A stretch of 64,000 nt of DNA from a virus. Positions 1 through 64,000 of this stretch are shown one piece after another. Under the pieces are notes generated by a model that was given only the letters and a program-made list of their open reading frames with translations, did not search any database and had not been told where the DNA came from. The translations under genes and the position numbers were made by a program. The stretch is taken from positions 1 through 64,000 of IMG/VR virus record IMGVR_UViG_3300028536_000016; one strand, written 5' to 3'. Numbering within the stretch: position 1 is the first letter of the stretch; each line of letters begins with the position of its first letter.

Positions 1-1
1 C

Positions 2-856
2 AGAATTAGTCCGGGCACCGGTGGTGACCTTGAGTTTTGTGCAACGCAGGCTAACATTCCAGCAATCTACTTTCCATTCCCCGAAGGTAGCTTTATTTCC
101 AGCCGATACGTATACGGCATTGTCAATGGCACTGCTGGAATTCAGTTTGACCAGATGGGCTCACGTGCTCAATTTGCGAACCTTCCGACATGGACTGGTA
201 CCAACGCAGATCTGATTCTCGGCCCCGGCGGGGTCGTCGCGAGCATCGCATCGACGGGCGTCGGGAATTATCTCGACACGTCCTATAACCTGGTGTCCAC
301 GCCAGCGGGGGACGGATTCGGCGGGAACAACCCGGTCATCGCACTGCAAAAGGCACGCGGCTTACTGGCCGAGACAATCCCGCAAGATGTTCAACTTGGG
401 GCGGGAGCTCCAGTATCAGGCACTCTTTATTTTCAGCAGATTTTCCTACAAGCAGGTCAAGTCCTAACAACGAGCCATATCAATACAGGTTTTCTAGGAG
501 TGCTGGTTACCTTTGGGAAGATCGGTCTCTACAACACAGCAGGTGCACTGCTGATTGCAACGGCCGATCAGGGAGCCGCATGGGCAACGTTAGGTCGGCA
601 TTCACAGAATTTCACAGCACCTTTTACCGTTCCCACTACAGGAATCTACTACATGGGTATTCTATGTCTTGCCACAACCACCATGCCGCGATGGGCGGCT
701 ATCATGAGTCCGTCCGTAAATAACGTTGGGTTAGGTGAAGCGTTGGCGGGGAAACCTCTATACTATGGTTCTCAAACTGGACTCACAGATCTACCCAATC
801 CGATGACCGTAGCTATAGGAACTGCACCTGCCAAATGGTGGATAGGACTTTCGTAA
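2..856 (+). CDS. Virion-type protein, N-terminus outside window
   Basis: The frame is open to the left edge, so this is the C-terminal part of a larger gene. An ATG at 155 is internal, because in-frame coding with similar character continues upstream of it. The protein is rich in Gly, Thr and small hydrophobic residues with alternating beta-type segments (for example FTAPFTVPTTGIYYMGILC), as in fibre or minor structural proteins of phages. There is no recognisable catalytic motif. It is followed after 15 bases by a gene with a clear Shine-Dalgarno. Its role as a tail or fibre protein is inferred from composition only. Confidence 0.6.
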   Translation, partial: RISPGTGGDLEFCATQANIPAIYFPFPEGSFISSRYVYGIVNGTAGIQFDQMGSRAQFANLPTWTGTNADLILGPGGVVASIASTGVGNYLDTSYNLVSTPAGDGFGGNNPVIALQKARGLLAETIPQDVQLGAGAPVSGTLYFQQIFLQAGQVLTTSHINTGFLGVLVTFGKIGLYNTAGALLIATADQGAAWATLGRHSQNFTAPFTVPTTGIYYMGILCLATTTMPRWAAIMSPSVNNVGLGEALAGKPLYYGSQTGLTDLPNPMTVAIGTAPAKWWIGLS

Positions 857-871
857 ACAAGGAGAGATACC

Positions 872-1099
872 ATGTCTGACACCGACGCCCGTATCACCGC
901 CATGCAGGCGGAAATCGACCGCCTCAAAACCAACCCGCACAACTACGATACAACTAAGATCTGCAACGGCTGTGGAGTCGCCGTCGCCGGCGACAAGTGC
1001 GAACGCCACCCATCCGAGCTCGTCAACCACATCCGAGCCGCAACCGACATCGAAAAGATAGAGGGCCGTGGCGCGCTGGTCTTGGTTAAGCAGACTTGA
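872..1099 (+). CDS. Small zinc-ribbon-like protein
   Basis: A 75-residue protein preceded by AAGGAGAG about eight bases before the ATG. It has a coiled N-terminus (DARITAMQAEIDRLK) and a CNGCG...CERH cluster at residues 31-47 that could bind zinc. It lies directly behind the virion-type gene and ends just before the next start. No family is recognised. Function unknown. Confidence 0.7.
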   Translation: MSDTDARITAMQAEIDRLKTNPHNYDTTKICNGCGVAVAGDKCERHPSELVNHIRAATDIEKIEGRGALVLVKQT

Positions 1100-1109
1100 G
1101 AAGTGGTTT

Positions 1110-1460
1110 ATGGGTAACATCCCTCAGCTAAGCCCTCAAGTCGTCGCCGCAGGCATCTGTCCTACTGCGACCGCTACACCCTCTGGTAAAGCCCAGCAGG
1201 CATTCGGAGCAAGCTTCCAACACTCTGGAGTAGGCTTCTGGGAAATCGACTTTGCCGGAACCAATCCGACACTCGACCCAACCAAGGTCCTAGTGTCCGT
1301 GACTCTTGGTCCCAACATGAACGGCGCGGTCGGCTACCAGTATGCGGTAGCTCAATCAGCAGGGCCGCTGTGGGCTATCTCGACCTTCCGCTCTGATACC
1401 AACGTACAGGCCAATTGTGACCTGTTCGTCAAGTTTGAGCTCATGCCATCACAGACGTAA
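1110..1460 (+). CDS. Hypothetical virion-associated protein
   Basis: A 116-residue protein. The frame is open from 1068, but ATG 1110 is preferred because it lies after the upstream stop and has a GAGAAG seven bases before it. The sequence is a plain soluble beta-rich protein (GVGFWEIDFAGTNPTLDP) without membrane segments or known motifs. Position behind a structural gene suggests a virion or assembly role, which is inference. Confidence 0.65.
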   Translation: MGNIPQLSPQVVAAGICPTATATPSGKAQQAFGASFQHSGVGFWEIDFAGTNPTLDPTKVLVSVTLGPNMNGAVGYQYAVAQSAGPLWAISTFRSDTNVQANCDLFVKFELMPSQT

Positions 1461-1508
1461 CCGTGCAATGTGGAAATCCTCAAGTTCATTCTCAAGGAGA
1501 TACATGTC

Positions 1509-1712
1509 ATGACGAAAGCTGTACAAGCTCTAACCGATGCAGTGACCGCGAACACCACTGCAACCAATGCCGCGATTGCTCTAATGCAATCTTTGCTGCA
1601 GAACCCTGGAGCGGGTGACCCGACTGACGCTCCGGCCATCGTCGCCGCGACCGCTGCCGTTGTCGCGAGCACCACGGCTCTCAACATCGTTCTAGGAACG
1701 CCGACCACTTAG
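1509..1712 (+). CDS. Small alanine/threonine-rich helical protein
   Basis: A 67-residue protein. Start 1509 is chosen over the GTG at 1470 because AAGGAG sits ten bases upstream of it. The sequence is one long amphipathic helix (ALTDAVTANTTATNAAIALM) followed by an acidic linker and a second Ala-rich helix. Small proteins of this style often sit near structural genes in phages. The 1741-1790 terminator follows. A similarly built protein is encoded at 60625-60810. Confidence 0.65.
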   Translation: MTKAVQALTDAVTANTTATNAAIALMQSLLQNPGAGDPTDAPAIVAATAAVVASTTALNIVLGTPTT

Positions 1713-1740
1713 CCCCATCCCGGAAGTAGCATCCCATAGC

Positions 1741-1790
1741 GCCCGGGCGGTACAATGGATTACTCCCCTCCATTGCATCGCCCGGGCTTT
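1741..1790 (+). terminator. Rho-independent terminator
   Basis: A perfect 9-bp stem (GCCCGGGCG at 1741-1749 with CGCCCGGGC at 1779-1787) encloses a second perfect 7-bp stem (CAATGGA / TCCATTG) and is followed by TTTCT. It closes the small structural-type operon ending at 1712 and separates it from the membrane-protein genes that start at 1808. Confidence 0.8.
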
Positions 1791-1807
1791 CTCGTGTAGG
1801 TGGCAGT

Positions 1808-2029
1808 ATGACTTGGCACCATGTGGCATTGGTTCTGATCGCGACTGGCTTGGTAGCGACCTGCATGATAGTGGGCCGTGGCTGCACGGATTCACAGGTG
1901 AATAGCATTCACACTATCGCAGCTGCGATTGTGGGGGTTGCAGGTGGGAACGCCATGGGGCATCACCGGAACGGAGAGATATTGGACCGATTCAAACGGC
2001 GAAAGTCGCGAAAGGTAAGGAGAAAATGA
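1808..2029 (+). CDS. Small membrane protein with basic C-terminus
   Basis: A 73-residue protein with a hydrophobic N-terminal segment (VALVLIATGLVATCMIVG, about residues 6-23), a second small-residue hydrophobic stretch (IAAAIVGVAGG) and a very basic tail (RFKRRKSRKVRRK). Two short membrane passes and a charged tail would fit a holin or holin-like protein, but many small phage membrane proteins look like this. Its stop overlaps the start of the next micro-ORF by four bases, which suggests translational coupling. Confidence 0.6.
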   Translation: MTWHHVALVLIATGLVATCMIVGRGCTDSQVNSIHTIAAAIVGVAGGNAMGHHRNGEILDRFKRRKSRKVRRK

Positions 2030-2130
2030 TGTGGGTCATCTTGGGATTGGTCATTCTGCTCTTAGGCGGATGGCAGTGGTTCGCGGCGTGGCTAACTCCG
2101 GGAGTGCCGCCGCCGGGACCGTTGGGATAG
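2026..2130 (+). CDS. 34-residue transmembrane microprotein
   Basis: This short ORF overlaps the preceding gene as ATGA and has AAGGAG four bases upstream of its ATG. It encodes a hydrophobic segment (VILGLVILLLGGW) followed by a Trp-rich stretch and a Pro-rich tail (TPGVPPPGPLG). The overlap and ribosome site support translation. Function is unknown; with its neighbour it could form a two-part membrane system, which is inference. Confidence 0.55.
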   Translation: MMWVILGLVILLLGGWQWFAAWLTPGVPPPGPLG

Positions 2131-2156
2131 GCATGGGGGATGCAATAGGGAAGGGT

Positions 2157-2333
2157 ATGAAAACCAAGCTCATTTATCTCGTCAGGTTTGACTTCCCCGG
2201 TTCCGAAGCTGAGGGTCTCGAGCTGACCGAGTGGTTCAACAACCGGAAACAGGCTGAAGCCTTCCGCGAACGAATGCTTGATGCTGGGGCTGCTGTCGGA
2301 AGAGTCGCCTTCGAGGAACGGGAGATAAAGTAA
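2157..2333 (+). CDS. Small hypothetical protein
   Basis: A 58-residue soluble protein. The frame is open from 2031, but the sequence before 2157 overlaps the microprotein and is low-complexity, and AGGGAAGGG lies directly before ATG 2157. The protein has an alternating beta strand (LIYLVRFDF) then an amphipathic helix (RKQAEAFRERML). No family is recognised. Confidence 0.6.
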   Translation: MKTKLIYLVRFDFPGSEAEGLELTEWFNNRKQAEAFRERMLDAGAAVGRVAFEEREIK

Positions 2334-2336
2334 GTT

Positions 2337-2657
2337 ATGCCCATCGAAGTAGTCATCTATCAAGTCGGCGCTCGCTATGCCTGGACCCTGCAAGAGCGCA
2401 TGCCGGGATTGAACCAGGCGCGCATCATGTCGGAGGGGGTGTGCGTGACATTCCGTGCTGCTAGCGAAGAGGCAGGATTGGCGCTGCGGTCGTACAAGCT
2501 ACGCGAAGGACAGATGGGAAGAGAGGTACTGACTGTGTCACGTGGGCACACGGGAGGATGGCACTGGTCGTGTACGTGCGGATCTTTCGGGTGGAGCTAC
2601 AACGAGATCAAGAGTTGTCCGGGGTGTAAGACTTATGACAAGGGAGGGAAGTCATGA
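2337..2657 (+). CDS. Small protein with C-terminal zinc ribbon
   Basis: A 106-residue protein whose C-terminus carries CTCGSFGWSYNEIKSCPGC (about residues 79-97), a two-CxxC-like ribbon (CxC...CxxC). The N-terminal part is mixed alpha/beta. It overlaps the next gene by four bases. Many unrelated phage proteins carry such ribbons. Function unknown. Confidence 0.65.
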   Translation: MPIEVVIYQVGARYAWTLQERMPGLNQARIMSEGVCVTFRAASEEAGLALRSYKLREGQMGREVLTVSRGHTGGWHWSCTCGSFGWSYNEIKSCPGCKTYDKGGKS

Positions 2658-3103
2658 ATTGTCGTGCATGTGGGAGACTACTGGGAGAGCATCCGGTGTG
2701 TGAGATGGATTCGGGAGGTACTCTTAGGTGTGAGTACTTCGTTGATCCGGAGACGAATGGGATTGGGAGTGCTGCACTGAAACTCTCAGATGACTGGCCA
2801 GGTTGGCCACCTTGGGCAGGTTATATACGTACGGAACCTGTCAAGTTCTTGCCGTTCCCTGCTACCATTCCGAAGTCAGGTAACTACTTACCTGTGTCAA
2901 ATGGTCTCATCCAACTGCCGGAAGAACCGCGGACGGCGCCTGCGAAGTACGAACCGTATGCTCTGGCGCATGCTGAAGTTCTGACAAAGCGACGGGCAGA
3001 GATTACTCGAGTACAGCCGGCGTTCGAAAAAGCATGGAAGGCTTGGCAGGACCCGTCTCCTCGGAATCTATGGTGGAGAAAGTATTACCACATCTTCTGG
3101 TAA
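2654..3103 (+). CDS. Hypothetical protein with N-terminal zinc ribbon
   Basis: A 149-residue protein starting with CRACG...CEMDSGGTLRCEY, a possible zinc site, followed by a Trp/Pro-rich middle (DDWPGWPPWAGYIR) and a basic aromatic C-terminus (RNLWWRKYYHIFW). It is coupled to the upstream ribbon protein by an ATGA overlap. Codon use is notable for AGA and GGA, unlike the genes after 3700. No family is recognised. Confidence 0.6.
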   Translation: MNCRACGRLLGEHPVCEMDSGGTLRCEYFVDPETNGIGSAALKLSDDWPGWPPWAGYIRTEPVKFLPFPATIPKSGNYLPVSNGLIQLPEEPRTAPAKYEPYALAHAEVLTKRRAEITRVQPAFEKAWKAWQDPSPRNLWWRKYYHIFW

Positions 3104-3122
3104 TTCCTCGCGTCGAATTCTC

Positions 3123-3206
3123 TTGACACGCTAACCCATCCGATATGTTGCGGATGGCGAGACGATTGCAGTAGCTTAGAATCGTCCGGTTCATTCCGAA
3201 TCGGAC
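3123..3206 (+). promoter_or_regulatory. Promoter-like TTGACA and structured 5' leader
   Basis: A perfect -35 hexamer TTGACA lies at 3123-3128; the -10 is uncertain (TATGTT at 3144 would be 15 bases away). An inverted repeat CCATCCG / CGGATGG (3136-3142 and 3151-3157) sits where RNA polymerase would bind, and a second hairpin GTCCGGTTC / GAATCGGAC (3184-3192 and 3198-3206; nine pairs with one G-U) lies just before the ribosome site of the DUF6948 gene. An operator plus leader hairpin is a reasonable reading. Confidence 0.5.
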
Positions 3207-3229
3207 CAATATCAAAGGGAGATAGAGCG

Positions 3230-3505
3230 ATGAACAAACCGGTGATTGTCAGGACGTATAGTGCGGGGGTGCATTACGGGATTCTGCAGAGTCGGGAGGG
3301 AAAAGAGGTTACCTTGACTAACGCTCGCCGGATCTGGAGTTGGCAGGGGCGTAATACGCTGCATGAGATTGCATTGAACGGCATTGGAAAGGGGAGTCGA
3401 GTCAGTGAACAGGTGCCGAGCATTCTGCTTACTGAGGCTATCGAAATCAGTGAATGTAGCGAGACCGCGGACGCCAATCTCAGGACCGCAACGTGGAACA
3501 AGTAA
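3230..3505 (+). CDS. DUF6948-like phage protein
   Basis: A 91-residue protein with the pattern VRTYSAGVHYGILQSREGKEV...ARRIWSW...LTEAIEI, which I recognise as the DUF6948 family of small phage proteins of unknown function. AAAGGGAG lies nine bases before the ATG. The last 13 bases overlap a GTG-started Gly-repeat micro-ORF in another frame, an arrangement I associate with this family. Regulation is probably through the structured leader upstream. Confidence 0.75.
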   Translation: MNKPVIVRTYSAGVHYGILQSREGKEVTLTNARRIWSWQGRNTLHEIALNGIGKGSRVSEQVPSILLTEAIEISECSETADANLRTATWNK

Positions 3506-3603
3506 TCGGGTCCGGGTCCGGGGACGGGTCCGGGTCCGGGTACGGGGACGGGTCCGGGGACGGGTCCGGGGACGGGGACGGGGACGGGTCTATAGTAAAC
3601 TGA
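3493..3603 (+). CDS. Gly-(Ser/Asp/Tyr) repeat micro-ORF
   Basis: A 36-residue ORF starting GTG within the end of the DUF6948 gene, with AGGA eight bases upstream. After MEQVI it is a strict alternation of Gly with Ser, Asp or Tyr (GSGSGDGSGSGYGDG...), ending SIVN. The alternation is clean only in this frame; the others give VRVRGRV or GPGPGTG. It could be a flexible secreted or adhesive peptide, or only a by-product of the DNA repeat. Function unknown. Confidence 0.5.
   Translation: MEQVIGSGSGDGSGSGYGDGSGDGSGDGDGDGSIVN
3508..3590 (+). repeat. GGGTCC / GGGGAC tandem hexamer tract
   Basis: Fourteen hexamer-like units, mostly GGGTCC and GGGGAC with one GGGTAC, run without interruption. Such a tract is prone to slippage in replication and to misassembly. 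Its coding frame gives Gly-X dipeptides with X limited to Ser, Asp and Tyr. Confidence 0.85.
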
Positions 3604-3651
3604 TGCTCCCCTGCCCAGCCGTGCGATGGCTGAGCAGTGATAGCGACAGCT
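3601..3651 (+). promoter_or_regulatory. Hairpin motif copy A
   Basis: TGATGC, a pyrimidine-rich stretch and a hairpin (stem CAGCC / GGCTG at 3616-3620 and 3628-3632) with loop GTGCGAT, followed by GTGATAGC at 3637-3644 and then a strong ribosome site. A second copy starts exactly 100 bases later. The loop is identical in both copies while the stem sequences differ but still pair, which argues for an RNA element rather than a DNA site. Confidence 0.6.
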
Positions 3652-3671
3652 AGGAAAGGAGGGCTATTTCC

Positions 3672-3686
3672 ATGACGCGCGGCTAA
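3672..3686 (+). CDS. Four-codon minigene MTRG
   Basis: The sequence AGGAAAGGAGGG (3652-3663), the strongest Shine-Dalgarno seen in this part of the window, precedes an ATG that opens only four codons before TAA. It sits between the two hairpin motif copies. It could be a leader peptide controlling the downstream operon or a start site lost by mutation. Confidence 0.35.
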   Translation: MTRG

Positions 3687-3700
3687 TCCCCGCACCTGAC

Positions 3701-3748
3701 TGATGCCCCTCTACCGTTGGTGCGATCGACGGTGGTGATAGCCTCAGA
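3701..3748 (+). promoter_or_regulatory. Hairpin motif copy B
   Basis: Second copy of the motif: TGATGC, pyrimidine-rich stretch, stem CCGTTG / CGACGG (3714-3719 and 3727-3732, one G-U) with the same GTGCGAT loop (3720-3726), then GTGATAGC (3735-3742) and CAG. It ends ten bases before the start codon of the coiled-coil gene at 3759, overlapping its ribosome-site region. Translational or antitermination control of the early operon is possible. Confidence 0.6.
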
Positions 3749-3758
3749 GGAAATTGAG

Positions 3759-5030
3759 ATGTCGGAAGATTTGTTCATGCCCGAACCCGCCAAGCCGAAG
3801 CGTCCACGGGCTCGCGCACCACAGCCTGAGCCGATCAGCGAGGATACTGCCGAAATAGGCGTTGGCGCGCTGGTTGAAACCGTGCAGGCCAATCCGATTG
3901 CAGTCTTTACGGACGGCAAGCAATACAGCGACTTCTATGCCCGCATGAAGGCCGAGACGGCCAAGCATGTGCCGGATGTCACGACTCCAAAAGGTCGAGA
4001 TGCGATTCGCTCACTTGCGTTCCGGGTTACGAAATCAAAAACCACGCTCGACAAGGCGGGGCTTGGACTGACGGAGGAAGCGCGCAAGACGATCGCGCTG
4101 GTCAATGAGAGCCGCAAGAAGATGGTGGCCGAGTTGGACACGCTTGCTGCCGAGGTTCGCAAGCCGCTGACGGATTGGGAGACCGCCGAGGAAGCCCGCA
4201 TCACCAAATGCAACGCCGTCATTGCCAACCTGAAATCAGCCGGATTGATCGCCGAGGATGACACCTCCGAAACCGTCCGCCAGCGCGGTGCCGAGGTATG
4301 GGAGATCGAACTGGATCCAGACCTGTTCGGCGACATGCTGGACACGGCGCAGGATGCCAAGACAGCCGCCGTGGAGGCGCTGGGCAGAGCGTTCAATCGC
4401 CTCAAGAAGGCGGAGGACGATGCGGCTAGGTTGGCGGCCTTGGAGGCAGCGGAGGCAGAGCGCCAGCGATTGGCCGATATCGAAGCGGCTGAGCGCGAGG
4501 CACGCGAGACGGCAGAACGTGAAGCGGCCGAATTGGCTGAAGCTGAAGCCGAAGAGGAACGGCGTGCCATTGCCGCTCGCGAGGCTGAACTGGCGGCGAT
4601 CGAGGAGGGCAAGCGCATTGCCGCTATGCAGGCCGCTGAAGCCGAACGAAGCCGCTTGGAGCAGGAGCGCGAGGCTGAACGCCAAGCCGAGCAGAACGCT
4701 GCTACCGGCCGCCAGCGTGAGCATGAGGCCGCGCTACGGGCCGAGCGTGACCGCTTCGATACCATCGAACGCGAGCACCAAGCAGAGATCAATCGTCTCG
4801 CTGAAATCCAGCGGCAACGGGATGCGGATGATGCTGCAGAGGCTACGCGCATCGCCGACGAAGCTGCAGCCCAGAAGGTGCGGGACGAGGATCGCGCCCA
4901 CAAGCTCAAGGTGCTGTCCGCCATCAAGGCCGCGATCATGGAGGCTGGCGGAATCGATGAGAAGCCCGCGAAGGCGATTGCTCTGGCGTTGGCGAATGGG
5001 CTTGTGCCGGCCTGCAAGGTTACTTGGTGA
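3759..5030 (+). CDS. Coiled-coil protein of the recombination module (DUF1351-like)
   Basis: A 423-residue protein. ATG 3759 with GAGGAA upstream is preferred over GTG 3717, which lies inside the hairpin motif. Residues 1-30 are Pro-rich, 30-205 are mixed, 210-370 form a long Ala/Glu/Arg coiled coil, and the end (AIMEAGGIDEKPAKAIALAL) matches the short helical domain that ends many phage proteins of this type. Such proteins sit beside exonuclease and RecT genes, as here, and resemble DUF1351 members. A structural partner in recombination is inferred. Confidence 0.7.
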   Translation: MSEDLFMPEPAKPKRPRARAPQPEPISEDTAEIGVGALVETVQANPIAVFTDGKQYSDFYARMKAETAKHVPDVTTPKGRDAIRSLAFRVTKSKTTLDKAGLGLTEEARKTIALVNESRKKMVAELDTLAAEVRKPLTDWETAEEARITKCNAVIANLKSAGLIAEDDTSETVRQRGAEVWEIELDPDLFGDMLDTAQDAKTAAVEALGRAFNRLKKAEDDAARLAALEAAEAERQRLADIEAAEREARETAEREAAELAEAEAEEERRAIAAREAELAAIEEGKRIAAMQAAEAERSRLEQEREAERQAEQNAATGRQREHEAALRAERDRFDTIEREHQAEINRLAEIQRQRDADDAAEATRIADEAAAQKVRDEDRAHKLKVLSAIKAAIMEAGGIDEKPAKAIALALANGLVPACKVTW

Positions 5031-5410
5031 TGACAATGACCCTTCATCCAGCCGAGCCATTGGAACAGGCGATCGACAATCTGCGTGCGCACTGCATCCA
5101 TGAGATTGTACACATCAACAATGGTGAAGGCCGTAAAACGCCATGCTTCCCCGAGATCAATGCTTTCCTGAAACGATGTGATGTCGTTTTTCAGGCGTGG
5201 AATCATGCGAAGAAAGGGAAAATGATGGCGATTGCCGATCTAGACATCAGCGCATTTGAGCATCCTGAACATGCGATGATAGCTGCCGTGCGAGCAACGA
5301 TAGCTGAATATGGCATCGTGCAGCGCATCACAGTTCGCGTCGTTCGATCTGACGGAGACTGGATTGAACACACATCTAGCCGCCGCGATGAGCCGGAGAA
5401 AGACATATGA
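5030..5410 (+). CDS. Hypothetical protein
   Basis: A 126-residue soluble protein. ATG 5030 overlaps the previous stop as TGATG, so it is preferred over TTG 5024. It contains a helical N-terminus (PLEQAIDNLRAHCIHEIVHI) and a beta-rich C-terminus (VQRITVRVVRSDGDW). No family is recognised. It lies between the coiled-coil protein and the exonuclease and is probably co-translated with both. Confidence 0.65.
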   Translation: MTMTLHPAEPLEQAIDNLRAHCIHEIVHINNGEGRKTPCFPEINAFLKRCDVVFQAWNHAKKGKMMAIADLDISAFEHPEHAMIAAVRATIAEYGIVQRITVRVVRSDGDWIEHTSSRRDEPEKDI

Positions 5411-5637
5411 CCGAGGAATCAGATGTCAGCGGCATCGCATCTTTTGAATCTGCCGCTTTCAAAATCGGAGCCATTGATAACGAGCAGCTTATTCAGGCTT
5501 CGATCGCCATTTCACTCAAGAGAATCGCCGATGCCTTCGACTGCGCTAACACTGGCGGACGTCCGCAAGGCACGGTCCTTTGGGGGCTGGAGACGATCGC
5601 CAGTGCCGCAAATGCGGGAAGATCGCGATGCGCCTGA
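5407..5637 (+). CDS. Small hypothetical protein
   Basis: A 76-residue protein joined to its upstream neighbour by an ATGA overlap. The middle (QLIQASIAISLKRIADAFD) is an amphipathic helix. It overlaps in another frame an upstream extension of the exonuclease ORF, which is why the exonuclease start was placed at 5759. No family is recognised. Confidence 0.6.
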   Translation: MTEESDVSGIASFESAAFKIGAIDNEQLIQASIAISLKRIADAFDCANTGGRPQGTVLWGLETIASAANAGRSRCA

Positions 5638-5759
5638 TAGCATTCAAAGGCGCGATCGGCTTCGAAGTGCAGATATCTGCCGTCTGCCTGCATTGGCCGT
5701 ATCTGCGGTTCATGCGCGTCGGTTGCTGGCCGAGGATTTATTTGGACAGGAGCGAGTGA
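5628..5759 (+). CDS. 43-residue basic aromatic microprotein
   Basis: A short ORF bridging the 10-base overlap with the previous gene and ending as TGATG on the exonuclease start. It encodes a compact protein rich in Trp, Phe, Tyr, Cys and Arg (CLHWPYLRFMRVGCWP). The tight overlaps on both sides support translation. No function can be given. Confidence 0.5.
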   Translation: MRLIAFKGAIGFEVQISAVCLHWPYLRFMRVGCWPRIYLDRSE

Positions 5760-6844
5760 TGACGAAGACCAATCCGTTTGCAGAGGGAAATTCTGAGGTT
5801 GCTGTTGACGATTTCCTCGCCGACATGGGTCGCGAGCGCGCGCCCAAGGCAGAGCCCAAGATCGATGCGCCATGGGAACCGAAAGGCGCGCTGATCCAGA
5901 AGGCCGGCGCGTATTCTGATATCGACATTGAACTCTATCATCGAACAGAAATTTGCCCATCACCATCGCTGTCGCCGACCGGAGCCAAGCGCATGACGGG
6001 GCGCGGCACCAAGGGCTGCACGCCGCGTCACTACTGGGAGGACAGTCCGCTCAATCCGAATCGAAGGCAGCACGAGGATACAGATGCGCTGCGCTTCGGC
6101 CGTGCTCTCCATGACGCGCTGTTGCTGTCGGATCGGTGGCAGAAGCCGGGCTATTATCATGTGCTGCCAGAAGGTTTCAATCGAGCGGCCAGCGTCAAAC
6201 AGGCCATCGCGATTGACGAAGCCAATGAGGCACAGGAAGCGGGCATGACGCTGATCGGCGCAGACGATGCCATCCTGATCAATGCCATGGTGGCGGAGGT
6301 CCGAAAAAACCGCGTGGCGAACCTCTTGCTTAGCAACGGCGAACCCGAGGTGACGTTGGCCGCGCCAGATCCGAAGCTTGGAGTTTGGCGTCGTTGCCGG
6401 CCAGATTGGCTGCCGCATAAGAAGCGCGTTCTTATGGACGTCAAGACCGCCGCAGATGCCAGCTATGAAGGCTTCTCACGGGCGATAAAAGAGCGTCGTT
6501 ATGACTTGGCGGCGGCAATGCAGTTTGATGTTGTGGATCAGCTTTTCGGGCCAGATCCGGAGCGCGTATTTCAACATCTCGTCATCGAGAAGCCGACCAA
6601 GTGGCAACCTGGTGCCTACATTCCGGTCGCGCTCTGGACTCTGCCGGCCGAAGACGTGCAGCGGGGAAAGCATCTCTATCGCCGCGCCATGAACACGTTT
6701 TCGGAATGTCTGGCGCGCGGCGTCGAGGCTGAGCATTGGCCCGGCTACGCGGACACGCCTGCGCCGTGCGGACTTCCGGGCTACGAAGCGCGGCTGATCG
6801 ATGAAGGCGTGGACTTCAACGGTGTGGAGTATTCGCAGAAATGA
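5759..6844 (+). CDS. PD-(D/E)XK exonuclease, RecE / YqaJ-like
   Basis: A 361-residue protein; the start with AGGAGCGAG just upstream is preferred over earlier in-frame codons from 5423. Residues 55-120 hold a conserved helix ending in RFGRALHDALL, typical of RecE/Cas4-like nucleases, and the core CRPDWLPHKKRVLMDVKTA carries the D...(D/E)XK residues (D in RPDW, DVK). A YDLAAAMQFDVVDQLF helix follows, as in exonuclease VIII types. It would resect DNA ends for the RecT-like annealase encoded 600 bases downstream. Confidence 0.85.
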   Translation: MTKTNPFAEGNSEVAVDDFLADMGRERAPKAEPKIDAPWEPKGALIQKAGAYSDIDIELYHRTEICPSPSLSPTGAKRMTGRGTKGCTPRHYWEDSPLNPNRRQHEDTDALRFGRALHDALLLSDRWQKPGYYHVLPEGFNRAASVKQAIAIDEANEAQEAGMTLIGADDAILINAMVAEVRKNRVANLLLSNGEPEVTLAAPDPKLGVWRRCRPDWLPHKKRVLMDVKTAADASYEGFSRAIKERRYDLAAAMQFDVVDQLFGPDPERVFQHLVIEKPTKWQPGAYIPVALWTLPAEDVQRGKHLYRRAMNTFSECLARGVEAEHWPGYADTPAPCGLPGYEARLIDEGVDFNGVEYSQK

Positions 6845-7143
6845 GCGCTGATAATTGGGCAGACTGCCCCCGCTGTCACCGTCGCCATGAGCGCGAAGTG
6901 GAGCAGCTTCGCAAGGATGCCAACACTGCTTATGGCAACGTGCCACAAGAGCAGTGGCAACATCTTGACGCACTTGTCTCAAGCGCTGAAGCGCGCGAGC
7001 CAGAAAGCACGCTGCGCGAGGATTATGAAATCTACGGTGCCGAAGAAGGATCGGTAAACGTCCGATACTCCGGACAGTGCCAAGTGTGCGGTCTCTCGCT
7101 CACGTTTGAGCATGAGGCTGTTTTCGATGGCGTAGACGAATGA
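6841..7143 (+). CDS. Small zinc-ribbon protein
   Basis: A 100-residue protein with CPRCHRRH at residues 9-16 and CQVCGLSLTF at about 81-90, which could form one split zinc site. The middle is acidic and helical. It overlaps the exonuclease stop by four bases and lies between exonuclease and RecT genes. No family is recognised. Confidence 0.65.
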   Translation: MSADNWADCPRCHRRHEREVEQLRKDANTAYGNVPQEQWQHLDALVSSAEAREPESTLREDYEIYGAEEGSVNVRYSGQCQVCGLSLTFEHEAVFDGVDE

Positions 7144-7433
7144 CCTTCCGCCCGCGCCCCTATGATCCCGATCGGCCAGTGATCCAAACTGAAGCACAGC
7201 AACGCGCTGTCATGCGGAATTTCGGGATATTCAAATTGCGCGGGCTCTGGATATCGTGTTGCATGTTGTCTGAGCCGAACCGCAGTTTCGCGCAGGCGGC
7301 GATCGATGCGGAATTAGTGAAACGTGGCGCGTTGACGCAAAATGATCATGCGCGCGAGACAGCGCGGAAGCGGTTGAAAAAACGCGAGCGAGAAAGTGTC
7401 TTAGACGAAGACGGCTGGGACACCCCATTTTAA
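7140..7433 (+). CDS. Small hypothetical protein
   Basis: A 97-residue protein with basic Arg-rich C-terminal half (ARKRLKKRERE) and a central hydrophobic Cys-containing segment (GLWISCCML). It overlaps its neighbour by four bases. Placed inside the recombination cassette, a DNA-linked role is possible but unsupported by any motif. Confidence 0.6.
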   Translation: MTFRPRPYDPDRPVIQTEAQQRAVMRNFGIFKLRGLWISCCMLSEPNRSFAQAAIDAELVKRGALTQNDHARETARKRLKKRERESVLDEDGWDTPF

Positions 7434-7444
7434 GGAGATGCATT

Positions 7445-8377
7445 ATGGCTACCAATTCCCCCGCTACAATTGAAGAAAGTCCTTTGAAACGTTTTGATGC
7501 CCCCGTTCTGAAGGCCATGGAAAGCCAGAACATCGCCGCCGGTGTCAATCGCGCCATGTTCCAGCCGACCAACATGGGCGAGGCGATGGAATTAGCTAAA
7601 TTGATGGCATCCAGCAATTTCGTGCCGCCACATTTGCGTAATAAGGCTGGCGACTGTCTCGCGGTCGTTATGCAGGCAAGTCGTTGGGCCATGGACGTTT
7701 TTAGTGTGGCTTCCAAGTCATACTTTGTTTCGGATCGCATCGCCTATGAAGCCCAGCTCGTCAACGCCGTCATCAATTCGAGCGGCGTTCTGGATGGGCG
7801 CCTAAAATTCGACTGGCAGGGCGAAGGCAATGATCTGGTCGTGACCGTTTCGGGCAAGATCAAGGGTGAACCGGATATCAAGAAACGCCGTGTCGCGATC
7901 AAGAATATCACCACCCGCAACAGCCCATTGTGGAAGCAAGACCCCGAACAGCAGATCGGCTATTACGCCAGCCGCGCTTGGGTGCGCCTCCACGCGCCCG
8001 AGGTGCTGATGGGGGTCTATACTCCCGATGAAATCCAAAGCATCGGCATCAAGGGCGCAGCCAGCGAAGTGCGGGAACTCAAGAATGTTACGCAAATGAT
8101 AGAGGAACAGGCGCGCGAGGATGATGTCGTCTCTGACATACCCCACGATGCCGAGATCGGCGAAATCCTAGATGCGCAGGAAGGTGTCGGCGATGAAGAA
8201 ATAGGCGAGGCCACTTCGCTCGAAACCGCGAAGCAGGTGATCGACGATTGCGGCGATGATATTATGAAGATCAACGCCAACGTCTCCGCATTGCGCAAGG
8301 AGTTGAGCGAGGCCGATGGTGACGCGCTGATTGAGCATGCGCATGAGGTCATCGCCGCAATCAAGGCGAAAGGGTGA
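7445..8377 (+). CDS. recT: RecT-family single-strand annealing protein
   Basis: A 310-residue protein started by ATG with AAGGAGATG upstream. It shows the RecT pattern: FQPTNMGEAMELAKLMA at the N-terminus, PPHLRNKAGDCLAVVMQA, then SDRIAYEAQLVNAVINSS, and PLWKQDPEQQIGYYASRAW. The C-terminal 100 residues are acidic and helical. With the upstream exonuclease it forms a RecE/RecT-like pair that can anneal resected strands, giving phage recombination and possibly genome circularisation or repair. Confidence 0.9.
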   Translation: MATNSPATIEESPLKRFDAPVLKAMESQNIAAGVNRAMFQPTNMGEAMELAKLMASSNFVPPHLRNKAGDCLAVVMQASRWAMDVFSVASKSYFVSDRIAYEAQLVNAVINSSGVLDGRLKFDWQGEGNDLVVTVSGKIKGEPDIKKRRVAIKNITTRNSPLWKQDPEQQIGYYASRAWVRLHAPEVLMGVYTPDEIQSIGIKGAASEVRELKNVTQMIEEQAREDDVVSDIPHDAEIGEILDAQEGVGDEEIGEATSLETAKQVIDDCGDDIMKINANVSALRKELSEADGDALIEHAHEVIAAIKAKG

Positions 8378-8637
8378 TGGTCTACCACGACGACATCCCA
8401 ATTGGCCCGGAGCCAATCCCGTTCGGCGCGATCATCACGCTGGTGGATGGAGAAATGGTCCGAGGTACTTACGCCAATATGCGAGGTGTCGCGAACAGGC
8501 CTCGGTGGGCCGTATTCGAAGCGGCCTATGAGCCGGGAACACGCGGCAAATTCCAGAGCGAAGGATATGTCCTCGCGATCCTGCCGGACGGATCGAACAC
8601 GATGATGGTCAATTTGCGTGGAGGGCGGATCGAATGA
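8374..8637 (+). CDS. Small beta-rich hypothetical protein
   Basis: An 87-residue protein overlapping the recT stop as ATGA-type coupling. Sequence such as GAIITLVDGEMVRGTYANM and WAVFEAAYEPG suggests a small beta barrel. No family is recognised. Its position directly after recT suggests co-regulation with recombination. Confidence 0.6.
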   Translation: MMVYHDDIPIGPEPIPFGAIITLVDGEMVRGTYANMRGVANRPRWAVFEAAYEPGTRGKFQSEGYVLAILPDGSNTMMVNLRGGRIE

Positions 8638-8882
8638 GCGCCCTCCTAGCCCACGCCAAAGCCGCGCGGATCATGGGCGACGCATTCGGCACAGAGGCTG
8701 GCGAATGTGGCAATGAAGCCCACGCGCTGCTGCTCGCGCGTCTCTCCAGAGCCTACCTCCGCGCATCTAGCGATATGATGGTGGTGATTATCGCGGAGGC
8801 AGCGGCGATGGATGCGCCCTGTTCGCTGAGTCATGATGTCGGCAAGGGGACGAAGTGTCCGGGGTGTGGGGTGGTGCGGTAA
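8634..8882 (+). CDS. Small hypothetical protein with C-terminal CPGC
   Basis: An 82-residue Ala-rich helical protein with a terminal KCPGCGVV motif that resembles half of a zinc ribbon. It overlaps the preceding gene by four bases and ends just before the DUF5131 gene. Function unknown. Confidence 0.6.
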   Translation: MSALLAHAKAARIMGDAFGTEAGECGNEAHALLLARLSRAYLRASSDMMVVIIAEAAAMDAPCSLSHDVGKGTKCPGCGVVR

Positions 8883-9707
8883 ATGGCTGAGGAAACAGGT
8901 ATTGGGTGGTGCGACAGCACCGCAAATTTATGGTGGGGATGCACGAAACTGACAGCGGCATGTGACAATTGCTATGCAGAATCGCTCGTCACCACGCGGC
9001 TAGGCGGAGAATGGGGACCGCACGCAGATCGCCATAGGGTTAAAGCCGGATGGCTGCTTTTGGAGAAATTCCAGCGCGCCGCCGAAAAGAATGGCGGCAT
9101 CGATCCGAAGCTTGGTCGCCGTCGCCGCATATTCATCAACAGCCTATCGGACGTAGGCGACAATCACCACTCAATCGATTCATGGCGCGATGAAGCATGG
9201 GCCGCGATGGAGCGAGCTACGCACTTGGATTTGATCCTCGTGACTAAGCGCCCACAGAATCTTCCGAAGCTCGTTCCGCCATCTTGGCTGACTAATTGGC
9301 CGAAGCATATCTGGCTGCTTACCACGACTGAAAACCAAGAGGAATTTGACCGACGCGTGCCATGGCTCATGTGGCTGAAGGCAATGGCCGGCGTTGCTAT
9401 CATCGGCGTGTCGGCTGAGCCTCTTCTCGGTCCGATTGATCCAGCGCGCGGAATGCTTACGCTTGATATTGCGGCTGGCATTTTGTCGATTGGCAAATTC
9501 TCTCCCGGCCTTGAAAAGCTTAGATGCTTGGATTGGTGGATTGCTGGTTACGAAAGCGGTGGATCCAAGGCGCGGCACGGCGATCTCGACTGGTCGAGGC
9601 ATCATCGTGATATCTGCGCGCAGAGCGAGACGGCGTTCTTTTTCAAGCAGACGCGTAACAAAGGCCCGATCCCAGATGATCTGATGGTGCAGGAGTTTCC
9701 AGCGTGA
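8883..9707 (+). CDS. DUF5131 (phage Gp37/Gp68-like) protein
   Basis: A 274-residue protein. The N-terminus IGWCDSTANLWWGCTKLTAACDNCYAE has the cysteine pattern of the DUF5131 family, and later landmarks (LILVTKRPQNL, WLLTTTENQEEFDRR, GVSAEPLLGPID, WWIAGYESG, FFFKQ) also fit. The family is common in phages and integrated elements. Its three close cysteines and TIM-barrel-like strand pattern have suggested iron-sulfur chemistry, but the reaction is not known to me. Confidence 0.85.
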   Translation: MAEETGIGWCDSTANLWWGCTKLTAACDNCYAESLVTTRLGGEWGPHADRHRVKAGWLLLEKFQRAAEKNGGIDPKLGRRRRIFINSLSDVGDNHHSIDSWRDEAWAAMERATHLDLILVTKRPQNLPKLVPPSWLTNWPKHIWLLTTTENQEEFDRRVPWLMWLKAMAGVAIIGVSAEPLLGPIDPARGMLTLDIAAGILSIGKFSPGLEKLRCLDWWIAGYESGGSKARHGDLDWSRHHRDICAQSETAFFFKQTRNKGPIPDDLMVQEFPA

Positions 9708-10009
9708 CTGAGAATCGCCCCCGCATCTCCCCCGAGCAATTCGCCACCCTCCCCGAAAACGTCCGCCGCTACATCATGATGATCGAGACGAACTGCGATC
9801 CCAGCGGCACGATTCGCAGTGCGATGCAGTTGCGCGATACCGTGGAGGCGATGGGGTTGCGGATGGGTGAGATGCGGGCCGAAATGCTGGCGATCGTCCA
9901 TAAGGCCGCGCGCATGTCCGGCTCACCTGATGACAGTCCAGCCTATGGATTCGGCTGGGTTTCCGCTTGTGAGTATATCGCTTCAAAGCTAACCGCGAAG
10001 GAGGACTGA
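9704..10009 (+). CDS. Hypothetical protein
   Basis: A 101-residue helical protein starting with GTG that overlaps the previous stop. It contains PEQFATLPENVRRYIMMIE and a C-terminal DDSPAYGFGWVSACEYI segment. No family is recognised. It is followed by AAGGAGGAC before the next gene. Confidence 0.6.
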   Translation: MTENRPRISPEQFATLPENVRRYIMMIETNCDPSGTIRSAMQLRDTVEAMGLRMGEMRAEMLAIVHKAARMSGSPDDSPAYGFGWVSACEYIASKLTAKED

Positions 10010-10010
10010 G

Positions 10011-10160
10011 ATGCCCCACTGGCTCTACAATCTGCTGAAGCCGAAGCCGAAGATCAATCGCGCTAAGCCGGGGCCTCAGAGGCGTGCGGCGGAGCATGCC
10101 AAGATGATCGAGAAGACGCGTCAGCTCCGATATGAACTCGGGCTTGGGTGGAAATTGTGA
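10011..10160 (+). CDS. 49-residue basic microprotein
   Basis: A short ORF with an excellent ribosome site (GAAGGAGGA, nine bases before ATG). The protein is strongly basic (KPKPKINRAKPGPQRR...) with a helical C-terminus (EKTRQLRYELGLGW). The signal at its start makes it a convincing gene despite its length. A nucleic-acid-binding role is possible. Confidence 0.6.
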   Translation: MPHWLYNLLKPKPKINRAKPGPQRRAAEHAKMIEKTRQLRYELGLGWKL

Positions 10161-10390
10161 AAACTCCCCTGATCTACAACATGGATGGCCTCGTGTGCCT
10201 TCAACAGCGCATCTCCGAACTGCTAGCCGACAATCGCCCAGACAACACCGGCTTGGACGATGGCCCCTATCTGCCGGGCCAAGCGCCTCGCAAGCGGCCG
10301 GTGCCGAAGTCATCCGAGGAGGTGACCGACATCCGAGCGCGAGCCTGGATTACGCGACGGGCGAAGTATGGCGATGGCGGCCATCGGTGA
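10157..10390 (+). CDS. Small hypothetical protein
   Basis: A 77-residue protein whose GTG start overlaps the previous stop by four bases (GTGA). It has a short helix (LQQRISELLADN) and a basic C-terminus ending RAKYGDGGHR. No family is recognised. Confidence 0.55.
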   Translation: MKTPLIYNMDGLVCLQQRISELLADNRPDNTGLDDGPYLPGQAPRKRPVPKSSEEVTDIRARAWITRRAKYGDGGHR

Positions 10391-10551
10391 GCTATCTCAT
10401 AACGGCGCGGAAAGGCTGCGATGGCGTTCATCTCGCCAAGCTCGGTCATTACGGTAATATCCCTTTTCCATCCGATGCGGATGCTGTGCGGGCCGCCAAA
10501 CGAGAGGGCGGCGATAACATTGTGATCGAGCGGGAGATGCTGCGGCGATGA
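10387..10551 (+). CDS. 54-residue hypothetical protein
   Basis: A short ORF starting GTG in another four-base overlap. It encodes a small alpha/beta protein (LITARKGCDGVHLAKLG ... GGDNIVIEREML). The frame is open well upstream, but only this start fits the overlap pattern used by the whole operon. Confidence 0.5.
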   Translation: MSYLITARKGCDGVHLAKLGHYGNIPFPSDADAVRAAKREGGDNIVIEREMLRR

Positions 10552-10946
10552 ATCCGACTAGCAGCCAATTACGCCAGATGCGTCGTGATAATCTTTCATA
10601 TCCTTCAACATTGCGTCCGATTGATCCGGCAATATGGCCGCACGATGGCGAGATGAGAATTGCTGTTTTTCGATCGCGCACATTTTTGGTTCAAGTGTTT
10701 GAACAAAATGGGATGATTCGCTTATCAGCCAATCGTACCGAATGGGATGAACGTCAAAAACGTTGGCGCGAAGATATCACATGGGACGATTTGCAGCGCC
10801 TTAAAGGAGAGGCCGGCTATGCTGATCATGTTGCTGTCGAAACGTTTCCGCCTGATAATCTAGTCGTGAACGTCGCTAATATGCGGCATCTCTGGATTTT
10901 CCCAATAGGAGAATTACCAGCATTCGTTTGGAAGAATGGTGCGTAA
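10548..10946 (+). CDS. DUF7694-like phage protein
   Basis: A 132-residue protein with the C-terminal block TWDDLQRLKGEAGYADHVAVE, then FPPDNLVVNVANMRHLWIF. I recognise this as the DUF7694-type domain found in many phage proteins, of unknown function. It overlaps both neighbours, by four bases upstream and eleven downstream. Confidence 0.7.
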   Translation: MNPTSSQLRQMRRDNLSYPSTLRPIDPAIWPHDGEMRIAVFRSRTFLVQVFEQNGMIRLSANRTEWDERQKRWREDITWDDLQRLKGEAGYADHVAVETFPPDNLVVNVANMRHLWIFPIGELPAFVWKNGA

Positions 10947-11181
10947 GGTCCATTGCGCTGTTGCCCGTTGCCCGAGATGGCATCACGAAGATACGATAAT
11001 CCGTTGGTGGGGATCGGCCAGCTATCAATTCATATGCCGCTATTGTTGGCGTCGTCTCACCAAGGCCGAGCGCGCAGTATGGTCGCGCATCCGGCGTCAA
11101 AGCAAAAAGTGGGGAGACGGCGCTGTGGCAGAGCGTCGGCATAAGGTGTTCGCGGCATTCGTTCGGAGGCTGTCAGAATGA
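10936..11181 (+). CDS. Small zinc-binding-type protein
   Basis: An 81-residue basic protein with CAVARCPRWHH at the N-terminus and FICRYCWRRL in the middle, a plausible zinc site, followed by a basic helical tail (RIRRQSKKWGDG). Possible nucleic acid binding. No family is recognised. Confidence 0.55.
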   Translation: MVRKVHCAVARCPRWHHEDTIIRWWGSASYQFICRYCWRRLTKAERAVWSRIRRQSKKWGDGAVAERRHKVFAAFVRRLSE

Positions 11182-11603
11182 TCCGCCTACTCGTCACGGG
11201 AGGCCGAGACTTCACCGATGCCGCCTTGGTCGAGCGCGTTCTGTCAGCCGTCCATCGCAAGCATGGAATCGCAGTGCTGATCGAGGGCGGCCAGATCAGC
11301 TATGATCGCAAGACCGGTGATCGCTGGGGCGCGGACTGGCTCTGCCGGCAATGGGCCGAATGCAATGGCATCGAGGTCGAGACCTACGAAGCGGATTGGA
11401 ACGACATTGAGGCTCCCGGTGCGGTAGTGTTGTTCACGCGATCGGGCGCACCTTACAACGCTGCGGCTGGGCCAGCTCGCAATGCGCGGATGTTGGCGGA
11501 GGGGCAACCAGATTTCGCGGTTGGATTTCCGGGAGGCTCTGGGACTGCCGATATGTGCCGACGCTGCATAGAGGCTGGGGTTCAGGTTTGGAGGGTATCG
11601 TAA
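11178..11603 (+). CDS. SLOG-superfamily protein (DUF2493-like)
   Basis: A 141-residue protein with the N-terminal Rossmann-like strand LLVTGGRDFTD, a GGQISYDRKTGDRWGADWLCRQWAE segment, GPARNARMLAEGQPDFAVGFPGG and a terminal GVQVWRV strand. This is the SLOG fold of the DUF2493 branch, which is expected to bind a nucleotide-like ligand. Phage copies are frequent but uncharacterised. ATGA overlap with the previous gene. Confidence 0.8.
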   Translation: MIRLLVTGGRDFTDAALVERVLSAVHRKHGIAVLIEGGQISYDRKTGDRWGADWLCRQWAECNGIEVETYEADWNDIEAPGAVVLFTRSGAPYNAAAGPARNARMLAEGQPDFAVGFPGGSGTADMCRRCIEAGVQVWRVS

Positions 11604-11863
11604 AGACCCGCGAGATTGACCTTCGCCATGACGCCGATCCCGTCCGCTTCGGAACGGCGATGCTGGCGTGCGAGGGCTATGCGCCAGATTGTTCCTATCA
11701 TGGGCGATGCATGAATGGTGGATCATGTTTTGCATCACCGCCGAATCTGGTTGCGGCTCGCATGGTGCAGGCAATTATTCCCACCGATGGCCGTGCCGGG
11801 CAGCATCTGGCATATCTTAAGCGAGTAGCCGAGATGCTACGCGCAGGCGAGATCCATATTTGA
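11588..11863 (+). CDS. Hypothetical protein with Cys-rich centre
   Basis: A protein of about 91 residues. The frame is open from 11555; TTG 11588 with GAGGCTGGGG upstream is the likelier start but is uncertain. The middle holds CEGYAPDCSYHGRCMNGGSC, a possible metal or disulfide site, followed by a helical end. It closes this part of the operon before a 116-base gap. Confidence 0.5.
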   Translation: MEGIVKTREIDLRHDADPVRFGTAMLACEGYAPDCSYHGRCMNGGSCFASPPNLVAARMVQAIIPTDGRAGQHLAYLKRVAEMLRAGEIHI

Positions 11864-11900
11864 TCCGCTAATAATAATCTGCCCGTCGCGCATTATCCGC

Positions 11901-11940
11901 TTGCTGTCCGTTGGGCGTTGTGTATTATCGCCCCAACGCC
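11901..11940 (+). promoter_or_regulatory. Promoter with overlapping inverted repeat
   Basis: TTGCTG (11901-11906) and TATTAT (11923-11928) are spaced by 16 bases. An inverted repeat GGCGTTG / CAACGCC (11914-11920 and 11934-11940) covers the -10. The 12-mer CGTTGGGCGTTG at 11909-11920 recurs in the promoter region at 47755. This is the largest gene-free stretch in the early operon and would start transcription of the genes from 11980. Confidence 0.55.
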
Positions 11941-11979
11941 TGATCCGCATAGGATGGGTGGCCGCCAAGGAGATTGACG

Positions 11980-12090
11980 ATGATCAATTGGAATGATCCG
12001 CTCCCATTTTTGATAGTGGGATCCATCTTTCTGATGGGCGGATCAACATGCCTTACGATCGGGTTCATCATCATGCAGAAGATTGCATGA
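11980..12090 (+). CDS. 36-residue transmembrane microprotein
   Basis: A short ORF with AAGGAG eight bases before ATG. It encodes one or two closely packed hydrophobic stretches (FLIVGSIFLMGGSTCLTIGF). Its stop overlaps a ten-codon ORF by one base. It is the first gene after the promoter at 11901. Confidence 0.6.
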   Translation: MINWNDPLPFLIVGSIFLMGGSTCLTIGFIIMQKIA

Positions 12091-12122
12091 TGGACCGCAT
12101 GTTCGTCGAAGAGGCATTCTAA
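12090..12122 (+). CDS. Ten-codon bridging minigene
   Basis: MDRMFVEEAF starts on the last base of the previous stop (TGATG) and its stop shares one base with the next start (TAATG). It therefore fills exactly the gap between two genes and may serve as a ribosome relay for translational coupling rather than as a peptide. Confidence 0.35.
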   Translation: MDRMFVEEAF

Positions 12123-12328
12123 TGGACAAATATCGCGAAATGGCCCGCAAGCTGGATCTTGACGCCGATGCGCTTAACGCTCGCGCGGATGGCTACAGGA
12201 TGGCGGGAAGCCGCGATCTCGCCCTTAGCGCCATACTGGCCAGTAAGTTAGTTCGGCAGGCTGCTGATCAATTGCGCGCCATGCGGGATGCCGAGGAATT
12301 GGCTCAAAGGATTGGGGAATTGTTGTGA
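12122..12328 (+). CDS. Small helical protein
   Basis: A 68-residue Ala/Arg-rich helical protein. ATG 12122 fits the one-base overlap and has GAAGAGG upstream; the frame upstream of it is covered by the minigene. TPR-like flavour (RMAGSRDLALSAILASKL) but too short for assignment. Confidence 0.55.
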   Translation: MDKYREMARKLDLDADALNARADGYRMAGSRDLALSAILASKLVRQAADQLRAMRDAEELAQRIGELL

Positions 12329-12579
12329 CGATCGATTGGGAAGCCAGCAACATGCTGGATAGGCTATCCGCGAAGGAGCGCAATGCACTCCGCCAGCTCC
12401 GCGAGGACGGCAAGGGCAACTACGACCCAAGCCTGACGCGAGCGCGCAATAGTCTCGCCAAAAAGGGTTTAGCGGATAGCCCGATGGCGCTTGGGTTTGG
12501 TCGCACCATGATGGCGTGTGTCCAGCATCCGACTGAACTTGGCGTTCGGGTTCAGCATCTTCTGGGGAGTGCGTCGTGA
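12325..12579 (+). CDS. Small possible winged-helix protein
   Basis: An 84-residue protein with a GTG start in a four-base overlap. The order KERNALRQLREDG, SLTRARNSLAKKGLADSP and a basic end resembles a small winged-helix or helix-turn-helix unit, where the second segment would be the recognition helix. A DNA-binding role is inferred. Confidence 0.5.
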   Translation: MTIDWEASNMLDRLSAKERNALRQLREDGKGNYDPSLTRARNSLAKKGLADSPMALGFGRTMMACVQHPTELGVRVQHLLGSAS

Positions 12580-13019
12580 GCGATCTATATCACCAGATAG
12601 CCGCCGAAGGCAGGACAACGATCGCGATCGATACTGCCCATAATAATGGCCACAGCAACGCGATATCGGCTGCACTTGGCCATCTCGAAAAGCTCGGAAT
12701 CGTCGAGAGCAAGTTCGTGCTGCACCAGGATTTGGTAGAGCGGATGGTGGAACTGGTCCGCGACCTTCATGCCGATCACGTCAAGCATGGCTCGCATGAC
12801 TACGTGCAGGACTTCGTATTGCGTACGGCTGCGATCGTGGCTGAATTGCCCAACCCAGTCGATCCCGATCTGATCGAGGCGCGGAAGGTGGCTGCCGAGA
12901 CATTCTATCGCGGCGTGACCGATGATGTGCTTGCCGGCGAATATGATGACAAAGGCCGTGTCGTGAAGTGCTGTCTCGCTGGCATCAAGCGTGGTCGTGA
13001 GCTGGAGCACCAGTCATGA
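12576..13019 (+). CDS. Hypothetical helical protein
   Basis: A 147-residue protein with N-terminal HNNGHSNAISAALGHLEKLGIVES, which looks like another small winged-helix-type unit, and helical C-terminal half. It overlaps both neighbours by four bases. No family is recognised. Confidence 0.55.
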   Translation: MSDLYHQIAAEGRTTIAIDTAHNNGHSNAISAALGHLEKLGIVESKFVLHQDLVERMVELVRDLHADHVKHGSHDYVQDFVLRTAAIVAELPNPVDPDLIEARKVAAETFYRGVTDDVLAGEYDDKGRVVKCCLAGIKRGRELEHQS

Positions 13020-13330
13020 CCGAGCGAACCCTATCCACGATCCTGATCTGGCACGATAGCGCGGGCAATGAGTGCGAGGCTGGCGCCAAGGTCGTCTACG
13101 CCATTCACAAAGGTTCGCCGCAGACGATGGTCGATCCAGCCTGCCCGGATATGGTGGAAATCATCAGCATCTCGCCGACAGGGATCGACGGCGATATCCC
13201 AGACCACTTCCTTGAGGACGATGAACTGCTTGAGGAATGCTATCAGGACTATCTCTACGATAAAATCCTAGCAGCCGAATATCGGGCCGAGCAGCGTGCG
13301 GAGATGCTCCGCGAAGATAAGGGATATTGA
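13016..13330 (+). CDS. Acidic hypothetical protein
   Basis: A 104-residue acidic protein (DHFLEDDELLEECYQDYLYDK) with a beta-rich N-terminus. Such acidic small phage proteins sometimes mimic DNA or bind host enzymes, but nothing in the sequence proves it. Four-base overlap with the previous gene. Confidence 0.55.
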   Translation: MTERTLSTILIWHDSAGNECEAGAKVVYAIHKGSPQTMVDPACPDMVEIISISPTGIDGDIPDHFLEDDELLEECYQDYLYDKILAAEYRAEQRAEMLREDKGY

Positions 13331-13332
13331 CC

Positions 13333-13458
13333 ATGCACATCATCTACGAACTTGGCTTTGTCGCCGTTGGCCTATTCGCCATCGCGGTTTTGGCATGGGA
13401 ACTTTACCAGCATGGCGATGAGATCGCCGATGCGATTCGGCGGGGTATCGAGCTTTGA
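13333..13458 (+). CDS. 41-residue membrane microprotein
   Basis: A short ORF two bases after the previous stop. It encodes one transmembrane helix (GFVAVGLFAIAVLAWELY) and a charged C-terminus. Its stop overlaps the next TTG start by four bases. Function unknown. Confidence 0.5.
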   Translation: MHIIYELGFVAVGLFAIAVLAWELYQHGDEIADAIRRGIEL

Positions 13459-13670
13459 CCCACGAGAAAAATCACGACACGGCCACGATCACGCAAGCGG
13501 CGCTCAGTGCGACGGGCTTGCGACGTCAGCCGATGGCGAAGCTGATCCATGTGGGACTGCGGACGCTGGACGCTTGGCTGTCGGGTGAGAAGCGGCCTCC
13601 GAGGATCGCCGTTATGGTGCTGAATGAGGTCACCGATGGGTGGCGGCCTGGGCGGGAGGATCCGAAATGA
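13455..13670 (+). CDS. Small possible XRE/HTH protein
   Basis: A 71-residue basic protein with TTG start in a TTGA overlap. The order AALSATGLRRQPMAKLIHVGLRTLDAWLSG...IAVMVLNEV is like a minimal XRE-type helix-turn-helix, with TLDAWLSG as the end of the recognition helix. A phage regulator is possible; compare the HTH protein at 48009. Confidence 0.55.
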   Translation: MTHEKNHDTATITQAALSATGLRRQPMAKLIHVGLRTLDAWLSGEKRPPRIAVMVLNEVTDGWRPGREDPK

Positions 13671-13855
13671 CCACCCCAGAGGCGGGCGCAGCGATGGCGG
13701 GACTCGCTGAGCAGGTCGAGATCGAAATGATAAGTCTGGCACACAGGGCCATAAACGAGCCTGTCGGTGAGTATAGCACGCTCTTTAGAAAGGCGGCATC
13801 GGAATGGGCGATAATCTCGCTAGCCCTCCGCGCCCGCGCCGGAAAGGGCGTGTGA
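13667..13855 (+). CDS. Small helical protein
   Basis: A 62-residue Ala-rich helical protein. ATG 13667 overlaps the previous stop by four bases, which fixes the start within a longer open frame. No family is recognised. Confidence 0.5.
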   Translation: MTTPEAGAAMAGLAEQVEIEMISLAHRAINEPVGEYSTLFRKAASEWAIISLALRARAGKGV

Positions 13856-14049
13856 TGGCAAATGATCATCTTCGGAAATACGTCCAGTATATCCACAACA
13901 CCGGGCAATCACTGCTCCCGATCGAGGCCTTTGACGATGATTGGGAACCGGTCGGGCCAACTGTCCGCCGTGACCTCGTTGCGGCCGGGCTGATCATCGA
14001 AACATATGGGCATGTGGCGCTGCACGACAAAGGGATCGCGCTGCTATGA
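13855..14049 (+). CDS. Small hypothetical protein
   Basis: A 64-residue protein; ATG 13855 overlaps the previous TGA as TGATG. It reads as a small alpha/beta unit (GPTVRRDLVAAGLIIETYGHVAL) with a winged-helix-like flavour. No family is recognised. Confidence 0.5.
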   Translation: MANDHLRKYVQYIHNTGQSLLPIEAFDDDWEPVGPTVRRDLVAAGLIIETYGHVALHDKGIALL

Positions 14050-14381
14050 CTGATAGCTGCGTCTCCGCACCCGTCATTAGGACCGCAAAGAAGGTTCACC
14101 GCTGCGTCAATGCGAGAGCCCACGCGGCCGGTAATGCGCCCAACTGCCATGTAGTCATCCAACGTGATGATCGATACGAACAGGGCGATTGCGATCCATA
14201 CGCAGCGGGTGGCTTTGGCCATGAGTACATATGCGCCGGGTGCAGCGATGCGGTTAAGTCGGAGGTCGGTAAGACCGTTGGCGGCTGTCACGTCTGTGGA
14301 CAGCAGCACGGCACTAACCACTATTTCAAGACGTGCCTTCCGAGACACAAGGCAGCTCTCAATCAGGCAGGTGCCGCATGA
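14046..14381 (+). CDS. Cys-rich hypothetical protein
   Basis: A 111-residue protein with CVNARAHAAGNAPNCHVV, then YICAGC and GGCHVCGQQHG, enough for one or two zinc sites. The order resembles small phage proteins of unknown function with an RTA(K/R)K...HRC start. Four-base overlaps on both sides. Confidence 0.6.
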   Translation: MTDSCVSAPVIRTAKKVHRCVNARAHAAGNAPNCHVVIQRDDRYEQGDCDPYAAGGFGHEYICAGCSDAVKSEVGKTVGGCHVCGQQHGTNHYFKTCLPRHKAALNQAGAA

Positions 14382-14767
14382 ATACCGCCAAGCTGCGCGA
14401 GCTTCTGGAGGGATGCGAGCCCCTCCTGTCGGGCAACCTCGCCAACCATCCGGTTCGTGGCGACAGCGGGCACCGCATTGTTGGGTTTAAAGTGCCGGCG
14501 GATGTCGCTGGCCTGAGCGACGGCCTATTCATGGCGGATAGGTTGCGGGACATCGCGGTCGCATTGCCCGCCCTGCTCGATGAGGTGGAGCGGCAAGCGG
14601 GGCGGATCGAAGAGCTTGAGATGGAAGCCCGTGTCTTCGACGAAGAACACGTCGACCAAAATCGCATGGTCGATCGCATCGCCGACCTGATCGGCATCCC
14701 GCACGATCAGGAGCTCACTTCAACGGCTTTCGAGATTTGGTTTAGCGCCCTTGGAGATAAATCATGA
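14378..14767 (+). CDS. Hypothetical coiled-coil protein
   Basis: A 129-residue protein. ATG 14378 is chosen from the four-base overlap with the previous stop. Its middle is an acidic coiled coil (PALLDEVERQAGRIEELEME). No family is recognised. Confidence 0.55.
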   Translation: MNTAKLRELLEGCEPLLSGNLANHPVRGDSGHRIVGFKVPADVAGLSDGLFMADRLRDIAVALPALLDEVERQAGRIEELEMEARVFDEEHVDQNRMVDRIADLIGIPHDQELTSTAFEIWFSALGDKS

Positions 14768-15303
14768 CCGACGTGAATGTTGAGCAGGCACACAACCTCG
14801 CTGGCTATATTGAACAACTAGGCATCCCCAAAACACTTGAAGATGCTATCCGCGAGCGGGATGCGTGGGTTGAAACCGCCACGCAGTTCAGCCGCAACGA
14901 AGAATATTACACAGGCTTACTCGACAAGATCGCTGCATCATTGGGCTCTGATGCTTACACATCTGACGATGGCAGCGTGTATGAAGATCCGGTTCGGGCT
15001 AAACTTCCAGAACTGATAGCCCACCGCCTCACCGCGCTATCGTCGGCATCCGGTGACGTGGTGGCGTGGCAATCGATCGAGACCGCGCCCCGAGATGGCA
15101 CGCTCATTGTTGGCCTTGACCGCACCGCTGCAAACACGGCGTGGATGTATCCTTTCGTGATGCAATGGGATCGAATGCATTGGCACTGGAATGATGGCCT
15201 TCAATGGAAACGGTGGCCTGGGGACGGGCCGTTCGTTTGGGCGCCGATACCGTTGCTGCCGACATCCGCTCTCGCCGCCTCGGCGCGGGAGGTGAAGGCG
15301 TGA
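14764..15303 (+). CDS. Protein with DUF551-like C-terminus
   Basis: A 179-residue protein. The first 95 residues are helical and polar. The C-terminal half begins WQSIETAPRDGTLIVGLD and ends with a Trp-rich segment and WAPIPLLP, which is the pattern of DUF551 proteins seen in phages and prophages. A second gene with a related C-terminus lies at 19078. Confidence 0.7.
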   Translation: MTDVNVEQAHNLAGYIEQLGIPKTLEDAIRERDAWVETATQFSRNEEYYTGLLDKIAASLGSDAYTSDDGSVYEDPVRAKLPELIAHRLTALSSASGDVVAWQSIETAPRDGTLIVGLDRTAANTAWMYPFVMQWDRMHWHWNDGLQWKRWPGDGPFVWAPIPLLPTSALAASAREVKA

Positions 15304-16076
15304 GCGTTCCAAATCTCATAGAGCGTGACGCTGACGGCGTGGGCCATGTTGTCGCCCTGTCTGGCGGTGACGATAGCTCATGCTTGGCTGTGAAGCTTCA
15401 GCAGGTTGAGCCGCGCCCATATACCTACGTCTGCACGCCAACCGGGGACGAGCTTCCCGAAATGTTCGACCATTGGCGCGAGCTGGGCGATCGGCTTGGC
15501 AAGCGTATTACGCCAGTGATCACGAATACCCTGTCAGCGCTGATCCGGCAGGAGGGAATGCTTCCCAACTTTCGGGCACGGTTCTGCACCCGCAAGCTTA
15601 AAATCGAGCCCTATAAGGCGTGGCTCTCTCGCCAAGCGGCACACGGTCCGATTGTGTCCTATGTCGGCCTTCGTGCGGATGAGCCCGGCAGAGCGGGCGG
15701 CGCATATGACGATATTCCGGGCGTTACCATGCGCTTCCCCTTGCGAGAATGGGGCATGAACGACCCGATGGTTCACGCATTCAACGCAGAAAACGGAATA
15801 ACCATTCCGCGCCGAACGGACTGCGCGCGTTGCTACCACCAGCGCATCGGCGAGTGGTTCGAACTGTGGAGGGATCACCGTGATATCTTCATGGACGCCG
15901 TGTCGGATGAAACCGAGTTCGGCCACACGTATCGGACGCCCGGTCGTGATAGCTGGCCCACTGGATTGGCGGACCTGCATTACGCTTTCGACGAGGGCCG
16001 CGTGCCGACTACTAGCCTTAATCGACTAACCCGTGAACGCATGGAGGCCGGCGGTTGCCGGGTATGCTCGCTATGA
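15300..16076 (+). CDS. PP-loop ATPase, PAPS-reductase-like
   Basis: A 258-residue protein with GTG start in a four-base overlap. ALSGGDDSSCLA (residues 19-30) is the SGGxDS PP-loop that binds ATP or an adenylated substrate. TPTGDELPEM and FRARFCTRKLKIEP follow the PAPS reductase/DndC-like layout. Cysteines in FCTRKLK, DCARCYHQ and the terminal GGCRVCSL could hold an Fe-S cluster. Family members reduce sulfur carriers or modify DNA or tRNA; which applies here is unknown, though a DNA-modification role is attractive near a methylase gene. Confidence 0.85.
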   Translation: MSVPNLIERDADGVGHVVALSGGDDSSCLAVKLQQVEPRPYTYVCTPTGDELPEMFDHWRELGDRLGKRITPVITNTLSALIRQEGMLPNFRARFCTRKLKIEPYKAWLSRQAAHGPIVSYVGLRADEPGRAGGAYDDIPGVTMRFPLREWGMNDPMVHAFNAENGITIPRRTDCARCYHQRIGEWFELWRDHRDIFMDAVSDETEFGHTYRTPGRDSWPTGLADLHYAFDEGRVPTTSLNRLTRERMEAGGCRVCSL

Positions 16077-16291
16077 ACGACACGCCATCAACGCCTCACC
16101 AACCGCGCCAGCGGGTCCGCTGCGTTTTCGCTGACGAACGCGAAGGCGTCGTGATCGAAAGCAACTCGCGCAGTACCCTCATTGAGTTCGAAGATGAAGA
16201 AGGCGGGAAATCCTACACGCACCAAAAATGGCTCCCCACGCGGCATTGGGTGGCAATTCCCGCCATCAATCAAAACGAGGGCGGGAAATGA
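16073..16291 (+). CDS. Small beta-rich hypothetical protein
   Basis: A 72-residue protein; ATG 16073 overlaps the previous stop by four bases. RVRCVFADEREGVVIESNS and TLIEFEDEEG are consistent with a small SH3-like barrel. No family is recognised. Confidence 0.55.
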   Translation: MNDTPSTPHQPRQRVRCVFADEREGVVIESNSRSTLIEFEDEEGGKSYTHQKWLPTRHWVAIPAINQNEGGK

Positions 16292-16617
16292 TCCGCAAGG
16301 AGTGCCCTAGCTATCAGATCAGCATCTTCATCGCTGGCGATCCATGGAAAGCGCAGCAGGTATGCCGCGAGTATTGTGATGACATTGGCTTTTGCATCAC
16401 GGTAACAGAGTCGACCTACGTTTATCGAGGGGATGACGAGATCGGCGTAATTGTCGGCGTCATCAACTATCCGCGCTTCCCGATGAGCCCAGAAGGCTTG
16501 TTCGGACATGCGTCTCTTATCGCCGGTAGATTGCGTGAGGCCTTGGGCCAAGACAGCTACACCATCCAAACGCCCGATAAGACCGTCTGGATTAGCTACC
16601 GGGAGCAAGACGCATGA
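16288..16617 (+). CDS. Hypothetical protein
   Basis: A 109-residue alpha/beta protein; start fixed by an ATGA overlap. It contains YQISIFIAGDPWKAQQVCREYCDD and EIGVIVGVINYPRFP. No family is recognised. Confidence 0.6.
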   Translation: MIRKECPSYQISIFIAGDPWKAQQVCREYCDDIGFCITVTESTYVYRGDDEIGVIVGVINYPRFPMSPEGLFGHASLIAGRLREALGQDSYTIQTPDKTVWISYREQDA

Positions 16618-17747
16618 CCGACGAGACCACCCGCGCGGAGGCTGTGACGATCCCCGAAGGTTACGCGCTCGTGCCGATCGAGCCGACTGAGGCGATGGTA
16701 GATGCGGCTACATGGGAAGGCCCACCAAGAGGGGCCCCATGGAGCGATTTGAAAGACGATGTCCGTGAGCGCTGGTCTGATATGCTCGCCGCATCCCCAG
16801 CACCGCAGCCCGAGGCGCAAGCGTCCGGCTTCGCGGAAGGCGTCGAGGCGGCTGCTAAGGTGGCGGAAAAATGGTGCACGTCTCAGCCTGCTCTAAGTAG
16901 CAGAGATCGAATGTTCGCATCGATCAATATTACTAATGCAATCCGCGCCTTGAAGCCCGTGGAGGCCGCGCCTGCGCCCCATTGGTCAACGCCGCTCGGT
17001 GGCATTATCGAAGCTCGCGGAGTGCTTCAGCAGGCGCGAAAAGACGTGCTTGCCGAAAAGGAGCGTAACAGCCATCTCAAAGGCGTTTACGAGCCGGTGC
17101 TGGGCGCGTTAGAGCCTGCCCTTAGCGTCCTAGCGTGCCTTGCCGCCACCTCCCAACCCTCTGCGAGCGAGGTGGAGCGGGATGCGCACTGGCTAATCGA
17201 ACGCCGCTGTTCACCATCGCTCTATCTGACCGGAAGATATTGCCTCGGCGGGCAGACCAGCGACGTAGACCACGCTGCTCGTTTCGCGACCAAACGCGAG
17301 GCCCAAGAGGCTTTGCGGGTGATGCCGTCGCTCCCCCATGAAAGAGCAGAATTCTTCGTTGCCGAGCATATTTGGGTCGATGGAGTGTATGCCGACGCAA
17401 TCCTCTCCACCATCGCGCCGCCACGAACAGCCGAACCCTTGCATTTTCCGACCGCCGAAGAATGGCAGGCACACACCGAAGCTGATCGGGCGGCATTTCT
17501 GGAGCAATATCGAGCCGCAGCCATCGCGTCGCCAGCGGACTTGCGAGGGTGGGTTGTGAAATCCGGTGACGGCAGACGGTTTCGCACATGGCGCGATGGA
17601 TTTTCAGCGTGGACTGACGACTGCGAGTGCGCGACGCGCTATGCCCGCCGACAAGATGCGGAAGCCGTTCATAAAGAAGACGAGGATGCGTGGTTCGTCG
17701 TGCCCTTCCCCGCCCTCGCGCGCTCCGCAGATCGGGAGGTGGGGTGA
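16614..17747 (+). CDS. Modular hypothetical protein
   Basis: A 377-residue protein built of unrelated-looking segments: an N-terminal PEGYALVPIEPTEAMVDAAT unit like those at 20040 and 48257, Ala/Pro-rich linkers, a helical middle (LKGVYEPVLGALEPAL) and a C-terminal beta-rich region (GWVVKSGDGRRFRTWRDGFSAW). Phages often carry such composites of small recurrent units. No enzyme motif is seen. Confidence 0.6.
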   Translation: MTDETTRAEAVTIPEGYALVPIEPTEAMVDAATWEGPPRGAPWSDLKDDVRERWSDMLAASPAPQPEAQASGFAEGVEAAAKVAEKWCTSQPALSSRDRMFASINITNAIRALKPVEAAPAPHWSTPLGGIIEARGVLQQARKDVLAEKERNSHLKGVYEPVLGALEPALSVLACLAATSQPSASEVERDAHWLIERRCSPSLYLTGRYCLGGQTSDVDHAARFATKREAQEALRVMPSLPHERAEFFVAEHIWVDGVYADAILSTIAPPRTAEPLHFPTAEEWQAHTEADRAAFLEQYRAAAIASPADLRGWVVKSGDGRRFRTWRDGFSAWTDDCECATRYARRQDAEAVHKEDEDAWFVVPFPALARSADREVG

Positions 17748-17971
17748 TGAAAGCGCATTACTTTGAGCTAGCCGAAGCCGATCAGGACGACTGGCAGTTA
17801 GGCATGGCAAAGATGCAGGGTTATGTTCCGCAAACATGCCTGCTCGGCGGTGTTGTCGTGATGGCCGAAGTATCGGCCGGCAGAAATCCATGTTGGGGTT
17901 GCGCGGGGCCACGGGCTCGGTGTCACGGGAAACCCATCTCCACTGTCGCGCGCGCGGAGGCGGGGGAGTGA
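17747..17971 (+). CDS. Small Cys-rich hypothetical protein
   Basis: A 74-residue protein overlapping the previous stop by one base (TGATG). The C-terminal half has PCWGCAGPRARCHG, a possible zinc site. It overlaps the methylase start by one base. Function unknown. Confidence 0.5.
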   Translation: MKAHYFELAEADQDDWQLGMAKMQGYVPQTCLLGGVVVMAEVSAGRNPCWGCAGPRARCHGKPISTVARAEAGE

Positions 17972-18837
17972 TGGCGAAAATGCCCGCGTCGTCCCGTCCG
18001 CTCCTCCGTTGGCATGGCGGCAAATGGCTCCTGGCGCCGTGGATCATCTCGCACTTTCCGCCGCATCGGACCTATGTCGAGCCGTTTGGTGGAGCAGCCT
18101 CGGTCCTGATCCGCAAAGAGCGCTCCTATGCCGAGGTTTACAACGATCTCGACGATGACGTGGTGAACCTGTTTCGGGTGATCCGGGACGATGAGCAGTC
18201 GGAGGCACTCCACTTCGCCGTGCTGCACACACCGTTCGCCCGCACCGAATTTAATGAGGCTTATCTCCCGACGAACGATCCCGTCGAGAAGGCGCGCCGG
18301 CTCATCATCCGGTCGTTCATGGGCTTCGGTTCGGGTGGGCATAACAACGCGCGCCCGACAGGCTTTCGCGCGAACAGCAATCGCTCAGGCACCACGCCGG
18401 CCGGCGATTGGACGAACTACAATGAGGCGCTTGAACTGATCATATGGCGCGTTCGTGGCCTTGTAATCGAACATCGCCCGGCGATCGAGGTCATGGCCCA
18501 ACAGGATCAGCCGACGACGCTGCACTACGTCGATCCGCCCTATGTCCACGCAACCAGGTCGAAGGCGAAAAACTCGACGCGGAAGAATTACGCGCACGAG
18601 ATGACGGATGACGATCACCGCAAGCTGCTCGACTTTCTGCCGACGCTCAAAGGTATGGTCGTCCTCTCCGGCTATCCGACACCGATGTATGACCATGCCC
18701 TGACGGGCTGGGAGCGCGTCGAGCGTCTCGCACTGGCAGACGGTGCCCGCGAGCGCACCGAAGTCCTGTGGATCAACCAGCCGGCATCGGCGGCACGTCA
18801 CATCGCTCAACCGTCATTTGCAGGAATCGCAGCATGA
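17971..18837 (+). CDS. DNA N6-adenine methyltransferase, Dam / D12 class
   Basis: A 288-residue protein. ATG 17971 overlaps the previous TGA; upstream in-frame codons lie in another gene. LLRWHGGKWLLAPWI is the N-terminal motif X, VEPFGGAASV (36-45) motif I, YNDLDDDVVNLFR motif II, and DPPY (188-191) motif IV. This is the full alpha-type Dam layout. It would methylate adenine in phage or host DNA, most simply to resist host restriction. Confidence 0.9.
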   Translation: MAKMPASSRPLLRWHGGKWLLAPWIISHFPPHRTYVEPFGGAASVLIRKERSYAEVYNDLDDDVVNLFRVIRDDEQSEALHFAVLHTPFARTEFNEAYLPTNDPVEKARRLIIRSFMGFGSGGHNNARPTGFRANSNRSGTTPAGDWTNYNEALELIIWRVRGLVIEHRPAIEVMAQQDQPTTLHYVDPPYVHATRSKAKNSTRKNYAHEMTDDDHRKLLDFLPTLKGMVVLSGYPTPMYDHALTGWERVERLALADGARERTEVLWINQPASAARHIAQPSFAGIAA

Positions 18838-18923
18838 CCACCCGCAAAACGAGCCACACCTGGGAATGGTGGGCCGGCGTCGTCGGGGAGCCGGGCTATC
18901 GGCGGAAGGGGGTTCGGTTGTGA
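18834..18923 (+). CDS. 29-residue microprotein
   Basis: A short ORF linking the methylase to the next gene, with four-base overlaps on both sides. It encodes TTRKTSHTWEWWAGVVGEPG followed by a basic end. The overlaps are the only evidence for translation. Confidence 0.4.
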   Translation: MTTRKTSHTWEWWAGVVGEPGYRRKGVRL

Positions 18924-19081
18924 GCAAGGCTGATACCTGCATTCCGCTCGGCATATGCACCGTCGCCGCCACTATGGTTTCCGGCGGCTGTGCACAGAAT
19001 GGCGGTTATTTCGTCGCCATCGCCGCAGCACTTGTTGCCGCTGGCTTAGCGCTGTTTCTTGTTGTGGAGTACAAGCGATGA
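18920..19081 (+). CDS. 53-residue membrane protein
   Basis: GTG start in a four-base overlap. It has a short Cys-containing N-terminal hydrophobic stretch and one clear C-terminal transmembrane helix (FVAIAAALVAAGLALFLVV) ending in a short basic tail (EYKR). Function unknown. Confidence 0.5.
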   Translation: MSKADTCIPLGICTVAATMVSGGCAQNGGYFVAIAAALVAAGLALFLVVEYKR

Positions 19082-19491
19082 GTGATCGCCAGGCCATCGC
19101 TGCGGCCGATCTCAAGGGATGCCCGTTTTGTGGGGGTGAGGGACTCGTCCATCGCGGCCCGTTTGGAGGCAGCGCTTTAGGCTGTTGGATCTCGTGCGTG
19201 GGGACTGACTGTCACGTCGTACCGCGCGCAAAAGGGTCGGACGAAGCATCTGCAAGCGCGGCTTGGAACGCTCGGGTTGAACGCTGCGGGCCAGATGGTT
19301 CGCAGTCTGCCGTCATGGGCTGGCGGCCCATTTCGAGCAGCCCCATCCCTGAATATATTGATGTCGTTGTTGGCTGGTGGTTCTCGGCACCTGGCATGGG
19401 GTCATCGTGGGAAACCGACACTGACATACTGAATGATTCAGCCACCCACTGGACGCCCCTACCATCCCCGCCAGCTTCGGGAGCGGTGTGA
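19078..19491 (+). CDS. Lar-like zinc finger protein with DUF551-type tail
   Basis: A 137-residue protein. The N-terminus DLKGCPFCGGEGLVHRG ... CVGTDCHV ... SASAAWNAR follows the Lar (restriction alleviation) type zinc domain. The second half starts MGWRPISSSPIPEYIDVVVGWW and ends HWTPLPSPP, a DUF551-like unit. Lar proteins of the Rac prophage relieve type I restriction, but many Lar-like phage proteins are untested, so the anti-restriction role is inferred. Confidence 0.65.
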   Translation: MSDRQAIAAADLKGCPFCGGEGLVHRGPFGGSALGCWISCVGTDCHVVPRAKGSDEASASAAWNARVERCGPDGSQSAVMGWRPISSSPIPEYIDVVVGWWFSAPGMGSSWETDTDILNDSATHWTPLPSPPASGAV

Positions 19492-19712
19492 TGAAAGACG
19501 TGCAGGCGTGCGGATGCGCGGCGATCGAATGCCTTACTTTTGGCTGCAAGCTCCAGCGCGCTCTGACGCCTGGTGTGCCTAACCTAAGTGGTGGCATCTT
19601 GATTCCACACATCCCGGCTGGGTGCATCTGTCCTCCAACTAGCGAGCAGACATGCCAGTCGCCGATATGTCCACGTAAGCCAATACCGAGCGTAGGAGGC
19701 CCGCGCCCATGA
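19488..19712 (+). CDS. Small Cys-rich protein
   Basis: A 74-residue protein (GTG 19488 or ATG 19491) with ten or so cysteines in ACGCAAIECLTFGCK and CICPPTSEQTCQSPICP. It may bind zinc. No family is recognised. Confidence 0.5.
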   Translation: MMKDVQACGCAAIECLTFGCKLQRALTPGVPNLSGGILIPHIPAGCICPPTSEQTCQSPICPRKPIPSVGGPRP

Positions 19713-20050
19713 CCGACATTGACGTGATGGTAGAGCGGTTGCAAGAGACCTCCACGGTCCGCGACGAGTTTGGGACTTGGACGCCACTTTGGAATCCCGA
19801 TGGCCCACGCGCCGCCGAAATGCTCCTGGCACTGAAGGCTGAGCGAGATATGTTGCGGGAGAGGCTTCAACCTTTTGCGTCGCTGTGCGAACAATTTCAT
19901 CAGGCATATATGCACATCGTGGGCATTGGGATCGATGGTCTGTTAGACGAAACACCCTTGCCGGTCGGCGGCCAAGCAGCTTCGTGCTTCATCTCAGTCG
20001 GAGACCTTATCCGCGCCCGCCAAGCACTGGAGGCCGATCGTGACGAGTAG
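19709..20050 (+). CDS. Hypothetical coiled-coil protein
   Basis: A 113-residue helical protein with a coiled-coil centre (AAEMLLALKAERDMLRERL). Four-base overlap upstream, eleven-base overlap downstream. No family is recognised. Confidence 0.55.
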   Translation: MTDIDVMVERLQETSTVRDEFGTWTPLWNPDGPRAAEMLLALKAERDMLRERLQPFASLCEQFHQAYMHIVGIGIDGLLDETPLPVGGQAASCFISVGDLIRARQALEADRDE

Positions 20051-20345
20051 GGTGGTGGAGCAGGTAGCGCGAGCGATCCATCAGCATGTCCTGGACAATG
20101 AGGAACCCGGTGAAATCCGCACTTTTGATGATTGTCGCGAGGCCGCTTTGAGAATGGCCTCTGTCGCGATCGAGGCTATGCGCGAGCCTACGCCAGAGAT
20201 GGTAGAGATCGGCGCCAACATCACGTCGACCGTCCCGATACCAATCGCTGCCCTACAAATCTGGCGCGCCATGATCGATGCCGCACTCGTGAGGAGGCTA
20301 GGCATGGATAGGCACGAGACCGCCATAGGTCCACAGCCAAAATAA
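20040..20345 (+). CDS. Small recurrent phage protein (MREPTPEM type)
   Basis: A 101-residue protein with GTG start. The pattern VEQVARAIHQH ... AIEAMREPTPEMVEIGA ... WRAMIDAAL recurs in the gene at 48257 and is common in phages of alphaproteobacteria. Its function is unknown. It ends the tightly overlapped early polycistron. Confidence 0.65.
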   Translation: MTSRVVEQVARAIHQHVLDNEEPGEIRTFDDCREAALRMASVAIEAMREPTPEMVEIGANITSTVPIPIAALQIWRAMIDAALVRRLGMDRHETAIGPQPK

Positions 20346-20380
20346 GCGTACACCGTCTCAGCCAATCAGGGAACGCCATC

Positions 20381-22309
20381 ATGACCACTCCAATCCTCAC
20401 CGGGACTCCGCCCACGAAAGCCCCAGTCGGCTCAACCTACAGCGCCACATTCACCATCACGGGCGGAACACCACCCTATGTCGCAGCGGGCTTCAAAGGC
20501 TCCAATCCCGGCTTGATCATCACCGTCAATGGCAATGACGCGACCGTGACGGGTCCGCTCAAGAGCGCGGGTGCGTTCAAGAATCTGATCGCACAGGTCC
20601 GGGACAGCAAAGGCGCGGTCGGGCAGTCGCCGCGCTGGACGCTGACGGTTGCGGGGACGGTGCCGCCCGTGGTTGTGCCGCCGGTCACACCGCCCGTCAC
20701 GTCTCCCGGCACGCGCCCAGTTGGTGCTGGGTTCCGGCCGCCATTCCTGCCGCCCGTCTATACTGCGCCTCCAAGTCAGTTTCCGAAGCTATCAACCTAC
20801 AAGTCGCTGGGCGCCGCCCTCGATGCGAATGTCGGAAAGGCCATCATCGTTGACGTGGATATGAGCGTAACCTCGGCGGATCTATGCCGGCATCAGGTCG
20901 CGCTCTATGGGCAAGCAATAGGCGGCCGGAAGCCAAAGCTGACTTATACGGGCCAGATATCCCAACTCACGCCAGCATTGCTCTATGCGGTCGATGGAGA
21001 CCATATCGCGCGCGGGATTGAGTTCGTCGGGTTTGGCGACATCTTCGACATCGCGATCCCATCGATCAATCCTGCCCCATACAGCTATCATTCTGGTGAC
21101 GCCTACGGGTTCGCGCGCGCGGTCCCGCAGGGCATGGGCATGTCATCGTCCAAGAATAAGGGTGTTGGCCTTTCAATCGACACGAAGAAATATCCTCTCA
21201 TTGTCGGCGGCGAAGGACCGACTTGGGACATCGTGGATTGTGATTTCACCAATTGCGAGCAGGTCGGACAGGCCAATTCCGATAGCCTTACCCTCGCTCC
21301 CGTCATTGCAGGTGGCTGGCATCTGGTGGGCACATATGGCGGCCTACTGTGCAACACCACCGTCAATCCCGACCGATGGTTGGGCGACGTCTTGTGGGAG
21401 AAATGCACGGCAGCTAATGGGCGGCTCCAGCCGCTGAACAACAGCCACGGTCAGCACACGCTCTTCAAGTTCGGGATCGAAAATCCTGTCCACAAACTCA
21501 TTCGCCGCCAGAATGGCGCCATGCATAATATCACGGGCTCCTATATCCAGGATGGGCCTGAGCATGTTGATACCAATAGCGCGGTCATCTGGGATTGGCG
21601 CAACGATCAGGCCGCGAGCTTTCCCTCGGTCTCGTCCCCCAAAGATTCAGTCGGCAAGGTTTGCGGTCTCGACATCGGCTGGATCTTATCCGACCATGTA
21701 CAGGGCCTAGGCGGAAATGAGGACGCAAACGCGGGATATTGGAAGACGCTCGGCCTATCAATGCACGATATCGTGCTGAAATCTCCCGGTGCGGCTGATT
21801 TGCGGAAAGTCACAGGTGGCCCGGAGCAGGATGGTTGCGAGTTCGGCATTGGTGGAAAACAGCCGGGCGATTTCGATGGTGCGGCACAAGATGCGAAGGT
21901 TCTTGTTTGGAATCTCGCGATCATCGATTCGCCGCCAGCCCTCATCGATCCTTGTGTTGGCCTGTTCGGCTTCAAGATGGATGGGTACGGGGTTCCGACC
22001 TATCAGTGCAATATCACGTTCGTGCGCGGCATGATCAAGACCAAGGGCTATGGCGGCCTACTGCGCAATTACGGCAATTTTCCCAAAGGTCTCTTCATGG
22101 ATAATATCGGGTTCGTGGATTGCGAATTCGCACAGGATGGCGCTGGGGTTCGCAATCACCAGTTCTCCGGTACGGGAAGCCTGTCCAATGTCTGGTATTA
22201 CGGTGGGAGCGGTGGTTGCCCGATCGACGCTGGCACGGGCATCAAGATCGATGGGCCGCCCAAACAGCTAACGGCTCTTCCGGTATATTTCGGTTCGGAG
22301 TATGCATAG
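20381..22309 (+). CDS. Ig-like / beta-helix spike protein
   Basis: A 642-residue protein. Residues 5-90 form a bacterial Ig-like domain of the He_PIG kind (GTPPTKAPVGSTYSATFTITGG). A Pro/Val linker (PPVVVPPVTPPVTSP) follows. The remaining 500 residues have the turn-rich repeating pattern of a right-handed beta-helix (WDIVDCDFTNCE, HNITGSYIQDGPEHVD, MDNIGFVDCEFAQDGAG). Such proteins are receptor-binding spikes or polysaccharide depolymerases. It is the only large virion-type gene on the plus strand after 3.6 kb and lies beside lysis genes. Confidence 0.75.
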   Translation: MTTPILTGTPPTKAPVGSTYSATFTITGGTPPYVAAGFKGSNPGLIITVNGNDATVTGPLKSAGAFKNLIAQVRDSKGAVGQSPRWTLTVAGTVPPVVVPPVTPPVTSPGTRPVGAGFRPPFLPPVYTAPPSQFPKLSTYKSLGAALDANVGKAIIVDVDMSVTSADLCRHQVALYGQAIGGRKPKLTYTGQISQLTPALLYAVDGDHIARGIEFVGFGDIFDIAIPSINPAPYSYHSGDAYGFARAVPQGMGMSSSKNKGVGLSIDTKKYPLIVGGEGPTWDIVDCDFTNCEQVGQANSDSLTLAPVIAGGWHLVGTYGGLLCNTTVNPDRWLGDVLWEKCTAANGRLQPLNNSHGQHTLFKFGIENPVHKLIRRQNGAMHNITGSYIQDGPEHVDTNSAVIWDWRNDQAASFPSVSSPKDSVGKVCGLDIGWILSDHVQGLGGNEDANAGYWKTLGLSMHDIVLKSPGAADLRKVTGGPEQDGCEFGIGGKQPGDFDGAAQDAKVLVWNLAIIDSPPALIDPCVGLFGFKMDGYGVPTYQCNITFVRGMIKTKGYGGLLRNYGNFPKGLFMDNIGFVDCEFAQDGAGVRNHQFSGTGSLSNVWYYGGSGGCPIDAGTGIKIDGPPKQLTALPVYFGSEYA

Positions 22310-22394
22310 CCTTTAGCGCGTGATCCGTAGTTGTTTTGCTTCTCTGATTAAATGCGCCACCGGGAAATCCGGGGTGCTCAGGAGAGGATCGGAT

Positions 22395-22478
22395 ATGAGC
22401 TTGCGGATCATCATGCTGGCGTCGGTACTGCTTTGGGTAGGAATTGTCTCGATGTTGTGGCGAATGATCATCGCATGA
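22395..22478 (+). CDS. 27-residue transmembrane microprotein
   Basis: A short ORF with GGAGAGG eight bases before ATG. It encodes a single hydrophobic helix (IIMLASVLLWVGIVSML) with basic residues at each end. It lies just upstream of a terminator and the endolysin gene, so a lysis-linked role is possible. Confidence 0.45.
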   Translation: MSLRIIMLASVLLWVGIVSMLWRMIIA

Positions 22479-22538
22479 CAGTTGGTCGCCAGCCCGCTAT
22501 ACAGGTCGGGTCAATCTTGGCGACTGACGAAAATTAAG

Positions 22539-22572
22539 CGGCCCGCTGGATCAATCTCGCGGGCCGTTTTTT
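22539..22572 (+). terminator. Rho-independent terminator
   Basis: A perfect 8-bp stem CGGCCCGC / GCGGGCCG (22539-22546 and 22559-22566) is followed by six T residues. It would end transcripts of the spike and the early operon, and separates them from the hydrolase gene at 22687, which must then have its own promoter or rely on read-through. The 114 bases between terminator and start hold no promoter that I can support. Confidence 0.9.
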
Positions 22573-22686
22573 GATTAACCCGATGTTTAGAGAACCGCCT
22601 TAAAGCGGATGAACCCGCAAGGGCGGCGATGCACCTAACGGCAAATTGGATGCACCGCCTAACCGACGATGAGGGAGATCATCGAA

Positions 22687-23274
22687 ATGGCTATCAGGAC
22701 TATAGGCGCGTTCTGCGCTTCGTTTCTATCCCTTTTGACGCCGCACCATGAGGGACCACACGGGGTCACGATCGCGCTGGATGATGCGGCGCCCTATCGC
22801 GCGCATCACGAGCCATGGCGGTCCCCGTTGTCGCCGCATGACCAGCTCGTCTATGTCCTCACCCAGAACCTATGGGGCGAGTGTCGCGGTGCGAAGGATC
22901 GGAACGGCTGCTATATGGATGTCGCTAGCGTGCACCTCAATCGTGCGAAGGCCAATCTGCCGGGCCGCTATGGGTCTGGCCTGCGGGGCGTGATCGAGCA
23001 CCCCTATGCCTTCTCATGCCGCAACGAGAACGATCCCGGCCGCGAGATGATGCGCCGCATAGCGCTGGGCCTCGTGCCCAAGAGCAGTCCTGACTTCATA
23101 TCGTGGGTGCAGGCAAAGGGCGTGGCGCGCATGGCCGTCAATGGACATCTCAGCGATACCGTCCACCGCGCGACATTCTATCGGACGCGGGCCGTCAAGC
23201 CCGCATGGTTGCGCGAAGTTCGCTTGGTCGTGAGCGGTCGAGACCATGATTATTACGTGCTGCGGAGGGGATGA
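22687..23274 (+). CDS. Cell wall hydrolase, SleB type (Hydrolase_2)
   Basis: A 195-residue protein. ATG 22687 with GAGGGAG nine bases upstream is preferred over ATG 22669. A short hydrophobic N-terminus (TIGAFCASFLSLL) may be a signal or anchor. The catalytic domain shows VYVLTQNLWGECRGAKDRNG (Glu of GECRG as likely catalytic residue), VASVHLNRA and AFSCRNENDPG, the pattern of SleB-like peptidoglycan hydrolases. It forms a lysis cassette with the lipoprotein behind it. Confidence 0.85.
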   Translation: MAIRTIGAFCASFLSLLTPHHEGPHGVTIALDDAAPYRAHHEPWRSPLSPHDQLVYVLTQNLWGECRGAKDRNGCYMDVASVHLNRAKANLPGRYGSGLRGVIEHPYAFSCRNENDPGREMMRRIALGLVPKSSPDFISWVQAKGVARMAVNGHLSDTVHRATFYRTRAVKPAWLREVRLVVSGRDHDYYVLRRG

Positions 23275-23417
23275 TGCGGATCATCGTCGCGCTCGCGTTG
23301 GTGCTGTTCATCATGTCGCTGCTGTCATGCGCCTCGGGTTCGGGACGGGAAGAGACTGGCAGATGCGCCATTGCTGTGCACCTGCGGTCACAGCCCGAGG
23401 GGGAGTGGAGTTGTTAG
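23271..23417 (+). CDS. Small lipoprotein, possible outer spanin
   Basis: A 48-residue protein starting in a four-base overlap with the hydrolase stop. It has a signal peptide (IIVALALVLFIMSLLSC) with lipobox LLSC, cysteine at residue 20. Very short lipoproteins encoded directly behind an endolysin are typical of outer spanins, though no embedded inner spanin is evident. It ends four bases from the stop codon of the opposing gene. Confidence 0.6.
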   Translation: MMRIIVALALVLFIMSLLSCASGSGREETGRCAIAVHLRSQPEGEWSC

Positions 23418-23421
23418 CAGA

Positions 23422-24858
23422 TTAGAATGATGCAATCGTTCCTGGACCCCCAATGGTGGCTTTGAATATATCTTTTGTAATATAAATCGTGCTGCCAGTA
23501 TTGGCATATGCGGCACGGCCAGAGGCTGGAAGTTCATCACTACAAGCGTAAAGCCAATATTGAGCGGTGTCATCGGTCATGTAGGCAGTAGGAGGAAGCG
23601 CTCCACCAAATATTATATCGCCAAAATCTCCTGATTTTGCTGCAACGATAAATGATTTTGTAGTGCCAATGGATCTAAACGAACCACCATGGCTGTTTAT
23701 AGATATATCTCCTAGTGAAATGGCAATTACCGTTTCATGAGTCGTCCAACCGTTATTTGATTGGTTGGTATATCTACCATTATTGTTCATCGTACAGCGA
23801 ACAGTGAGGCCAAATGTCAATGCTCCAGCAACTGCGGTATTATGCAGATTGAAGCCATCTGTCGTATTATCATCAATTGAACAATCGTAGCAGGCGAATA
23901 TACCATGCAAGGCATCGAGCGTAACGCCGCGCTGGTTCGCTGAATTGTTGACGCCCCCCGCATATTTGAATGTTGAATTCAATAATACTACCGCTTTCCG
24001 CGAGGCTGGTAGACTTGTGTATCCTGAATATAGGCATCCACCAGCTACTCCTCCGGTGCCACCCTCCAAATCAAATCCGTCTCCTGTCGTTTCTCCACCC
24101 ATGAAGAAGCTACATTGCGTCGCGCCCAGCTTGATGTTGGCGCTATTAAGAAGAATGCGTGTATTGATATTAACGACAGGATCTCCAGCAGGCCGCCGAA
24201 TATAAACAATACCGCCCGATTCGCACCACGAGCCCGGCGTGATGTTGGCAATGGCAGGCGTTGCGACATTAGTAAGATCGAGATAATTACCGCTGATAGC
24301 TGGCGTGCGCATATCCATGACACGCTGTGTTGCTAATCCACTGGTATTTGTGACGGCATAGCAATTAGGATAAGTACCATCGAGTGAGGGAGCTGAAAAA
24401 GAGAAGAGAGTGCTCATCCTAATGCGACCATTGCGTGCAATAAAAGCAAGATCGACGGCAGGAAGAGTTCCGCCAAAAGACATGACTTTCGTATAGTCCC
24501 AGTCCCGACCATTGGCGCCATCCATGATGACCTTTGTCGGCACGCCAGCAGAATTTGCAGCTTGGACGGCTTTCTTTGGGGTGGCAAAAGGAGATCCTAT
24601 TGTCCCTGGATTGCCATCAGAGCCTGTAACTGAAACATAAAATGTCGCGCCGGGGGCGGATCGCGCGGTAGAAAACATATCAAAAAGCGCTTCTGCACCA
24701 ATGCCAGCATCGGCAATGGCGCGATTTCCGATCCATTTAATAAATGGCTTGATCGGATAATTAGTTGAATCCCATCCAAGCACAGTAGGAATGGAAACAC
24801 TTTGAGAAATGATCGGAGGGACGGCTGGCGCCGTTGGTGGAATCGAAGGCGCGCCCAT
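23422..24858 (-). CDS. Beta-helix tailspike-like protein
   Basis: A 478-residue protein. The start overlaps the previous stop as TGATG. After a Pro-rich N-terminus, residues from about 80 on (ATFYVSVTGSDGNPGTIGSPFATPKKAVQAA) match the entry of pectate-lyase-type right-handed beta-helices, with later turns such as GIFACYDCSIDDNTTDGFNLHN. It is the last gene of the virion operon. Receptor binding or polysaccharide cleavage is likely. Confidence 0.75.
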   Translation of the reverse strand: MGAPSIPPTAPAVPPIISQSVSIPTVLGWDSTNYPIKPFIKWIGNRAIADAGIGAEALFDMFSTARSAPGATFYVSVTGSDGNPGTIGSPFATPKKAVQAANSAGVPTKVIMDGANGRDWDYTKVMSFGGTLPAVDLAFIARNGRIRMSTLFSFSAPSLDGTYPNCYAVTNTSGLATQRVMDMRTPAISGNYLDLTNVATPAIANITPGSWCESGGIVYIRRPAGDPVVNINTRILLNSANIKLGATQCSFFMGGETTGDGFDLEGGTGGVAGGCLYSGYTSLPASRKAVVLLNSTFKYAGGVNNSANQRGVTLDALHGIFACYDCSIDDNTTDGFNLHNTAVAGALTFGLTVRCTMNNNGRYTNQSNNGWTTHETVIAISLGDISINSHGGSFRSIGTTKSFIVAAKSGDFGDIIFGGALPPTAYMTDDTAQYWLYACSDELPASGRAAYANTGSTIYITKDIFKATIGGPGTIASF

Positions 24859-25496
24859 CAGTTTCCACTCCAAGAAATCCAGTCGCCAGCGGTGCCGTTG
24901 ACATAGATCGCATTGCTGTTTGAGACGCCGAACGCGCGAGCCGCGCCCGGCTGGATAACATCGCCATTGCCGGTGCCGTCCACAGTGTTGGTTACACCAG
25001 ACGGCCCAACCACGAGCGCCGCCGCATTATTGGGATTTGCGAATATCGAAATGCCGTTTTTCAAGGCGTTGGCCGGGAGTTGAATGGCTGTCCCGGTGAC
25101 TGCGATCTTGACCTGTCCGGAAAGGATTGTGGCGGGATTTATAGGCAGAACCGGCGCTGCCATCGCGGTCAGGATGGCGGCCAACGTGGTTTGCGTTGCG
25201 GCGCCGGTTGGAAGTGGGAGTGATGCCGCTAGTGCCGCAGCAATGGTTGCTAGAGATGCATTGCCCGTTATCTGATTGGCGGCCGATGCATCGCCCGCAT
25301 CAAGCGTCGCAATAGCCGCCAGAACCGCAGCCAGCGTAGTCTGTGTTCCAAGCGTGCCGAGAACTGCAAGCAATTGCGGAAGCGACGGATTGCCGCTTTC
25401 ATCGACGTCTATTCCTTGCGGATACTGGACATTGCCTATTTCCTTGGAGGCAAAATCCGTGCCCGGCGCAACGGGTGTTGTGAAATTATCGCTCAA
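24858..25496 (-). CDS. Virion-associated protein with TTLAA repeats
   Basis: A 212-residue protein with repeated helical elements (TQTTLAAVLAAIATLD, TQTTLAAILTAMAAP) around a LPLPTGA motif also present in the upstream gene's protein, and a beta-rich C-terminal domain (ISIFANPNNAAALVVGPSG) as found in phage tail or capsid accessory proteins. Probably a fibre-linked structural protein. Confidence 0.6.
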   Translation of the reverse strand: MSDNFTTPVAPGTDFASKEIGNVQYPQGIDVDESGNPSLPQLLAVLGTLGTQTTLAAVLAAIATLDAGDASAANQITGNASLATIAAALAASLPLPTGAATQTTLAAILTAMAAPVLPINPATILSGQVKIAVTGTAIQLPANALKNGISIFANPNNAAALVVGPSGVTNTVDGTGNGDVIQPGAARAFGVSNSNAIYVNGTAGDWISWSGN

Positions 25497-25512
25497 GGCC
25501 GATATCCTTATC

Positions 25513-26619
25513 TTAAAGGCCAGTGAAACCTTGAGCGTTGAAATAAACAGCGCCCGTGATAGAGGCCGTCAGAGTTACGACTTCCATTAATGTGTTAGCG
25601 GTGCCTTTAAGTGGCACTGGAAAAACCACAGATTCACCGCCAGTAATGCCACCCGTTCCGATCTTACCACGCCATAGTACCGTGCCGGCAGCACCATCAC
25701 GAACAGCGATCTCGGTCGCGGCACCAAGCGCATCGGAGAATATCTGAACGCCGGTTATGTAGTTACGAAGCGAGCCCCCGGCAGCGGATGCGATTGTCAC
25801 CGCCGTCGTTGTGTTGCTGATACCACCCGATGCTGCTGCGTATTGCCAGCGGCTACTCGTCAACGCGAGTTGAGTAACAACCCCGCTGGCATTGCCTGGC
25901 ATGGGCTGGCCAGCGCCAGCACTGTCCAAAACATAATTGTATGAATAGACAAATGGAGCGTTTTTAGTACTGCCTGTTCCAGAAGCCCAAGAAGTGCCTG
26001 TAGAAACCCCTGCGCTGCCTATGGATAGCTGTACTGCGATTGGATTGGATAAAGACTGCTCACCCGCAGCAAGTCCCTTGAGAGGGACCGGATTGGTAAT
26101 GGTCGCCAATGTACCGGATGCTTGAAGGGGCGATCCAAGAGCCGTGATGATCGTCGATTGATTGGCAGCGGTGGCAGCACCCGAAGGCAATGGCAGTGCG
26201 CCACCGGCTTGGTATGGCGAACCGAGCGCAGTCAGCAACGAATCCTGCTTGGCAGACGTGGAGGCGCCGGACGGAAGGGGAAGGGCCCCGCCCGCCTGAT
26301 ATGGACTGCCCAGCGTCGTGTTGATCGTAACCAGCCGGCCGTTGACGGTATTGACACCGGGAGATGCGCCCGTGCCGAGGTCGATGATCGAGCCTAGCGC
26401 GTAGCTGTTCGCCGCAGCTGTGACGGCACCCCCGCCGCCTCCACCACCACCAGCCGCCACATAGGCACCAGTCTCATCGACAAGGATCGATGGCACGGCG
26501 CCTTTGATCAGCCCCGCCTGATCACGGATTACCGGCACCACGACGGTCTGTTGAGCGGCAAGCGAACTAGCCGCCATCAGAAGAAATGCGAGAAGCCCAA
26601 ACTTGGATCGAAACGTCAT
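25513..26619 (-). CDS. Exported virion-type protein with ALPLPSGA repeats
   Basis: A 368-residue protein. Residues 1-23 (SKFGLLAFLLMAASSLAAQ core) form a Sec signal peptide with an AxA-like cleavage site, unusual for a virion protein. Then follows a poly-Gly tract, then imperfect repeats of LGSPYQAGGALPLPSGA separated by TAANQS-type linkers, and a C-terminal beta domain. It lies between lysis genes and spikes. A surface-exposed or envelope-associated role is inferred. Confidence 0.6.
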   Translation of the reverse strand: MTFRSKFGLLAFLLMAASSLAAQQTVVVPVIRDQAGLIKGAVPSILVDETGAYVAAGGGGGGGGAVTAAANSYALGSIIDLGTGASPGVNTVNGRLVTINTTLGSPYQAGGALPLPSGASTSAKQDSLLTALGSPYQAGGALPLPSGAATAANQSTIITALGSPLQASGTLATITNPVPLKGLAAGEQSLSNPIAVQLSIGSAGVSTGTSWASGTGSTKNAPFVYSYNYVLDSAGAGQPMPGNASGVVTQLALTSSRWQYAAASGGISNTTTAVTIASAAGGSLRNYITGVQIFSDALGAATEIAVRDGAAGTVLWRGKIGTGGITGGESVVFPVPLKGTANTLMEVVTLTASITGAVYFNAQGFTGL

Positions 26620-26648
26620 GGATAATCTCCAAATTCGGGCGAAGGCGA

Positions 26649-26840
26649 TTAGCTGCTGGCGGTGCCTTCGGAGGCATTATACTGCGCATCCGCCTGCGCG
26701 TTGGCATCGTCCAGCATCTTCTGAAGCGTTGCCTGATCGCTGGTCCCGAATGCGGCCTTCACCTCATTGAAGAGCGCGATAAAGGCCGGGGTTTCGGTGC
26801 CCGCCAGTTGCAGGATGGCGAGGATGGCGGCGAGGTCCAT
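26649..26840 (-). CDS. Small helical protein in lysis cassette
   Basis: A 63-residue protein. ATG 26840 is chosen for the AAGGGGAA ribosome site upstream; an in-frame start at 26873 would overlap the lipoprotein gene. It is a helical hairpin (AAILAILQLAGTETPAFIALFNEV ... LQKMLDDANAQADA core). Small proteins of this kind sit in lysis clusters of alphaproteobacterial phages. Function unknown. Confidence 0.55.
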   Translation of the reverse strand: MDLAAILAILQLAGTETPAFIALFNEVKAAFGTSDQATLQKMLDDANAQADAQYNASEGTASS

Positions 26841-26841
26841 G

Positions 26842-27165
26842 TCAATTCCCCTTGATGGCGTAGATGGCCGCAATCGCGATGGCGAGGTTCGCGGTTGCAG
26901 TCGCGATATCGGCCGTCGTGCCAGCGGTCTGCGCGGCCCGCAGCGCCGTCAGGGCGAGATAGGCCTTGCGGTTGAGATCGTGATAGGTGACGGCGTCGAG
27001 CTTGCCGAGCGTGACCAGATCCTGCCCCGCCTTGGAGGCCGCGATATAAGAGTTATCCCATCCGATCACGACCTGCATGCTCGTGGTCTTGATGCTGCCG
27101 GTGGTCTGGCAGGCCCCCAGCGAGAGGGCGACGGTGATCGGGATGCAGGATTTCAGGAGCCGCAT
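26842..27165 (-). CDS. Lipoprotein, possible spanin component
   Basis: A 107-residue protein with signal peptide CIPITVALSLGAC, lipobox LGAC with cysteine at residue 19, then a soluble helical domain (LDAVTYHDLNRKAYLALTAL). Encoded after lysozyme and holin-like genes, it fits an outer-membrane lysis lipoprotein. The helical body is longer than usual outer spanins. Confidence 0.65.
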   Translation of the reverse strand: MRLLKSCIPITVALSLGACQTTGSIKTTSMQVVIGWDNSYIAASKAGQDLVTLGKLDAVTYHDLNRKAYLALTALRAAQTAGTTADIATATANLAIAIAAIYAIKGN

Positions 27166-27174
27166 GGTATTTTC

Positions 27175-27480
27175 CTATTTCGGGGTCACGACCGCGACAC
27201 TGTTGGGTGCCTCTTCCGCGATCGTGACGATAGTTGCCTTGTCCTTGCGGGCCTTCCACTGGCGGTAGGCGAAGGTGCCGATCGTGATGCAGGCTGCAAC
27301 GAAGGGCACGGCAGCGTTGCTCTGAAGCCAGTCGATCGCGCCGGCCAGATCATGCTTCGAGAGATATCCCAACAGCGCCGTTCCGCCCGAGAGCAGAATC
27401 GCGACATCGCGCAGGCCCGTATAGACCTGCGACGTGACGGGCGAGGGATTGATCTGGATAGGACCGGAATCAGCCATCAT
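27175..27480 (-). CDS. Holin-like membrane protein
   Basis: A 101-residue protein with two hydrophobic segments (VAILLSGGTALLGYLS and AAVPFVAACITIGTFAY) separated by an acidic amphipathic stretch, and a basic C-terminal region (RQWKARKDK). The topology and its place directly behind the lysozyme gene fit a class II-like holin. The start is coupled to the lysozyme stop. Confidence 0.7.
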   Translation of the reverse strand: MMADSGPIQINPSPVTSQVYTGLRDVAILLSGGTALLGYLSKHDLAGAIDWLQSNAAVPFVAACITIGTFAYRQWKARKDKATIVTIAEEAPNSVAVVTPK

Positions 27481-28040
27481 GCCACCCCCAAGATTTGCTT
27501 CAGCGTCGGAATGACATCAACCATCGTGCCCCCCACTGGTTTGTAGCTGGGCGCGCTTGCGGTGAAGACCCTCGTCCGCAAGTCGCTCGGCCACACACCG
27601 TCAAAAAACAAGTCCCGCTCACGTGTGGCGCGGTTCACTTCAGCCCCGTGATCCGTCCACTGCATATAGAGCGTTTTAGCGGACTTGAGGTCTCCCGACA
27701 AGAACGCCTCCACCCACTTGGCATGGCCCTCCTGTGCGGGTCCGTTGCGCCAGCTAAAGGACAGTGCGGCGGCCAGTTGGTTCTCTGTCAGGACGTGTCC
27801 GGGGAAGGCCGCGAGGGTTGGCGGCAGGAATGTCCGGCGCATCATGTCGATGGTGGCGATCAGGCATGTCCGCAGTGTCTGGGGCTTGTCCTTATAGAGC
27901 GCCTTCACGTCCACGCCGCTCGTTTGGGCGATTCCTCCTGCCCACGTCCAATAGCCGGCTGAATCCAAATATGCTGATAATCCAATGGCTTCCTCTGTCA
28001 AAACAAAAGCAATGACGCGAGGCGTGAGGATCATAGTCAT
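27477..28040 (-). CDS. T4-like lysozyme endolysin (GH24)
   Basis: A 187-residue protein. Glu17, Asp26 and Thr32 in TEEAIGLSAYLDSAGYWTWAGG have the same spacing as the Glu-Asp-Thr triad of T4 lysozyme. Later NQLAAALSFSWRNGP and VNRATRERDLFFDG (the latter like the W(x)GL(x)NRR(x)E(x)ELF end of the family) support it. There is no signal peptide, so release depends on the holin-like protein next door. It cleaves peptidoglycan glycan strands. Confidence 0.85.
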   Translation of the reverse strand: MTMILTPRVIAFVLTEEAIGLSAYLDSAGYWTWAGGIAQTSGVDVKALYKDKPQTLRTCLIATIDMMRRTFLPPTLAAFPGHVLTENQLAAALSFSWRNGPAQEGHAKWVEAFLSGDLKSAKTLYMQWTDHGAEVNRATRERDLFFDGVWPSDLRTRVFTASAPSYKPVGGTMVDVIPTLKQILGVA

Positions 28041-29290
28041 GCATATTCTCGCACGATCACGATGCCGTTTGCCCCGGTTCCGCCAGCCTGCGCTGTCGCA
28101 GAATTCTGTCCGACTGCACCGCTGGCGCCGCCGCCTGGGCCCTGACCATTCTGGCCGTTCGCTGTTCCAGCAATCGCTGGGCCTCCGCCGCCAAGTGTGG
28201 AGTTGCCGCCCGAACCGCTGACGAGATTGGTTGAACCAAAGGCAATCGCCGATCCGCCGGCTCCGCCGATACTATTGAAGATAGAGCCTCCGCTTGCTGT
28301 CCCACCCCCGCCACCAAGTTGCGTTGATGCAATGGCGGCAGCATTGGCGAAAGAACCGCCTGCGCCACCATTGGCCGCTACAGAGCCAAAGGACGTTGCG
28401 GAGCCCGCACTGCCATTCGCAGCGCCCGTGCCGCCTGCACCGCCAGCCCCGATCGTCACGGCCACGCTGCTGAAGCCCGTGGTGAGGCGCGAGACGGAAG
28501 TGCCACCCGCGCCGCCGCCGCCGGCTGCTGCGAACTGGCTGGCCGACATAGCCGCAGACCCGCCGCCGCCGCCGCCGCCGCCCACTGCTGTGACCTCGAT
28601 CGAGGTGGTGCCGGCCGTGGGTGTGTAGGTTCCGGAACTCGTGAATACGCGCAGCGCGATCAGACCACCGCTTGGACCGGCGGCACTCAGTAGCTCAAAG
28701 TTTGTCCCATCCCAGACGACCTCGAATATCTGGCTCGCTGGCAATTTCCCAGCCGGGATCGCGGCCCCGTTGATCGTCACGGCATGGACGCCAAGACCAT
28801 TCACGTTGATCGTATATGCCCCCGTGTTTGCGGCACCTCCCTTGAAGATGCGGATCGGGGATAGAAGCAGTGAGGATAATCCCGCCGGCACAGGTGCTAG
28901 CGTGACCACGCCCGCATTGGCGGTCCCACTATCGGTCGCGGAATTGCCAAACTGGGACTGGATATCCGTGATGGATGCAACGCCATTATACCACGCCGCC
29001 GTGGGATAGTTGGCGAATGTATCCCCCACCGCCCACGCCTGCGCGGTCGTGCCTTCGCGGCCTCGCACAACCGTCATGGTATCGCCGGAACGTGCTGTGC
29101 AATATACGATCTCATTCGGCGTACCAGTCGTACTGCCGGCCGCCCATAGGGTTGCGCTGAAGAACTGGCCGCCAGTCGGATTGGGGAATTCACTGCCGGT
29201 GCCGCTCGCGACCGTGATGGTGGTCGTGCCCGATGATGCGGACGAACCTAGCGTCGTAGTGGCGTTATTGGAGAACTGTTCAGTGCTCAT
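28037..29290 (-). CDS. Tail fibre / tip adhesin with Gly-rich domain
   Basis: A 417-residue protein. The N-terminal 200 residues resemble baseplate-attached fibre heads (SEFPNPTGGQFFSATLW, NEIVYCTARSGDTMTVVRG). The C-terminal half consists of Gly-rich runs interspersed with hydrophobic patches and ends in GTGANGIVIVREY, the pattern of Gly-rich host-recognition domains. Overlaps the lysozyme start by four bases. Confidence 0.75.
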   Translation of the reverse strand: MSTEQFSNNATTTLGSSASSGTTTITVASGTGSEFPNPTGGQFFSATLWAAGSTTGTPNEIVYCTARSGDTMTVVRGREGTTAQAWAVGDTFANYPTAAWYNGVASITDIQSQFGNSATDSGTANAGVVTLAPVPAGLSSLLLSPIRIFKGGAANTGAYTINVNGLGVHAVTINGAAIPAGKLPASQIFEVVWDGTNFELLSAAGPSGGLIALRVFTSSGTYTPTAGTTSIEVTAVGGGGGGGGSAAMSASQFAAAGGGGAGGTSVSRLTTGFSSVAVTIGAGGAGGTGAANGSAGSATSFGSVAANGGAGGSFANAAAIASTQLGGGGGTASGGSIFNSIGGAGGSAIAFGSTNLVSGSGGNSTLGGGGPAIAGTANGQNGQGPGGGASGAVGQNSATAQAGGTGANGIVIVREYA

Positions 29291-29305
29291 GATTGCCTCG
29301 CTTGG

Positions 29306-29959
29306 TCACACCAACGTGATCGTGAAAATTATCTGGGTAGGCAGCTCTATTGCGCCGGTTTCGACGGCGGCCTTGAATATTTGCGATGATGTGGAAGTGG
29401 GCAAAGTTACCGTCCACGCCTTGAATCCGGTCGGCGCAAACGAAATATCGAATGTCGTATCGTTGACGACATTCGTGCCATTGACGCCATTCAGGAAGCG
29501 GTTGATCCGACGCTTGAGCCATCGCGGCGTGAAGGTCTTGCCGTCACCTTTATAGAAGGCCCATGTCATAACCCGCCTGAAGGTATCATCATTCGTCGCC
29601 GTGAAGGTCTCGGGCAGGCCCGGCCGATAGCCATTGACCTGAAGGGCGTTGACCGGAAAACTATTGACCGGCCCTTCAGGGGGACTGCCGATGCTGGTGG
29701 GAAGCCCCGGACGGATGATCCCATAGAGGCCAGCCGCCACCCAATCGAGCAGCGGACCCTGCACGGGATCGGTCGTGTAGATGGGCAGATTCAGGGCATT
29801 GAACCAGTCCACATAGGCCTGCGCATAGATGTTGTAGGCGGTGAAGAATGCCGAAACTTCGTCGTCATATTGGTATGTCGTGTACGGATACGAGGGAATC
29901 ACGTTCTGGATCGACGTAGGGCCGGTGGGCGGCCAAACGGTGGTGATTCCGGCGGTCAT
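29306..29959 (-). CDS. Baseplate protein downstream of the J-like gene
   Basis: A 217-residue protein overlapping the end of the baseplate J-like gene by four bases. YQYDDEVSAFFTAYNIYAQAYVDWFN and PLLDWVAAGLYGI resemble proteins of myoviruses that follow the J gene (P2 gpI position). Function as tail-tip/baseplate wedge component is inferred from position. Confidence 0.65.
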   Translation of the reverse strand: MTAGITTVWPPTGPTSIQNVIPSYPYTTYQYDDEVSAFFTAYNIYAQAYVDWFNALNLPIYTTDPVQGPLLDWVAAGLYGIIRPGLPTSIGSPPEGPVNSFPVNALQVNGYRPGLPETFTATNDDTFRRVMTWAFYKGDGKTFTPRWLKRRINRFLNGVNGTNVVNDTTFDISFAPTGFKAWTVTLPTSTSSQIFKAAVETGAIELPTQIIFTITLV

Positions 29960-31395
29960 ATCTGTGTGATCGTCACGGCGCTGGCCGTGATGTTGAACGA
30001 GCTTTCGGGATCACCATGAATAAGCGATGTGCCCGCATCCGGCGCCGTCGAGACGCCGTTGATGCTGATGGTCCAATCCAGCGCACTAATCAGCGAGGCA
30101 TTGCCGCCGAACAGCGCCAGCACAGCCTGGATGAAGACTGCATCCATGGCGAGCAGATTGATGGGCGCCCCGACCGGAATGGCATTGACATAGTTGACCA
30201 ACGCTACCGTACCGAGCTGCGATACCGCCGTGTCGGAAACGAAGTTCGGGCTGATGCTGTTCCACGCAAGCTGGATGATGACCGTCTGGCTCGGCGGGTT
30301 CACGTAGGGGATCGTGTAGGTATCAGGATAATCGCTCAGACTCACCGAGATATTGCGGGCGTTGGGGGTAACGATGCCGCCCGAGGTATAGGTTCCGAAG
30401 CCCGTGGTATCGACACCGAAGCTGAAATGTCTCTCATCGATCACCGTGACCGTGTAGGGACCGCCATTAGCCGCCGTCATGCCCAGCACGCCCGCGATAT
30501 GGACATTGGTCTGGCCGGTCACGAGGCCGTGGTTGAGGTTGGTCGCCACAACACCCGGATTGGCTTTCGTGATCGCGGTAATGCCGATGGTCGATCCCAC
30601 CAGCGTCGAGATATCGAGGCCGCTGCTGTAGATGGCATTCGCGATAGCGTAGGGATCGCCGCCGCCGCAGATCACTTCCCAGCCGCCGCCATTGATCTGA
30701 CGGACGGATATCAGGCGCGGCTGCACACCCGGAATGCGGGATAACAGCGTCTTGGCCATGCTGGCATTGCCTTGACCCGAGACCAGACCGGCCTGCAACA
30801 CCTGTGCGGCATATTGCTCCTGCGTCTGCGGGCCGGCGCTCGGAGTGCCCACCTGCGGGTTCGTGACCGTCAGCGTGATGCCGGGACGGATGCTCGATAT
30901 GATCGTCGTGACACTATTGGCTGGGACGGCAAAGCTGCCAGATAGGGTGGCGACACAGAATAGGGGAGCGGAATTGCCGTCCGTTTCGATTACGCCTCCA
31001 TCTTGGACTGCATATTGGTTCGTCCCATCGGACACCAGATAACCGATAGGTATTTGCACACCTGGGGTATTGGATGAGAATACCACGAACACAGATGTGT
31101 TGGCCGTTAGACCCGGCTGAACACCATAGATATTGCCAAGTTCTTGAAGGACATATGGATTGGCCGCGAAGGGCGTGAGCGAGTTGATGGTCTCAACGGC
31201 GGCGCTATCGATCAGCGCAATGGCATAGGTGGCCGTGCTGGCGAGATCCTCGATGAGACCGGCGGGCAAAATTGTATATCCCGGCACAAGTGCGGCCACG
31301 GTCGTAATTAAATTCGACCATAGTGTAACAGGTGGCGTCTGCTGCGCCCCCGTTGCCCCAACCGTGATTCCGATCGTGATCGTTGGATCAGCCAT
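29956..31395 (-). CDS. Baseplate J-like protein
   Basis: A 479-residue protein. The N-terminal GLIEDLASTATYAIALIDSAAVETINSLTPFAANPYVLQELG region and VFVVFSSNTPGVQIPIGYLVSDGTNQYAVQ are typical of the baseplate J family. A PHGLVTG-like insert (NLNHGLVTGQTNVHIAGV) also occurs in the sheath protein. C-terminal IPVGAPINLLAMDAVFIQAVLALFG fits the family. It would form the baseplate wedge. Confidence 0.85.
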   Translation of the reverse strand: MADPTITIGITVGATGAQQTPPVTLWSNLITTVAALVPGYTILPAGLIEDLASTATYAIALIDSAAVETINSLTPFAANPYVLQELGNIYGVQPGLTANTSVFVVFSSNTPGVQIPIGYLVSDGTNQYAVQDGGVIETDGNSAPLFCVATLSGSFAVPANSVTTIISSIRPGITLTVTNPQVGTPSAGPQTQEQYAAQVLQAGLVSGQGNASMAKTLLSRIPGVQPRLISVRQINGGGWEVICGGGDPYAIANAIYSSGLDISTLVGSTIGITAITKANPGVVATNLNHGLVTGQTNVHIAGVLGMTAANGGPYTVTVIDERHFSFGVDTTGFGTYTSGGIVTPNARNISVSLSDYPDTYTIPYVNPPSQTVIIQLAWNSISPNFVSDTAVSQLGTVALVNYVNAIPVGAPINLLAMDAVFIQAVLALFGGNASLISALDWTISINGVSTAPDAGTSLIHGDPESSFNITASAVTITQI

Positions 31396-31401
31396 TTTTG
31401 T

Positions 31402-31833
31402 TCATATCGGTACTGGATCCATTAAAATGCTCCCTGGGTTCGCCGTCGCGTTAATGGCATATTTCGGTTCGGTTGCCGATAGCTTGGTGACGATCAGCGC
31501 GATGAAGTAGGCGGCGAATAGCTGTTGGGTCACGGTCACATAATAATCCGGCAACACCTGCGTCACCACGCTCTGCTGAGCCGGGATGCCATAATTACCG
31601 AACATGGGACTTTCATTCAGGCCGAGCTGCAGCACCTGCGCCAACGTGGTGAGCCACACAGCATCATTATAGCCGTTCGCGTCAGTCGAGACCTCAACCC
31701 AAACATAATCCTCCGGGCTGTTGCCGATGGGGCTCAGGCCAATCTCAAAGGACCCGATCGCACTGCTGTACGGGTTGTTTGAGCCTTTCGGTACGCGCCC
31801 CCAGGTCCTAATGGCGTGTCTCCCCCATCTCAA
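31402..31833 (-). CDS. Baseplate protein, gp25/W-like position
   Basis: A 143-residue protein; TTG 31833 overlaps the upstream stop and no better start is seen. It contains NDAVWLTTLAQVLQLGLNESPMFGNYG, typical of the small baseplate proteins encoded just before J (gp25/W place). Structural role in the wedge is inferred. Confidence 0.65.
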   Translation of the reverse strand: MRWGRHAIRTWGRVPKGSNNPYSSAIGSFEIGLSPIGNSPEDYVWVEVSTDANGYNDAVWLTTLAQVLQLGLNESPMFGNYGIPAQQSVVTQVLPDYYVTVTQQLFAAYFIALIVTKLSATEPKYAINATANPGSILMDPVPI

Positions 31834-32390
31834 TCCGCCAATCCAAGGAGGATGATATAGGATCGCATCGCATTCGCCAATGTGATCACTGTAGGCAGAT
31901 CCGTGGCGGCGGGAGGCAGCGTGGCTTTCGATACTTTGGGTGCACCGAAAAAGCCAAGTTTGTCTGGTGTGGCCGTAATGTTGCGATAGATCGTATAGGC
32001 TTCGGGATCAAGGAACTCCTCATCGGCGTGGCCGAGCCAGAAAAACGTCATGGCGGAGAGATTGCCGACTGTATCCTGAAGGTTCGGGGTGCCGCCACCT
32101 AGGCCCGTCAATGCGCCGGTTCGCAACCCAGCCGACAGCGCCACGCCCTTATCCCCGACCTGGATCGGCAACTGCACATAGGGGTCTTTGCTGACCGGCA
32201 TCTTGATCTGGGGGAGCGTAAAAGGTGTGGTCGCGACCTCGAAGTTCACCAGCACGATGCCGGGCGAGATAACCTGCGCGACCGTGCAGGGCAGGCCCTT
32301 GCCGAGCATCTGCGTGGCATCGCGCGCCTTTGCGGCACCGAATTTATTAAGGCTCTGAGCGAGCGGAGTCTTTTGTTCATTGCTGCTCAC
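31830..32390 (-). CDS. Baseplate spike / puncturing-device protein
   Basis: A 186-residue protein. GTG 32390 overlaps the hub gene stop (GTGA); the open frame upstream lies in another gene. The N-terminal half (GLPCTVAQVISPGIVLVNFEV ... YVQLPIQVGDKGVALSA) resembles the OB-fold domain of gp138/gpV-like central spike proteins, with the conserved QVGDKG turn. The C-terminus is a plain alpha/beta tail. Confidence 0.7.
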   Translation of the reverse strand: MSSNEQKTPLAQSLNKFGAAKARDATQMLGKGLPCTVAQVISPGIVLVNFEVATTPFTLPQIKMPVSKDPYVQLPIQVGDKGVALSAGLRTGALTGLGGGTPNLQDTVGNLSAMTFFWLGHADEEFLDPEAYTIYRNITATPDKLGFFGAPKVSKATLPPAATDLPTVITLANAMRSYIILLGLAD

Positions 32391-33427
32391 GCCGATGAAT
32401 TTTCCACAGAGGTAGCGGCCGGCGAGGCGCCATTGCTGAACGCCTGAAAGGTGCTGATCCAGCTCTGTGCATCGGGTGCGCGTGAGTTGCCGACGTGACG
32501 CATGTAGCGGACTGTCCAATTGCCCGCGAAGGTATTCTTAGCTCGCGCGTTGCTCTGGCTTTGCTGGCCGGTCACGGCTTGTAGACCGGCCAGTTGTGGA
32601 AGCGTGATGATCGATCCCACCTGCAAATCGGAGCGCATCACAGTGCTGAAGGAGATCGTGAAGGCGTCCAGCCACGTCACCTGTCCGACCAGGTCCTGTT
32701 CCGCGATCGTTATGCCGGGCGCCGTACTCGCCGCCGTGCTGTCGAAAACCTTCAAGGTGTCATTGGCGAGCGTGATACTGACGCCCGAATAATCACCGCC
32801 GAGGATGTCCTGGCTCACGCCTTTCACATAGGCGGAGAATTGCTCGATCGTCTGATAGACCCCATGTTCATCCTGCGTCAGCACGAGGTTGGGACTGATG
32901 TTGACGCTGACCTTGTATTTCTTGTCCTGATAGGCCGTCTGCAAAACCTGCGTCACTACATCGCCCAGCTTCTGACCCTGCTTCCACGTGAAGGCCAGAT
33001 TGGCTGGCTGTGACTGTGTGGCGCCCCCATCGGTGATGACCACAAAGTCCAATGTCTGATTGACGCCCTGCCAATTGCCAAATGCCTGATAAATCTGGCC
33101 CTTGAGCAACAGTCCCGATTGGGATGCCGCTGCCGTGGCGAGAGGAAGACCGGCTTGCATACCGCCATAGACGCTAATCGGCGCGCCATTGAAATCCGAA
33201 GCCTGTCCGATCTGGGCCTTGGCTGGCCCCCAGATGCGCACGAAGGCCTGACCAGACGGGGCATCGAAAGCCACGACAGGGATATCGAACTCAACCATCT
33301 GGGCACCGAGATCCGCCTTGCCGTTGACGAGATTGGTCCATGTCGCACCAGCATTATTGCTCGGGCTTGATCCGCCGATCGGTGTGGCCACTTCTGGCCC
33401 TACGGTGATGCGATAGAAGCGTGACAT
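32387..33427 (-). CDS. Baseplate hub protein
   Basis: A 346-residue protein. VEFDIPVVAFDAPSGQAFVRIWG and the barrel-like series that follows (LDFVVITDGG, GVSITLANDTLKVFD, VRSDLQVGSIITLP) fit hub proteins of contractile tails (gp27/gpD place). It lies between a small DUF6983-like protein and the spike gene. Confidence 0.7.
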   Translation of the reverse strand: MSRFYRITVGPEVATPIGGSSPSNNAGATWTNLVNGKADLGAQMVEFDIPVVAFDAPSGQAFVRIWGPAKAQIGQASDFNGAPISVYGGMQAGLPLATAAASQSGLLLKGQIYQAFGNWQGVNQTLDFVVITDGGATQSQPANLAFTWKQGQKLGDVVTQVLQTAYQDKKYKVSVNISPNLVLTQDEHGVYQTIEQFSAYVKGVSQDILGGDYSGVSITLANDTLKVFDSTAASTAPGITIAEQDLVGQVTWLDAFTISFSTVMRSDLQVGSIITLPQLAGLQAVTGQQSQSNARAKNTFAGNWTVRYMRHVGNSRAPDAQSWISTFQAFSNGASPAATSVENSSA

Positions 33428-33699
33428 CAGGGCGCAACGATGAAGTTATTGGAATCGGCCCTGAAGATCATTGTGCTGGTGGTGAAATATCCCTTGATCA
33501 GGTCAATATCATAATCCGGCGGACTCCCGCGCAGAGGCTTCTGAAGCACCAGCGTTCCACCCAACGTATAGACATTAACCACCCAGCGCTGCCCGAACAG
33601 GTTCCAGGTCACGATGACATTATATTGCTGGCCATCCAGCGTCGGCAGGAAGCTGAAGTTCTGATTGATCGTCGGGGTGAATTGGGTGAGTGTCGCCAT
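33427..33699 (-). CDS. Small tail protein (DUF6983-like)
   Basis: A 90-residue protein. ATG 33699 has GGGGAATTGAG before it and lies just after the upstream stop. The pattern FSFLPTLDGQQYNVIVTWNLFGQRW and a closing hydrophobic strand are typical of small baseplate-associated proteins I associate with DUF6983. Function unknown. Confidence 0.65.
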   Translation of the reverse strand: MATLTQFTPTINQNFSFLPTLDGQQYNVIVTWNLFGQRWVVNVYTLGGTLVLQKPLRGSPPDYDIDLIKGYFTTSTMIFRADSNNFIVAP

Positions 33700-33700
33700 C

Positions 33701-34465
33701 TCAATTCCCCGGCGTAATCGGACTGACCGATGACAGATTGGTGGTGCCGATCGGTGTGGTAGTGGAGGCAACATTCGATCCCTGCGGACCACTGGCTGCT
33801 GGCACGGTATTCTGGACGATGTTGGAAGATGGACTCGATATGCCGGTCTGGATAGGCTTGGATCCCGGCGGATCGCCAGCATTCTGGGTCTGCCCGGAAA
33901 TCTTGGACATCACCTGATTCTGTGCCGCCTGTGCCGCCGCGAGCGTGATCAGGGGCTGTTCGAAATTCCAGATCCAACGTTCTTGCGGCTGAGAACCCGT
34001 GCCTTCCTCTGATCCATCTACCAAGGTTACGAGCAGGCATCCCTGATAGATGTAGCTCGGGGTCGAAACATTGTAATAGCCGCCCTGCGCGGTGTGGCTG
34101 TCCAGCGTGCCCTTGAGCGCCGTCATGATGGACTGCCGCTGGCTAAAAGTAATCTCGTCATTGGCCGGCACCAGCATTTCGAGGCTGACCCGCAACGGAT
34201 TAGTGATGATCGCATTCGCAGCCACGCTCTGATTGGCGAGCGGATAATGAGCCGTTTCATTGTCCATGAGAGTACCGCCGCCCAGCACTCGGAAATGTCC
34301 AAAGGTATCGGCAATCTGAGCCGCATCCGAGCTGCTGAGGACGCCTGCCGAATAGTTCCTGGAATCCAGCAATGACACAATGGGCAGCATGCCCGTGCCG
34401 GCAATGCCGCCAACCAAGATGATGGGCGAGACCTCATAGCTGAGTTGGAAATCACTGCGTGCCAT
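33701..34465 (-). CDS. Tail/baseplate protein
   Basis: A 254-residue protein starting two bases beyond the tape measure stop. The first 160 residues are beta-rich (LSYEVSPIILVGGIAGTG), the last 60 a Ser/Thr/Pro-rich flexible tail. Genes at this place after a tape measure encode baseplate or tail-tip proteins (gp53/LysM-like place). No LysM motif is seen. Confidence 0.6.
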   Translation of the reverse strand: MARSDFQLSYEVSPIILVGGIAGTGMLPIVSLLDSRNYSAGVLSSSDAAQIADTFGHFRVLGGGTLMDNETAHYPLANQSVAANAIITNPLRVSLEMLVPANDEITFSQRQSIMTALKGTLDSHTAQGGYYNVSTPSYIYQGCLLVTLVDGSEEGTGSQPQERWIWNFEQPLITLAAAQAAQNQVMSKISGQTQNAGDPPGSKPIQTGISSPSSNIVQNTVPAASGPQGSNVASTTTPIGTTNLSSVSPITPGN

Positions 34466-34466
34466 A

Positions 34467-36194
34467 TCAGCCGCCCGCAACCGAGTTTGCGGTTGTGGCA
34501 ACGCTCGCGCCTGTCTGGTTTTTGATATTGACCGTCACCGCCGCATTCACGCCTCTGCGCGCATCTTCAAGCCTGCTTTTGGGACGTTCATATTCACGTG
34601 AAACAGTGCTGCCGGCCGCATAGGCGCTCATGGTCCTTTTCAAATCATCGCCTGCCCGCTTTTCGGTATGGTTCAGCTCCCAATGGATAAAGCCGAGCTG
34701 CTCCCGCAGTGCCTGGGTCGGATCTTTAACCGACTGCATAGTGTGGCCATACAGTTTGGCATATTGGGCCTGGCGATCGGCATGCCATTGCGAAAGCCCA
34801 TAGGCTTTGCCGTTATCGCCAGATATAAAGGGATTGAAACCGCTCTCCGCCTCGACATTCGCAATAATGCCTCGGGTCTGATTGGCGGTCCATCCGGCTT
34901 TCTGTAACTGGCTACCGGCCCATTGGACCGCCAGCGCGTCATATTTGTTCGTGCCGACAGTCGCGCCTTTGAAGTTTCCACTCCCGATCGGCGTTCCGTC
35001 CGGCGCGCGATTCTCCAACGGGCCAGGATCATTTTTGTCTGGGATGAGTCCGAGAAACCGAAGCGCGGAAGCCATCTTGTGGGCGAACATTCCTACATCA
35101 TCGATAATTTCCTTAAAATCCTTCTGGAATTTCGGTGAGCCAAGATATTTGGCGAAGCTATCGGCACCATCGCCGAAAGCCTTCCAATCGATGCGGTTCA
35201 ACACATCATTGGCCAGATTGCCGAAACTCGTAACGATCCTGTCCAGGGCGCCGCTATCTTCGAGATGCGTCAGGCCCTTGATGAGCGTGTTTTCAAACTT
35301 CAGCTTCACCGTATCGAGCGTCACCATGAAGTTCTGCCACTTGCGGCCGACTTCATCGTTAAGGCCTTGATAGCGTCGGCTTTCTGAAATCGACTGATTG
35401 AATTGACCATTGCTCTCACCAGCCATGCGCCGCAGATCATCAGGCGAGAAGAATTGTGTCAGACCCTGCGCACCCGCAAGCGCAAGATTGCCCTTATCGG
35501 CTTTGAACATGCGGCGTGCCGCTATGGCAAGTTGACGCGTCGTCTCGGCCGTTTCGCCATTGGGGTTGACCCCCATCATTTGGAAGGCACCCCATTTTGT
35601 CGGGTCAGCCTGTGCGTTCGCGACATTCTCCAACGTCGAATTGACGTCAAAATAGCGCTGCATCTGTACACCCATGCCCTGCCGCTGGCTCATGGAGACG
35701 CCCATGCCCATCGCGGCACGGCGATCATTGCCCACACCAGCCAACATACTACCGAGACCAAATAATCCCATAGCGCTGCCGATCAGGCCGGTGGCACCGC
35801 CGAGGACGGTCCACTTGCCGAGACCAATGGCGAGATCCGTGACGGTTCGGCCAAAATCGCGCGCCTGATCGATCGTTTTCTTACGCCGCTCCGCCGCCTC
35901 TTCTTCGCGCTTCTTGGCCTCCATGTCCTCCTGACGGCGGCGCCGTGCAGCATCGGACATGGCCTTGTCTCGTGCGGTTTCCTCTTGAGCAAGCCGCCGT
36001 GTTTCTTCGGCCTGATGAGCAATCTCCGCTGCGAATGCCGCACCGGCCGCGACGGCAGAAGTGATGGCCTCAGTCGAACCCTTCCATGCCTCGGGCTGCG
36101 CCTTGACCTGCGCTTGATATTTATTGAACGTATCAAGGAAGCGCTTAAAGGCCCCGTCGTCCACCGGTATGCGAAGGATAGGCGTGCCGGCCAC
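34467..36194 (-). CDS. Tape measure protein with tail lysozyme domain
   Basis: A 575-residue protein. Residues 45-115 form a highly charged coiled coil, 118-155 a hydrophobic Gly-rich stretch (LGKWTVLGGATGLIGSAMGL), then helices. Residues 425-530 (GWTANQTRGIIANVEAESGFNP, GLSQWHADRQAQYAKLYG) match the phage tail lysozyme domain. It sets tail length and would degrade peptidoglycan during DNA entry. It is short for a tape measure, predicting a short contractile tail. Confidence 0.8.
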   Translation of the reverse strand: MAGTPILRIPVDDGAFKRFLDTFNKYQAQVKAQPEAWKGSTEAITSAVAAGAAFAAEIAHQAEETRRLAQEETARDKAMSDAARRRRQEDMEAKKREEEAAERRKKTIDQARDFGRTVTDLAIGLGKWTVLGGATGLIGSAMGLFGLGSMLAGVGNDRRAAMGMGVSMSQRQGMGVQMQRYFDVNSTLENVANAQADPTKWGAFQMMGVNPNGETAETTRQLAIAARRMFKADKGNLALAGAQGLTQFFSPDDLRRMAGESNGQFNQSISESRRYQGLNDEVGRKWQNFMVTLDTVKLKFENTLIKGLTHLEDSGALDRIVTSFGNLANDVLNRIDWKAFGDGADSFAKYLGSPKFQKDFKEIIDDVGMFAHKMASALRFLGLIPDKNDPGPLENRAPDGTPIGSGNFKGATVGTNKYDALAVQWAGSQLQKAGWTANQTRGIIANVEAESGFNPFISGDNGKAYGLSQWHADRQAQYAKLYGHTMQSVKDPTQALREQLGFIHWELNHTEKRAGDDLKRTMSAYAAGSTVSREYERPKSRLEDARRGVNAAVTVNIKNQTGASVATTANSVAGG

Positions 36195-36206
36195 TCGTCA
36201 ATCCCC

Positions 36207-36955
36207 CTACCTGCGCCGCGCCAAGATGGTCGCCAGTGCCGTCAGGCCATCCGCGAGATGCCGCTGGCGGAATGCCTCCGCCGTTGGATATTCATCCCAA
36301 GGCTTGCCCTTGTCGGAAAAATACTCGCGCCAGCCCGATCCGGCAAGCCAGTCCAGAGTTGCGGATATTACGCTGGGACATTCTCGCCAATAATCTCGTC
36401 TGGCATCGATGTCTTCAAAGAAGCCGCGTATTCCGTAGCATTCGAGAACGTAGTTAGCAGTTCGTATATCGCAGCCATTCCACGGACCAGACGATCCCGG
36501 TCCGCTCGCGGCGGCACACGGGAGACCACTGTAAAAAAAGTCAGGATGTTCAGCACCTCGGACTTCTCTTCCGCATCGATCAGTTTGCGGTCCAGCGCCG
36601 TCTGAAGCGGCATCGTGGTCCAGCCATCGCCGCTGGCCGTGATGATGTTGCTGAGCCGCACCATCTCTGCCAACAGGCCGCCCTCGCCTCCGACGCCATC
36701 GGGGCCATCCCACCAGTTCAAGCCCGGACTGCGATAAGTCGATGTGGCAACGTCCTTCAACACCATCTGGGCAATGCTCGGCGCGCTCGTGACCACGATG
36801 CCATTTTCGGCGAAGGCGGAGAATGTTTTTGCGAGAACCAGATGATAGCGCTCGAAGGTTTCTGGCATGATCGGCGTGGAGTGGATGTATAGCTTCTCCG
36901 TCTCTCCGCGCGAGATCGGGATGACGAGGTTTAGGTTGCGGTTGATCGTGACCAT
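36207..36955 (-). CDS. Frameshifted tail assembly chaperone (GT-like product)
   Basis: The first 138 codons are shared with the chaperone at 36368-36955. A -1 shift at the T7 tract 36533-36539 then joins a second frame running to 36207, which adds about 110 residues (GYGIRGFFEDIDARRDYW-like end, LATILARRR terminus). The second frame has no good start of its own and is clearly coding (WLAGSGWREYFSDKGKPWDEYP). This is the classical G/GT arrangement for tape-measure chaperones. Confidence 0.75.
36368..36955 (-). CDS. Tail assembly chaperone, unshifted form (G-like)
   Basis: A 195-residue helical protein starting on the stop of the tail tube gene. It lies between tube and tape measure genes, the fixed place of tail assembly chaperones. 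The slippery tract lies within codons ACT TTT TTT at 36541-36533. The unshifted product ends MPDEIIGENVPA. Confidence 0.75.
   Translation of the reverse strand: MVTINRNLNLVIPISRGETEKLYIHSTPIMPETFERYHLVLAKTFSAFAENGIVVTSAPSIAQMVLKDVATSTYRSPGLNWWDGPDGVGGEGGLLAEMVRLSNIITASGDGWTTMPLQTALDRKLIDAEEKSEVLNILTFFTVVSRVPPRADRDRLVRGMAAIYELLTTFSNATEYAASLKTSMPDEIIGENVPA
36533..36539 (-). promoter_or_regulatory. -1 ribosomal frameshift site T_TTT_TTT
   Basis: On the minus strand the zero-frame codons ACT TTT TTT ACA contain the heptamer T TTT TTT, which allows both tRNAs to re-pair after a -1 slip. The two overlapping frames of the tail chaperone region are offset by exactly -1 here. Confidence 0.75.
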
Positions 36956-37392
36956 CAGGCGAACAACGAATTGTTAACGGTATAGACGCCCTTGATCATG
37001 ACAGGGAAATCGTTGCTTTCGCCAGTTAGGTCCAGATCAGCGATATTACCAAGAACACAATTTTGGAAATAATAGCTTCCCAACACTGCAGAGTCTGTCA
37101 CGACGCTTACATCGCCAATAAGGGCATTGGTGAGGCGCTGCTGTTCCCACGCCGCCGCCAGGCTTTGTGACTTGTTAAGATAAAATGCGATGGTTCCAAT
37201 CTGGAATAATCTTGGAGATGGAACTGCGCCAGTCAAAGTCGGGATATAATCGCTTGTTTCTCCTTCAAAAGAGATACGAGCAAGCTTAGTCCCAAAAAAT
37301 CCGCTTGTGCAATTCAAATTTGGAAATTGAATGACGCTCACGCTGACTAAACCGCGATTAAGCGTTCCTTGCTGTTGGAGGGGTGAGGCCAT
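36955..37392 (-). CDS. Tail tube protein
   Basis: A 145-residue beta-rich protein directly downstream of the sheath gene. ISFEGETSDYIPTLTGAVPSP and DLDLTGESNDFPVMIKGVYTVNNS fit inner tube proteins of contractile tails. Position between sheath and chaperones supports it. The 40-base gap before it carries no ORF. Confidence 0.75.
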   Translation of the reverse strand: MASPLQQQGTLNRGLVSVSVIQFPNLNCTSGFFGTKLARISFEGETSDYIPTLTGAVPSPRLFQIGTIAFYLNKSQSLAAAWEQQRLTNALIGDVSVVTDSAVLGSYYFQNCVLGNIADLDLTGESNDFPVMIKGVYTVNNSLFA

Positions 37393-37432
37393 CTTATTAT
37401 TCCCTGTAAAGAAAAACCCGCATTATTACTTG

Positions 37433-38824
37433 TCAACCGCCAACCAAAAGCGTCGTGGCCTGAAGATTGAAGAAAATCGAAAGGAACGGCAACTGCGGAA
37501 TCCAGACGCAAGACAGTCCGCCATACTTGCCTTGCCCATAATCATTCGGATTCTCATCCGTATAAGCAAGGAATGGCTCGGCATTGATGACGATCTGGCC
37601 GTTATATGCGCCTGCATTGTAGTTCGCGAGGAAGTCATTGACCGGTAACTGCGTCGAGATGACCTGTCCATTGCCAAGCCCTGCCGCCAAGCCAGTATTC
37701 GCCACCCGGACAACGCGATTTTGCAACCTGTTGATACCCTGCTGATTATAATAAAGCGGATTCACACTCGACGCCGAACCGTTGATCACTTCATTGGCGA
37801 GCGCCAGCTTCGATTGAAGCTGCATCCAGTCCGTCGAATACCAGAAGTTCCAGAAATTGCCGTCCGACATCAGGCCCTGGAAAAGGATGTTGCCGGAAAT
37901 CCCGCCTTCCTGGCCCGTCCCGATCCATCCCACCTTGGCGGTCGCAAGCTGCTCGAATATCGTCTGATTGCCCTTGATCGGATAGGCAGTCGTGCCGAAG
38001 CTCGGCGAGTAAGTGAGGGGCGGCAGCTTGTTGGTGCTGGACGGATTGGCCTTGAGCGCCGTCCCGAAGGCCGAGGCCAACGAGAATTCGGTAGCCGCGA
38101 TCGAAGGCGCCTCCACCTCGGCATAGACGCACTTGTAGCCAGGCCCCGAATAGACGGCCCGATTCGCGACCGTGGTGGTGACATAGAAGTAGGTGAAGGC
38201 GTTCGTGGCCGTGCTATTGTTGCAGAGCGTCAAGAAGGCTGAATTGTCGTCCCACAGGCGCGGGATCAGGAAGGCGTAGATCTGAAACGTCGTGCCCAGC
38301 ACGCTCGTCATATAGGCTGTCAGGTCCGCTACGCCCTCGGTCGCGGTTCCTTCACCGAGTTCGAGGATATAAACCGATGGCACGCCATTGCCGGCGAAAT
38401 AGGTGGTTGCCATCGCGGTCAGTTCGGAGACCGATCCCAGCGTGACGCGGCCTGGTGTCGTCTCGGCTCCCGGATTCGCTACCAGCGGATAAGTGAAAGT
38501 GCTAGCGCCCGTGACGGTGGCGGTGAAGCTGCCGTTGTAGCCGGTCGGGACCGCACCCGCGATCACGACCGGCAGGACATCGCCAGTGGTCCAGCCATGA
38601 GGGGCCGTTGTCGTCGCCGTCACGACGCTGCCAGACCATGCCAGACTGGTGAGGGTCAGCGGCGGAGCGATCAGCGCACTCCAGCTATCCTTGCTGACGA
38701 GCTGCGACGTCCCAGCCGCCAACGTGCTGCCGCCTTGCGAGATCAGCGCGCCGGTCTGCTGAAGATTATTGGGCTGTGGTGCGAGAACGACCGAGGCATT
38801 GACGGTCACGATTGCGGTGGTCAT
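37433..38824 (-). CDS. Tail sheath protein
   Basis: A 463-residue protein. An N-terminal region with an inserted APHGWTTGDVLPVVIAG-type beta domain is followed by sheath-like core elements (VPSVYILELGEGTATEGV, YAEVEAPSIAATEFSLASAFG, WIGTGQEGGISGNILFQG). It is the long structural gene ahead of the tube gene, as in all myoviruses. It contracts to drive the tube into the host. Confidence 0.75.
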   Translation of the reverse strand: MTTAIVTVNASVVLAPQPNNLQQTGALISQGGSTLAAGTSQLVSKDSWSALIAPPLTLTSLAWSGSVVTATTTAPHGWTTGDVLPVVIAGAVPTGYNGSFTATVTGASTFTYPLVANPGAETTPGRVTLGSVSELTAMATTYFAGNGVPSVYILELGEGTATEGVADLTAYMTSVLGTTFQIYAFLIPRLWDDNSAFLTLCNNSTATNAFTYFYVTTTVANRAVYSGPGYKCVYAEVEAPSIAATEFSLASAFGTALKANPSSTNKLPPLTYSPSFGTTAYPIKGNQTIFEQLATAKVGWIGTGQEGGISGNILFQGLMSDGNFWNFWYSTDWMQLQSKLALANEVINGSASSVNPLYYNQQGINRLQNRVVRVANTGLAAGLGNGQVISTQLPVNDFLANYNAGAYNGQIVINAEPFLAYTDENPNDYGQGKYGGLSCVWIPQLPFLSIFFNLQATTLLVGG

Positions 38825-38872
38825 CGGCGATACCTCGGTTGATCAGAATGCGTTCATACAACAGCCTAGCGG

Positions 38873-39277
38873 TTAGGTGAAGTTACCCACCGCGACTACC
38901 GAGACCGCCGCACCCGTGGTCACATACCATCCGGGCGTCGCGACCGTGGCAGCACGGGACCGGATCGGCACGAAGAAGGGCTTGAGATCCGCAACCGAAG
39001 TCGCGCCGCCGGTGAAGAGTACGATCGCGGTGCTGCCGGAACCATCATAGAGCGAGATGGCGCCGGGGCTGGTGGTGGCCGGCACGACTAGGATGCCGTC
39101 GAGCTGATCGTTCACCGCGCCGGTGGCACCCAGCAGCGTCTTGGTCTGCGAGGCCGCGATCTGCTGATGGGTCTGATTGTTCAGCGACGTCGAGAGATTG
39201 CTTGCGGCGTCCAATGCCGGAAAACCGATGCCACCAGCGGCGAGGCGGGCGGTCTGTGCTGCGAGATTCTGGCCCAT
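38873..39277 (-). CDS. Small virion-associated protein
   Basis: A 134-residue beta-rich protein (LDGILVVPATTSPGAISLYDG, YVTTGAAVSVVAVGNF) with a helical N-terminus. Located between sheath and head-tail proteins. Possible head decoration or head-tail joining protein; no family is recognised. Confidence 0.6.
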   Translation of the reverse strand: MGQNLAAQTARLAAGGIGFPALDAASNLSTSLNNQTHQQIAASQTKTLLGATGAVNDQLDGILVVPATTSPGAISLYDGSGSTAIVLFTGGATSVADLKPFFVPIRSRAATVATPGWYVTTGAAVSVVAVGNFT

Positions 39278-39291
39278 GATAGTGGCTCCTT

Positions 39292-40305
39292 CTAAGAAAC
39301 GAATGACACGGTGGGGGTGATGAAGTGATCGATGAAAGCGCGGGTGATGAGCTGCTGCGACAATTCTCTCATGCGGCTCTGATAATAGCTGGCTTCGATC
39401 GTGATGACCTTCTTCTGCGCGAGCGCACTGATCTCGACCTGGCCCCGCTTGGCATCGCGCGGAATCGGTGAGTTCATGACGCCTAGGATATCGGGATGGC
39501 CGAGCGTGTAATCATGCAGATCGTCGAGCCAATCCATGATGGTGTCGTTGCGGACTCCATAGGTCGTGATCTTGACCACGTCCTTGGCAAGCTGCCAGCG
39601 CGAGCCCGTCTTGTCATGGAAGGCCCCGGCCTGCATCGGTGTCGTGTCGTCCTCCCCGATATGGATCGCCGCATAGGGGGGCGTGATGTTGTCGGGGACC
39701 AGCATCGAGGGATAGGCGGGAAAGTATTTGTTGAGCCCGAGCCAGATCGGCAGCGAGTTCGAGACCACGGGATCGGTGACATTGAGATCCGCCGGGTTAT
39801 CGATCACCTGCGTGGCGAGGGTCGGATAGACCGCATCGCCGGCATAGTGATAGAGCGCCGCCTGCCGATACCACATATTGCGGGACGAGAAGGCGAAGCG
39901 CTGGCCGTCGATCACGCCGATATACATCACGTCCGGGGCGATGTCGGACAGATCGTCTACCTCGTCCTTCGAGGTGAAGATGATCCGGTGGGTGGAAAAG
40001 CTTTCGTCCAGCCCTTGCGTGTTTACTGTCGTGCGGTGAAGCGAACCACGCGCGTCAAAGTTCGATGCCGGGACCGCCGCATAGCCGATCTGGTTCGGCG
40101 TCACGCTGTTGACGGCACCGCTGTTCGGCAAGGCGCTCGGATTCAGGATGTCGGCGCGGACCCAGAAGACGAAGCCATCGGCAGGCAGCACCACGCGCCG
40201 GTAGCGGGTGAAGTGGACGAGTTGATCAAGGTCGATGACGTCCAAGCCGGCGGAGAGTGCGCCGGCCATCTGGCCTTGGTTTGAAGTGGATTCGGAGACG
40301 CTCAT
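39292..40305 (-). CDS. Head-tail region structural protein
   Basis: A 337-residue protein with beta-rich N-terminal half and a segment TTYGVRNDTIMDWLDDLHDYTLGH. It is preceded and followed by structural genes between capsid and sheath. Longer than usual tail terminators. No family is recognised; a virion role is inferred from location. Confidence 0.6.
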   Translation of the reverse strand: MSVSESTSNQGQMAGALSAGLDVIDLDQLVHFTRYRRVVLPADGFVFWVRADILNPSALPNSGAVNSVTPNQIGYAAVPASNFDARGSLHRTTVNTQGLDESFSTHRIIFTSKDEVDDLSDIAPDVMYIGVIDGQRFAFSSRNMWYRQAALYHYAGDAVYPTLATQVIDNPADLNVTDPVVSNSLPIWLGLNKYFPAYPSMLVPDNITPPYAAIHIGEDDTTPMQAGAFHDKTGSRWQLAKDVVKITTYGVRNDTIMDWLDDLHDYTLGHPDILGVMNSPIPRDAKRGQVEISALAQKKVITIEASYYQSRMRELSQQLITRAFIDHFITPTVSFVS

Positions 40306-40814
40306 TCGACACTTGCTCTAAATGAGTTCTCATAGAGCGACGTGTCTACAAAACTCGGTCTCTCGTTCGGATTCTTACCGCTCTTGAACCGCGACGATTT
40401 ACGCTCCTGTGCCGCCTTCGTCGGGACGCCGGGGATGCCAAGTGTTTCGATCTCACCGCTCATCAGGAAGTGACGGAAGCCTTCCATGATTTCCTGCCCA
40501 GCCTCGGCGAAGGGATCGACGTTCGGCGAACCCGCATAAATGTCCTCAAGCGCGCCCTCGATCGAATGGACGAGCGCGCCCGTGATCTGGTCGGCATATT
40601 GTTCGTAGAAGGTGGCCATGACGCCATACTTCGCCTCAAGCGCCTGCGCGACCGTGACTGTGGTGGCAGGACCGCTGGCGCCATGCTCAGCCTCACGCGC
40701 GACCCGCTTGGCATCGCCCTTGTGAGTGCGACCGAGCTTGGTCTTACGGGGTTCGGGTGCCTTGCCGTCATTGCCATAGGCCGTCTCGATGACCGCGAAA
40801 ATGAGGTCTGTCAT
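40302..40814 (-). CDS. Head-tail joining protein (gp10-like place)
   Basis: A 170-residue protein whose ATG overlaps the upstream stop by four bases. Basic N-terminal half, then helices (ALEAKYGVMATFYEQYADQI) and an end ERPSFVDTSLYENSFRASV; YxxSFRASV-like ends occur in HK97 gp10-type and neck proteins. Neck or tail completion role is likely. Confidence 0.6.
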   Translation of the reverse strand: MTDLIFAVIETAYGNDGKAPEPRKTKLGRTHKGDAKRVAREAEHGASGPATTVTVAQALEAKYGVMATFYEQYADQITGALVHSIEGALEDIYAGSPNVDPFAEAGQEIMEGFRHFLMSGEIETLGIPGVPTKAAQERKSSRFKSGKNPNERPSFVDTSLYENSFRASVE

Positions 40815-41383
40815 GAGATCCCCCATTGTGTTCCGATTTTTTGGGCTATTCCTAAGTATGATCTCCCGTATGGCGTGCTCATGAGTTGGAGCTGATCAAG
40901 CGTCATGTTTTTTGCCTGCTCGGGCACGACCAAGGCCACACTCGTTCCCTCATCGCTGGACGAGGAGACGGTGCCGGTCGTGAAGCCCAACACATTGTTC
41001 TGCTTCCGGATCCACTCGAAATACCCATAAGGCACCCCGTCCACGACTTTGTAGGGATAAGGCGGTGTCGTGGTGATGTCGGGCGCCCAGGTAATCAAAA
41101 GATGGCCCGCAAGATTGTAGGTAGCATTGGCCAGAATCGGACCCGGAATGCATTCAAACCAGTCGTTAACCGTCGCGACCGCCGTATTGTAGGCGTAGAA
41201 GAACGCATCGGAATCGGTCGGCAACCACTCGACCGGCACGCCCATGACCCGGTAGACCCACCCCTGAAAGCCTGGAAAGGTCGGCTTCAGCGTGACGGGG
41301 AAACTGGGCGGTGTCGGCGGTACTGGCGCGGGCACGACCTGGGGAATGACACCTAGCGCCAGATAGGTGGCAGTCGCGTTCAC
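40811..41383 (-). CDS. Head completion / connector protein
   Basis: A 190-residue protein with TDSDAFFYAYNTAVATVNDWF and YNLAGHLLITWAPD, which resemble head-completion adaptor proteins (DUF4054-like) that coat the portal exit. The final segment LDQLQLMSTPYGRSYLGIAQKIG also fits this kind. Assignment is moderate. Confidence 0.6.
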   Translation of the reverse strand: MNATATYLALGVIPQVVPAPVPPTPPSFPVTLKPTFPGFQGWVYRVMGVPVEWLPTDSDAFFYAYNTAVATVNDWFECIPGPILANATYNLAGHLLITWAPDITTTPPYPYKVVDGVPYGYFEWIRKQNNVLGFTTGTVSSSSDEGTSVALVVPEQAKNMTLDQLQLMSTPYGRSYLGIAQKIGTQWGIS

Positions 41384-41944
41384 TTATGCGACTTTCCGGG
41401 GACGTCCGCGCTTCGGGGTCGGACGATCGATTTCGGGATGACGGATGCGGAGGCCTTCCTTCAACATGCCGGGCAGATCTGCATCTTCCTCGACTTGCTC
41501 GAACTCCATCTCCAGCTTGGGGAGCGGACGTTCGACCAATTGCGTCAGACCAGCATCGGCCGCGACCGCGAGACTGCGGCGGCGTTCGGCGCCCTGATCG
41601 GACAGGATGCCGACATTGTGATTGACCACGTCCTCAAGGATCGGGCGCGGGACGGGACGGTCCTGCGACCACACCAGCTTGACGACACCGCGCGCCTTGG
41701 CGGTACGGATTTCTTCGGTGCTGACCGCGCCGCAGGTCGCTTCAAGCTGCTGGATGATTTCATGCAATTCCTGGGGATGAAGTTCCCCACCGAACTGCAT
41801 CTGCTGCCGCGCCGGAATCGTGATCATCTTCGGCGGGACAAGCCGCGTGTCCGTGCGGCGTCCCTGATCGTCCACCGTGAAATCCAGACGATAGTAAATC
41901 TGGCGATTCTGGCCGGTAGCGTTCACTACATAGAGCTTTGACAT
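41384..41944 (-). CDS. Virion or morphogenesis protein
   Basis: A 186-residue protein with a beta N-terminus (YYRLDFTVDDQGRR), a coiled middle (LHPQELHEIIQQLEATCG) and a basic end (RPTPKRGRPRKVA). It sits right after the major capsid gene. No family is recognised. Confidence 0.6.
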   Translation of the reverse strand: MSKLYVVNATGQNRQIYYRLDFTVDDQGRRTDTRLVPPKMITIPARQQMQFGGELHPQELHEIIQQLEATCGAVSTEEIRTAKARGVVKLVWSQDRPVPRPILEDVVNHNVGILSDQGAERRRSLAVAADAGLTQLVERPLPKLEMEFEQVEEDADLPGMLKEGLRIRHPEIDRPTPKRGRPRKVA

Positions 41945-41976
41945 GGAAGGCTTTCTCTTAAGCGGGTTCAGTCAAA

Positions 41977-42999
41977 TTAGGCGTAGAGGCAGGACAAAAT
42001 CGTCAGTGCCTGCGGACGCGGTGCCCAGCCCGGCGTCAGGCGCCATTCCGTCAGCACGTCCGTTGCCCCACCCGCCAGCGGCGAGATGATCTCGCGCGGT
42101 GCCGCCATGTCGCAATACTGTGTCAGGCAGCAGGGATTGTTGGGGGTCAGCGAAGCGAACACGTTGGTGTTGACGGCGGCAGGTCCTGATGGAACCGCGA
42201 CTTCCGGCATCGCGATCAGGATGATGTCCGTGTTCGTGGTCCCGCCCGCACCCTGCAGGGTATCGTCATAGGCCCAGACAAGCTCATCGCCGTTTGCCAT
42301 CAGGATACCCTTGAGGGTCTCGACGGTGGAAGCCGAACCAGCACCGGGACGCTGATACTGGGTCAGTTCGACGATATTGTATTCCCACTGCGAGAGCGTG
42401 CGCTGGGGGCCCAGCACCACGAAGCGGCGGCCGATGCCGAGCTGCAGGGTCCGCGTCTTCAACTGCGCGATCTGCTGCGCGAAGAAGAAAGCCGCCTGAC
42501 CATTGTCATAGGTCAGGACGGTCGTGTTGCCGAACTGGTCGGGCGGCAGGTTGGTCGCGGTGGCGCCCGGCGCGTTGATGAAGCCCTCGCCATTCTGGGG
42601 CTGTAGGCCGAACAGGGCCGCATCACGGGCCTGCTGAAAATGCGCCTGCCGCATCCCGAGCCGATAGGCTTCCGGGACCGCAAAGCCCCAGCGGCCACCC
42701 GCTGCCACGTCGTGGTGATCATATTGCGACCGGACCCGGAACTGATAGGTCATGGTGCTGATCATCGAAGCCGCGATATCGACGCCCGGCAGTTCGTTGG
42801 CGCTAGCCTGCGATCCGGAAATCTTGGTCCGGATATTGAGCTGCTTCATGTAGACGACGAGATCGTCTTCCGCGAGCCGCGTGCGGAGCCTGCCATCCGC
42901 CAGCAAATCAACAAAGCCCGAGGCTTGATTGAATTGCATAAGGATTTCAGGCTCTTGAAAACTCGGCTCTACAATTTTGTATGCCCCGGCGTTTAGCAT
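41977..42999 (-). CDS. Major capsid protein (DUF2184-like)
   Basis: A 340-residue protein. YQFRVRSQYDHHDVAAGGRWGFAVPEAYRLGMRQAHFQQARDAALFG and later LGIGRRFVVLGPQRTLSQWE, with the end PLAGGATDVLTEWRLTPGW, fit a DUF2184-type capsid protein. It follows scaffold and decoration genes as expected and would form the icosahedral shell with an HK97-like fold. Confidence 0.75.
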   Translation of the reverse strand: MLNAGAYKIVEPSFQEPEILMQFNQASGFVDLLADGRLRTRLAEDDLVVYMKQLNIRTKISGSQASANELPGVDIAASMISTMTYQFRVRSQYDHHDVAAGGRWGFAVPEAYRLGMRQAHFQQARDAALFGLQPQNGEGFINAPGATATNLPPDQFGNTTVLTYDNGQAAFFFAQQIAQLKTRTLQLGIGRRFVVLGPQRTLSQWEYNIVELTQYQRPGAGSASTVETLKGILMANGDELVWAYDDTLQGAGGTTNTDIILIAMPEVAVPSGPAAVNTNVFASLTPNNPCCLTQYCDMAAPREIISPLAGGATDVLTEWRLTPGWAPRPQALTILSCLYA

Positions 43000-43035
43000 G
43001 TCAGTCAGTCCCTTCTAATAGAGCGATGCGGTCGA

Positions 43036-43941
43036 TCAGGCCGTTGTGCCGCCGGTGAGCTGGATCTTGGCGCAGGCGCCGCTGTAGTTGTAGGTGATGA
43101 CGCCAGCCGTATTGACCACCGTCATGTTGCCGGTCGGCTGCACGTCCAGGACCGTGACCGGAAGCGCACCACCACCCGCCAGCACGATGCCGCCAGAGGC
43201 ATAGGTGCCCGGCGAGGCTGCGGCCAACTGCGTGACCACGATGGTGGTGGAGGTGATGCTCACCACCGTGAAGGCACCATTGAAGGCTGAGGTCGAAGTG
43301 CCGCCGGTATTGACCACGCCCGAGACGTTGATGTCGTCGCCGGCATTGATGAAGCTGGTGAGATCTGTCCCGACCGTGAATGTGGTCTGGCCGCCACTGG
43401 TGGACGCCCACACCGCACCCGTGATCGTGGTCTGGGGATAGGTGGCCGAAAAGGGAATGAGCCGCTGGCCGGTGAAATCCCAACTGACCTGCTGGTTCAG
43501 TTCACCGCCTCGCAGATTGATGAGGGCTGGATCACACGCCACCGCGATACGGGCACGCGAACCGAGCGGATACCAGTTGAGGGACTGGCCGGAGCCGGAC
43601 GTCGGCACCGGATTGCTCGGATCATTGACCATGTTGTAGCCCTGATCGAACACGCTGAAGCCAACGAGCCCAGTCGAACCCGTCAGGGCGGTGGCGCGGC
43701 CGAGGCTCATGCCGAGCGCACTGCGGGGACCGGAGGCGCTGATCGGCGGGATATAGGCATAGATGCCGATACCGCCCCACATGGGGACGGTCTCGTTATT
43801 GCTGACGATACCGGCCCGCAGTGCGAAACGGGTCGCGGGATCGGGGTCCGCCTGACCCTGAATCATGCCAACGGACGATGCCCCGTTGAACAGGCCCTGA
43901 CCGGCGGTCGTCAGGTTCGGAAATCCGTTGGTGGCAACCAT
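43036..43941 (-). CDS. Capsid decoration / structural cement protein
   Basis: A 301-residue Gly/Thr-rich protein placed between scaffold and capsid genes. The N-terminal half (QADPDPATRFALRAGIVSNNETVPMWGG) resembles cement proteins of other phages; an inserted beta domain (FTVVSITSTTIVVTQLAAASPGTYASGGI) is of the same kind as in the sheath and J-like proteins. Confidence 0.65.
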   Translation of the reverse strand: MVATNGFPNLTTAGQGLFNGASSVGMIQGQADPDPATRFALRAGIVSNNETVPMWGGIGIYAYIPPISASGPRSALGMSLGRATALTGSTGLVGFSVFDQGYNMVNDPSNPVPTSGSGQSLNWYPLGSRARIAVACDPALINLRGGELNQQVSWDFTGQRLIPFSATYPQTTITGAVWASTSGGQTTFTVGTDLTSFINAGDDINVSGVVNTGGTSTSAFNGAFTVVSITSTTIVVTQLAAASPGTYASGGIVLAGGGALPVTVLDVQPTGNMTVVNTAGVITYNYSGACAKIQLTGGTTA

Positions 43942-43978
43942 GTTAAGTGACTCCTGCGATCAAGTGTTTGTCGGGCGA

Positions 43979-44839
43979 TCAGTGCGGGCGATGCCAGGTG
44001 CCGGTAGCGCGCAGCGTGTGGCCCGCCATGTCGTTCATCCAGCTTTCGGGCTGACCCTCCCATTCGATGATGGTGTGGCCGCCGGACTGACGCTCGATCT
44101 TGCGGAGATGACCGGCTGGGACATCGACGCCGCGCCGCGCCGCCGTGATGCTGTCGGCATAGACATCGTGCAGGATCGTATCCAGCATCGCGTCATCGCT
44201 GACCGCCGACAGTCGCGCATCCTTCCACTTGGGCGAATGGCTCTGCAGCTTGGCACCGAGACGGCGCTTATACTGGGTCGGGGTCTCGCCTTCGAGCGGG
44301 CCCGGCGCACGATCGCCGAAAGCTTGAAAGGCCGGATCTGCCGATTCTTGGATGGTGGCGAAACGCTCGCGGTCGGCATCGGCGATGATCGAAGGCGCGC
44401 GGGCATTCATGCCGGCGATCTGGGCACGCAGCGCAGCGGCTTCGGCGCGGCTGATCGGAGCATGGTCGGCCATCGAACCCTCGTCCTCATCTTCGTCCTT
44501 GCGCTTGGCATCCTTGCGGTCCTCACGCTTTTCGGACTTCTCTTCCTTCTCGTCCTCATCCTTGCGATCGGCCGCAACCTCCTTGGGTTCGCCCTTCTCT
44601 TCGATCTTTTTCTCGTCCTCGGCGTCGGCCTTGGGCTCTTCCTTCTCGGACTTCTCCTCCTCGTCCTTCTTGGCCGAGTCCTTGCGGTCCTTCTCTTCGA
44701 GCGCATCCATGCGGGCATCGAGGCGGCGCGAGCCCTCATCCATTTTCGAACAAGCGTCCTTGATCATGTCGGCGAGCGCGCCGAGCATCTTTTCGCTGTC
44801 GGAAATCTCGGTGTTCTTATCGCCCTGCTCTTCAGCCAT
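43979..44839 (-). CDS. Scaffold protein
   Basis: A 286-residue protein. Residues 40-125 are almost only Lys, Glu, Asp and Arg, a coiled-coil scaffold-like region, followed by a compact domain (AFGDRAPGPLEGETPTQYKRRLGAKLQ). It lies between the protease and capsid genes, the usual place of scaffolds. The extreme charge creates a long hydrophobic mirror ORF on the opposite strand, which is not a gene. Confidence 0.75.
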   Translation of the reverse strand: MAEEQGDKNTEISDSEKMLGALADMIKDACSKMDEGSRRLDARMDALEEKDRKDSAKKDEEEKSEKEEPKADAEDEKKIEEKGEPKEVAADRKDEDEKEEKSEKREDRKDAKRKDEDEDEGSMADHAPISRAEAAALRAQIAGMNARAPSIIADADRERFATIQESADPAFQAFGDRAPGPLEGETPTQYKRRLGAKLQSHSPKWKDARLSAVSDDAMLDTILHDVYADSITAARRGVDVPAGHLRKIERQSGGHTIIEWEGQPESWMNDMAGHTLRATGTWHRPH

Positions 44840-44851
44840 GGTAATGCTCCG

Positions 44852-45958
44852 TCAAAGATGCGCGTTGGACCGAGCCTGCGCCTTCATGGCGAAAGCGGCG
44901 GCGTGGAGGTGAAGGATATTGAGACTGTTCGATTTTTTGGTGGTGACGATCTGGATGATTTCGGCATCCATGACGATGCCTTCCATTTGGGCGTCGGCGC
45001 TCTCGATGCCGGTCGGAGGACCGGCCTTGTCCCAAACACCTGCTGGACATATTGCGACGTGATCCAGCAGTGAGGGCTTCCCCTCTATCAACATCACTTT
45101 GCCATCATCCAGCTTGATCCGTTCGTTCGCGGTCGGATCTGCGAAATTGACTGCAGGCGACGTAGACATGGGATTTTCCTGCATTTCCTTCGCCACATCA
45201 TCATCGCGGATTTTAGCGATGCCCCAAACCTCATCGGGCTTGTCAGCGCGGAAATAAGGCAAGAATATCGCCCCGACCTTACGATCATGAAATTCATCGT
45301 GGTTGAGTAATGATTTCTCAGGATGCTCATAAATCACGTCAAGGCCATTGCAACGAGCAAGGAAATCATCGGTCATATAGATCGATGGATCGCGCCAGCA
45401 AAACTCCTTGCGGTTATGTCGGTATGCGATGCCGGTCCCCGTGATCCTGATCGCGAACAGCCAGACATTCTCGTACCGTTGCGGGCTCGCGAGCTGGCCG
45501 GCCGCCATTGCGCGCGCTACGCCCAGTTCATCCATGTCGAGGCGATCGAGAGCCACACGGACACCGGGATGCAGGGGTTCTGGAGCGCCGCCTACGGGAG
45601 CCCAACTGTAGCCGTCATGTTCCGCCAGATCGAGTTTCGGCATGAACTGTTCGGGCAAGCGGCACAGGAAAGTCGAGAAGTCTACATCCTCGGGTTCTGC
45701 CGGCGCCTCACCCTCAATGGCCGGAACACCCATTTGCGCAGGAGCGATCGTGCGCGTCCACAGACGCAAATCCTTGGCCTCAACTTCAATGTCGGCCTCT
45801 TCCAATGTCTCGCGGATCGCGGCCTGTTCGGCGGTCTCGTCGCCCTCTAGCTTGCCGCCGGGCAGGCACCAAAAATCGGGATAATCTCCGCCATTGCCCC
45901 TCCGCAGAAACAACGCGGTATCGCCAACCAGGAATAAAATGCCGGCAGCGCGGATCAC
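44852..45958 (-). CDS. Nudix - DUF2213-like prohead protease fusion
   Basis: About 368 residues from GTG 45958; the open frame further upstream lies within TnpB. Residues 2-150 form a Nudix domain whose box reads G35 KLEGD E41 TAEQAAI R49E50 TL E53E54 AD I, with Asp56 replacing the usual Gly. Residues 170-330 (DFLARCNGLDVIYEHPEKSLLN, ENPMSTSPAVNFADP, PSLLDHVAICPAGVWDKAG) match DUF2213-type prohead proteases. It lies before scaffold and capsid genes, so the protease part would mature the head. Role of the Nudix part is unknown. Confidence 0.75.
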   Translation of the reverse strand: MIRAAGILFLVGDTALFLRRGNGGDYPDFWCLPGGKLEGDETAEQAAIRETLEEADIEVEAKDLRLWTRTIAPAQMGVPAIEGEAPAEPEDVDFSTFLCRLPEQFMPKLDLAEHDGYSWAPVGGAPEPLHPGVRVALDRLDMDELGVARAMAAGQLASPQRYENVWLFAIRITGTGIAYRHNRKEFCWRDPSIYMTDDFLARCNGLDVIYEHPEKSLLNHDEFHDRKVGAIFLPYFRADKPDEVWGIAKIRDDDVAKEMQENPMSTSPAVNFADPTANERIKLDDGKVMLIEGKPSLLDHVAICPAGVWDKAGPPTGIESADAQMEGIVMDAEIIQIVTTKKSNSLNILHLHAAAFAMKAQARSNAHL

Positions 45959-45981
45959 GACAAAGACTATCCCCCGAGGAT

Positions 45982-47114
45982 TTAGGCGGTTACTATTACC
46001 TTTGAACCGCCAAGGGAGCAAGTGGCACTTAATGCATCCATTTCCATGAAGGATTTGGCTCCCCCAACGGGAGGCTGGCACTCCAGCCCGACACGGAGAA
46101 TATTTCGAGCCGCATTGACGTCGCGATCGTGCGACGCCCCGCAGTCCGAACATTCCCAATGCCTCATTCCAAGCCCTGCGATACCTCTCGGCCTCGACGC
46201 TGGCAAAGAGCCGCACGCCGAACAGGTTTGGGAACTGTATCGCTCATCGGCCTCAATAAACACTGCTCCGTGCCTTCTGGCCTTGTACTGGAGCATATGC
46301 CGGAACGCCGACCAGCTTGCATCCAGAACGGATTTGGCCATTCTGGTTTTTGCAAGTTGGGCGGCGTTCACATCGCCGATAACGATCAAACTATTTTCAC
46401 GGGCAATCTTGGTGGATTGTTCGTGGAGGTGGTGCCGCCTGGAATTGGCGATCTTGGCATGGATGGCAATGACACGACGCCTATTGCGCGCTCGCTGGGC
46501 AATAGCGAGGATGGTTTCATACTGGCGGTAATGTTGAAGCGCTGGAATTTTACGGCCATCACTGAGCGTGGCGAGATCTTTAAGACCGAGGTCGATCCCG
46601 ACGGCGTCACTACCGAGCGGCAGATCATCCATAACCTCGCATTGGAAGGTGACATACCAATGCCCGCGCGCATTTTGTACGAATGCACCAGCCTTGAACT
46701 CACCCCCGATCTCGCGGGATTTCCAGAATTGGAAGCGGCGCTTGAGATAGATCGCTGCATCCCCATCGACCTTAACGGCGCGCGGGATGAACGGAATCCA
46801 TCCGAGCGAGCGCTTTGAACCGAAACTAGTCCGGAAATTAGGGCATTTTTGTTATTATCTCTGGAGGTAATAAAATTACGACAAATTGTCTGAGCAGTAT
46901 CAGAATGTATTCCAAGTTCAGATGCTGAACCTGTAACCAATTTTATCAAATCAAAGGATGCAGGTCGATAAATTTTACATCCAGCACGCCATCTACGTTC
47001 ATATTCGCGTTGCGTGGAAACACAGAAGTTCCATACTTGATTACAAGCTATGGCATGACGATTAAGATATTTATCTCCTCTCTTGACCCTGTACTTGAAT
47101 GTGAGGATGCTCAC
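45982..47114 (-). pseudogene. tnpB: TnpB RNA-guided nuclease of an IS605/IS1341-type element, frameshifted
   Basis: GTG 47114 begins TFKYRVKRGDKYLNRHAIACNQVWN, and a second frame carries WKSREIGGEFKAGAF, AVGIDLGLKDLA, VFIEADERYSSQTCSACG, CSDCGASHDRDVNAARNIL. All three RuvC acidic residues and the CxxC...CxxC finger are present. The two parts are offset by -1 at the A5 run on the minus strand (46846-46850); one more base would restore SRDNNKKCPNFRTSFG. No tnpA is present. The nuclease is probably inactive unless the shift is programmed or a sequencing error. Confidence 0.85.
45985..46011 (-). mobile_element. Right-end hairpin of the TnpB element / omega-RNA end
   Basis: A perfect 7-bp hairpin GGCGGTT / AACCGCC overlaps the last codons and stop of tnpB. 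Such hairpins at the 3' end of tnpB form the right end of IS605-type elements and the 3' part of the guide (omega) RNA. Sequence immediately beyond it, inside the Nudix-protease gene start, would be the guide. Confidence 0.6.
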
Positions 47115-47151
47115 TTTGGGTCCGTCCTGTTGTAATCAGGCTGATCAAGAG

Positions 47152-47181
47152 CGCACCACTGAATTGGCGTTCGGTGGTGCG
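47152..47181. repeat. Hairpin upstream of tnpB, possible element left end or terminator
   Basis: CGCACCAC / GTGGTGCG form a perfect 8-bp stem with a 14-base loop, followed on the plus side by GTTCGCAATTTTT. It lies 38 bases before the tnpB start (minus) and 53 bases before the plus-strand gene at 47234. It may be the left end of the element or a terminator reading toward the plus side. Confidence 0.45.
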
Positions 47182-47233
47182 TTCGCAATTTTTATCATGC
47201 TAGAGATAGAAGCGCAATGCAGGAGATAGATTG

Positions 47234-47584
47234 ATGATCAAGACCAGAATCGTCGAAGTCGCGCAGGTCAACGGCCAGACGGTCGAGACCGAATTGGGCT
47301 ATACGCTATTGGCCGAGGTGCCGATCGAGAAGAAGGCACCGCCCGTCCCGAAGGATGGCGAACTGCCGCCATCGCCCTTAGTCGTGCGCGTCAATGGCGA
47401 GCCATTCTTCGTCATCGGCCACACCTGGGACATGACAGCGAGCCGGGAGATTTCCCGCGCCGAGGCGGCAACATTGGTCCTGATCGTCCAGAAGCTACCA
47501 TCCGCACCCAGCATCGTGCGGGCACCATCCGGGACGCTCGACAAGCTCAAGCTGATCATCCCGGAGCCAGGCATCTCGAATTGA
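47234..47584 (+). CDS. Hypothetical protein of the accessory island
   Basis: A 116-residue beta-rich protein (VRVNGEPFFVIGHTWDMTA). ATG 47234 follows AGGAGATAGATTG. It begins the plus-strand island inside the head gene cluster. No family is recognised. Its stop overlaps the next TTG start. Confidence 0.6.
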   Translation: MIKTRIVEVAQVNGQTVETELGYTLLAEVPIEKKAPPVPKDGELPPSPLVVRVNGEPFFVIGHTWDMTASREISRAEAATLVLIVQKLPSAPSIVRAPSGTLDKLKLIIPEPGISN

Positions 47585-47748
47585 CCACCAGCCGCATCTA
47601 CCGCTCCCGCTGGCTTGTCGGGGCCTTCATCCTGACGCTGCCGATCTGGCTCATCCCGGCATTGCTGTGGATTGGCTGGCGGGAAGCAGGCCGCGATCTG
47701 TTTCGGGAATTGCCGGCCGCGATCCGCTGGACGATACGCGGTAAATAA
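47581..47748 (+). CDS. 55-residue membrane protein
   Basis: TTG start in a TTGA overlap. A single transmembrane helix (WLVGAFILTLPIWLIPALLWIG) is followed by an amphipathic basic helix. Function unknown. Confidence 0.5.
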   Translation: MTTSRIYRSRWLVGAFILTLPIWLIPALLWIGWREAGRDLFRELPAAIRWTIRGK

Positions 47749-47749
47749 A

Positions 47750-47792
47750 CTGCACGTTGGGCGTTGACATGATGTCCGACGTGCAGTATCTC
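47750..47792 (+). promoter_or_regulatory. Promoter with operator-like inverted repeat
   Basis: TTGACA (47764-47769) and TATCTC (47787-47792) are spaced by 17 bases. The inverted repeat CTGCACGT / ACGTGCAG (47750-47757 and 47779-47786) flanks the -35 and ends exactly at the -10. The 12-mer CGTTGGGCGTTG (47755-47766) is shared with the promoter region at 11909. It would drive the operon from 47836, which includes an HTH protein that may be its regulator. Confidence 0.65.
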
Positions 47793-47835
47793 CAGTTTTA
47801 GAGCGGCGAATGGGCCGACAGTCTGGAGACGAGAG

Positions 47836-48009
47836 ATGGTCAAAACCCGCGAGATATTCACCTTTCTCCGCCCGAACGGCGAGGAGGTCAAAGCCGAGAT
47901 CGTGGTGGACATGCGCTCGCTGGCGTTTGGCCTTGCCAACAAGGCATTCCGGGCTGGCCGCGAGCGAGCAAAGATGGCCGAGGGCGCTGTCATAGTGACG
48001 CTGCTGTGA
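47836..48009 (+). CDS. 57-residue hypothetical protein
   Basis: A short ORF with GGAGACGAG before the ATG. It encodes a small alpha/beta protein (EIFTFLRPNGEEVKAEIVVD, then a basic helix). First gene after the island promoter; it overlaps the HTH gene start by one base. Confidence 0.55.
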   Translation: MVKTREIFTFLRPNGEEVKAEIVVDMRSLAFGLANKAFRAGRERAKMAEGAVIVTLL

Positions 48010-48260
48010 TGACCGGCCCTGAGTTCAAATCCATCCGCCAATCCCTTGGCCTCTCAGTCAGCGGTCTGGCCATGGCGTTAGGCTGCGGCAAACGCACCGT
48101 CATGCGGATCGAAGCGGATGGTCCGACGCGGATGGCCGAGCTGGCGATGCGGTATTTTTTGATAGCGCGCACATATCGAGAATATCATGCGGCTGAGGAT
48201 ATCGTGACGCAGATATATTTGGCCAACAAAATGGACGATTTGATGGAGGATACGCCGTGA
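48009..48260 (+). CDS. XRE-family helix-turn-helix regulator
   Basis: An 83-residue protein with FKSIRQSLGLSVSGLAMALGCGKRTVMRIEADG, a clear helix-turn-helix in which CGKRTVMRIE is the recognition helix. GTG 48006 is an alternative start. Likely regulator of its own operon through the inverted repeat at 47750, which is inference. Confidence 0.75.
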   Translation: MTGPEFKSIRQSLGLSVSGLAMALGCGKRTVMRIEADGPTRMAELAMRYFLIARTYREYHAAEDIVTQIYLANKMDDLMEDTP

Positions 48261-48574
48261 CTGGCATGGTGGAGAAAGTTGCGCGGACGATGTATGAGAG
48301 TAATGCGCTCCGGGCCACCCAGCTCGCCGATCCCATATCTATCGAAATGCCAGACTGGCCTCATGCCTATAATGCGTTGAAAGAACACTGGCGCGGACAT
48401 GCTCGTGTCGCGATCGAGACCATGCGCGAACCTACCGTTGAAATGCTTGACGCTGGCCTCTCTGGCTTCTGGGCATACGATAAACTTGAGGGGTCGCCAT
48501 TTCCGCCCACATCACAGCGCCGCGTTGCAATGCGCCGCGCTCACATGTCCATGATTGATGAGGCATTGAAATGA
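48257..48574 (+). CDS. Small recurrent phage protein (MREPTVEM type)
   Basis: A 105-residue protein sharing VEKVARTMYES ... AIETMREPTVEMLDAG ... MIDEAL with the protein at 20040. GTG start in a four-base overlap. Its presence in both the early operon and this island suggests duplication or a shared gene pool. Confidence 0.65.
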   Translation: MTGMVEKVARTMYESNALRATQLADPISIEMPDWPHAYNALKEHWRGHARVAIETMREPTVEMLDAGLSGFWAYDKLEGSPFPPTSQRRVAMRRAHMSMIDEALK

Positions 48575-48771
48575 GCGAGGAAACAATGGCCTATCCAGAG
48601 ATAGCAACTGGTTCTAATTTGGATCAAATCGGTCTGATTTTTGGCATTGAACCTAGATGCTATGGCGAAACAGATGATGAGTATCGGAAGAAGATTTTAG
48701 ATTTGATTAATGTCACCCCTGTATCAAGGGCAAATGCATTAAGACGCCTGTGGTTGTTCTTTAATATATAA
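48571..48771 (+). CDS. Small hypothetical protein
   Basis: A 66-residue protein with GSNLDQIGLIFGIEPRCYGETDDEYRKKIL, a motif that resembles the N-terminal unit of baseplate-J-type and other phage proteins (LD..G...G..R..GE.D..YR..I). Four-base overlap with the previous gene. Confidence 0.55.
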   Translation: MSEETMAYPEIATGSNLDQIGLIFGIEPRCYGETDDEYRKKILDLINVTPVSRANALRRLWLFFNI

Positions 48772-48803
48772 TATCCTGTTTGTCGAACTTGGGAGTATGA
48801 ATC

Positions 48804-49010
48804 ATGATAATCTTCGCCGCCTTCATGTGCATGGCCACGGGCTCAGGCACGCACTGTAACCAACTAGATCCCGGCCGCATGACTTTTGGCGGATACGCGC
48901 CCGGCGCCGTCTATCGCAGTGCGGCCGAGTGCCGACGCTCGCTGCCCCGCCACATCCCGTCCGACATTCGGTTCATATGTCTGAGCCGGCATATCGATAC
49001 TTGGAACTGA
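48804..49010 (+). CDS. Small secreted Cys-containing protein
   Basis: A 68-residue protein with a short hydrophobic N-terminus (MIIFAAFMCMATGSG) that could be a signal peptide, and four cysteines. The end SDIRFICLSRHIDTW is beta-like. Function unknown. Confidence 0.5.
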   Translation: MIIFAAFMCMATGSGTHCNQLDPGRMTFGGYAPGAVYRSAAECRRSLPRHIPSDIRFICLSRHIDTWN

Positions 49011-49020
49011 GGAGGCCGCC

Positions 49021-49194
49021 ATGCAGAACTTCACCATCACGATGCAGAGCCAATTGCTGATTAAGGATGATGATCGCCCCCACCAGATCATCATCGAGAC
49101 CGTTGCGGCCGAAACGCTCGCTGAGGCCATCGCGGCTAGCCAGAAACGCTGGGCGGCACCGGATTATGTGCTGGTTAGTGCGGTGGTGGCGTGA
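49021..49194 (+). CDS. 57-residue hypothetical protein
   Basis: A short ORF preceded by GAGGAGG nine bases before ATG, a strong ribosome site. It encodes a beta-alpha-beta unit (FTITMQSQLLI ... LAEAIAASQKRW ... YVLVSAVVA). No family is recognised. Confidence 0.55.
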   Translation: MQNFTITMQSQLLIKDDDRPHQIIIETVAAETLAEAIAASQKRWAAPDYVLVSAVVA

Positions 49195-49298
49195 TGTGGC
49201 GCCTAGAAGCATTCGTGATGGGCTGCGGTTATTACACCATCGCTCTCATCATCATTCAAGCCGTTCGATGGGTCTATCACAGATACGTGGGGCTATGA
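49194..49298 (+). CDS. 34-residue membrane microprotein
   Basis: Starts on the last base of the previous stop (TGATG). One hydrophobic helix (FVMGCGYYTIALIIIQAV) then a basic tail. Its stop overlaps a 15-codon ORF by one base. Confidence 0.45.
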   Translation: MWRLEAFVMGCGYYTIALIIIQAVRWVYHRYVGL

Positions 49299-49345
49299 TG
49301 ATCCATATTCTCATTATGCCCGGTGGTGCTACCCTGTTCGGATAA
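49298..49345 (+). CDS. 15-codon minigene
   Basis: MIHILIMPGGATLFG starts in a TGATG overlap with the preceding stop. It is too short for any assignment, and translation is supported only by the overlap. Confidence 0.25.
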   Translation: MIHILIMPGGATLFG

Positions 49346-49404
49346 AGCATGTATCGCATGCTCGGCGGACGATAACCCATTCTATAGCCAAGAGGATAAA
49401 AACG

Positions 49405-49581
49405 ATGAAAAGCAGTCGTGAACTACAGCTATTGATTGATCTGGCGCGCAGTGAAGGCCGCCGTGAAGTCGCATTTCCCGATGGCGAGTATCTGCTTGAT
49501 GCGACCATCAGGCTGACCGGCATACGGGCGGTCTCTGGCCGGAATGTGCGGTTTGTGTTGCCATCTCAGGTGGCAGCGTGA
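49405..49581 (+). CDS. 58-residue hypothetical protein
   Basis: A short ORF with AGAGGATAAA upstream of ATG. It encodes a helix (RELQLLIDLARSEG) followed by beta strands (VSGRNVRFVLPS). Overlaps the next start by one base. Confidence 0.5.
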   Translation: MKSSRELQLLIDLARSEGRREVAFPDGEYLLDATIRLTGIRAVSGRNVRFVLPSQVAA

Positions 49582-49775
49582 TGCATACCCTCATCCACAA
49601 CGCGCGGCAGACCGGTCTATGGCTGTGTGCGCTCGCCCTGTTCATCGGATACTGCATCTTGTGTGCGATTGGCGTGATTGCGGTTGCGGCATCGGTTCTG
49701 ATCCGCGTGGCTGTCTTTTGCGCTGTCTGGGTGGTTCGTTTGGTCGCCATGCACCGGGTCTTGCCGGCGAGTTGA
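49581..49775 (+). CDS. Small membrane protein
   Basis: A 64-residue protein with two adjoining hydrophobic helices (LWLCALALFIGYCILCAIG and AVAASVLIRVAVFCAVW). Starts in a TGATG overlap (GTG 49578 is an alternative). Last gene before the terminator region. Function unknown. Confidence 0.55.
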   Translation: MHTLIHNARQTGLWLCALALFIGYCILCAIGVIAVAASVLIRVAVFCAVWVVRLVAMHRVLPAS

Positions 49776-49792
49776 GACTGGGCTAAACAAAT

Positions 49793-49823
49793 GGGGCCGC
49801 AGAGGTGATGTCTCCACGGCCCC
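49793..49823 (+). repeat. GC-rich hairpin
   Basis: GGGGCCG / CGGCCCC form a perfect 7-bp stem with an inner AGAG-type pairing. No T-run follows. It lies between the end of the membrane protein gene and the terminator at 49857, and a third small stem AGGCC / GGCCT lies in between (49838-49853). Confidence 0.55.
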
Positions 49824-49856
49824 GGTATGTGTGCCAGGCCGTATTAGGCCTTCATT

Positions 49857-49880
49857 CCGGGAAACTCAAGCCCGGTTTTT
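49857..49880 (+). terminator. Rho-independent terminator
   Basis: CCGGG / CCCGG (49857-49861 and 49871-49875) followed by five T residues. It would end the plus-strand operon of the island. Confidence 0.65.
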
Positions 49881-50287
49881 GATTCCTATCTCAACCGCGA
49901 CATCACCGGAAAGAATGGATCGGCCGACGTGGGACGCCGAGTTAATTCCGGCAAATCGCGAGAGCCACAACGAGATGGGCATTCTCGTTAAAAGGCCGGA
50001 AAACGCTCGGCAACTTTGCCCCGTGATGAACGGGATCGGTTCCGGCTCCCGATGCCCCGATAGGCTAAGGATAACTGCGGCTCTACAAATGGCGTAAATC
50101 CAATAACGCGGCTCCCGGCAGACAGGGAGGGCCACCCATCCCGGCGAGATGTAATCGCACCGCAGCACAAAGAGCGTTCGGTAATCGGTAGGTGTGATCC
50201 CCTCTGGTCGATACGGGAACTAGCCCCGTAGCAGCGGCCACCTAGAGCGGAACCCGAGGAATGTTCTTTTGAGATGGAGACCTGATC
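49881..50287. other. Non-coding, hairpin-rich stretch, candidate structured RNA
   Basis: Over 400 bases without a credible gene; frames crossing it give no protein-like sequence. It holds many stems: TTCCGGC / GCCGGAA (49946, 49995) enclosing AACGAG / CTCGTT (49969, 49984); CCCGT / ACGGG (50020, 50030); ATCGG / CCGAT (50035, 50057); CTCCC / GGGAG (50112, 50125); TAGGTG / CACCTA (50189, 50239) enclosing TACGGG / CCCGTA (50212, 50225). The strand is uncertain; plus is favoured since a terminator lies before it and a plus gene after it. Confidence 0.5.
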
Positions 50288-50554
50288 GTGACCAAGGAAG
50301 AAATCGAAGCCGGCAAAACTCCTGCTGGCGGATATACCCGCAAGCAGCTCGAAGCATGGGGCGTGGCATGGCCAGCTCAAAAGGGTTGGCGGAAAGCCCT
50401 GCTGCGTGGCGAGCCATCAGACTTGGAAAAAGCCGTCGTGGCGTTGCGAACGATTGAAGATGTCATCTTCGCGAAAGGTGCGCCGCTTGGATCGGCTGAA
50501 TATTTCGCGATCAGGAAAGCATGCGCAGATATTCTGAACGTGGCCGGCCGCTAA
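50288..50554 (+). CDS. Small recurrent phage protein (WGVAWPAQKGW type)
   Basis: An 88-residue protein with GTG start. TPAGGYTRKQLEAWGVAWPAQKGWRKALLRG is a short unit found in many phage proteins, here alone plus a helical end. Its leader would be the hairpin-rich stretch. It ends next to the stop of the opposing gene at 50555. Confidence 0.65.
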   Translation: MTKEEIEAGKTPAGGYTRKQLEAWGVAWPAQKGWRKALLRGEPSDLEKAVVALRTIEDVIFAKGAPLGSAEYFAIRKACADILNVAGR

Positions 50555-50812
50555 TTAATCCACCTCATCCCAATTCCCCGTCGCAACCGCATCAGACCGC
50601 GCATAGAAAGCATCAGCGGCACGAAATATCCGCTCTAGCGGATGCTCCATCTGGTTGATGGGGGACGGCCCTGTGGCGAAGAGTTCGGCATCGCCTCGGG
50701 CTTTGGCGTATGCGATGGCGGCCGCTTGCTTCGGATCTTTGCCGGCATTCACTTCGGTCGCGACGTTGCGTGAAAAGCCGGCCGATCCGACTGGGGCTTT
50801 CTCAAGTGGCAT
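50555..50812 (-). CDS. Small head-region protein
   Basis: An 85-residue protein. ATG 50812 overlaps the upstream stop in the sequence ATGCCACTTGA. The pattern VGSAGFSRNVATEVNAGKDPKQAAAIAYAKAR is a small motif seen in many phage proteins of unknown function. It is the last gene of the right-hand head cluster before the island. Confidence 0.65.
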   Translation of the reverse strand: MPLEKAPVGSAGFSRNVATEVNAGKDPKQAAAIAYAKARGDAELFATGPSPINQMEHPLERIFRAADAFYARSDAVATGNWDEVD

Positions 50813-51077
50813 CGACAGTCTCCCATTTTGGAAAGTGCAGGCTGGCATGCTCACTCAACCAGTCACCAGCATCGGCAAAACTTGGCGTGTCCATATTATA
50901 TTGGGATGCAGGCCAAAAACACGTTTCCGCCAAAATGCCATTTATTTCATCGCCAAGCCAAACGTGAAAACCACTGTCCCAGAAAGATGAGCATCCGCAG
51001 TTGATTTCTGCGAGATAAAGAGAGGTCATCACTTCATGGAGAGATCGGCCTGATTTGACATGGCCTTCAAGCGGCAT
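50802..51077 (-). CDS. Hypothetical protein
   Basis: A 91-residue protein. ATG 51077 overlaps the upstream stop in ATGCCGCTTGA, the same kind of junction as at 50812. It contains CGCSSFWDSGFHVWLGDEINGILAE and HASLHFPKWE. No family is recognised. Confidence 0.55.
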   Translation of the reverse strand: MPLEGHVKSGRSLHEVMTSLYLAEINCGCSSFWDSGFHVWLGDEINGILAETCFWPASQYNMDTPSFADAGDWLSEHASLHFPKWETVDAT

Positions 51078-51315
51078 GTTCGACCTCGCCAATCAGTTTG
51101 GAAGTGATTTTGATCAGCACGGCATTATCGCGCTCGGGAGATACTAGCCGCTCAAAATGATATGCAGCCGCCTCAAATTCGATGGCTATCAGTACACCAT
51201 TATCGAAGATCGGGTTGCATATAAGCTGGCTGCGAAATCCACCCTCGCGCGTATCCGTAACACCAGGAGAGGCAGTGGGAATGGCGCCACGGATTTCGAT
51301 CATGTGCTTAGGCAT
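51067..51315 (-). CDS. Small beta-rich hypothetical protein
   Basis: An 82-residue protein overlapping the Mu F-like gene stop. Strands such as NPIFDNGVLIAIEFEAAAYHFE and NAVLIKITSKLI suggest a small beta domain. No family is recognised. Confidence 0.55.
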   Translation of the reverse strand: MPKHMIEIRGAIPTASPGVTDTREGGFRSQLICNPIFDNGVLIAIEFEAAAYHFERLVSPERDNAVLIKITSKLIGEVEHAA

Positions 51316-52153
51316 TTGCCATCACCTTTCGCTTCGCCTCGGCCAGCGCCTCGCGGCCCTTCTCTGTCAGGCATTCGGGCGGGATCGATCTCAAGCTCAT
51401 CTTCCAGACCCAATGGCATTTACAGAAGGGGAGAACGCTCGGCTGAACCACGTCTTCCGTATATCCCGCTGGACCCGGTTTCACCAGTCCGGCTTCATGA
51501 GCCCAGCTCGCCTTCAGAATGAAGAATTTACCATCGAGCGCGTTGTGATCAGGCCGCCCATTATAGCCAGCTTGGAATTTATGCGACTGCCAAGTTGCCC
51601 CGATCGCGCCGCCATTCGTGGCCACGGTAGTATTGATCGATTCGAATAATTTGGCCGATTGATCGATAATTACCCTCCGGGCCTCGAATGGTTGGGAGGC
51701 CAGTGCCTTCCGGATCTGCGTCTTCTCCGCCACCCGATCGACGGTTTCGCTGCCGCCCGCAGGGACCGATGTGGCCCATCCCTTGAACCGCTGTTCAGTC
51801 TTGCGGATCGATTCCTCGCGGTGGAGCGTGATCAAATCGATCGATGCAGCAATCCGCCGCCCCAACTCCGCATGAAGCTCCGGCCGCATCCGCTGCATCG
51901 TATAGGCGCTAACCCCCGGCACATGTCTGAGGACGCCGGCCTGATCCACCTGGCGGCGGAAGATGCTCGCCAGGGCATCGCGCACTGCGGCATCGATCTC
52001 GGCTTGTGATCGCATCGAGCGCTCGGCGGCTCGGCGGAGTTGTTCGGACCAATAATCAACGCGGGCCTGATCATCATAGCCATGCGCGGCTATGTCATTC
52101 ACCGCCGCAGTGACGGTTTCATAATAGGTCAGCGAGCCATCAGGGTTGGGCAT
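51308..52153 (-). CDS. Head morphogenesis protein, Mu gpF-like
   Basis: A 281-residue protein. Helical N-terminal half with basic segments (LHREESIRKTEQRFKGW), then TTVATNGGAIGATWQSHKFQAGYNGRPDHNALDGKFF and the end VLPFCKCHWVWKM, which is the Mu F C-terminal pattern with conserved H and CxC. It lies after the portal gene, the usual place. It helps early head assembly. Confidence 0.75.
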   Translation of the reverse strand: MPNPDGSLTYYETVTAAVNDIAAHGYDDQARVDYWSEQLRRAAERSMRSQAEIDAAVRDALASIFRRQVDQAGVLRHVPGVSAYTMQRMRPELHAELGRRIAASIDLITLHREESIRKTEQRFKGWATSVPAGGSETVDRVAEKTQIRKALASQPFEARRVIIDQSAKLFESINTTVATNGGAIGATWQSHKFQAGYNGRPDHNALDGKFFILKASWAHEAGLVKPGPAGYTEDVVQPSVLPFCKCHWVWKMSLRSIPPECLTEKGREALAEAKRKVMANA

Positions 52154-52159
52154 AATGTC

Positions 52160-52549
52160 TCATTCGCTAGATTCTATCATTATTCCAGCAATGTCCCGAG
52201 CCCGCAAAACAGTTCCCATTTCACGCTCAATCTTTCGGGCGAATGCAGCAGGGGAGCGAACCAATCCATGTCTTTCGGCAATTTCACTTTCCAGATCATC
52301 AGCCAATTCTGCAACGAGGGACTTGAGAGTTCCGACCTCATTAACAGCAAGTTGCCGTTCCGATTCCGCCTTTTGGTAGTCAAGGTAAATTTCTTCGAGT
52401 TTGCGAGGATAGTTATATCTCTCTTCAATTACCTCGCGAAGAGCATCGATAACATCATGTGCGGCCGCATCTGGCGAGACTGATATCCGCTCGATCAAGT
52501 CTTCGATATTCTTCGCTTTCGATATGGTGTCCGCCATAGGATGGGTCAT
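52160..52549 (-). CDS. Coiled-coil hypothetical protein
   Basis: A 129-residue protein (start 52549, or 52537 at the second Met) with a long coiled coil (ESERQLAVNEVGTLKSLVAE) and helical end. Between head morphogenesis and portal genes. Function unknown. Confidence 0.6.
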   Translation of the reverse strand: MTHPMADTISKAKNIEDLIERISVSPDAAAHDVIDALREVIEERYNYPRKLEEIYLDYQKAESERQLAVNEVGTLKSLVAELADDLESEIAERHGLVRSPAAFARKIEREMGTVLRARDIAGIMIESSE

Positions 52550-52567
52550 AGCACTTCTCCTTCAAAA

Positions 52568-52795
52568 TCAGCCACCGGCCCGCTCCAACGCCTGTTGCGT
52601 CCGGCAGGCGCTCACGAACGCATCCATGCCGGCCTCCAAGCTCGTCACCACGGCCAGATACTGATGCGCCACATGCTCCCACTCATAGGCCTGCGCGGCG
52701 ACCAAGAACCCCCGATAGGTCGAGCAATGGAGGCTGAGCGCGTTCTGCATCCGCGAGAGATCAGACTGCATACCGAGAAAGGAGGGTTCCGCCAC
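52568..52795 (-). CDS. Small helical protein next to portal
   Basis: A 75-residue protein with GTG start immediately after the portal stop. Helical, with WEHVAHQYLAVVTSLEAGMDAFVSAC. No family is recognised. Position suggests a head assembly accessory. Confidence 0.55.
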   Translation of the reverse strand: MAEPSFLGMQSDLSRMQNALSLHCSTYRGFLVAAQAYEWEHVAHQYLAVVTSLEAGMDAFVSACRTQQALERAGG

Positions 52796-54349
52796 CTAGA
52801 TGGCCCCACCGTCGCCCACGGCCTGCCCACGGACGAGCCTGAGCCCATCCATGGCCTTTCTGCGAACTTCATCATCAACGCCATCTAGGATTTCTTTTGT
52901 CACTTTGAATCTCTTTGGAGCAGAGTCACTAGCGCTTTCTGGTTTTGGTTCAGAAGGGGCCTGCAATGGAACTGGCGGTTCGTAATTTTCTATCTCGTCA
53001 ACGTCCAATAGGAGAGGAGACGTGAAAAGCCGCTTTTTCTCATTGATACACAGGCACATCCAATCAATTACCTTGGCCTTCTCGCTAGGCGGAAGTGCGG
53101 GAAGCAAAACCTCCACGACAGCAATGATGGCCTTGAGAACAACATCCTCTGCCTTAGCCTTCTCACTGTCAGGCTCATCAAGGAGATTGGGCCATGTCGC
53201 AGTGAAACTGTTACGCCATTCGTTGAAGGCGGCAGCGTAGGAGACGCCCACATACTCATCCGGGTATCGGCTCTGGACCGTGGCGTAAAAGTCTTCATTC
53301 CAGGCCCTGTATTGTACGATCTGGTCCATAAAGGTGTAGAGAGGATCAAGCCAGGAGCGGATGGATTCGATGAATTGCGCGACCGCTTTGGCATCTTCGG
53401 TTCCTTCGCCAAAGCCTTCCGCATAGGTTTCCGCCAGCACGATCTTGGCCGGGGTGCCGCAGGCTGCAGCCTCGTTCTCGATGATGTTCTTGCGCGCTAG
53501 CTCGTAGGGGCCTTCGAGGTTCTGCATGTTGAGGCTCTCTATGTCCTCATCCACCCCGATGTTGATGACATTGCCGACCTGAGCCTCTTTGACGATCTCG
53601 CGTTTCTTGCCTAGCATTCGCGACATGATGCCATCGACGGCGGACGACTGCATCTGCATCTTGGCCACCAGAACCCCGGCCTTGAGCGCGATCATCATAT
53701 CAGTCGCCATCGTCATGACGAAGGATTTCAACGGCATGAGGCCGCGCTGATAGACCGAACGGCCCACAAAACCGAATCCCGAACTCTGGTACGCGATGTA
53801 GATCGGCGCTTCGTTCATCAGCACACAGACGCGCGAGCGATGATAGGACTGTCCGTTCACACTCACACCCGTCGGCTTCTGGTAGTCCAGCGCATTTGGA
53901 TCCTGGCTAAGGACCAGCGAGCCAGCGGTGTTAAGTGGATCCCAGACATTGAAGGAAACCGTTGCCTTGTCGAGCTTTTTGAAATCCAATTCGATTGCTG
54001 AGTTATCATCCTTCACGACCGCACCAAGGGTCGAGACGCCATAGACCCGCGCCAGTCTGCCGGTATTGAAGATATTGAGGTCCGCGTGGACGTTCTTCCA
54101 CTCGGTCAGGAACGCCTCGACCAGCATCTCCCCATCGTCCGGCGCCTTCGGGATTGTGATCTTGCGCGGCTTATGCTGCGCCATGGAAATGGGGAAGTCC
54201 GTCAACTTTGCCCCATGCGGATGATTCAGATAAATTTCGCGGCAAAGTTCATAGCCGGGCTGCGCGCCGGGTTGGATGCTATCCGCCATCAGGAGTGTCT
54301 GGAGCGCGGTTCCCAGGTACTCGAAGCCATTGATAGTATTCTGTGCCAT
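52796..54349 (-). CDS. Portal protein (DUF1073-like)
   Basis: A 517-residue protein. YLNHPHGAKLTDFPISMAQHKPRKI, RSVYQRGLMPLKSFVMTMATDMMIAL, a segment NIGVDEDIESLNMQNLEGPYELARKN and EAAACGTPAKIVLAETYAEGFGEGTEDAKAVAQFIESIR follow the DUF1073-type portal layout. The C-terminus is an acidic Pro-rich tail. It forms the ring for DNA packaging. A 296-base gap separates it from the terminase. Confidence 0.8.
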   Translation of the reverse strand: MAQNTINGFEYLGTALQTLLMADSIQPGAQPGYELCREIYLNHPHGAKLTDFPISMAQHKPRKITIPKAPDDGEMLVEAFLTEWKNVHADLNIFNTGRLARVYGVSTLGAVVKDDNSAIELDFKKLDKATVSFNVWDPLNTAGSLVLSQDPNALDYQKPTGVSVNGQSYHRSRVCVLMNEAPIYIAYQSSGFGFVGRSVYQRGLMPLKSFVMTMATDMMIALKAGVLVAKMQMQSSAVDGIMSRMLGKKREIVKEAQVGNVINIGVDEDIESLNMQNLEGPYELARKNIIENEAAACGTPAKIVLAETYAEGFGEGTEDAKAVAQFIESIRSWLDPLYTFMDQIVQYRAWNEDFYATVQSRYPDEYVGVSYAAAFNEWRNSFTATWPNLLDEPDSEKAKAEDVVLKAIIAVVEVLLPALPPSEKAKVIDWMCLCINEKKRLFTSPLLLDVDEIENYEPPVPLQAPSEPKPESASDSAPKRFKVTKEILDGVDDEVRRKAMDGLRLVRGQAVGDGGAI

Positions 54350-54645
54350 GTGCGTCCCGCCTGTTTGGGAGGCACCTTACTAGATGCGGGGGGGATGGGG
54401 TAGGGGCTAGGTGAAGGGTCAAAGAGATCGAAGAAATTCTTTTGCGCTAGCCCTACGGCTAATTTCCTTTCGGCCATACGACGAAACCGCCAAGGGATGC
54501 GACCCCCTCGACGGCTTCTGGATTCGGACCTTTCCCCTAACCGGTCGGGCTGAGGAAGACCATGTCGTTAGACTCAGAGAGAGTATTCCTGATCGGCTGA
54601 ATGTCAAGGGTTTGGGAGTTAGACCGCTAGCGCAGCGATTCCATA
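54350..54645 (-). promoter_or_regulatory. Terminase-portal intergenic region with promoter-like sites
   Basis: No credible ORF is seen in these 296 bases. On the minus strand TTGACA (54607-54602) and TACTCT (54585-54580) are 16 bases apart and could start portal transcription. The segment next to the portal is G/C-run-rich. A tRNA was looked for and not found. Confidence 0.4.
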
Positions 54646-56037
54646 CTAGAAACCGTGTGACCCTCCAAGGGCCAAGGCGGCTCCATAGACAAATCCGTCC
54701 AAAAGGTCGTCTGCCCGTCGTGCAGCGTCCTTGTCGCCAATTCGATAGCCGGTCACCTGTCCAATAAGATGGTTTCGTGATGTTCCCTTGTAGATCATCG
54801 TCTTATCAAATGCGTATTGGCTTATCTTTATCTTACCCTGGAAATGATGGCTTGATACGGCAATAGCCCTTTCGTCTTTTCCAATTGCCGTAAATGCCGC
54901 ATCAATGGCATGCATTTGCCACTCGTGCCTTTTGCCATGCTGAATTAATGTTTGGCCGCTGGCGCGGTCCTCCACGAAAATTCCAACCGATCCCTCGCGC
55001 GCGCCACACATGCGGGACAATTCCTCAAGTCGCGGATATACAACGCCAGGCACCCACGTATTGAGAAGGTCTGACTCTATCTGGATAATTTCCCAATCTA
55101 GAATAACTAAAGGAGTTCCAAAGAACTGATTTCTCGCGAAGTAAATTACCGCTGTGCCGTCATTTGCAGTACCTGTCTTCACTGCGCTATCAATTACCGC
55201 GAATACACGGTCGCATTTATCGGGATATGGAACGGGCTTATTGTTATCATCCAGCCATTTATCTATGGCAAAAAAGGCAACACCACTCCAGTCAATGAAA
55301 TCTGCACCATATTCTTGTGCGTATACAAGGGGAGGCGTCTTTTTTCTTAGGTCATCGAAATATAGCTGGCGATCCAATTCATGCTGCTGATTGGTCCGCT
55401 CGGAATAGCGTCCAGGCACGAGCGGATTATTCCAGCTTGGCTCATGGACCTCGATGAATTTATGTTCCGGCTGGTTGCAAACCTGCCAAAGGAAATTATC
55501 CGGATCTATACCATTTGTATTGCTAGCCGCGACACAGCTTCCGCGCAGATCCAGCAGCGTCGGATAAATGGCCTTATCCCAGATATCCATCATGTTGGGC
55601 TTGGTGAAGGCCACCTCATCCAGCAGAACGCGCTTATATTTCCGCGATCGGCCAGCATGCTCGTCTTCGAGCGTCCAGAAATCAATACGGCCACCCGTGT
55701 TGAGCCGGATCACACCATCCGTCTTATTGGCACCGCCTCTTGTTGGAATAACTGGCGCCAAAGTAACGCTAAGCTCTTGATACACCTCTATCATTCTCTT
55801 GTAATCGGGGGCAAAGATGCCACAAGGAAACCCCTTTAGGGCACCATCTCCGATCCATGTTTGACCATAGGCCGTTTTCCCCCACCGTCGACCGCACCTA
55901 ATGGCCTTTAGGCGGCCACCCGCATTCTGCGCAAAGGCTGAGTTGAGAGCTAGTTGCCGCTCAGATGGCTCCGTAGCCCAAAAGGCCCGTACCTGTCCCG
56001 GATGCAAAGTCGGCAGCTTGACCCGGACCTCACTCAT
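54646..56037 (-). CDS. terL: Terminase large subunit
   Basis: A 463-residue protein. ATG 56037 overlaps the upstream small ORF by eight bases. Walker A is CGRRWGKT (48-55), Walker B VLLDEVA (137-143). The nuclease domain has RVFAVIDSAVKTG, VGIFVEDRASGQTLIQ and a final DDLLDGFVYG with the third acidic pair. It packages DNA through the portal. The N-terminus HPGQVRAFW is as in large terminases. Confidence 0.9.
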   Translation of the reverse strand: MSEVRVKLPTLHPGQVRAFWATEPSERQLALNSAFAQNAGGRLKAIRCGRRWGKTAYGQTWIGDGALKGFPCGIFAPDYKRMIEVYQELSVTLAPVIPTRGGANKTDGVIRLNTGGRIDFWTLEDEHAGRSRKYKRVLLDEVAFTKPNMMDIWDKAIYPTLLDLRGSCVAASNTNGIDPDNFLWQVCNQPEHKFIEVHEPSWNNPLVPGRYSERTNQQHELDRQLYFDDLRKKTPPLVYAQEYGADFIDWSGVAFFAIDKWLDDNNKPVPYPDKCDRVFAVIDSAVKTGTANDGTAVIYFARNQFFGTPLVILDWEIIQIESDLLNTWVPGVVYPRLEELSRMCGAREGSVGIFVEDRASGQTLIQHGKRHEWQMHAIDAAFTAIGKDERAIAVSSHHFQGKIKISQYAFDKTMIYKGTSRNHLIGQVTGYRIGDKDAARRADDLLDGFVYGAALALGGSHGF

Positions 56038-56209
56038 AACCCCACCGAAACCCACAGATCAGACCACCATTCCAGCAAGCCCACCTCACGTCGCCCTCAG
56101 TCGCCAGCGGAAACCCATTGCCCCGCAGCCACCGCACCGCGTCCGCAAGCGTGTCGAAGGCCATCTCCATATCCAAGCCGGCCGCAACCGGCCGCACGCC
56201 CTCAGCCAT
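56030..56209 (-). CDS. 59-residue hypothetical protein
   Basis: A short ORF overlapping its upstream neighbour (ATGGCTGA) and the terminase start by eight bases each. It encodes a helix-turn (FDTLADAVRWLRGNGFPLAT) and an aromatic end (WACWNGGLICGFRWGYE). Tight coupling to terL supports its reality. Function unknown. Confidence 0.55.
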   Translation of the reverse strand: MAEGVRPVAAGLDMEMAFDTLADAVRWLRGNGFPLATEGDVRWACWNGGLICGFRWGYE

Positions 56210-56642
56210 GCTTGCTCGCGCGATCCGGAGCGCCCTGCTGGGCCGGTGGTGCCATGATCACCGTGGGATTGTCCTGCGGTAGATGGATGAGCCCACTGGC
56301 GCGTGCGAGCAGATACAGGACCGTCATCAACACTCCGATCGCCGGCCACCACGTGATGACGGCCCGGCGCATCCTCGAACCACCATCGCGCCGATCCTTG
56401 TCCTGCTCCAGTATGTCGATGCGTTTGTCCTGGCTTTCCATAATGAGTTGCAGCCGCGCCACATCCTCGTTGACGCGGTTGCTCTCGATGCGGGCGAGGC
56501 GCTCCAGCATCGTGATCTGGGTCTGCTGGACCCCTCGGACGGTTTCGGTAAGCGACTGAATGCTTTGGGCGAGCTGCTTAATGATCTCGAACTGGAATCG
56601 TAAATCCCCCTCAGAACCACCCGTAAAAGCCTCAGGCATCAT
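56202..56642 (-). CDS. Coiled-coil membrane protein
   Basis: A 146-residue protein. A long N-terminal coiled coil (LRFQFEIIKQLAQSIQSLTE...) is followed by one transmembrane helix (WWPAIGVLMTVLYLLA) and a Pro-rich tail. The layout recalls XhlA-type or inner-spanin-like proteins, but orientation and place (next to terL) differ. Function unknown. Confidence 0.6.
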   Translation of the reverse strand: MMPEAFTGGSEGDLRFQFEIIKQLAQSIQSLTETVRGVQQTQITMLERLARIESNRVNEDVARLQLIMESQDKRIDILEQDKDRRDGGSRMRRAVITWWPAIGVLMTVLYLLARASGLIHLPQDNPTVIMAPPAQQGAPDRASKHG

Positions 56643-56697
56643 GCCACATTTCCTTTGGGTGCGCAGTCTCGGAAGATGCGAGCGAAGCGGAGGAAGA

Positions 56698-59130
56698 TCA
56701 TGGCGTGCCTCCTCCCACGGTATTGCTTGTTCCGCTGTTATTCACATTCGTGGCTGTGTTGACGTAGGCGTTGCTCTGTACATTGGCGAGTTGAGATCCA
56801 GATTGCAGAAAGACCGCCGTATTGAATCCGCTGAAGGTGTTGCCGGTGATGGTGCCCGCATCCAGACTGTAGGTGCCGATCGATATGCCCGTTGACGGCG
56901 TGCCTGAGAATTGAATGAAGGCGTTACCCATAATCGCGTATTGAACGCCTGGGATATCGACCGATGCAGTGGCAGTGCCTGAGGTATAGAAGGTATTTCC
57001 AGCGAGCGTCACGCCGTCGATAGGTGCCTGAAGAAAGATATTTCGCGTGCCGCTGTTGAATTGACTTGCACTGATGGCGAGCTGATCATTGCCGACATTG
57101 GCCGATGGTTGGGATATTGCCGTGCCGTTTCCGACAAAATTTGATGCGGAGATTTGGATCCCCTGCGCATAAGTCCCATACAATATACCGATGCCACAGT
57201 CATTGAACTGGCTGGCAACAAGATTGAACTGCACTGGCAACAGAATCGATGAGCCCGCTATCTGCAGACATGTTCCCGCACTGCCATAAGCGGCACCATC
57301 AGTGCTGCCGATTACGGCAACATTCTGAAAATTGACATTCGAGGCTCCGAAGATGCTGATGCCTATTCCGAAACGAAAGGCGGAATTGTAGCCGTCGTTG
57401 CCACGCACCGTCACACCGCTAATGTCATTCTGCGCCGGATTAGATCCACAAGTGCCGGATTGCGCGACATTGATTCCAACCGTCGTGGTGCTTTTGTTCC
57501 CAGCCAGGATCGAGAAATCCCTTAGGTGGAAACTTTGGGTGCAGTCATTGAGAAAGATATTGAGCCCATTGATCGCCGACGCCATCTTGACGCGTGTAAG
57601 ATCAGCGCCATCGCCCACGACCATCAGGCTCGCAGCGACATCGGAGGATGTTCCGGCCTGTAGAGAAATCGCAGTATTGAACAGATAGGTTCCCGCTGGC
57701 ATGTAAAGACAGATATTCTTGGCGCCAAAAATCGAAGCCACCAGCGCCACAGCAGAACTGTTGTCTACCGCACCTGTTCTGTCTCCGCCGAAATCCAAGA
57801 GATTATGGCAATTATAAGAACCAACGATCGCGCCGGTAGAACTTTTGTAAACGGCCAACCCTGTCGTACTATCGACATAGAACCGCTTATAACCGGACGC
57901 GGGATTAGCGACGCTGGCCCCGCTCACCATCGGCAAATCCAGACCGCCATTCTTGATCGTGACGCCACCTGTGCCTTTTGGGGTCAGGGCCATGTCGATG
58001 TTGGTATCAGTGCCTCCCGCCGCAATCTGCGGTGCCGAACCCACTGTGCCGCCAGTGACATCGAAGCGATTGACCGCGCTAGCGACCCAACCAACACGCA
58101 TGGCTTCCAGTGTCTGCGGACCCCCGAGCGACACAAACTTACCATAAGCGGCAAGTTCCATGACGTCCTGATATTCCGATGAGAGATAGAGTGATTTGAG
58201 GCGCCCGATACCCGATTGTTGAGCCCCAATCCGATAGCCGAATGGAGTTGAGTATGCGCTGAGATTTTCTTCATCTTGTCCGGTCGTTAACTGGATGCGA
58301 AGCGTCGTGATCTGGTTATTAATATTGGTCGAATAGGAATAAGCTGCCGAACTGGTATCGCCCGGAGCACTTGCGAGCGTGTAGGTATCAGGATTGATAT
58401 AGGTAACGCCGATGGGCACGCCATTGAGGAGTAGCTGGAATCCAGCACCGAATGCCTGCGATATGAAGGGATCACCATGAAGACGACTAAGCGTCGTGCC
58501 GGTGATCGAGGCCGTGCCGGAGCCTGTGGTAAGGGAATAACTCCAGATCTTAGTTCCAGCAGGCGGCGCAGCGCTCAGAGTTAGGCTGTTGGCATTATTG
58601 AAAGTTGAAACCGTGTAAGCGATGCCATCGAACCAGAAGAAATGACCCACCATCTGAGCGACCCATGCGGCGCCAGTTGATCGTGTGACGGTAGTTGTTC
58701 CGGTTGAGACAGCTTCTCCGCCTGTGCCATTGGCATAGATATTGAACTCGGTCGGATTGAAAGGCTTGGTTGATTGAATCGCCGTCCAGTTCGGATGTCC
58801 ATCTTGGGCAAGATATGAACCATTGCCACCATCGCGTGGCCCGGCACCGCCAAGCTGGAGAACGCCGCCGCCGCCAAAAGAAACATTGCCGCCGATCGTC
58901 GAATTGGTAAATGTCTGAGCCGCCGTCCAGATATTGGGGGTAGTGAGCAGTGCGGATGCGCCAAGATCGGCGATCTGCCCAGTCGTGCAGGTGCGGGGCA
59001 CGCCGCCCTGAATGCAGGTGACCTTCTCAGCCCCTGTGGCGGGTGGCGTGATGGGCGGCGGCGTCTGGGCGAACGCAGGGGCCGCGCGAGCTACTAGCAA
59101 TGCCCCTGCGAGGATGAACGGAACACGCAT
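56698..59130 (-). CDS. Exported beta-helix spike protein
   Basis: An 810-residue protein with an N-terminal Sec signal peptide (RVPFILAGALLVARAAPAFA, cleavage after AFA). A segment TGQIADLGASALLTTPNIWTAAQTF is of tail-fibre type, then beta-rich repeats, and from about 450 (NLLDFGGDRTGAVDNSSAVALV) a pectate-lyase-like beta-helix (FHLRDFSILAGNKSTTTVGIN). It sits between small and large terminase genes, an unusual place. Host-surface binding or depolymerase activity is likely. Confidence 0.7.
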   Translation of the reverse strand: MRVPFILAGALLVARAAPAFAQTPPPITPPATGAEKVTCIQGGVPRTCTTGQIADLGASALLTTPNIWTAAQTFTNSTIGGNVSFGGGGVLQLGGAGPRDGGNGSYLAQDGHPNWTAIQSTKPFNPTEFNIYANGTGGEAVSTGTTTVTRSTGAAWVAQMVGHFFWFDGIAYTVSTFNNANSLTLSAAPPAGTKIWSYSLTTGSGTASITGTTLSRLHGDPFISQAFGAGFQLLLNGVPIGVTYINPDTYTLASAPGDTSSAAYSYSTNINNQITTLRIQLTTGQDEENLSAYSTPFGYRIGAQQSGIGRLKSLYLSSEYQDVMELAAYGKFVSLGGPQTLEAMRVGWVASAVNRFDVTGGTVGSAPQIAAGGTDTNIDMALTPKGTGGVTIKNGGLDLPMVSGASVANPASGYKRFYVDSTTGLAVYKSSTGAIVGSYNCHNLLDFGGDRTGAVDNSSAVALVASIFGAKNICLYMPAGTYLFNTAISLQAGTSSDVAASLMVVGDGADLTRVKMASAINGLNIFLNDCTQSFHLRDFSILAGNKSTTTVGINVAQSGTCGSNPAQNDISGVTVRGNDGYNSAFRFGIGISIFGASNVNFQNVAVIGSTDGAAYGSAGTCLQIAGSSILLPVQFNLVASQFNDCGIGILYGTYAQGIQISASNFVGNGTAISQPSANVGNDQLAISASQFNSGTRNIFLQAPIDGVTLAGNTFYTSGTATASVDIPGVQYAIMGNAFIQFSGTPSTGISIGTYSLDAGTITGNTFSGFNTAVFLQSGSQLANVQSNAYVNTATNVNNSGTSNTVGGGTP

Positions 59131-59582
59131 CAGACGATCATCCTCCAGGAAGTAGCATTGACCACCAGCAGCACCCGTACGCCCGCCACATCCAGCGTCT
59201 GGGAACCGGCACTGCCATCATACAGGGCAATCTGGTCCGTCCCGTTCGCCGTCACGGTCACCGGATTGGTCTCAGCATTGAAATCCACATCGTAAATCTC
59301 GATCCAGTCCCCGGGCGTGAGACCGCTCAGGGGCGGCAGGAAGAGCGAGAAGGCACCAACAGACGTCTGGACGCCATAGCTAGTCAACATCTGCAGCGAC
59401 GTGCTGACGGCCACCAGCGCCCGTTGCTGGATGTTATAGTTGGCCCCGTAGGCGGTCGTGGAGCTATTGCCCCCTTGCGCGATCGGGACGGGGTAATCGG
59501 CCTTGCCGCTGAAGGTCGCGGACCATTCGGCCGCGCTAGGCACATAGCCGGTAGGCCAGCCTGGATTGGATGGCGTGGCCAT
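59130..59582 (-). CDS. Fibre-associated protein
   Basis: A 150-residue protein. It begins TPSNPGWPTGYVPSAAEWSATFSGKADYP, a pattern of phage fibre heads, followed by a beta-sandwich-like half (GDWIEIYDVDFNAETNPVTVTANG). Overlaps the spike start by one base. Likely part of the same host-recognition unit. Confidence 0.65.
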   Translation of the reverse strand: MATPSNPGWPTGYVPSAAEWSATFSGKADYPVPIAQGGNSSTTAYGANYNIQQRALVAVSTSLQMLTSYGVQTSVGAFSLFLPPLSGLTPGDWIEIYDVDFNAETNPVTVTANGTDQIALYDGSAGSQTLDVAGVRVLLVVNATSWRMIV

Positions 59583-59585
59583 GCG

Positions 59586-60161
59586 TCAAGGCTCCTGTGC
59601 GTCGTGGGCCGGTGGCGGCGGGTCGTTGTCGGGCAACCCACCCTCGATGACGAGCCGGGGCGCGACCTTGTTGGGATCCTGATGATCGGGAATCGGCTGT
59701 TGCAGGCGATCAGCCCAGAGTTGCGGGTTCATCTTGGCCGCCGCCTTGAGATAGGTCTCGATCTTGAGCGCCCGGTGGCCCAGCATGTCCTTGCGAACCG
59801 TCCGGATCTTGACCCCGATCTTGGCCCCTTCCGCAATGATGTCCTCGGCTGTCTCTTCCGTCCCCATCTCGACATTGCGCGCAATCGTGACCGTTTCCTC
59901 GATCCAGTATTGTTGTTGCCGAAGCTTGGCGAGCGCGAAGGGTTCTAGGAACTCCGGAATGAATTGCGGGCGCGTCGAATCCGCCCAATTGTAGATCGAG
60001 GCGACGGCAGGGAAGCTTCCCCGTTCGCGCACATTGCCGTCGATGTCGTGACGGACCACCTCCATCAGGGTCTCGCCGGCCGAGATGCGTTCGCAGATTT
60101 CATGCGCCAAGGCTTCGCTGTAAAGCGTGGGGCGGCCAATCTTAGCTGGCTCATCAGACAC
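59586..60161 (-). CDS. terS: Small terminase-like DNA-binding protein
   Basis: A 191-residue protein. The N-terminus GRPTLYSEALAHEICERISAGETLMEVVR ... PAVASIYNWADS is a helix-turn-helix of the small terminase type, followed by an oligomerisation-like helical region and a Pro-rich end. It would recognise the packaging site. The separation from terL by two spike genes is unusual. Confidence 0.75.
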   Translation of the reverse strand: MSDEPAKIGRPTLYSEALAHEICERISAGETLMEVVRHDIDGNVRERGSFPAVASIYNWADSTRPQFIPEFLEPFALAKLRQQQYWIEETVTIARNVEMGTEETAEDIIAEGAKIGVKIRTVRKDMLGHRALKIETYLKAAAKMNPQLWADRLQQPIPDHQDPNKVAPRLVIEGGLPDNDPPPPAHDAQEP

Positions 60162-60182
60162 GCGCTTGCCCCCACGCCCACA

Positions 60183-60338
60183 CTAAATGCGCCCGAGCAG
60201 CAACAGCACAACCAGGACCACGATGATCAGACCTAGCCCGCTGGACGGATATGGACCCCATCCCGCGCTATGCGGCCAAGTCGGAAGTGCGCCCAAAAGC
60301 ATAACGACCAGGAGGATAATCAAGATCATGCCAAGCAT
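60183..60338 (-). CDS. DUF3309 membrane microprotein
   Basis: A 51-residue protein with two hydrophobic helices around LPTWPHSAGWGPYPSSGLG, which is the DUF3309 signature. GGGAAGGCCCTCC precedes... the ATG lies downstream of CCTTCCC on this strand, so the ribosome site is weak. The family is common in proteobacteria and occurs in phages; its function is unknown. Confidence 0.75.
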   Translation of the reverse strand: MLGMILIILLVVMLLGALPTWPHSAGWGPYPSSGLGLIIVVLVVLLLLGRI

Positions 60339-60624
60339 GGGAAGGCCCTCCGCTGAATGCTATTTCCACTCCGCGCGCGATGGCTCGCCAAACGGATGGA
60401 CAAGAGAAGGCCCCATAGCATCCTCCCACATAGCCCCTAAGCCCTCGAAGCGTCAACGCACCCAGAAACGCAACCGGCCCCGAGATTTCTCCCGAGGCCA
60501 GTTGGGCGGTCAATGTTCACGATCAGAAGGGGAAACCGCGCCCATTCCCTTCTCGCCTACTCCCGTCGCCCCCTTGGTCCTTGCGCGGATTTCCGGATCG
60601 ACACGAACGGTTTCGCTGGGAATA
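60339..60624 (-). other. Gene-free stretch with a GAAA-loop hairpin
   Basis: No protein-like ORF is seen. On the minus strand GGCCTCGGGA-GAAA-TCTCGGGGCC (60499-60476) forms a 10-bp stem, including two G-U pairs, closed by a GAAA tetraloop. A weak T-rich stretch (GTTTC) follows a few bases later, so it may be an attenuator or terminator for transcripts from 60810. Confidence 0.5.
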
Positions 60625-60810
60625 TCAGGCGGCAGGCGCAGCCGGTTCGGCGGCATCGAGCTTGGCGGTCAGGCCATCGACGGTATCGGCAAGCGCATTC
60701 ACGGCGGTGTCGTCGCTGCCGGGCAGTGCGGTGATCTTCGCCACAGCGGCATCGACGGAAGTCGAGAGCGTGGTCACAGAAGCGGTGAGGCGATCGAGAG
60801 CGGCGGACAT
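60625..60810 (-). CDS. Small helical phage protein
   Basis: A 61-residue protein. ATG 60810 has AAAGGA nine bases upstream; an in-frame ATG at 60888 is an alternative. The helix LDRLTASVTTLSTSVDAAVAK and Ala/Pro-rich tail resemble small proteins near virion genes, like that at 1509. Confidence 0.55.
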   Translation of the reverse strand: MSAALDRLTASVTTLSTSVDAAVAKITALPGSDDTAVNALADTVDGLTAKLDAAEPAAPAA

Positions 60811-60908
60811 GAGTTCAATCCTTTCGATGAGGGCTCGGTGATGGCCATCCAGCAAACGGCATAGCAGGTTTTCGATTCCCTTGAGCATCGTCCGTCCGAT
60901 CAGGTTGG

Positions 60909-60937
60909 CTAAATGCCACAACGCACGGCGATGTCAA
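60909..60937 (-). promoter_or_regulatory. Promoter-like sequence
   Basis: On the minus strand a perfect TTGACA (60937-60932) is followed after 17 bases by ATTTAG (60914-60909). It lies ahead of the 60810 gene and so could start the packaging and head operon. Confidence 0.5.
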
Positions 60938-60943
60938 GCGGGC

Positions 60944-61066
60944 TCAATCATAGGGCTCGTAATCGTCCTCGGGCCGATCCCGGAGCAGCCGCAGCGCGGA
61001 GCCCATGATCACGAAGGGAAGAGCAGCCAATATCGCTACGGCTGCGATGACAAGACTAGCGACCAT
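60944..61066 (-). CDS. 40-residue membrane microprotein
   Basis: Starts inside the end of the preceding membrane protein gene (ATGGTCGCTAG overlap). One helix (VASLVIAAVAILAALPFVIMG) and a charged tail. Function unknown. Confidence 0.5.
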   Translation of the reverse strand: MVASLVIAAVAILAALPFVIMGSALRLLRDRPEDDYEPYD

Positions 61067-61283
61067 GACGTTTCTCCCATGTCTCGATGCGTTCGAATGT
61101 CCAGTTTTCTAATTCAGCGGCCACTTCGAATAATGTTCTGATGCTCCATCCCAGAATTGCGAATGCCGCCAATATTGCGATCAGGAATGGGGAGACGATG
61201 AGGATGATTAGCCATGCGACCGGGCCACACAGGACTAGGAATGCTATCAGCATCAGGGCTAGGAAGAGGTTTATTGGTTTCAT
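61056..61283 (-). CDS. Small two-helix membrane protein
   Basis: A 75-residue protein with two long hydrophobic helices (LFLALMLIAFLVLCGPVAWL and LIILIVSPFLIAILAAFAIL) and an amphipathic acidic/basic C-terminus. GGAGACACC lies upstream of ATG. Holin-like layout but not next to a lysin. Confidence 0.6.
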   Translation of the reverse strand: MKPINLFLALMLIAFLVLCGPVAWLIILIVSPFLIAILAAFAILGWSIRTLFEVAAELENWTFERIETWEKRHGR

Positions 61284-61306
61284 GCGGTGTCTCCTTGGCG
61301 GTTCTA

Positions 61307-61918
61307 TTAAAAATCAGGCAGATCCAAGACATCGGGTTCGCAATATCGGCCATCGTTCATCTGGACCAGCCAGCCTTTCGAAACACCCATATCGAAAACA
61401 CCTCGCTGAAGTTCGGTTCCGTCCCGCAGCGCTTCGATTTCAGCGATCGATAGCGGTGCGGAATTCATCGGTTTCGAGGGCTCGATGAGGTTTCCACCAA
61501 TCCATCGAACGCTCCGACCTTCGGCTTCGAGCAAGCGATTGGCGCGGCTCCAGCTGGTTTCGCCGGGACGATGTTCGCGATCCTCGTTGATCCGTCGTTT
61601 CATAATTTCGCTGGCCAATGCAAGCAGTTCGCTCGCCTTTGGCATGAAGGCCTTGGCGCTGACCCACTGGCGCGTGGCCTGGTCCAGTACGCTTGGCGAA
61701 AGGTGTGCGACGTCCGTGGTCAGAAGTCCGATCAAATGGGCATGGGCCTCCAGATCAGCCGCTGCCGCTGGGCGGTAGCGTAAGCCAAGTTTCGCGATGA
61801 TTTTCTTCGTTTCGGGATCGATCTGCGATTTCGCGTTCGGCTGCTCGGAGGAGGTCGAGGCTTGGGTCAGGGCGTGTGCCCCGAAGGGTTTGGTGGTTAT
61901 AATGCCCGTTTGATCCAC
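61307..61918 (-). CDS. Replication-linked protein
   Basis: A 203-residue protein overlapping the DUF1376-like gene by about 160 bases in another frame. The middle LDQATRQWVSAKAFMPKASELLALASE resembles helicase-loader-like proteins often encoded behind DUF1376 or DnaD-type genes. Start at 61918 is uncertain because of the long overlap. Confidence 0.55.
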   Translation of the reverse strand: MDQTGIITTKPFGAHALTQASTSSEQPNAKSQIDPETKKIIAKLGLRYRPAAAADLEAHAHLIGLLTTDVAHLSPSVLDQATRQWVSAKAFMPKASELLALASEIMKRRINEDREHRPGETSWSRANRLLEAEGRSVRWIGGNLIEPSKPMNSAPLSIAEIEALRDGTELQRGVFDMGVSKGWLVQMNDGRYCEPDVLDLPDF

Positions 61919-62813
61919 GTCCGTCTCTCCGATCCTGTTCGATTACCCAATTTGCCCATGCCGCTTGCCAATCAAGTTTCGCCGCACCCTTGCCGGTTGC
62001 ATTGCGCCAGTGATTTTCGAATGTCTCGAAGGCGCGGCGCATCCAATCTTGGCCACGTGCATCTGCGATCTCGCCCGACACGGTATCGCGCTTCAGGGTC
62101 TCGGGCCTCCAGCCATCCGGCAGCCGCCGACCGCGTTTTGTTAACGGGGGCCTTCCAGTATCTAATATATCCCTTCCCTTCTCTTCCTTTCCCTTCTCTT
62201 CTCTTGGAGGGGTTTCGGCGCGTGACAAAGGCACTTGTTGCGCGTGACATTCTCCGTTGTTGCGCGTGACACCAAGGTTTGTTGCGCGTGACAAATCATG
62301 CTCAAGAGGCAGATTTTCCTGTTGCATTGGCGGATTTCCGCGCTTTACAGCGGTAGGCTGTCCCGATTCCAGCCAATCTTCGAACGAAGGTGCCTCTTTT
62401 TGCTCATCGGGGTGACGAGAATTGTGCTGACGAATAGCTGAGCAGTAGGTCCGGTGGCGCTGTTTAAGCTTTGACAACCAACTGTCACGAACCTTTTCGG
62501 CCACGACGGGATGATATAAACGACCATCGCTGCACTCCACCCAGCCACGCAAAGCACCCTCCCGAATAATCTCCCACTCACGCGGTGCGCGTCCATAACC
62601 TGCCTTACGGGCAAGGGCCCTTTCATCATTTGAGAGGCTACCAGCCGGCCTTTCGTGCCAGCTCGCACCCCACAAAAGCAGAGCCGCGATGACTGCTGCG
62701 GGTTCCTCAAATGCGACCAGGTCAGAGCCTGCAAAACGCACAACTTCAAGCGGCATGGATTTGAAATCTGTTAGGTCAGATTCTGGCGGAGTGAGAGGCG
62801 GCGGCCTATTCAT
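61755..62813 (-). CDS. DUF1376-like replication initiator
   Basis: A 352-residue protein (ATG 62813). Residues 15-125 (MPLEVVRFAGSDLVAFEEPA, AALLLWGASWHERPAGSLSNDERALARKAG, DGRLYHPVVAEKV) match DUF1376, found in phage replication proteins. The rest is a polar linker and a helical C-terminus (WQAAWANWVIEQDRR). Likely a DNA-binding replication protein that uses host machinery. Confidence 0.75.
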   Translation of the reverse strand: MNRPPPLTPPESDLTDFKSMPLEVVRFAGSDLVAFEEPAAVIAALLLWGASWHERPAGSLSNDERALARKAGYGRAPREWEIIREGALRGWVECSDGRLYHPVVAEKVRDSWLSKLKQRHRTYCSAIRQHNSRHPDEQKEAPSFEDWLESGQPTAVKRGNPPMQQENLPLEHDLSRATNLGVTRNNGECHAQQVPLSRAETPPREEKGKEEKGRDILDTGRPPLTKRGRRLPDGWRPETLKRDTVSGEIADARGQDWMRRAFETFENHWRNATGKGAAKLDWQAAWANWVIEQDRRDGRGSNGHYNHQTLRGTRPDPSLDLLRAAEREIADRSRNEENHRETWLTLPPSGSG

Positions 62814-63324
62814 GGACGCCAAATCTCTTATTGGCGGCAATGCGCGCTTGGTCTACTATTGGATAAGGCACTCCACCATATTCGCCTATGGAGCCCCTAA
62901 TAACTATTGAAAAATTCTGGCAATGACTTGTAATGAAAACATTATTACAGCCACATCCGGTAAATCCGACATCAATGATATATCTGCCGTGATGATAGGC
63001 TAAAATGTTAAATTCTTCATTTGTCGATGGAGCGCCAATTGCTATCAGAACTGGACACCCCGTAGCAAGAGATAGGCGACATGCCAGTTTTTCTTCTCGA
63101 ATATTAGGCTTTATGCCTTTTACTTCTAGCCAAACATTTGCCGAAGGTATCCAAAAATCAGGAAGATACCATTCTCCACCAAGATCGAAACCCTCTGGTT
63201 CGTAGGTGAAAGATACCTGGCATTCGTCAAGAAAAACGGCCCATCTCGCCTCTGTACGAGATCGATATTTTACACCTCTATATTCTGTCGGAAGTGGTTT
63301 GATCTTGTTAATCATTTCGATCAT
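62806..63324 (-). CDS. PD-(D/E)XK nuclease-like protein
   Basis: A 172-residue protein with TEYRGVKYRSRTEARWAVFLDE, GEWYLPDFWIPSANVWLEVKG. The E, D and ExK residues form a PD-(D/E)XK-type site (D of LPDFW, E and K of LEVKG). Many phages carry this unit beside replication genes. Endonuclease or host-takeover role is unknown. Confidence 0.7.
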   Translation of the reverse strand: MIEMINKIKPLPTEYRGVKYRSRTEARWAVFLDECQVSFTYEPEGFDLGGEWYLPDFWIPSANVWLEVKGIKPNIREEKLACRLSLATGCPVLIAIGAPSTNEEFNILAYHHGRYIIDVGFTGCGCNNVFITSHCQNFSIVIRGSIGEYGGVPYPIVDQARIAANKRFGVHE

Positions 63325-63613
63325 CTGACTCCGCCATCTTCAGCACGCCGTGCATAACGGTTGTGCGGTCACGGTTCATAATTTCGCCGATTTTGGTATA
63401 ATTGAAACCGATCCGGCGCAGTTCAGAATAAGCCTGCCAGCGCGGCAACACGAGGCGGCGCGAACGATCGTTGCTCAATAACTCGCGTAGCGGAATTTGA
63501 TGTCGGCGCGCCACTTGCTCAACGAGCTTTTGGGCATCATCAAGCGTAGGGCCAGAAGGCTTTGGTTCTGGCTTGTAACCGCAACATGGGCAAGCTAAAT
63601 CAATCTCAGTCAT
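63308..63613 (-). CDS. DnaA domain IV-like DNA-binding protein
   Basis: A 101-residue protein. CPCCG near the start is a small Cys cluster. Residues 30-95 (AQKLVEQVARRHQIPLRELLSND, RRLVLPRWQAYSELRRIGFNYTKIGEIMNRDRTTVMHG) follow the DnaA C-terminal domain that binds DnaA boxes, including the RDRTTVMH recognition helix. No ATPase domain is present. It could bind an origin or act as an antagonist of host DnaA. Confidence 0.8.
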   Translation of the reverse strand: MTEIDLACPCCGYKPEPKPSGPTLDDAQKLVEQVARRHQIPLRELLSNDRSRRLVLPRWQAYSELRRIGFNYTKIGEIMNRDRTTVMHGVLKMAESDDRND

Positions 63614-63694
63614 CGCCTAATCTCCTAGGCTTTTGATCAGGGCGGCTCGTCGCGTTCGCACCGCTTCGACCGCCCGTCTTTTCATTCCATTATT

Positions 63695-64000
63695 TCAGAT
63701 CAATGGCAAGTGGGCATCCACACGCTTTAATAATTTATCCACATCATTAATAAGCCCATGCTCCCGCGCCGCCGCAAAAAACGCCACCCTCCCCATCCCC
63801 AGATCCACCCCATGGCGAATCCCATAGCGGATCAACGCGCCCCGCAGCTCATAGCTGGCATCGCACGCAATACCCGTGGTTTCATTGTCGCGATGCTCGA
63901 TCGGATCGGCGATGACCTGCGGCACCCTAGGCTGAAGGATCACGCCCTTGCGCCTCAGTGCGGCGATGCGTCCGTGAAGGGCGGCCAGACTGATTTCGCC
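63695..64000 (-). CDS. Unknown protein, N-terminus outside window
   Basis: The frame is open to the right edge, so GTG 63943 is probably internal. The visible 101 residues start with a helix-turn-like LAALHGRIAALRRKG and include VPQVIADPIEHRDNE and a helical end (AAREHGLINDVDKLLKR). A DNA-binding protein is possible. No family is recognised. Confidence 0.55.
   Translation of the reverse strand, partial: GEISLAALHGRIAALRRKGVILQPRVPQVIADPIEHRDNETTGIACDASYELRGALIRYGIRHGVDLGMGRVAFFAAAREHGLINDVDKLLKRVDAHLPLI

Follow-up and report, generated by a model that had tools for sequence, protein, structure and literature searches.

A small structured RNA element with a mostly fixed loop and variable stems at phage gene junctions

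A structured RNA element of approximately 50 nucleotides, which constitutes a small and previously uncatalogued RNA family without an Rfam entry, is present in nine copies distributed among six phage records. Three of these copies (W1, W2, and W3) reside in the source phage, represented by IMG/VR record IMGVR_UViG_3300028536_000016, and six are carried by five other phages. The existence of structure at the RNA level is well supported. With confidence that falls somewhat short of even, we favor a role as a cis-acting RNA element that lies between two genes of one transcript and sets the translation of the second. Binding of a ligand or protein by the element is possible.

TWO HAIRPIN COPIES IN THE SOURCE PHAGE

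The window analyzed here is a stretch of 64,000 nucleotides that begins at the first position of the source record. An earlier note on this DNA had described two hairpin copies spaced exactly 100 bases apart, and both the copies (3601-3644 and 3701-3742) and their spacing were borne out. The pattern TGATGC..GTGCGAT..GTGATAGC occurs twice in the window, whereas 100 dinucleotide shuffles yielded a mean and a maximum of 0. Fold calculations likewise agree that W1 and W2 carry the same GUGCGAU loop on unrelated stems that both pair, and the two copies folded singly give z values of -3.5 and -3.2, respectively, versus shuffled sequence. Each copy is bigger than first described. The full units span 3600-3649 and 3700-3747, and in each an outer stem (CUGAUGC/GC..CAG) surrounds a 4/5-nt internal loop (YCCY versus UGAUA) and an inner stem of 9-10 bp that is capped by the 7-nt GUGCGAU loop. 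The parts of the two units, in window coordinates, are as follows.

3600-3606, plus strand: W1 outer stem, 5' strand CUGAUGC, which contains the TGA (fold and pair count)
3607-3610, plus strand: W1 internal loop, 5' side UCCC (pair count)
3611-3620, plus strand: W1 inner stem, 5' strand CUGCCCAGCC, with one C/A mismatch (fold and pair count)
3621-3627, plus strand: W1 loop GUGCGAU (pattern scan and loop-repeat test)
3628-3637, plus strand: W1 inner stem, 3' strand GGCUGAGCAG (pair count)
3638-3642, plus strand: W1 internal loop, 3' side UGAUA (pair count)
3643-3649, plus strand: W1 outer stem, 3' strand GCGACAG (fold and pair count)
3700-3706, plus strand: W2 outer stem, 5' strand CUGAUGC (fold and pair count)
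3707-3710, plus strand: W2 internal loop, 5' side CCCU (pair count)
3711-3719, plus strand: W2 inner stem, 5' strand CUACCGUUG (fold and pair count)
3720-3726, plus strand: W2 loop GUGCGAU (pattern scan and loop-repeat test)
3727-3735, plus strand: W2 inner stem, 3' strand CGACGGUGG (pair count)
3736-3740, plus strand: W2 internal loop, 3' side UGAUA (pair count)
3741-3747, plus strand: W2 outer stem, 3' strand GCCUCAG, which touches the ribosome site (fold and pair count)

A test that was blind to loop identity points to the same heptanucleotide. In the 70.7-kb phage record, 344 hairpins combine a loop of 7 nt with eight or more pairs, and the loop most repeated among them is GTGCGAT, with three copies compared to an expectation of 0.03 per shuffle; any loop occurring at least three times was seen in only two of 100 shuffles. 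A pseudoknot between the pyrimidine stretch and the ribosome site appeared possible by eye in W1 and W2, but this pairing is not general and was dropped.

The genes and signals surrounding the two copies are listed below.

3493-3603, plus strand: 36-codon open frame with a GTG start (MEQVIGSGSGDG...SIVN), which begins inside the DUF6948 gene, near its 3' end, and stops at the W1 TGA
3657-3662, plus strand: ribosome site AGGAGG, after W1
3672-3686, plus strand: four-codon ORF (MTRG-stop) between W1 and W2
3748-3753, plus strand: ribosome site AGGAAA, after W2
3759-5030, plus strand: downstream gene (423 aa, coiled-coil), first in the recombination operon, with homologues that adjoin phage recombination genes
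5759-6844, plus strand: DUF3799 PD-(D/E)XK exonuclease-like gene, same operon
7445-8377, plus strand: RecT gene, same operon

A ribosome site comes after each copy, as had been proposed: the one after W1 precedes the sequence ATG ACG CGC GGC TAA (3672-3686), and the one after W2 precedes the gene at 3759, which does head a recombination operon including the exonuclease (DUF3799) and RecT genes. The MTRG mini-ORF may be the remnant of a lost gene. No Pfam match was obtained for the 423-aa product of the gene at 3759-5030, whose homologues in several phages neighbor genes for RecT, ERF, or an exonuclease; the protein looks like a recombination-associated family.

Upstream cistrons are harder to assign at these two copies. 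The frame at 3493-3603 is the only one that closes at the TGA at 3601-3603, and an AGGA lies approximately 7 nt ahead of its GTG, which makes it a candidate upstream cistron for W1. That it is coding is a guess, and a doubtful one, because frames that cross 12-bp repeats stay open anyway. At W2, a TGA is located 19 nt before the loop, but the frame that ends there has no start codon. Directly before W1 is a 12-bp tandem repeat (CGGGTCCGGGGA, 6.5 copies, window 3507-3590), one frame of which encodes a Gly-Ser-Asp repeat peptide that is terminated by the W1 TGA. The gene for a DUF6948 protein (window 3230-3505, Pfam 2e-29) is found just upstream.

ADDITIONAL COPIES IN OTHER PHAGES

A covariance model built from W1 and W2 alone (R1) revealed W3 on the opposite strand of the source phage, outside the window, at contig positions 65491-65540 (L406:1591-1640). 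Its sequence is CCUGAUU UGUU CGCUCAUUC GUGCGAU GGAUGGGCG CCAU AAUCAGG. The conserved domain of the gene downstream of W2 led to 80 viral loci, which were then searched with R1. Matches were obtained in three of them, each upstream of the W2-type downstream gene and on its strand (L256, 29.8 bits; L239, 19.2 bits; L278, 16.4 bits). A five-copy covariance model (R2) added L015 (25.9 bits) and two copies located approximately 690 nt apart in L323, namely L323a (32.8 bits) and L323b (20.1 bits), the latter a hairpin without the outer stem. Some members were thus found by a model trained on other members, and the copies that played no part in the choice of their genomes are W3 and the second copy of L323. 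The tandem arrangement emphasized in the earlier note is real at W1 and W2 but peculiar to that site, since the other copies are single units, including the two in L323.

When 2.9 million viral contigs and 85,000 genomes were scanned for the exact pattern, none of the matches listed had a fitting hairpin. When R2 was applied to 385 alphaproteobacterial genomes, the best match scored 28.2 bits, and none of 13 matches combined the family layout with an outer stem; the match in one of these genomes (L440) places the loop inside a gene by chance. R2 found nothing in 40 genomes from one order or in another 40 records linked by kinship of the downstream gene or RecT, and its best score among 40 unrelated viral contigs was 18.8 bits. 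The named phages Ssp-JY42, phiAX1, and Lbo-JY16 are likewise without the element, and the BLAST matches to it that came from other phages and from rhizobial plasmids seem to be chance fragments. Empty results from the R1 genome search mean little because this two-sequence model missed known members.

The hosts of the carriers are probably alphaproteobacteria, judging from gene kinship with phages such as Sinorhizobium phage phiLM21. The record labeled as Synechococcus phage Ssp-JY42 (PP438432.1) has a gene at 49369-49980 annotated as the GcrA cell-cycle regulator, an alphaproteobacterial protein, and its stated host may therefore be wrong. The phage fragment that carries the L256 copy also encodes long-repeat proteins (SAVGSAVDSAVY..., YADAYAYA...) at 1756-3066 and 7301-8080.

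A MOSTLY FIXED LOOP ON COVARYING STEMS

In general, each copy is composed of an outer stem of 7-9 bp, an internal loop with a pyrimidine-rich side of 4-6 nt opposite a side of 4-7 nt whose last bases are usually AU, an inner stem with free sequence and a length of 6-10 bp, and a 7-nt end loop. The internal loop of W3 is 4/4, and L323b has neither the internal loop nor the outer stem. By hand count over the nine copies, 72 of 73 inner pairs and 57 of 64 outer pairs are formed. In the five-copy alignment, 92% of cells pair and 11 of the 16 pairs have changed on both sides, compared to at most 49% pairing in a slid-partner control, although these figures lean toward structure because the alignment was fitted to the model. 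The outer stem often includes one nonstandard pair at its fourth or fifth position (C/A in L015, L323a, and L278; U/C in W2; A/A in W1 and L239).

The exact loop GUGCGAU is present in six copies on six different inner stems, whose 5' strands share an identity of 0.40. The remaining loops are GUGCGGU in L323a (one change), AGUGCGA in L015 (shifted), and CCAUGCG in L239, which shares only UGCG, the core that is common to all nine copies. Independent copies elsewhere support the view that this is an RNA element with a fixed loop on covarying stems, but the loop is only mostly fixed. A comparison of homologues that had been suggested as a check yielded a divided answer. Among the relatives that the downstream gene brought to light, most are without the element, and L239, which carries it ahead of the same gene, retains the pairing and the flanking sequence with a different loop, whereas unrelated junctions of other phages keep the loop on changed stems. 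The loop is thus not essential everywhere, because L239 preserves pairing and layout without it.

Fixed loops on covarying stems, together with two to three copies per genome at early gene junctions, are also what might be expected of an operator, whose loop and internal loop would be the target of a regulatory protein or small RNA that either represses translation or permits readthrough by RNA polymerase, in the manner of a coat-protein operator or nut boxB. The loop changes in L239, L015, and L323a may then follow a changed partner. The boxB of lambdoid nut sites is a small hairpin with a fixed loop and a variable stem in early transcripts, and the present element resembles it in these respects. 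Unlike nut sites, the copies have no boxA-like companion that was noticed by eye and no shared antiterminator protein, and they are linked to the stop codon and ribosome site of single genes. A BLAST search for a phage protein family common to all six carrier records found none, with the limits that short arginine-rich peptides could be missed and that some records are fragments (G005 is 18 kb). The most widespread carrier protein is the product of the gene downstream of W2, which occurs in four carriers and is present as well in six phages that lack the element. A phage-borne binder is consequently improbable unless it has diverged beyond the reach of BLAST, and an operator also leaves the fixed distance to the stop codon unexplained. 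Overall, we regard this explanation as quite unlikely. Of the two functions offered originally, antitermination finds no support, given that copies occupy single gene junctions and that carriers share no protein family, whereas translational control fits the succession of stop codon, hairpin, ribosome site, and start codon.

STOP-TO-START LAYOUT AND PORTABILITY

A TGA that closes an open frame is situated 17-23 nt before the loop in eight of the nine copies, with W2 as the exception and the W1 frame doubtful; the TGA-to-loop distances for all nine are 20, 19, 18, 19, 20, 21, 23, 19, and 17 nt. A ribosome site and ATG follow the loop by 25-44 nt in every copy, the stop-to-start gap is 51-68 nt, and in W3, L256, and L015 the outer 3' strand passes directly into AGGAGG. 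A descriptor composed of loop, stem, TGA, and ribosome site matched all nine copies and had no match in 12 related phages that lack the element. With the outer stem required, it identified 13 distinct sites in 4.8 Mb of fetched DNA, eight of which belong to the family. Because permuted loop cores gave 4-10 sites, the descriptor alone is no proof, and the evidence consists of stem covariation and loop identity.

At the element, a stretch of 74 nt shows 78% identity between L015 and L256, whereas tblastx detected no similarity between their flanking genes. The genes that flank the copies are mostly unrelated, and the unit is therefore portable. These observations, and the small number of copies, would also suit a portable palindrome that is moved by phage gene shuffling and that acts at most as a spacer or as a hairpin for mRNA stability, with no further regulatory role. 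Selection is suggested, however, by compensating changes on both sides of both stems and by the steady distances to stop and start codons, and we consider a passive palindrome very unlikely.

PROPOSED CONTROL OF TRANSLATION

A ribosome at a stop codon covers approximately 12 nt further, which at this element would include the 5' outer strand as far as the foot of the inner stem. In the translational control that we favor, the outer stem would have its 5' strand holding or adjoining the upstream stop codon and its 3' strand abutting or just preceding the next Shine-Dalgarno sequence. When no upstream ribosome is present, this stem would remain closed and would mask the margin of the ribosome site. 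Once a ribosome had halted at the TGA, it would melt that stem by covering those nucleotides and would stop at the foot of the inner stem, leaving the next ribosome site open, and the inner hairpin would serve to shorten the 51-68-nt gap. The fixed loop might be the recognition point of a host-supplied factor that tunes the coupling, although such a factor is a guess.

Fold calculations give a mixed picture. The ribosome site has a mean unpaired value of 0.17-0.76, and a ribosome at the stop codon is predicted to increase its opening in W3 (0.30 to 0.78), L015 (0.17 to 0.35), and L323b (0.34 to 0.47). In L256, L278, L239, and L323a the calculation shows no such opening or a change in the other direction, which counts against coupling, as do the lack of a started open frame before W2, the doubtful frame at W1, and the missing outer stem of L323b. 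The sample behind the coupling reading is nine copies from six records. Plain coupling also needs no fixed loop, and this too counts against it.

Precedent exists on both sides. Translation of E. coli rplT is coupled to that of rpmI at +52 nt through RNA unfolding (PMC12548453), and structure just 3' of a stop codon has been reported to reduce coupling (PMC12548453). The present element resembles rpmI-rplT in that a stop codon, a structure, and a ribosome site are contained within approximately 50-70 nt, with an upstream ribosome as the proposed opener. Known cases of coupling of this kind are single loci, whereas here a portable unit with a fixed loop joins unrelated gene pairs.

The strongest rival, and a serious one, is processing by RNase III as in phage T7, where two early genes are separated by the R1.1 site, a hairpin of 60 nt whose internal loop is asymmetric (4/5 nt) (PMC6121014). 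According to this explanation, the host enzyme is predicted to cut the 3' side of the internal loop, so that the downstream mRNA would begin just before its ribosome site and the hairpin would protect the 3' end of the upstream mRNA. W1 and W2 match R1.1 in the 4/5 internal loop and in size (approximately 50-60 nt), and seven of the nine copies place a hairpin with an asymmetric internal loop at a junction of early genes. Processing would further account for the free stem sequence, the position at gene junctions, the intact upstream stop codon, and the absence of a phage factor common to the carriers. RNase III is not known to require a fixed end loop, yet the end loop is the best-kept part of the element. 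Moreover, the inner stems of L256, L278, L015, and L239 have only 6-7 bp, while the alphaproteobacterial enzyme wants longer duplexes, and L323b lacks both the internal loop and the outer stem. The element thus differs from R1.1 in its fixed 7-nt end loop, in the stop codon within its 5' strand, and in the shorter stems of half of its copies. On balance, RNase III processing seems fairly unlikely.

Because neither coupling nor RNase III cleavage explains the fixed loop, this feature asks for a binding partner, and we infer that a host factor is the likelier candidate because the carriers share no gene. Mimicry of a T-loop or of an anticodon, or complementarity to the anticodon loop of an alanine tRNA, has been considered as a possible role of the end loop. 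A bolder form of the favored reading, which we regard as rather doubtful, is that the element represents an RNA switch of a new class, portable and anchored to a stop codon: a cassette passed from junction to junction that would sense upstream termination and whose GUGCGAU loop would be tuned by a host protein, small RNA, or tRNA.

RELATIONSHIP TO KNOWN ELEMENTS

Rfam has no family that matches at or above its gathering score, and only weak matches far below the cut-off, mostly to miRNA families, were returned. A text search of the literature for the loop sequence uncovered, among the papers listed, none whose title or abstract opening concerns GUGCGAU. The nearest described kind is the system of start-associated sequences (SAS/ESAS) in cluster K mycobacteriophages, whose repeated units with 17-bp inverted repeats lie 5' of start codons and have a proposed role in translation (PMC3203893). 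In that system, the 17-bp repeats are conserved, the spacer varies (4-13 bp), the unit lies next to the 13-bp GGGATAGGAGCCC, and there are 11-19 copies per genome (PMC3203893). Both are short inverted-repeat units positioned just 5' of starts, and the genes served by SAS/ESAS are a nonstructural subset. In contrast to SAS/ESAS, the present element has a mostly fixed loop, variable stems, and one to three copies per genome, and none of the nine copies, read through to the start codon, contains the 13-bp SAS.

Sequence searches would miss the family because its stems drift. Short gene junctions abound in phage operons, and their control is mostly obscure. A junction cassette that recurs offers a concrete test of whether a common RNA part couples or insulates neighboring phage genes, and through which host factor it might do so.
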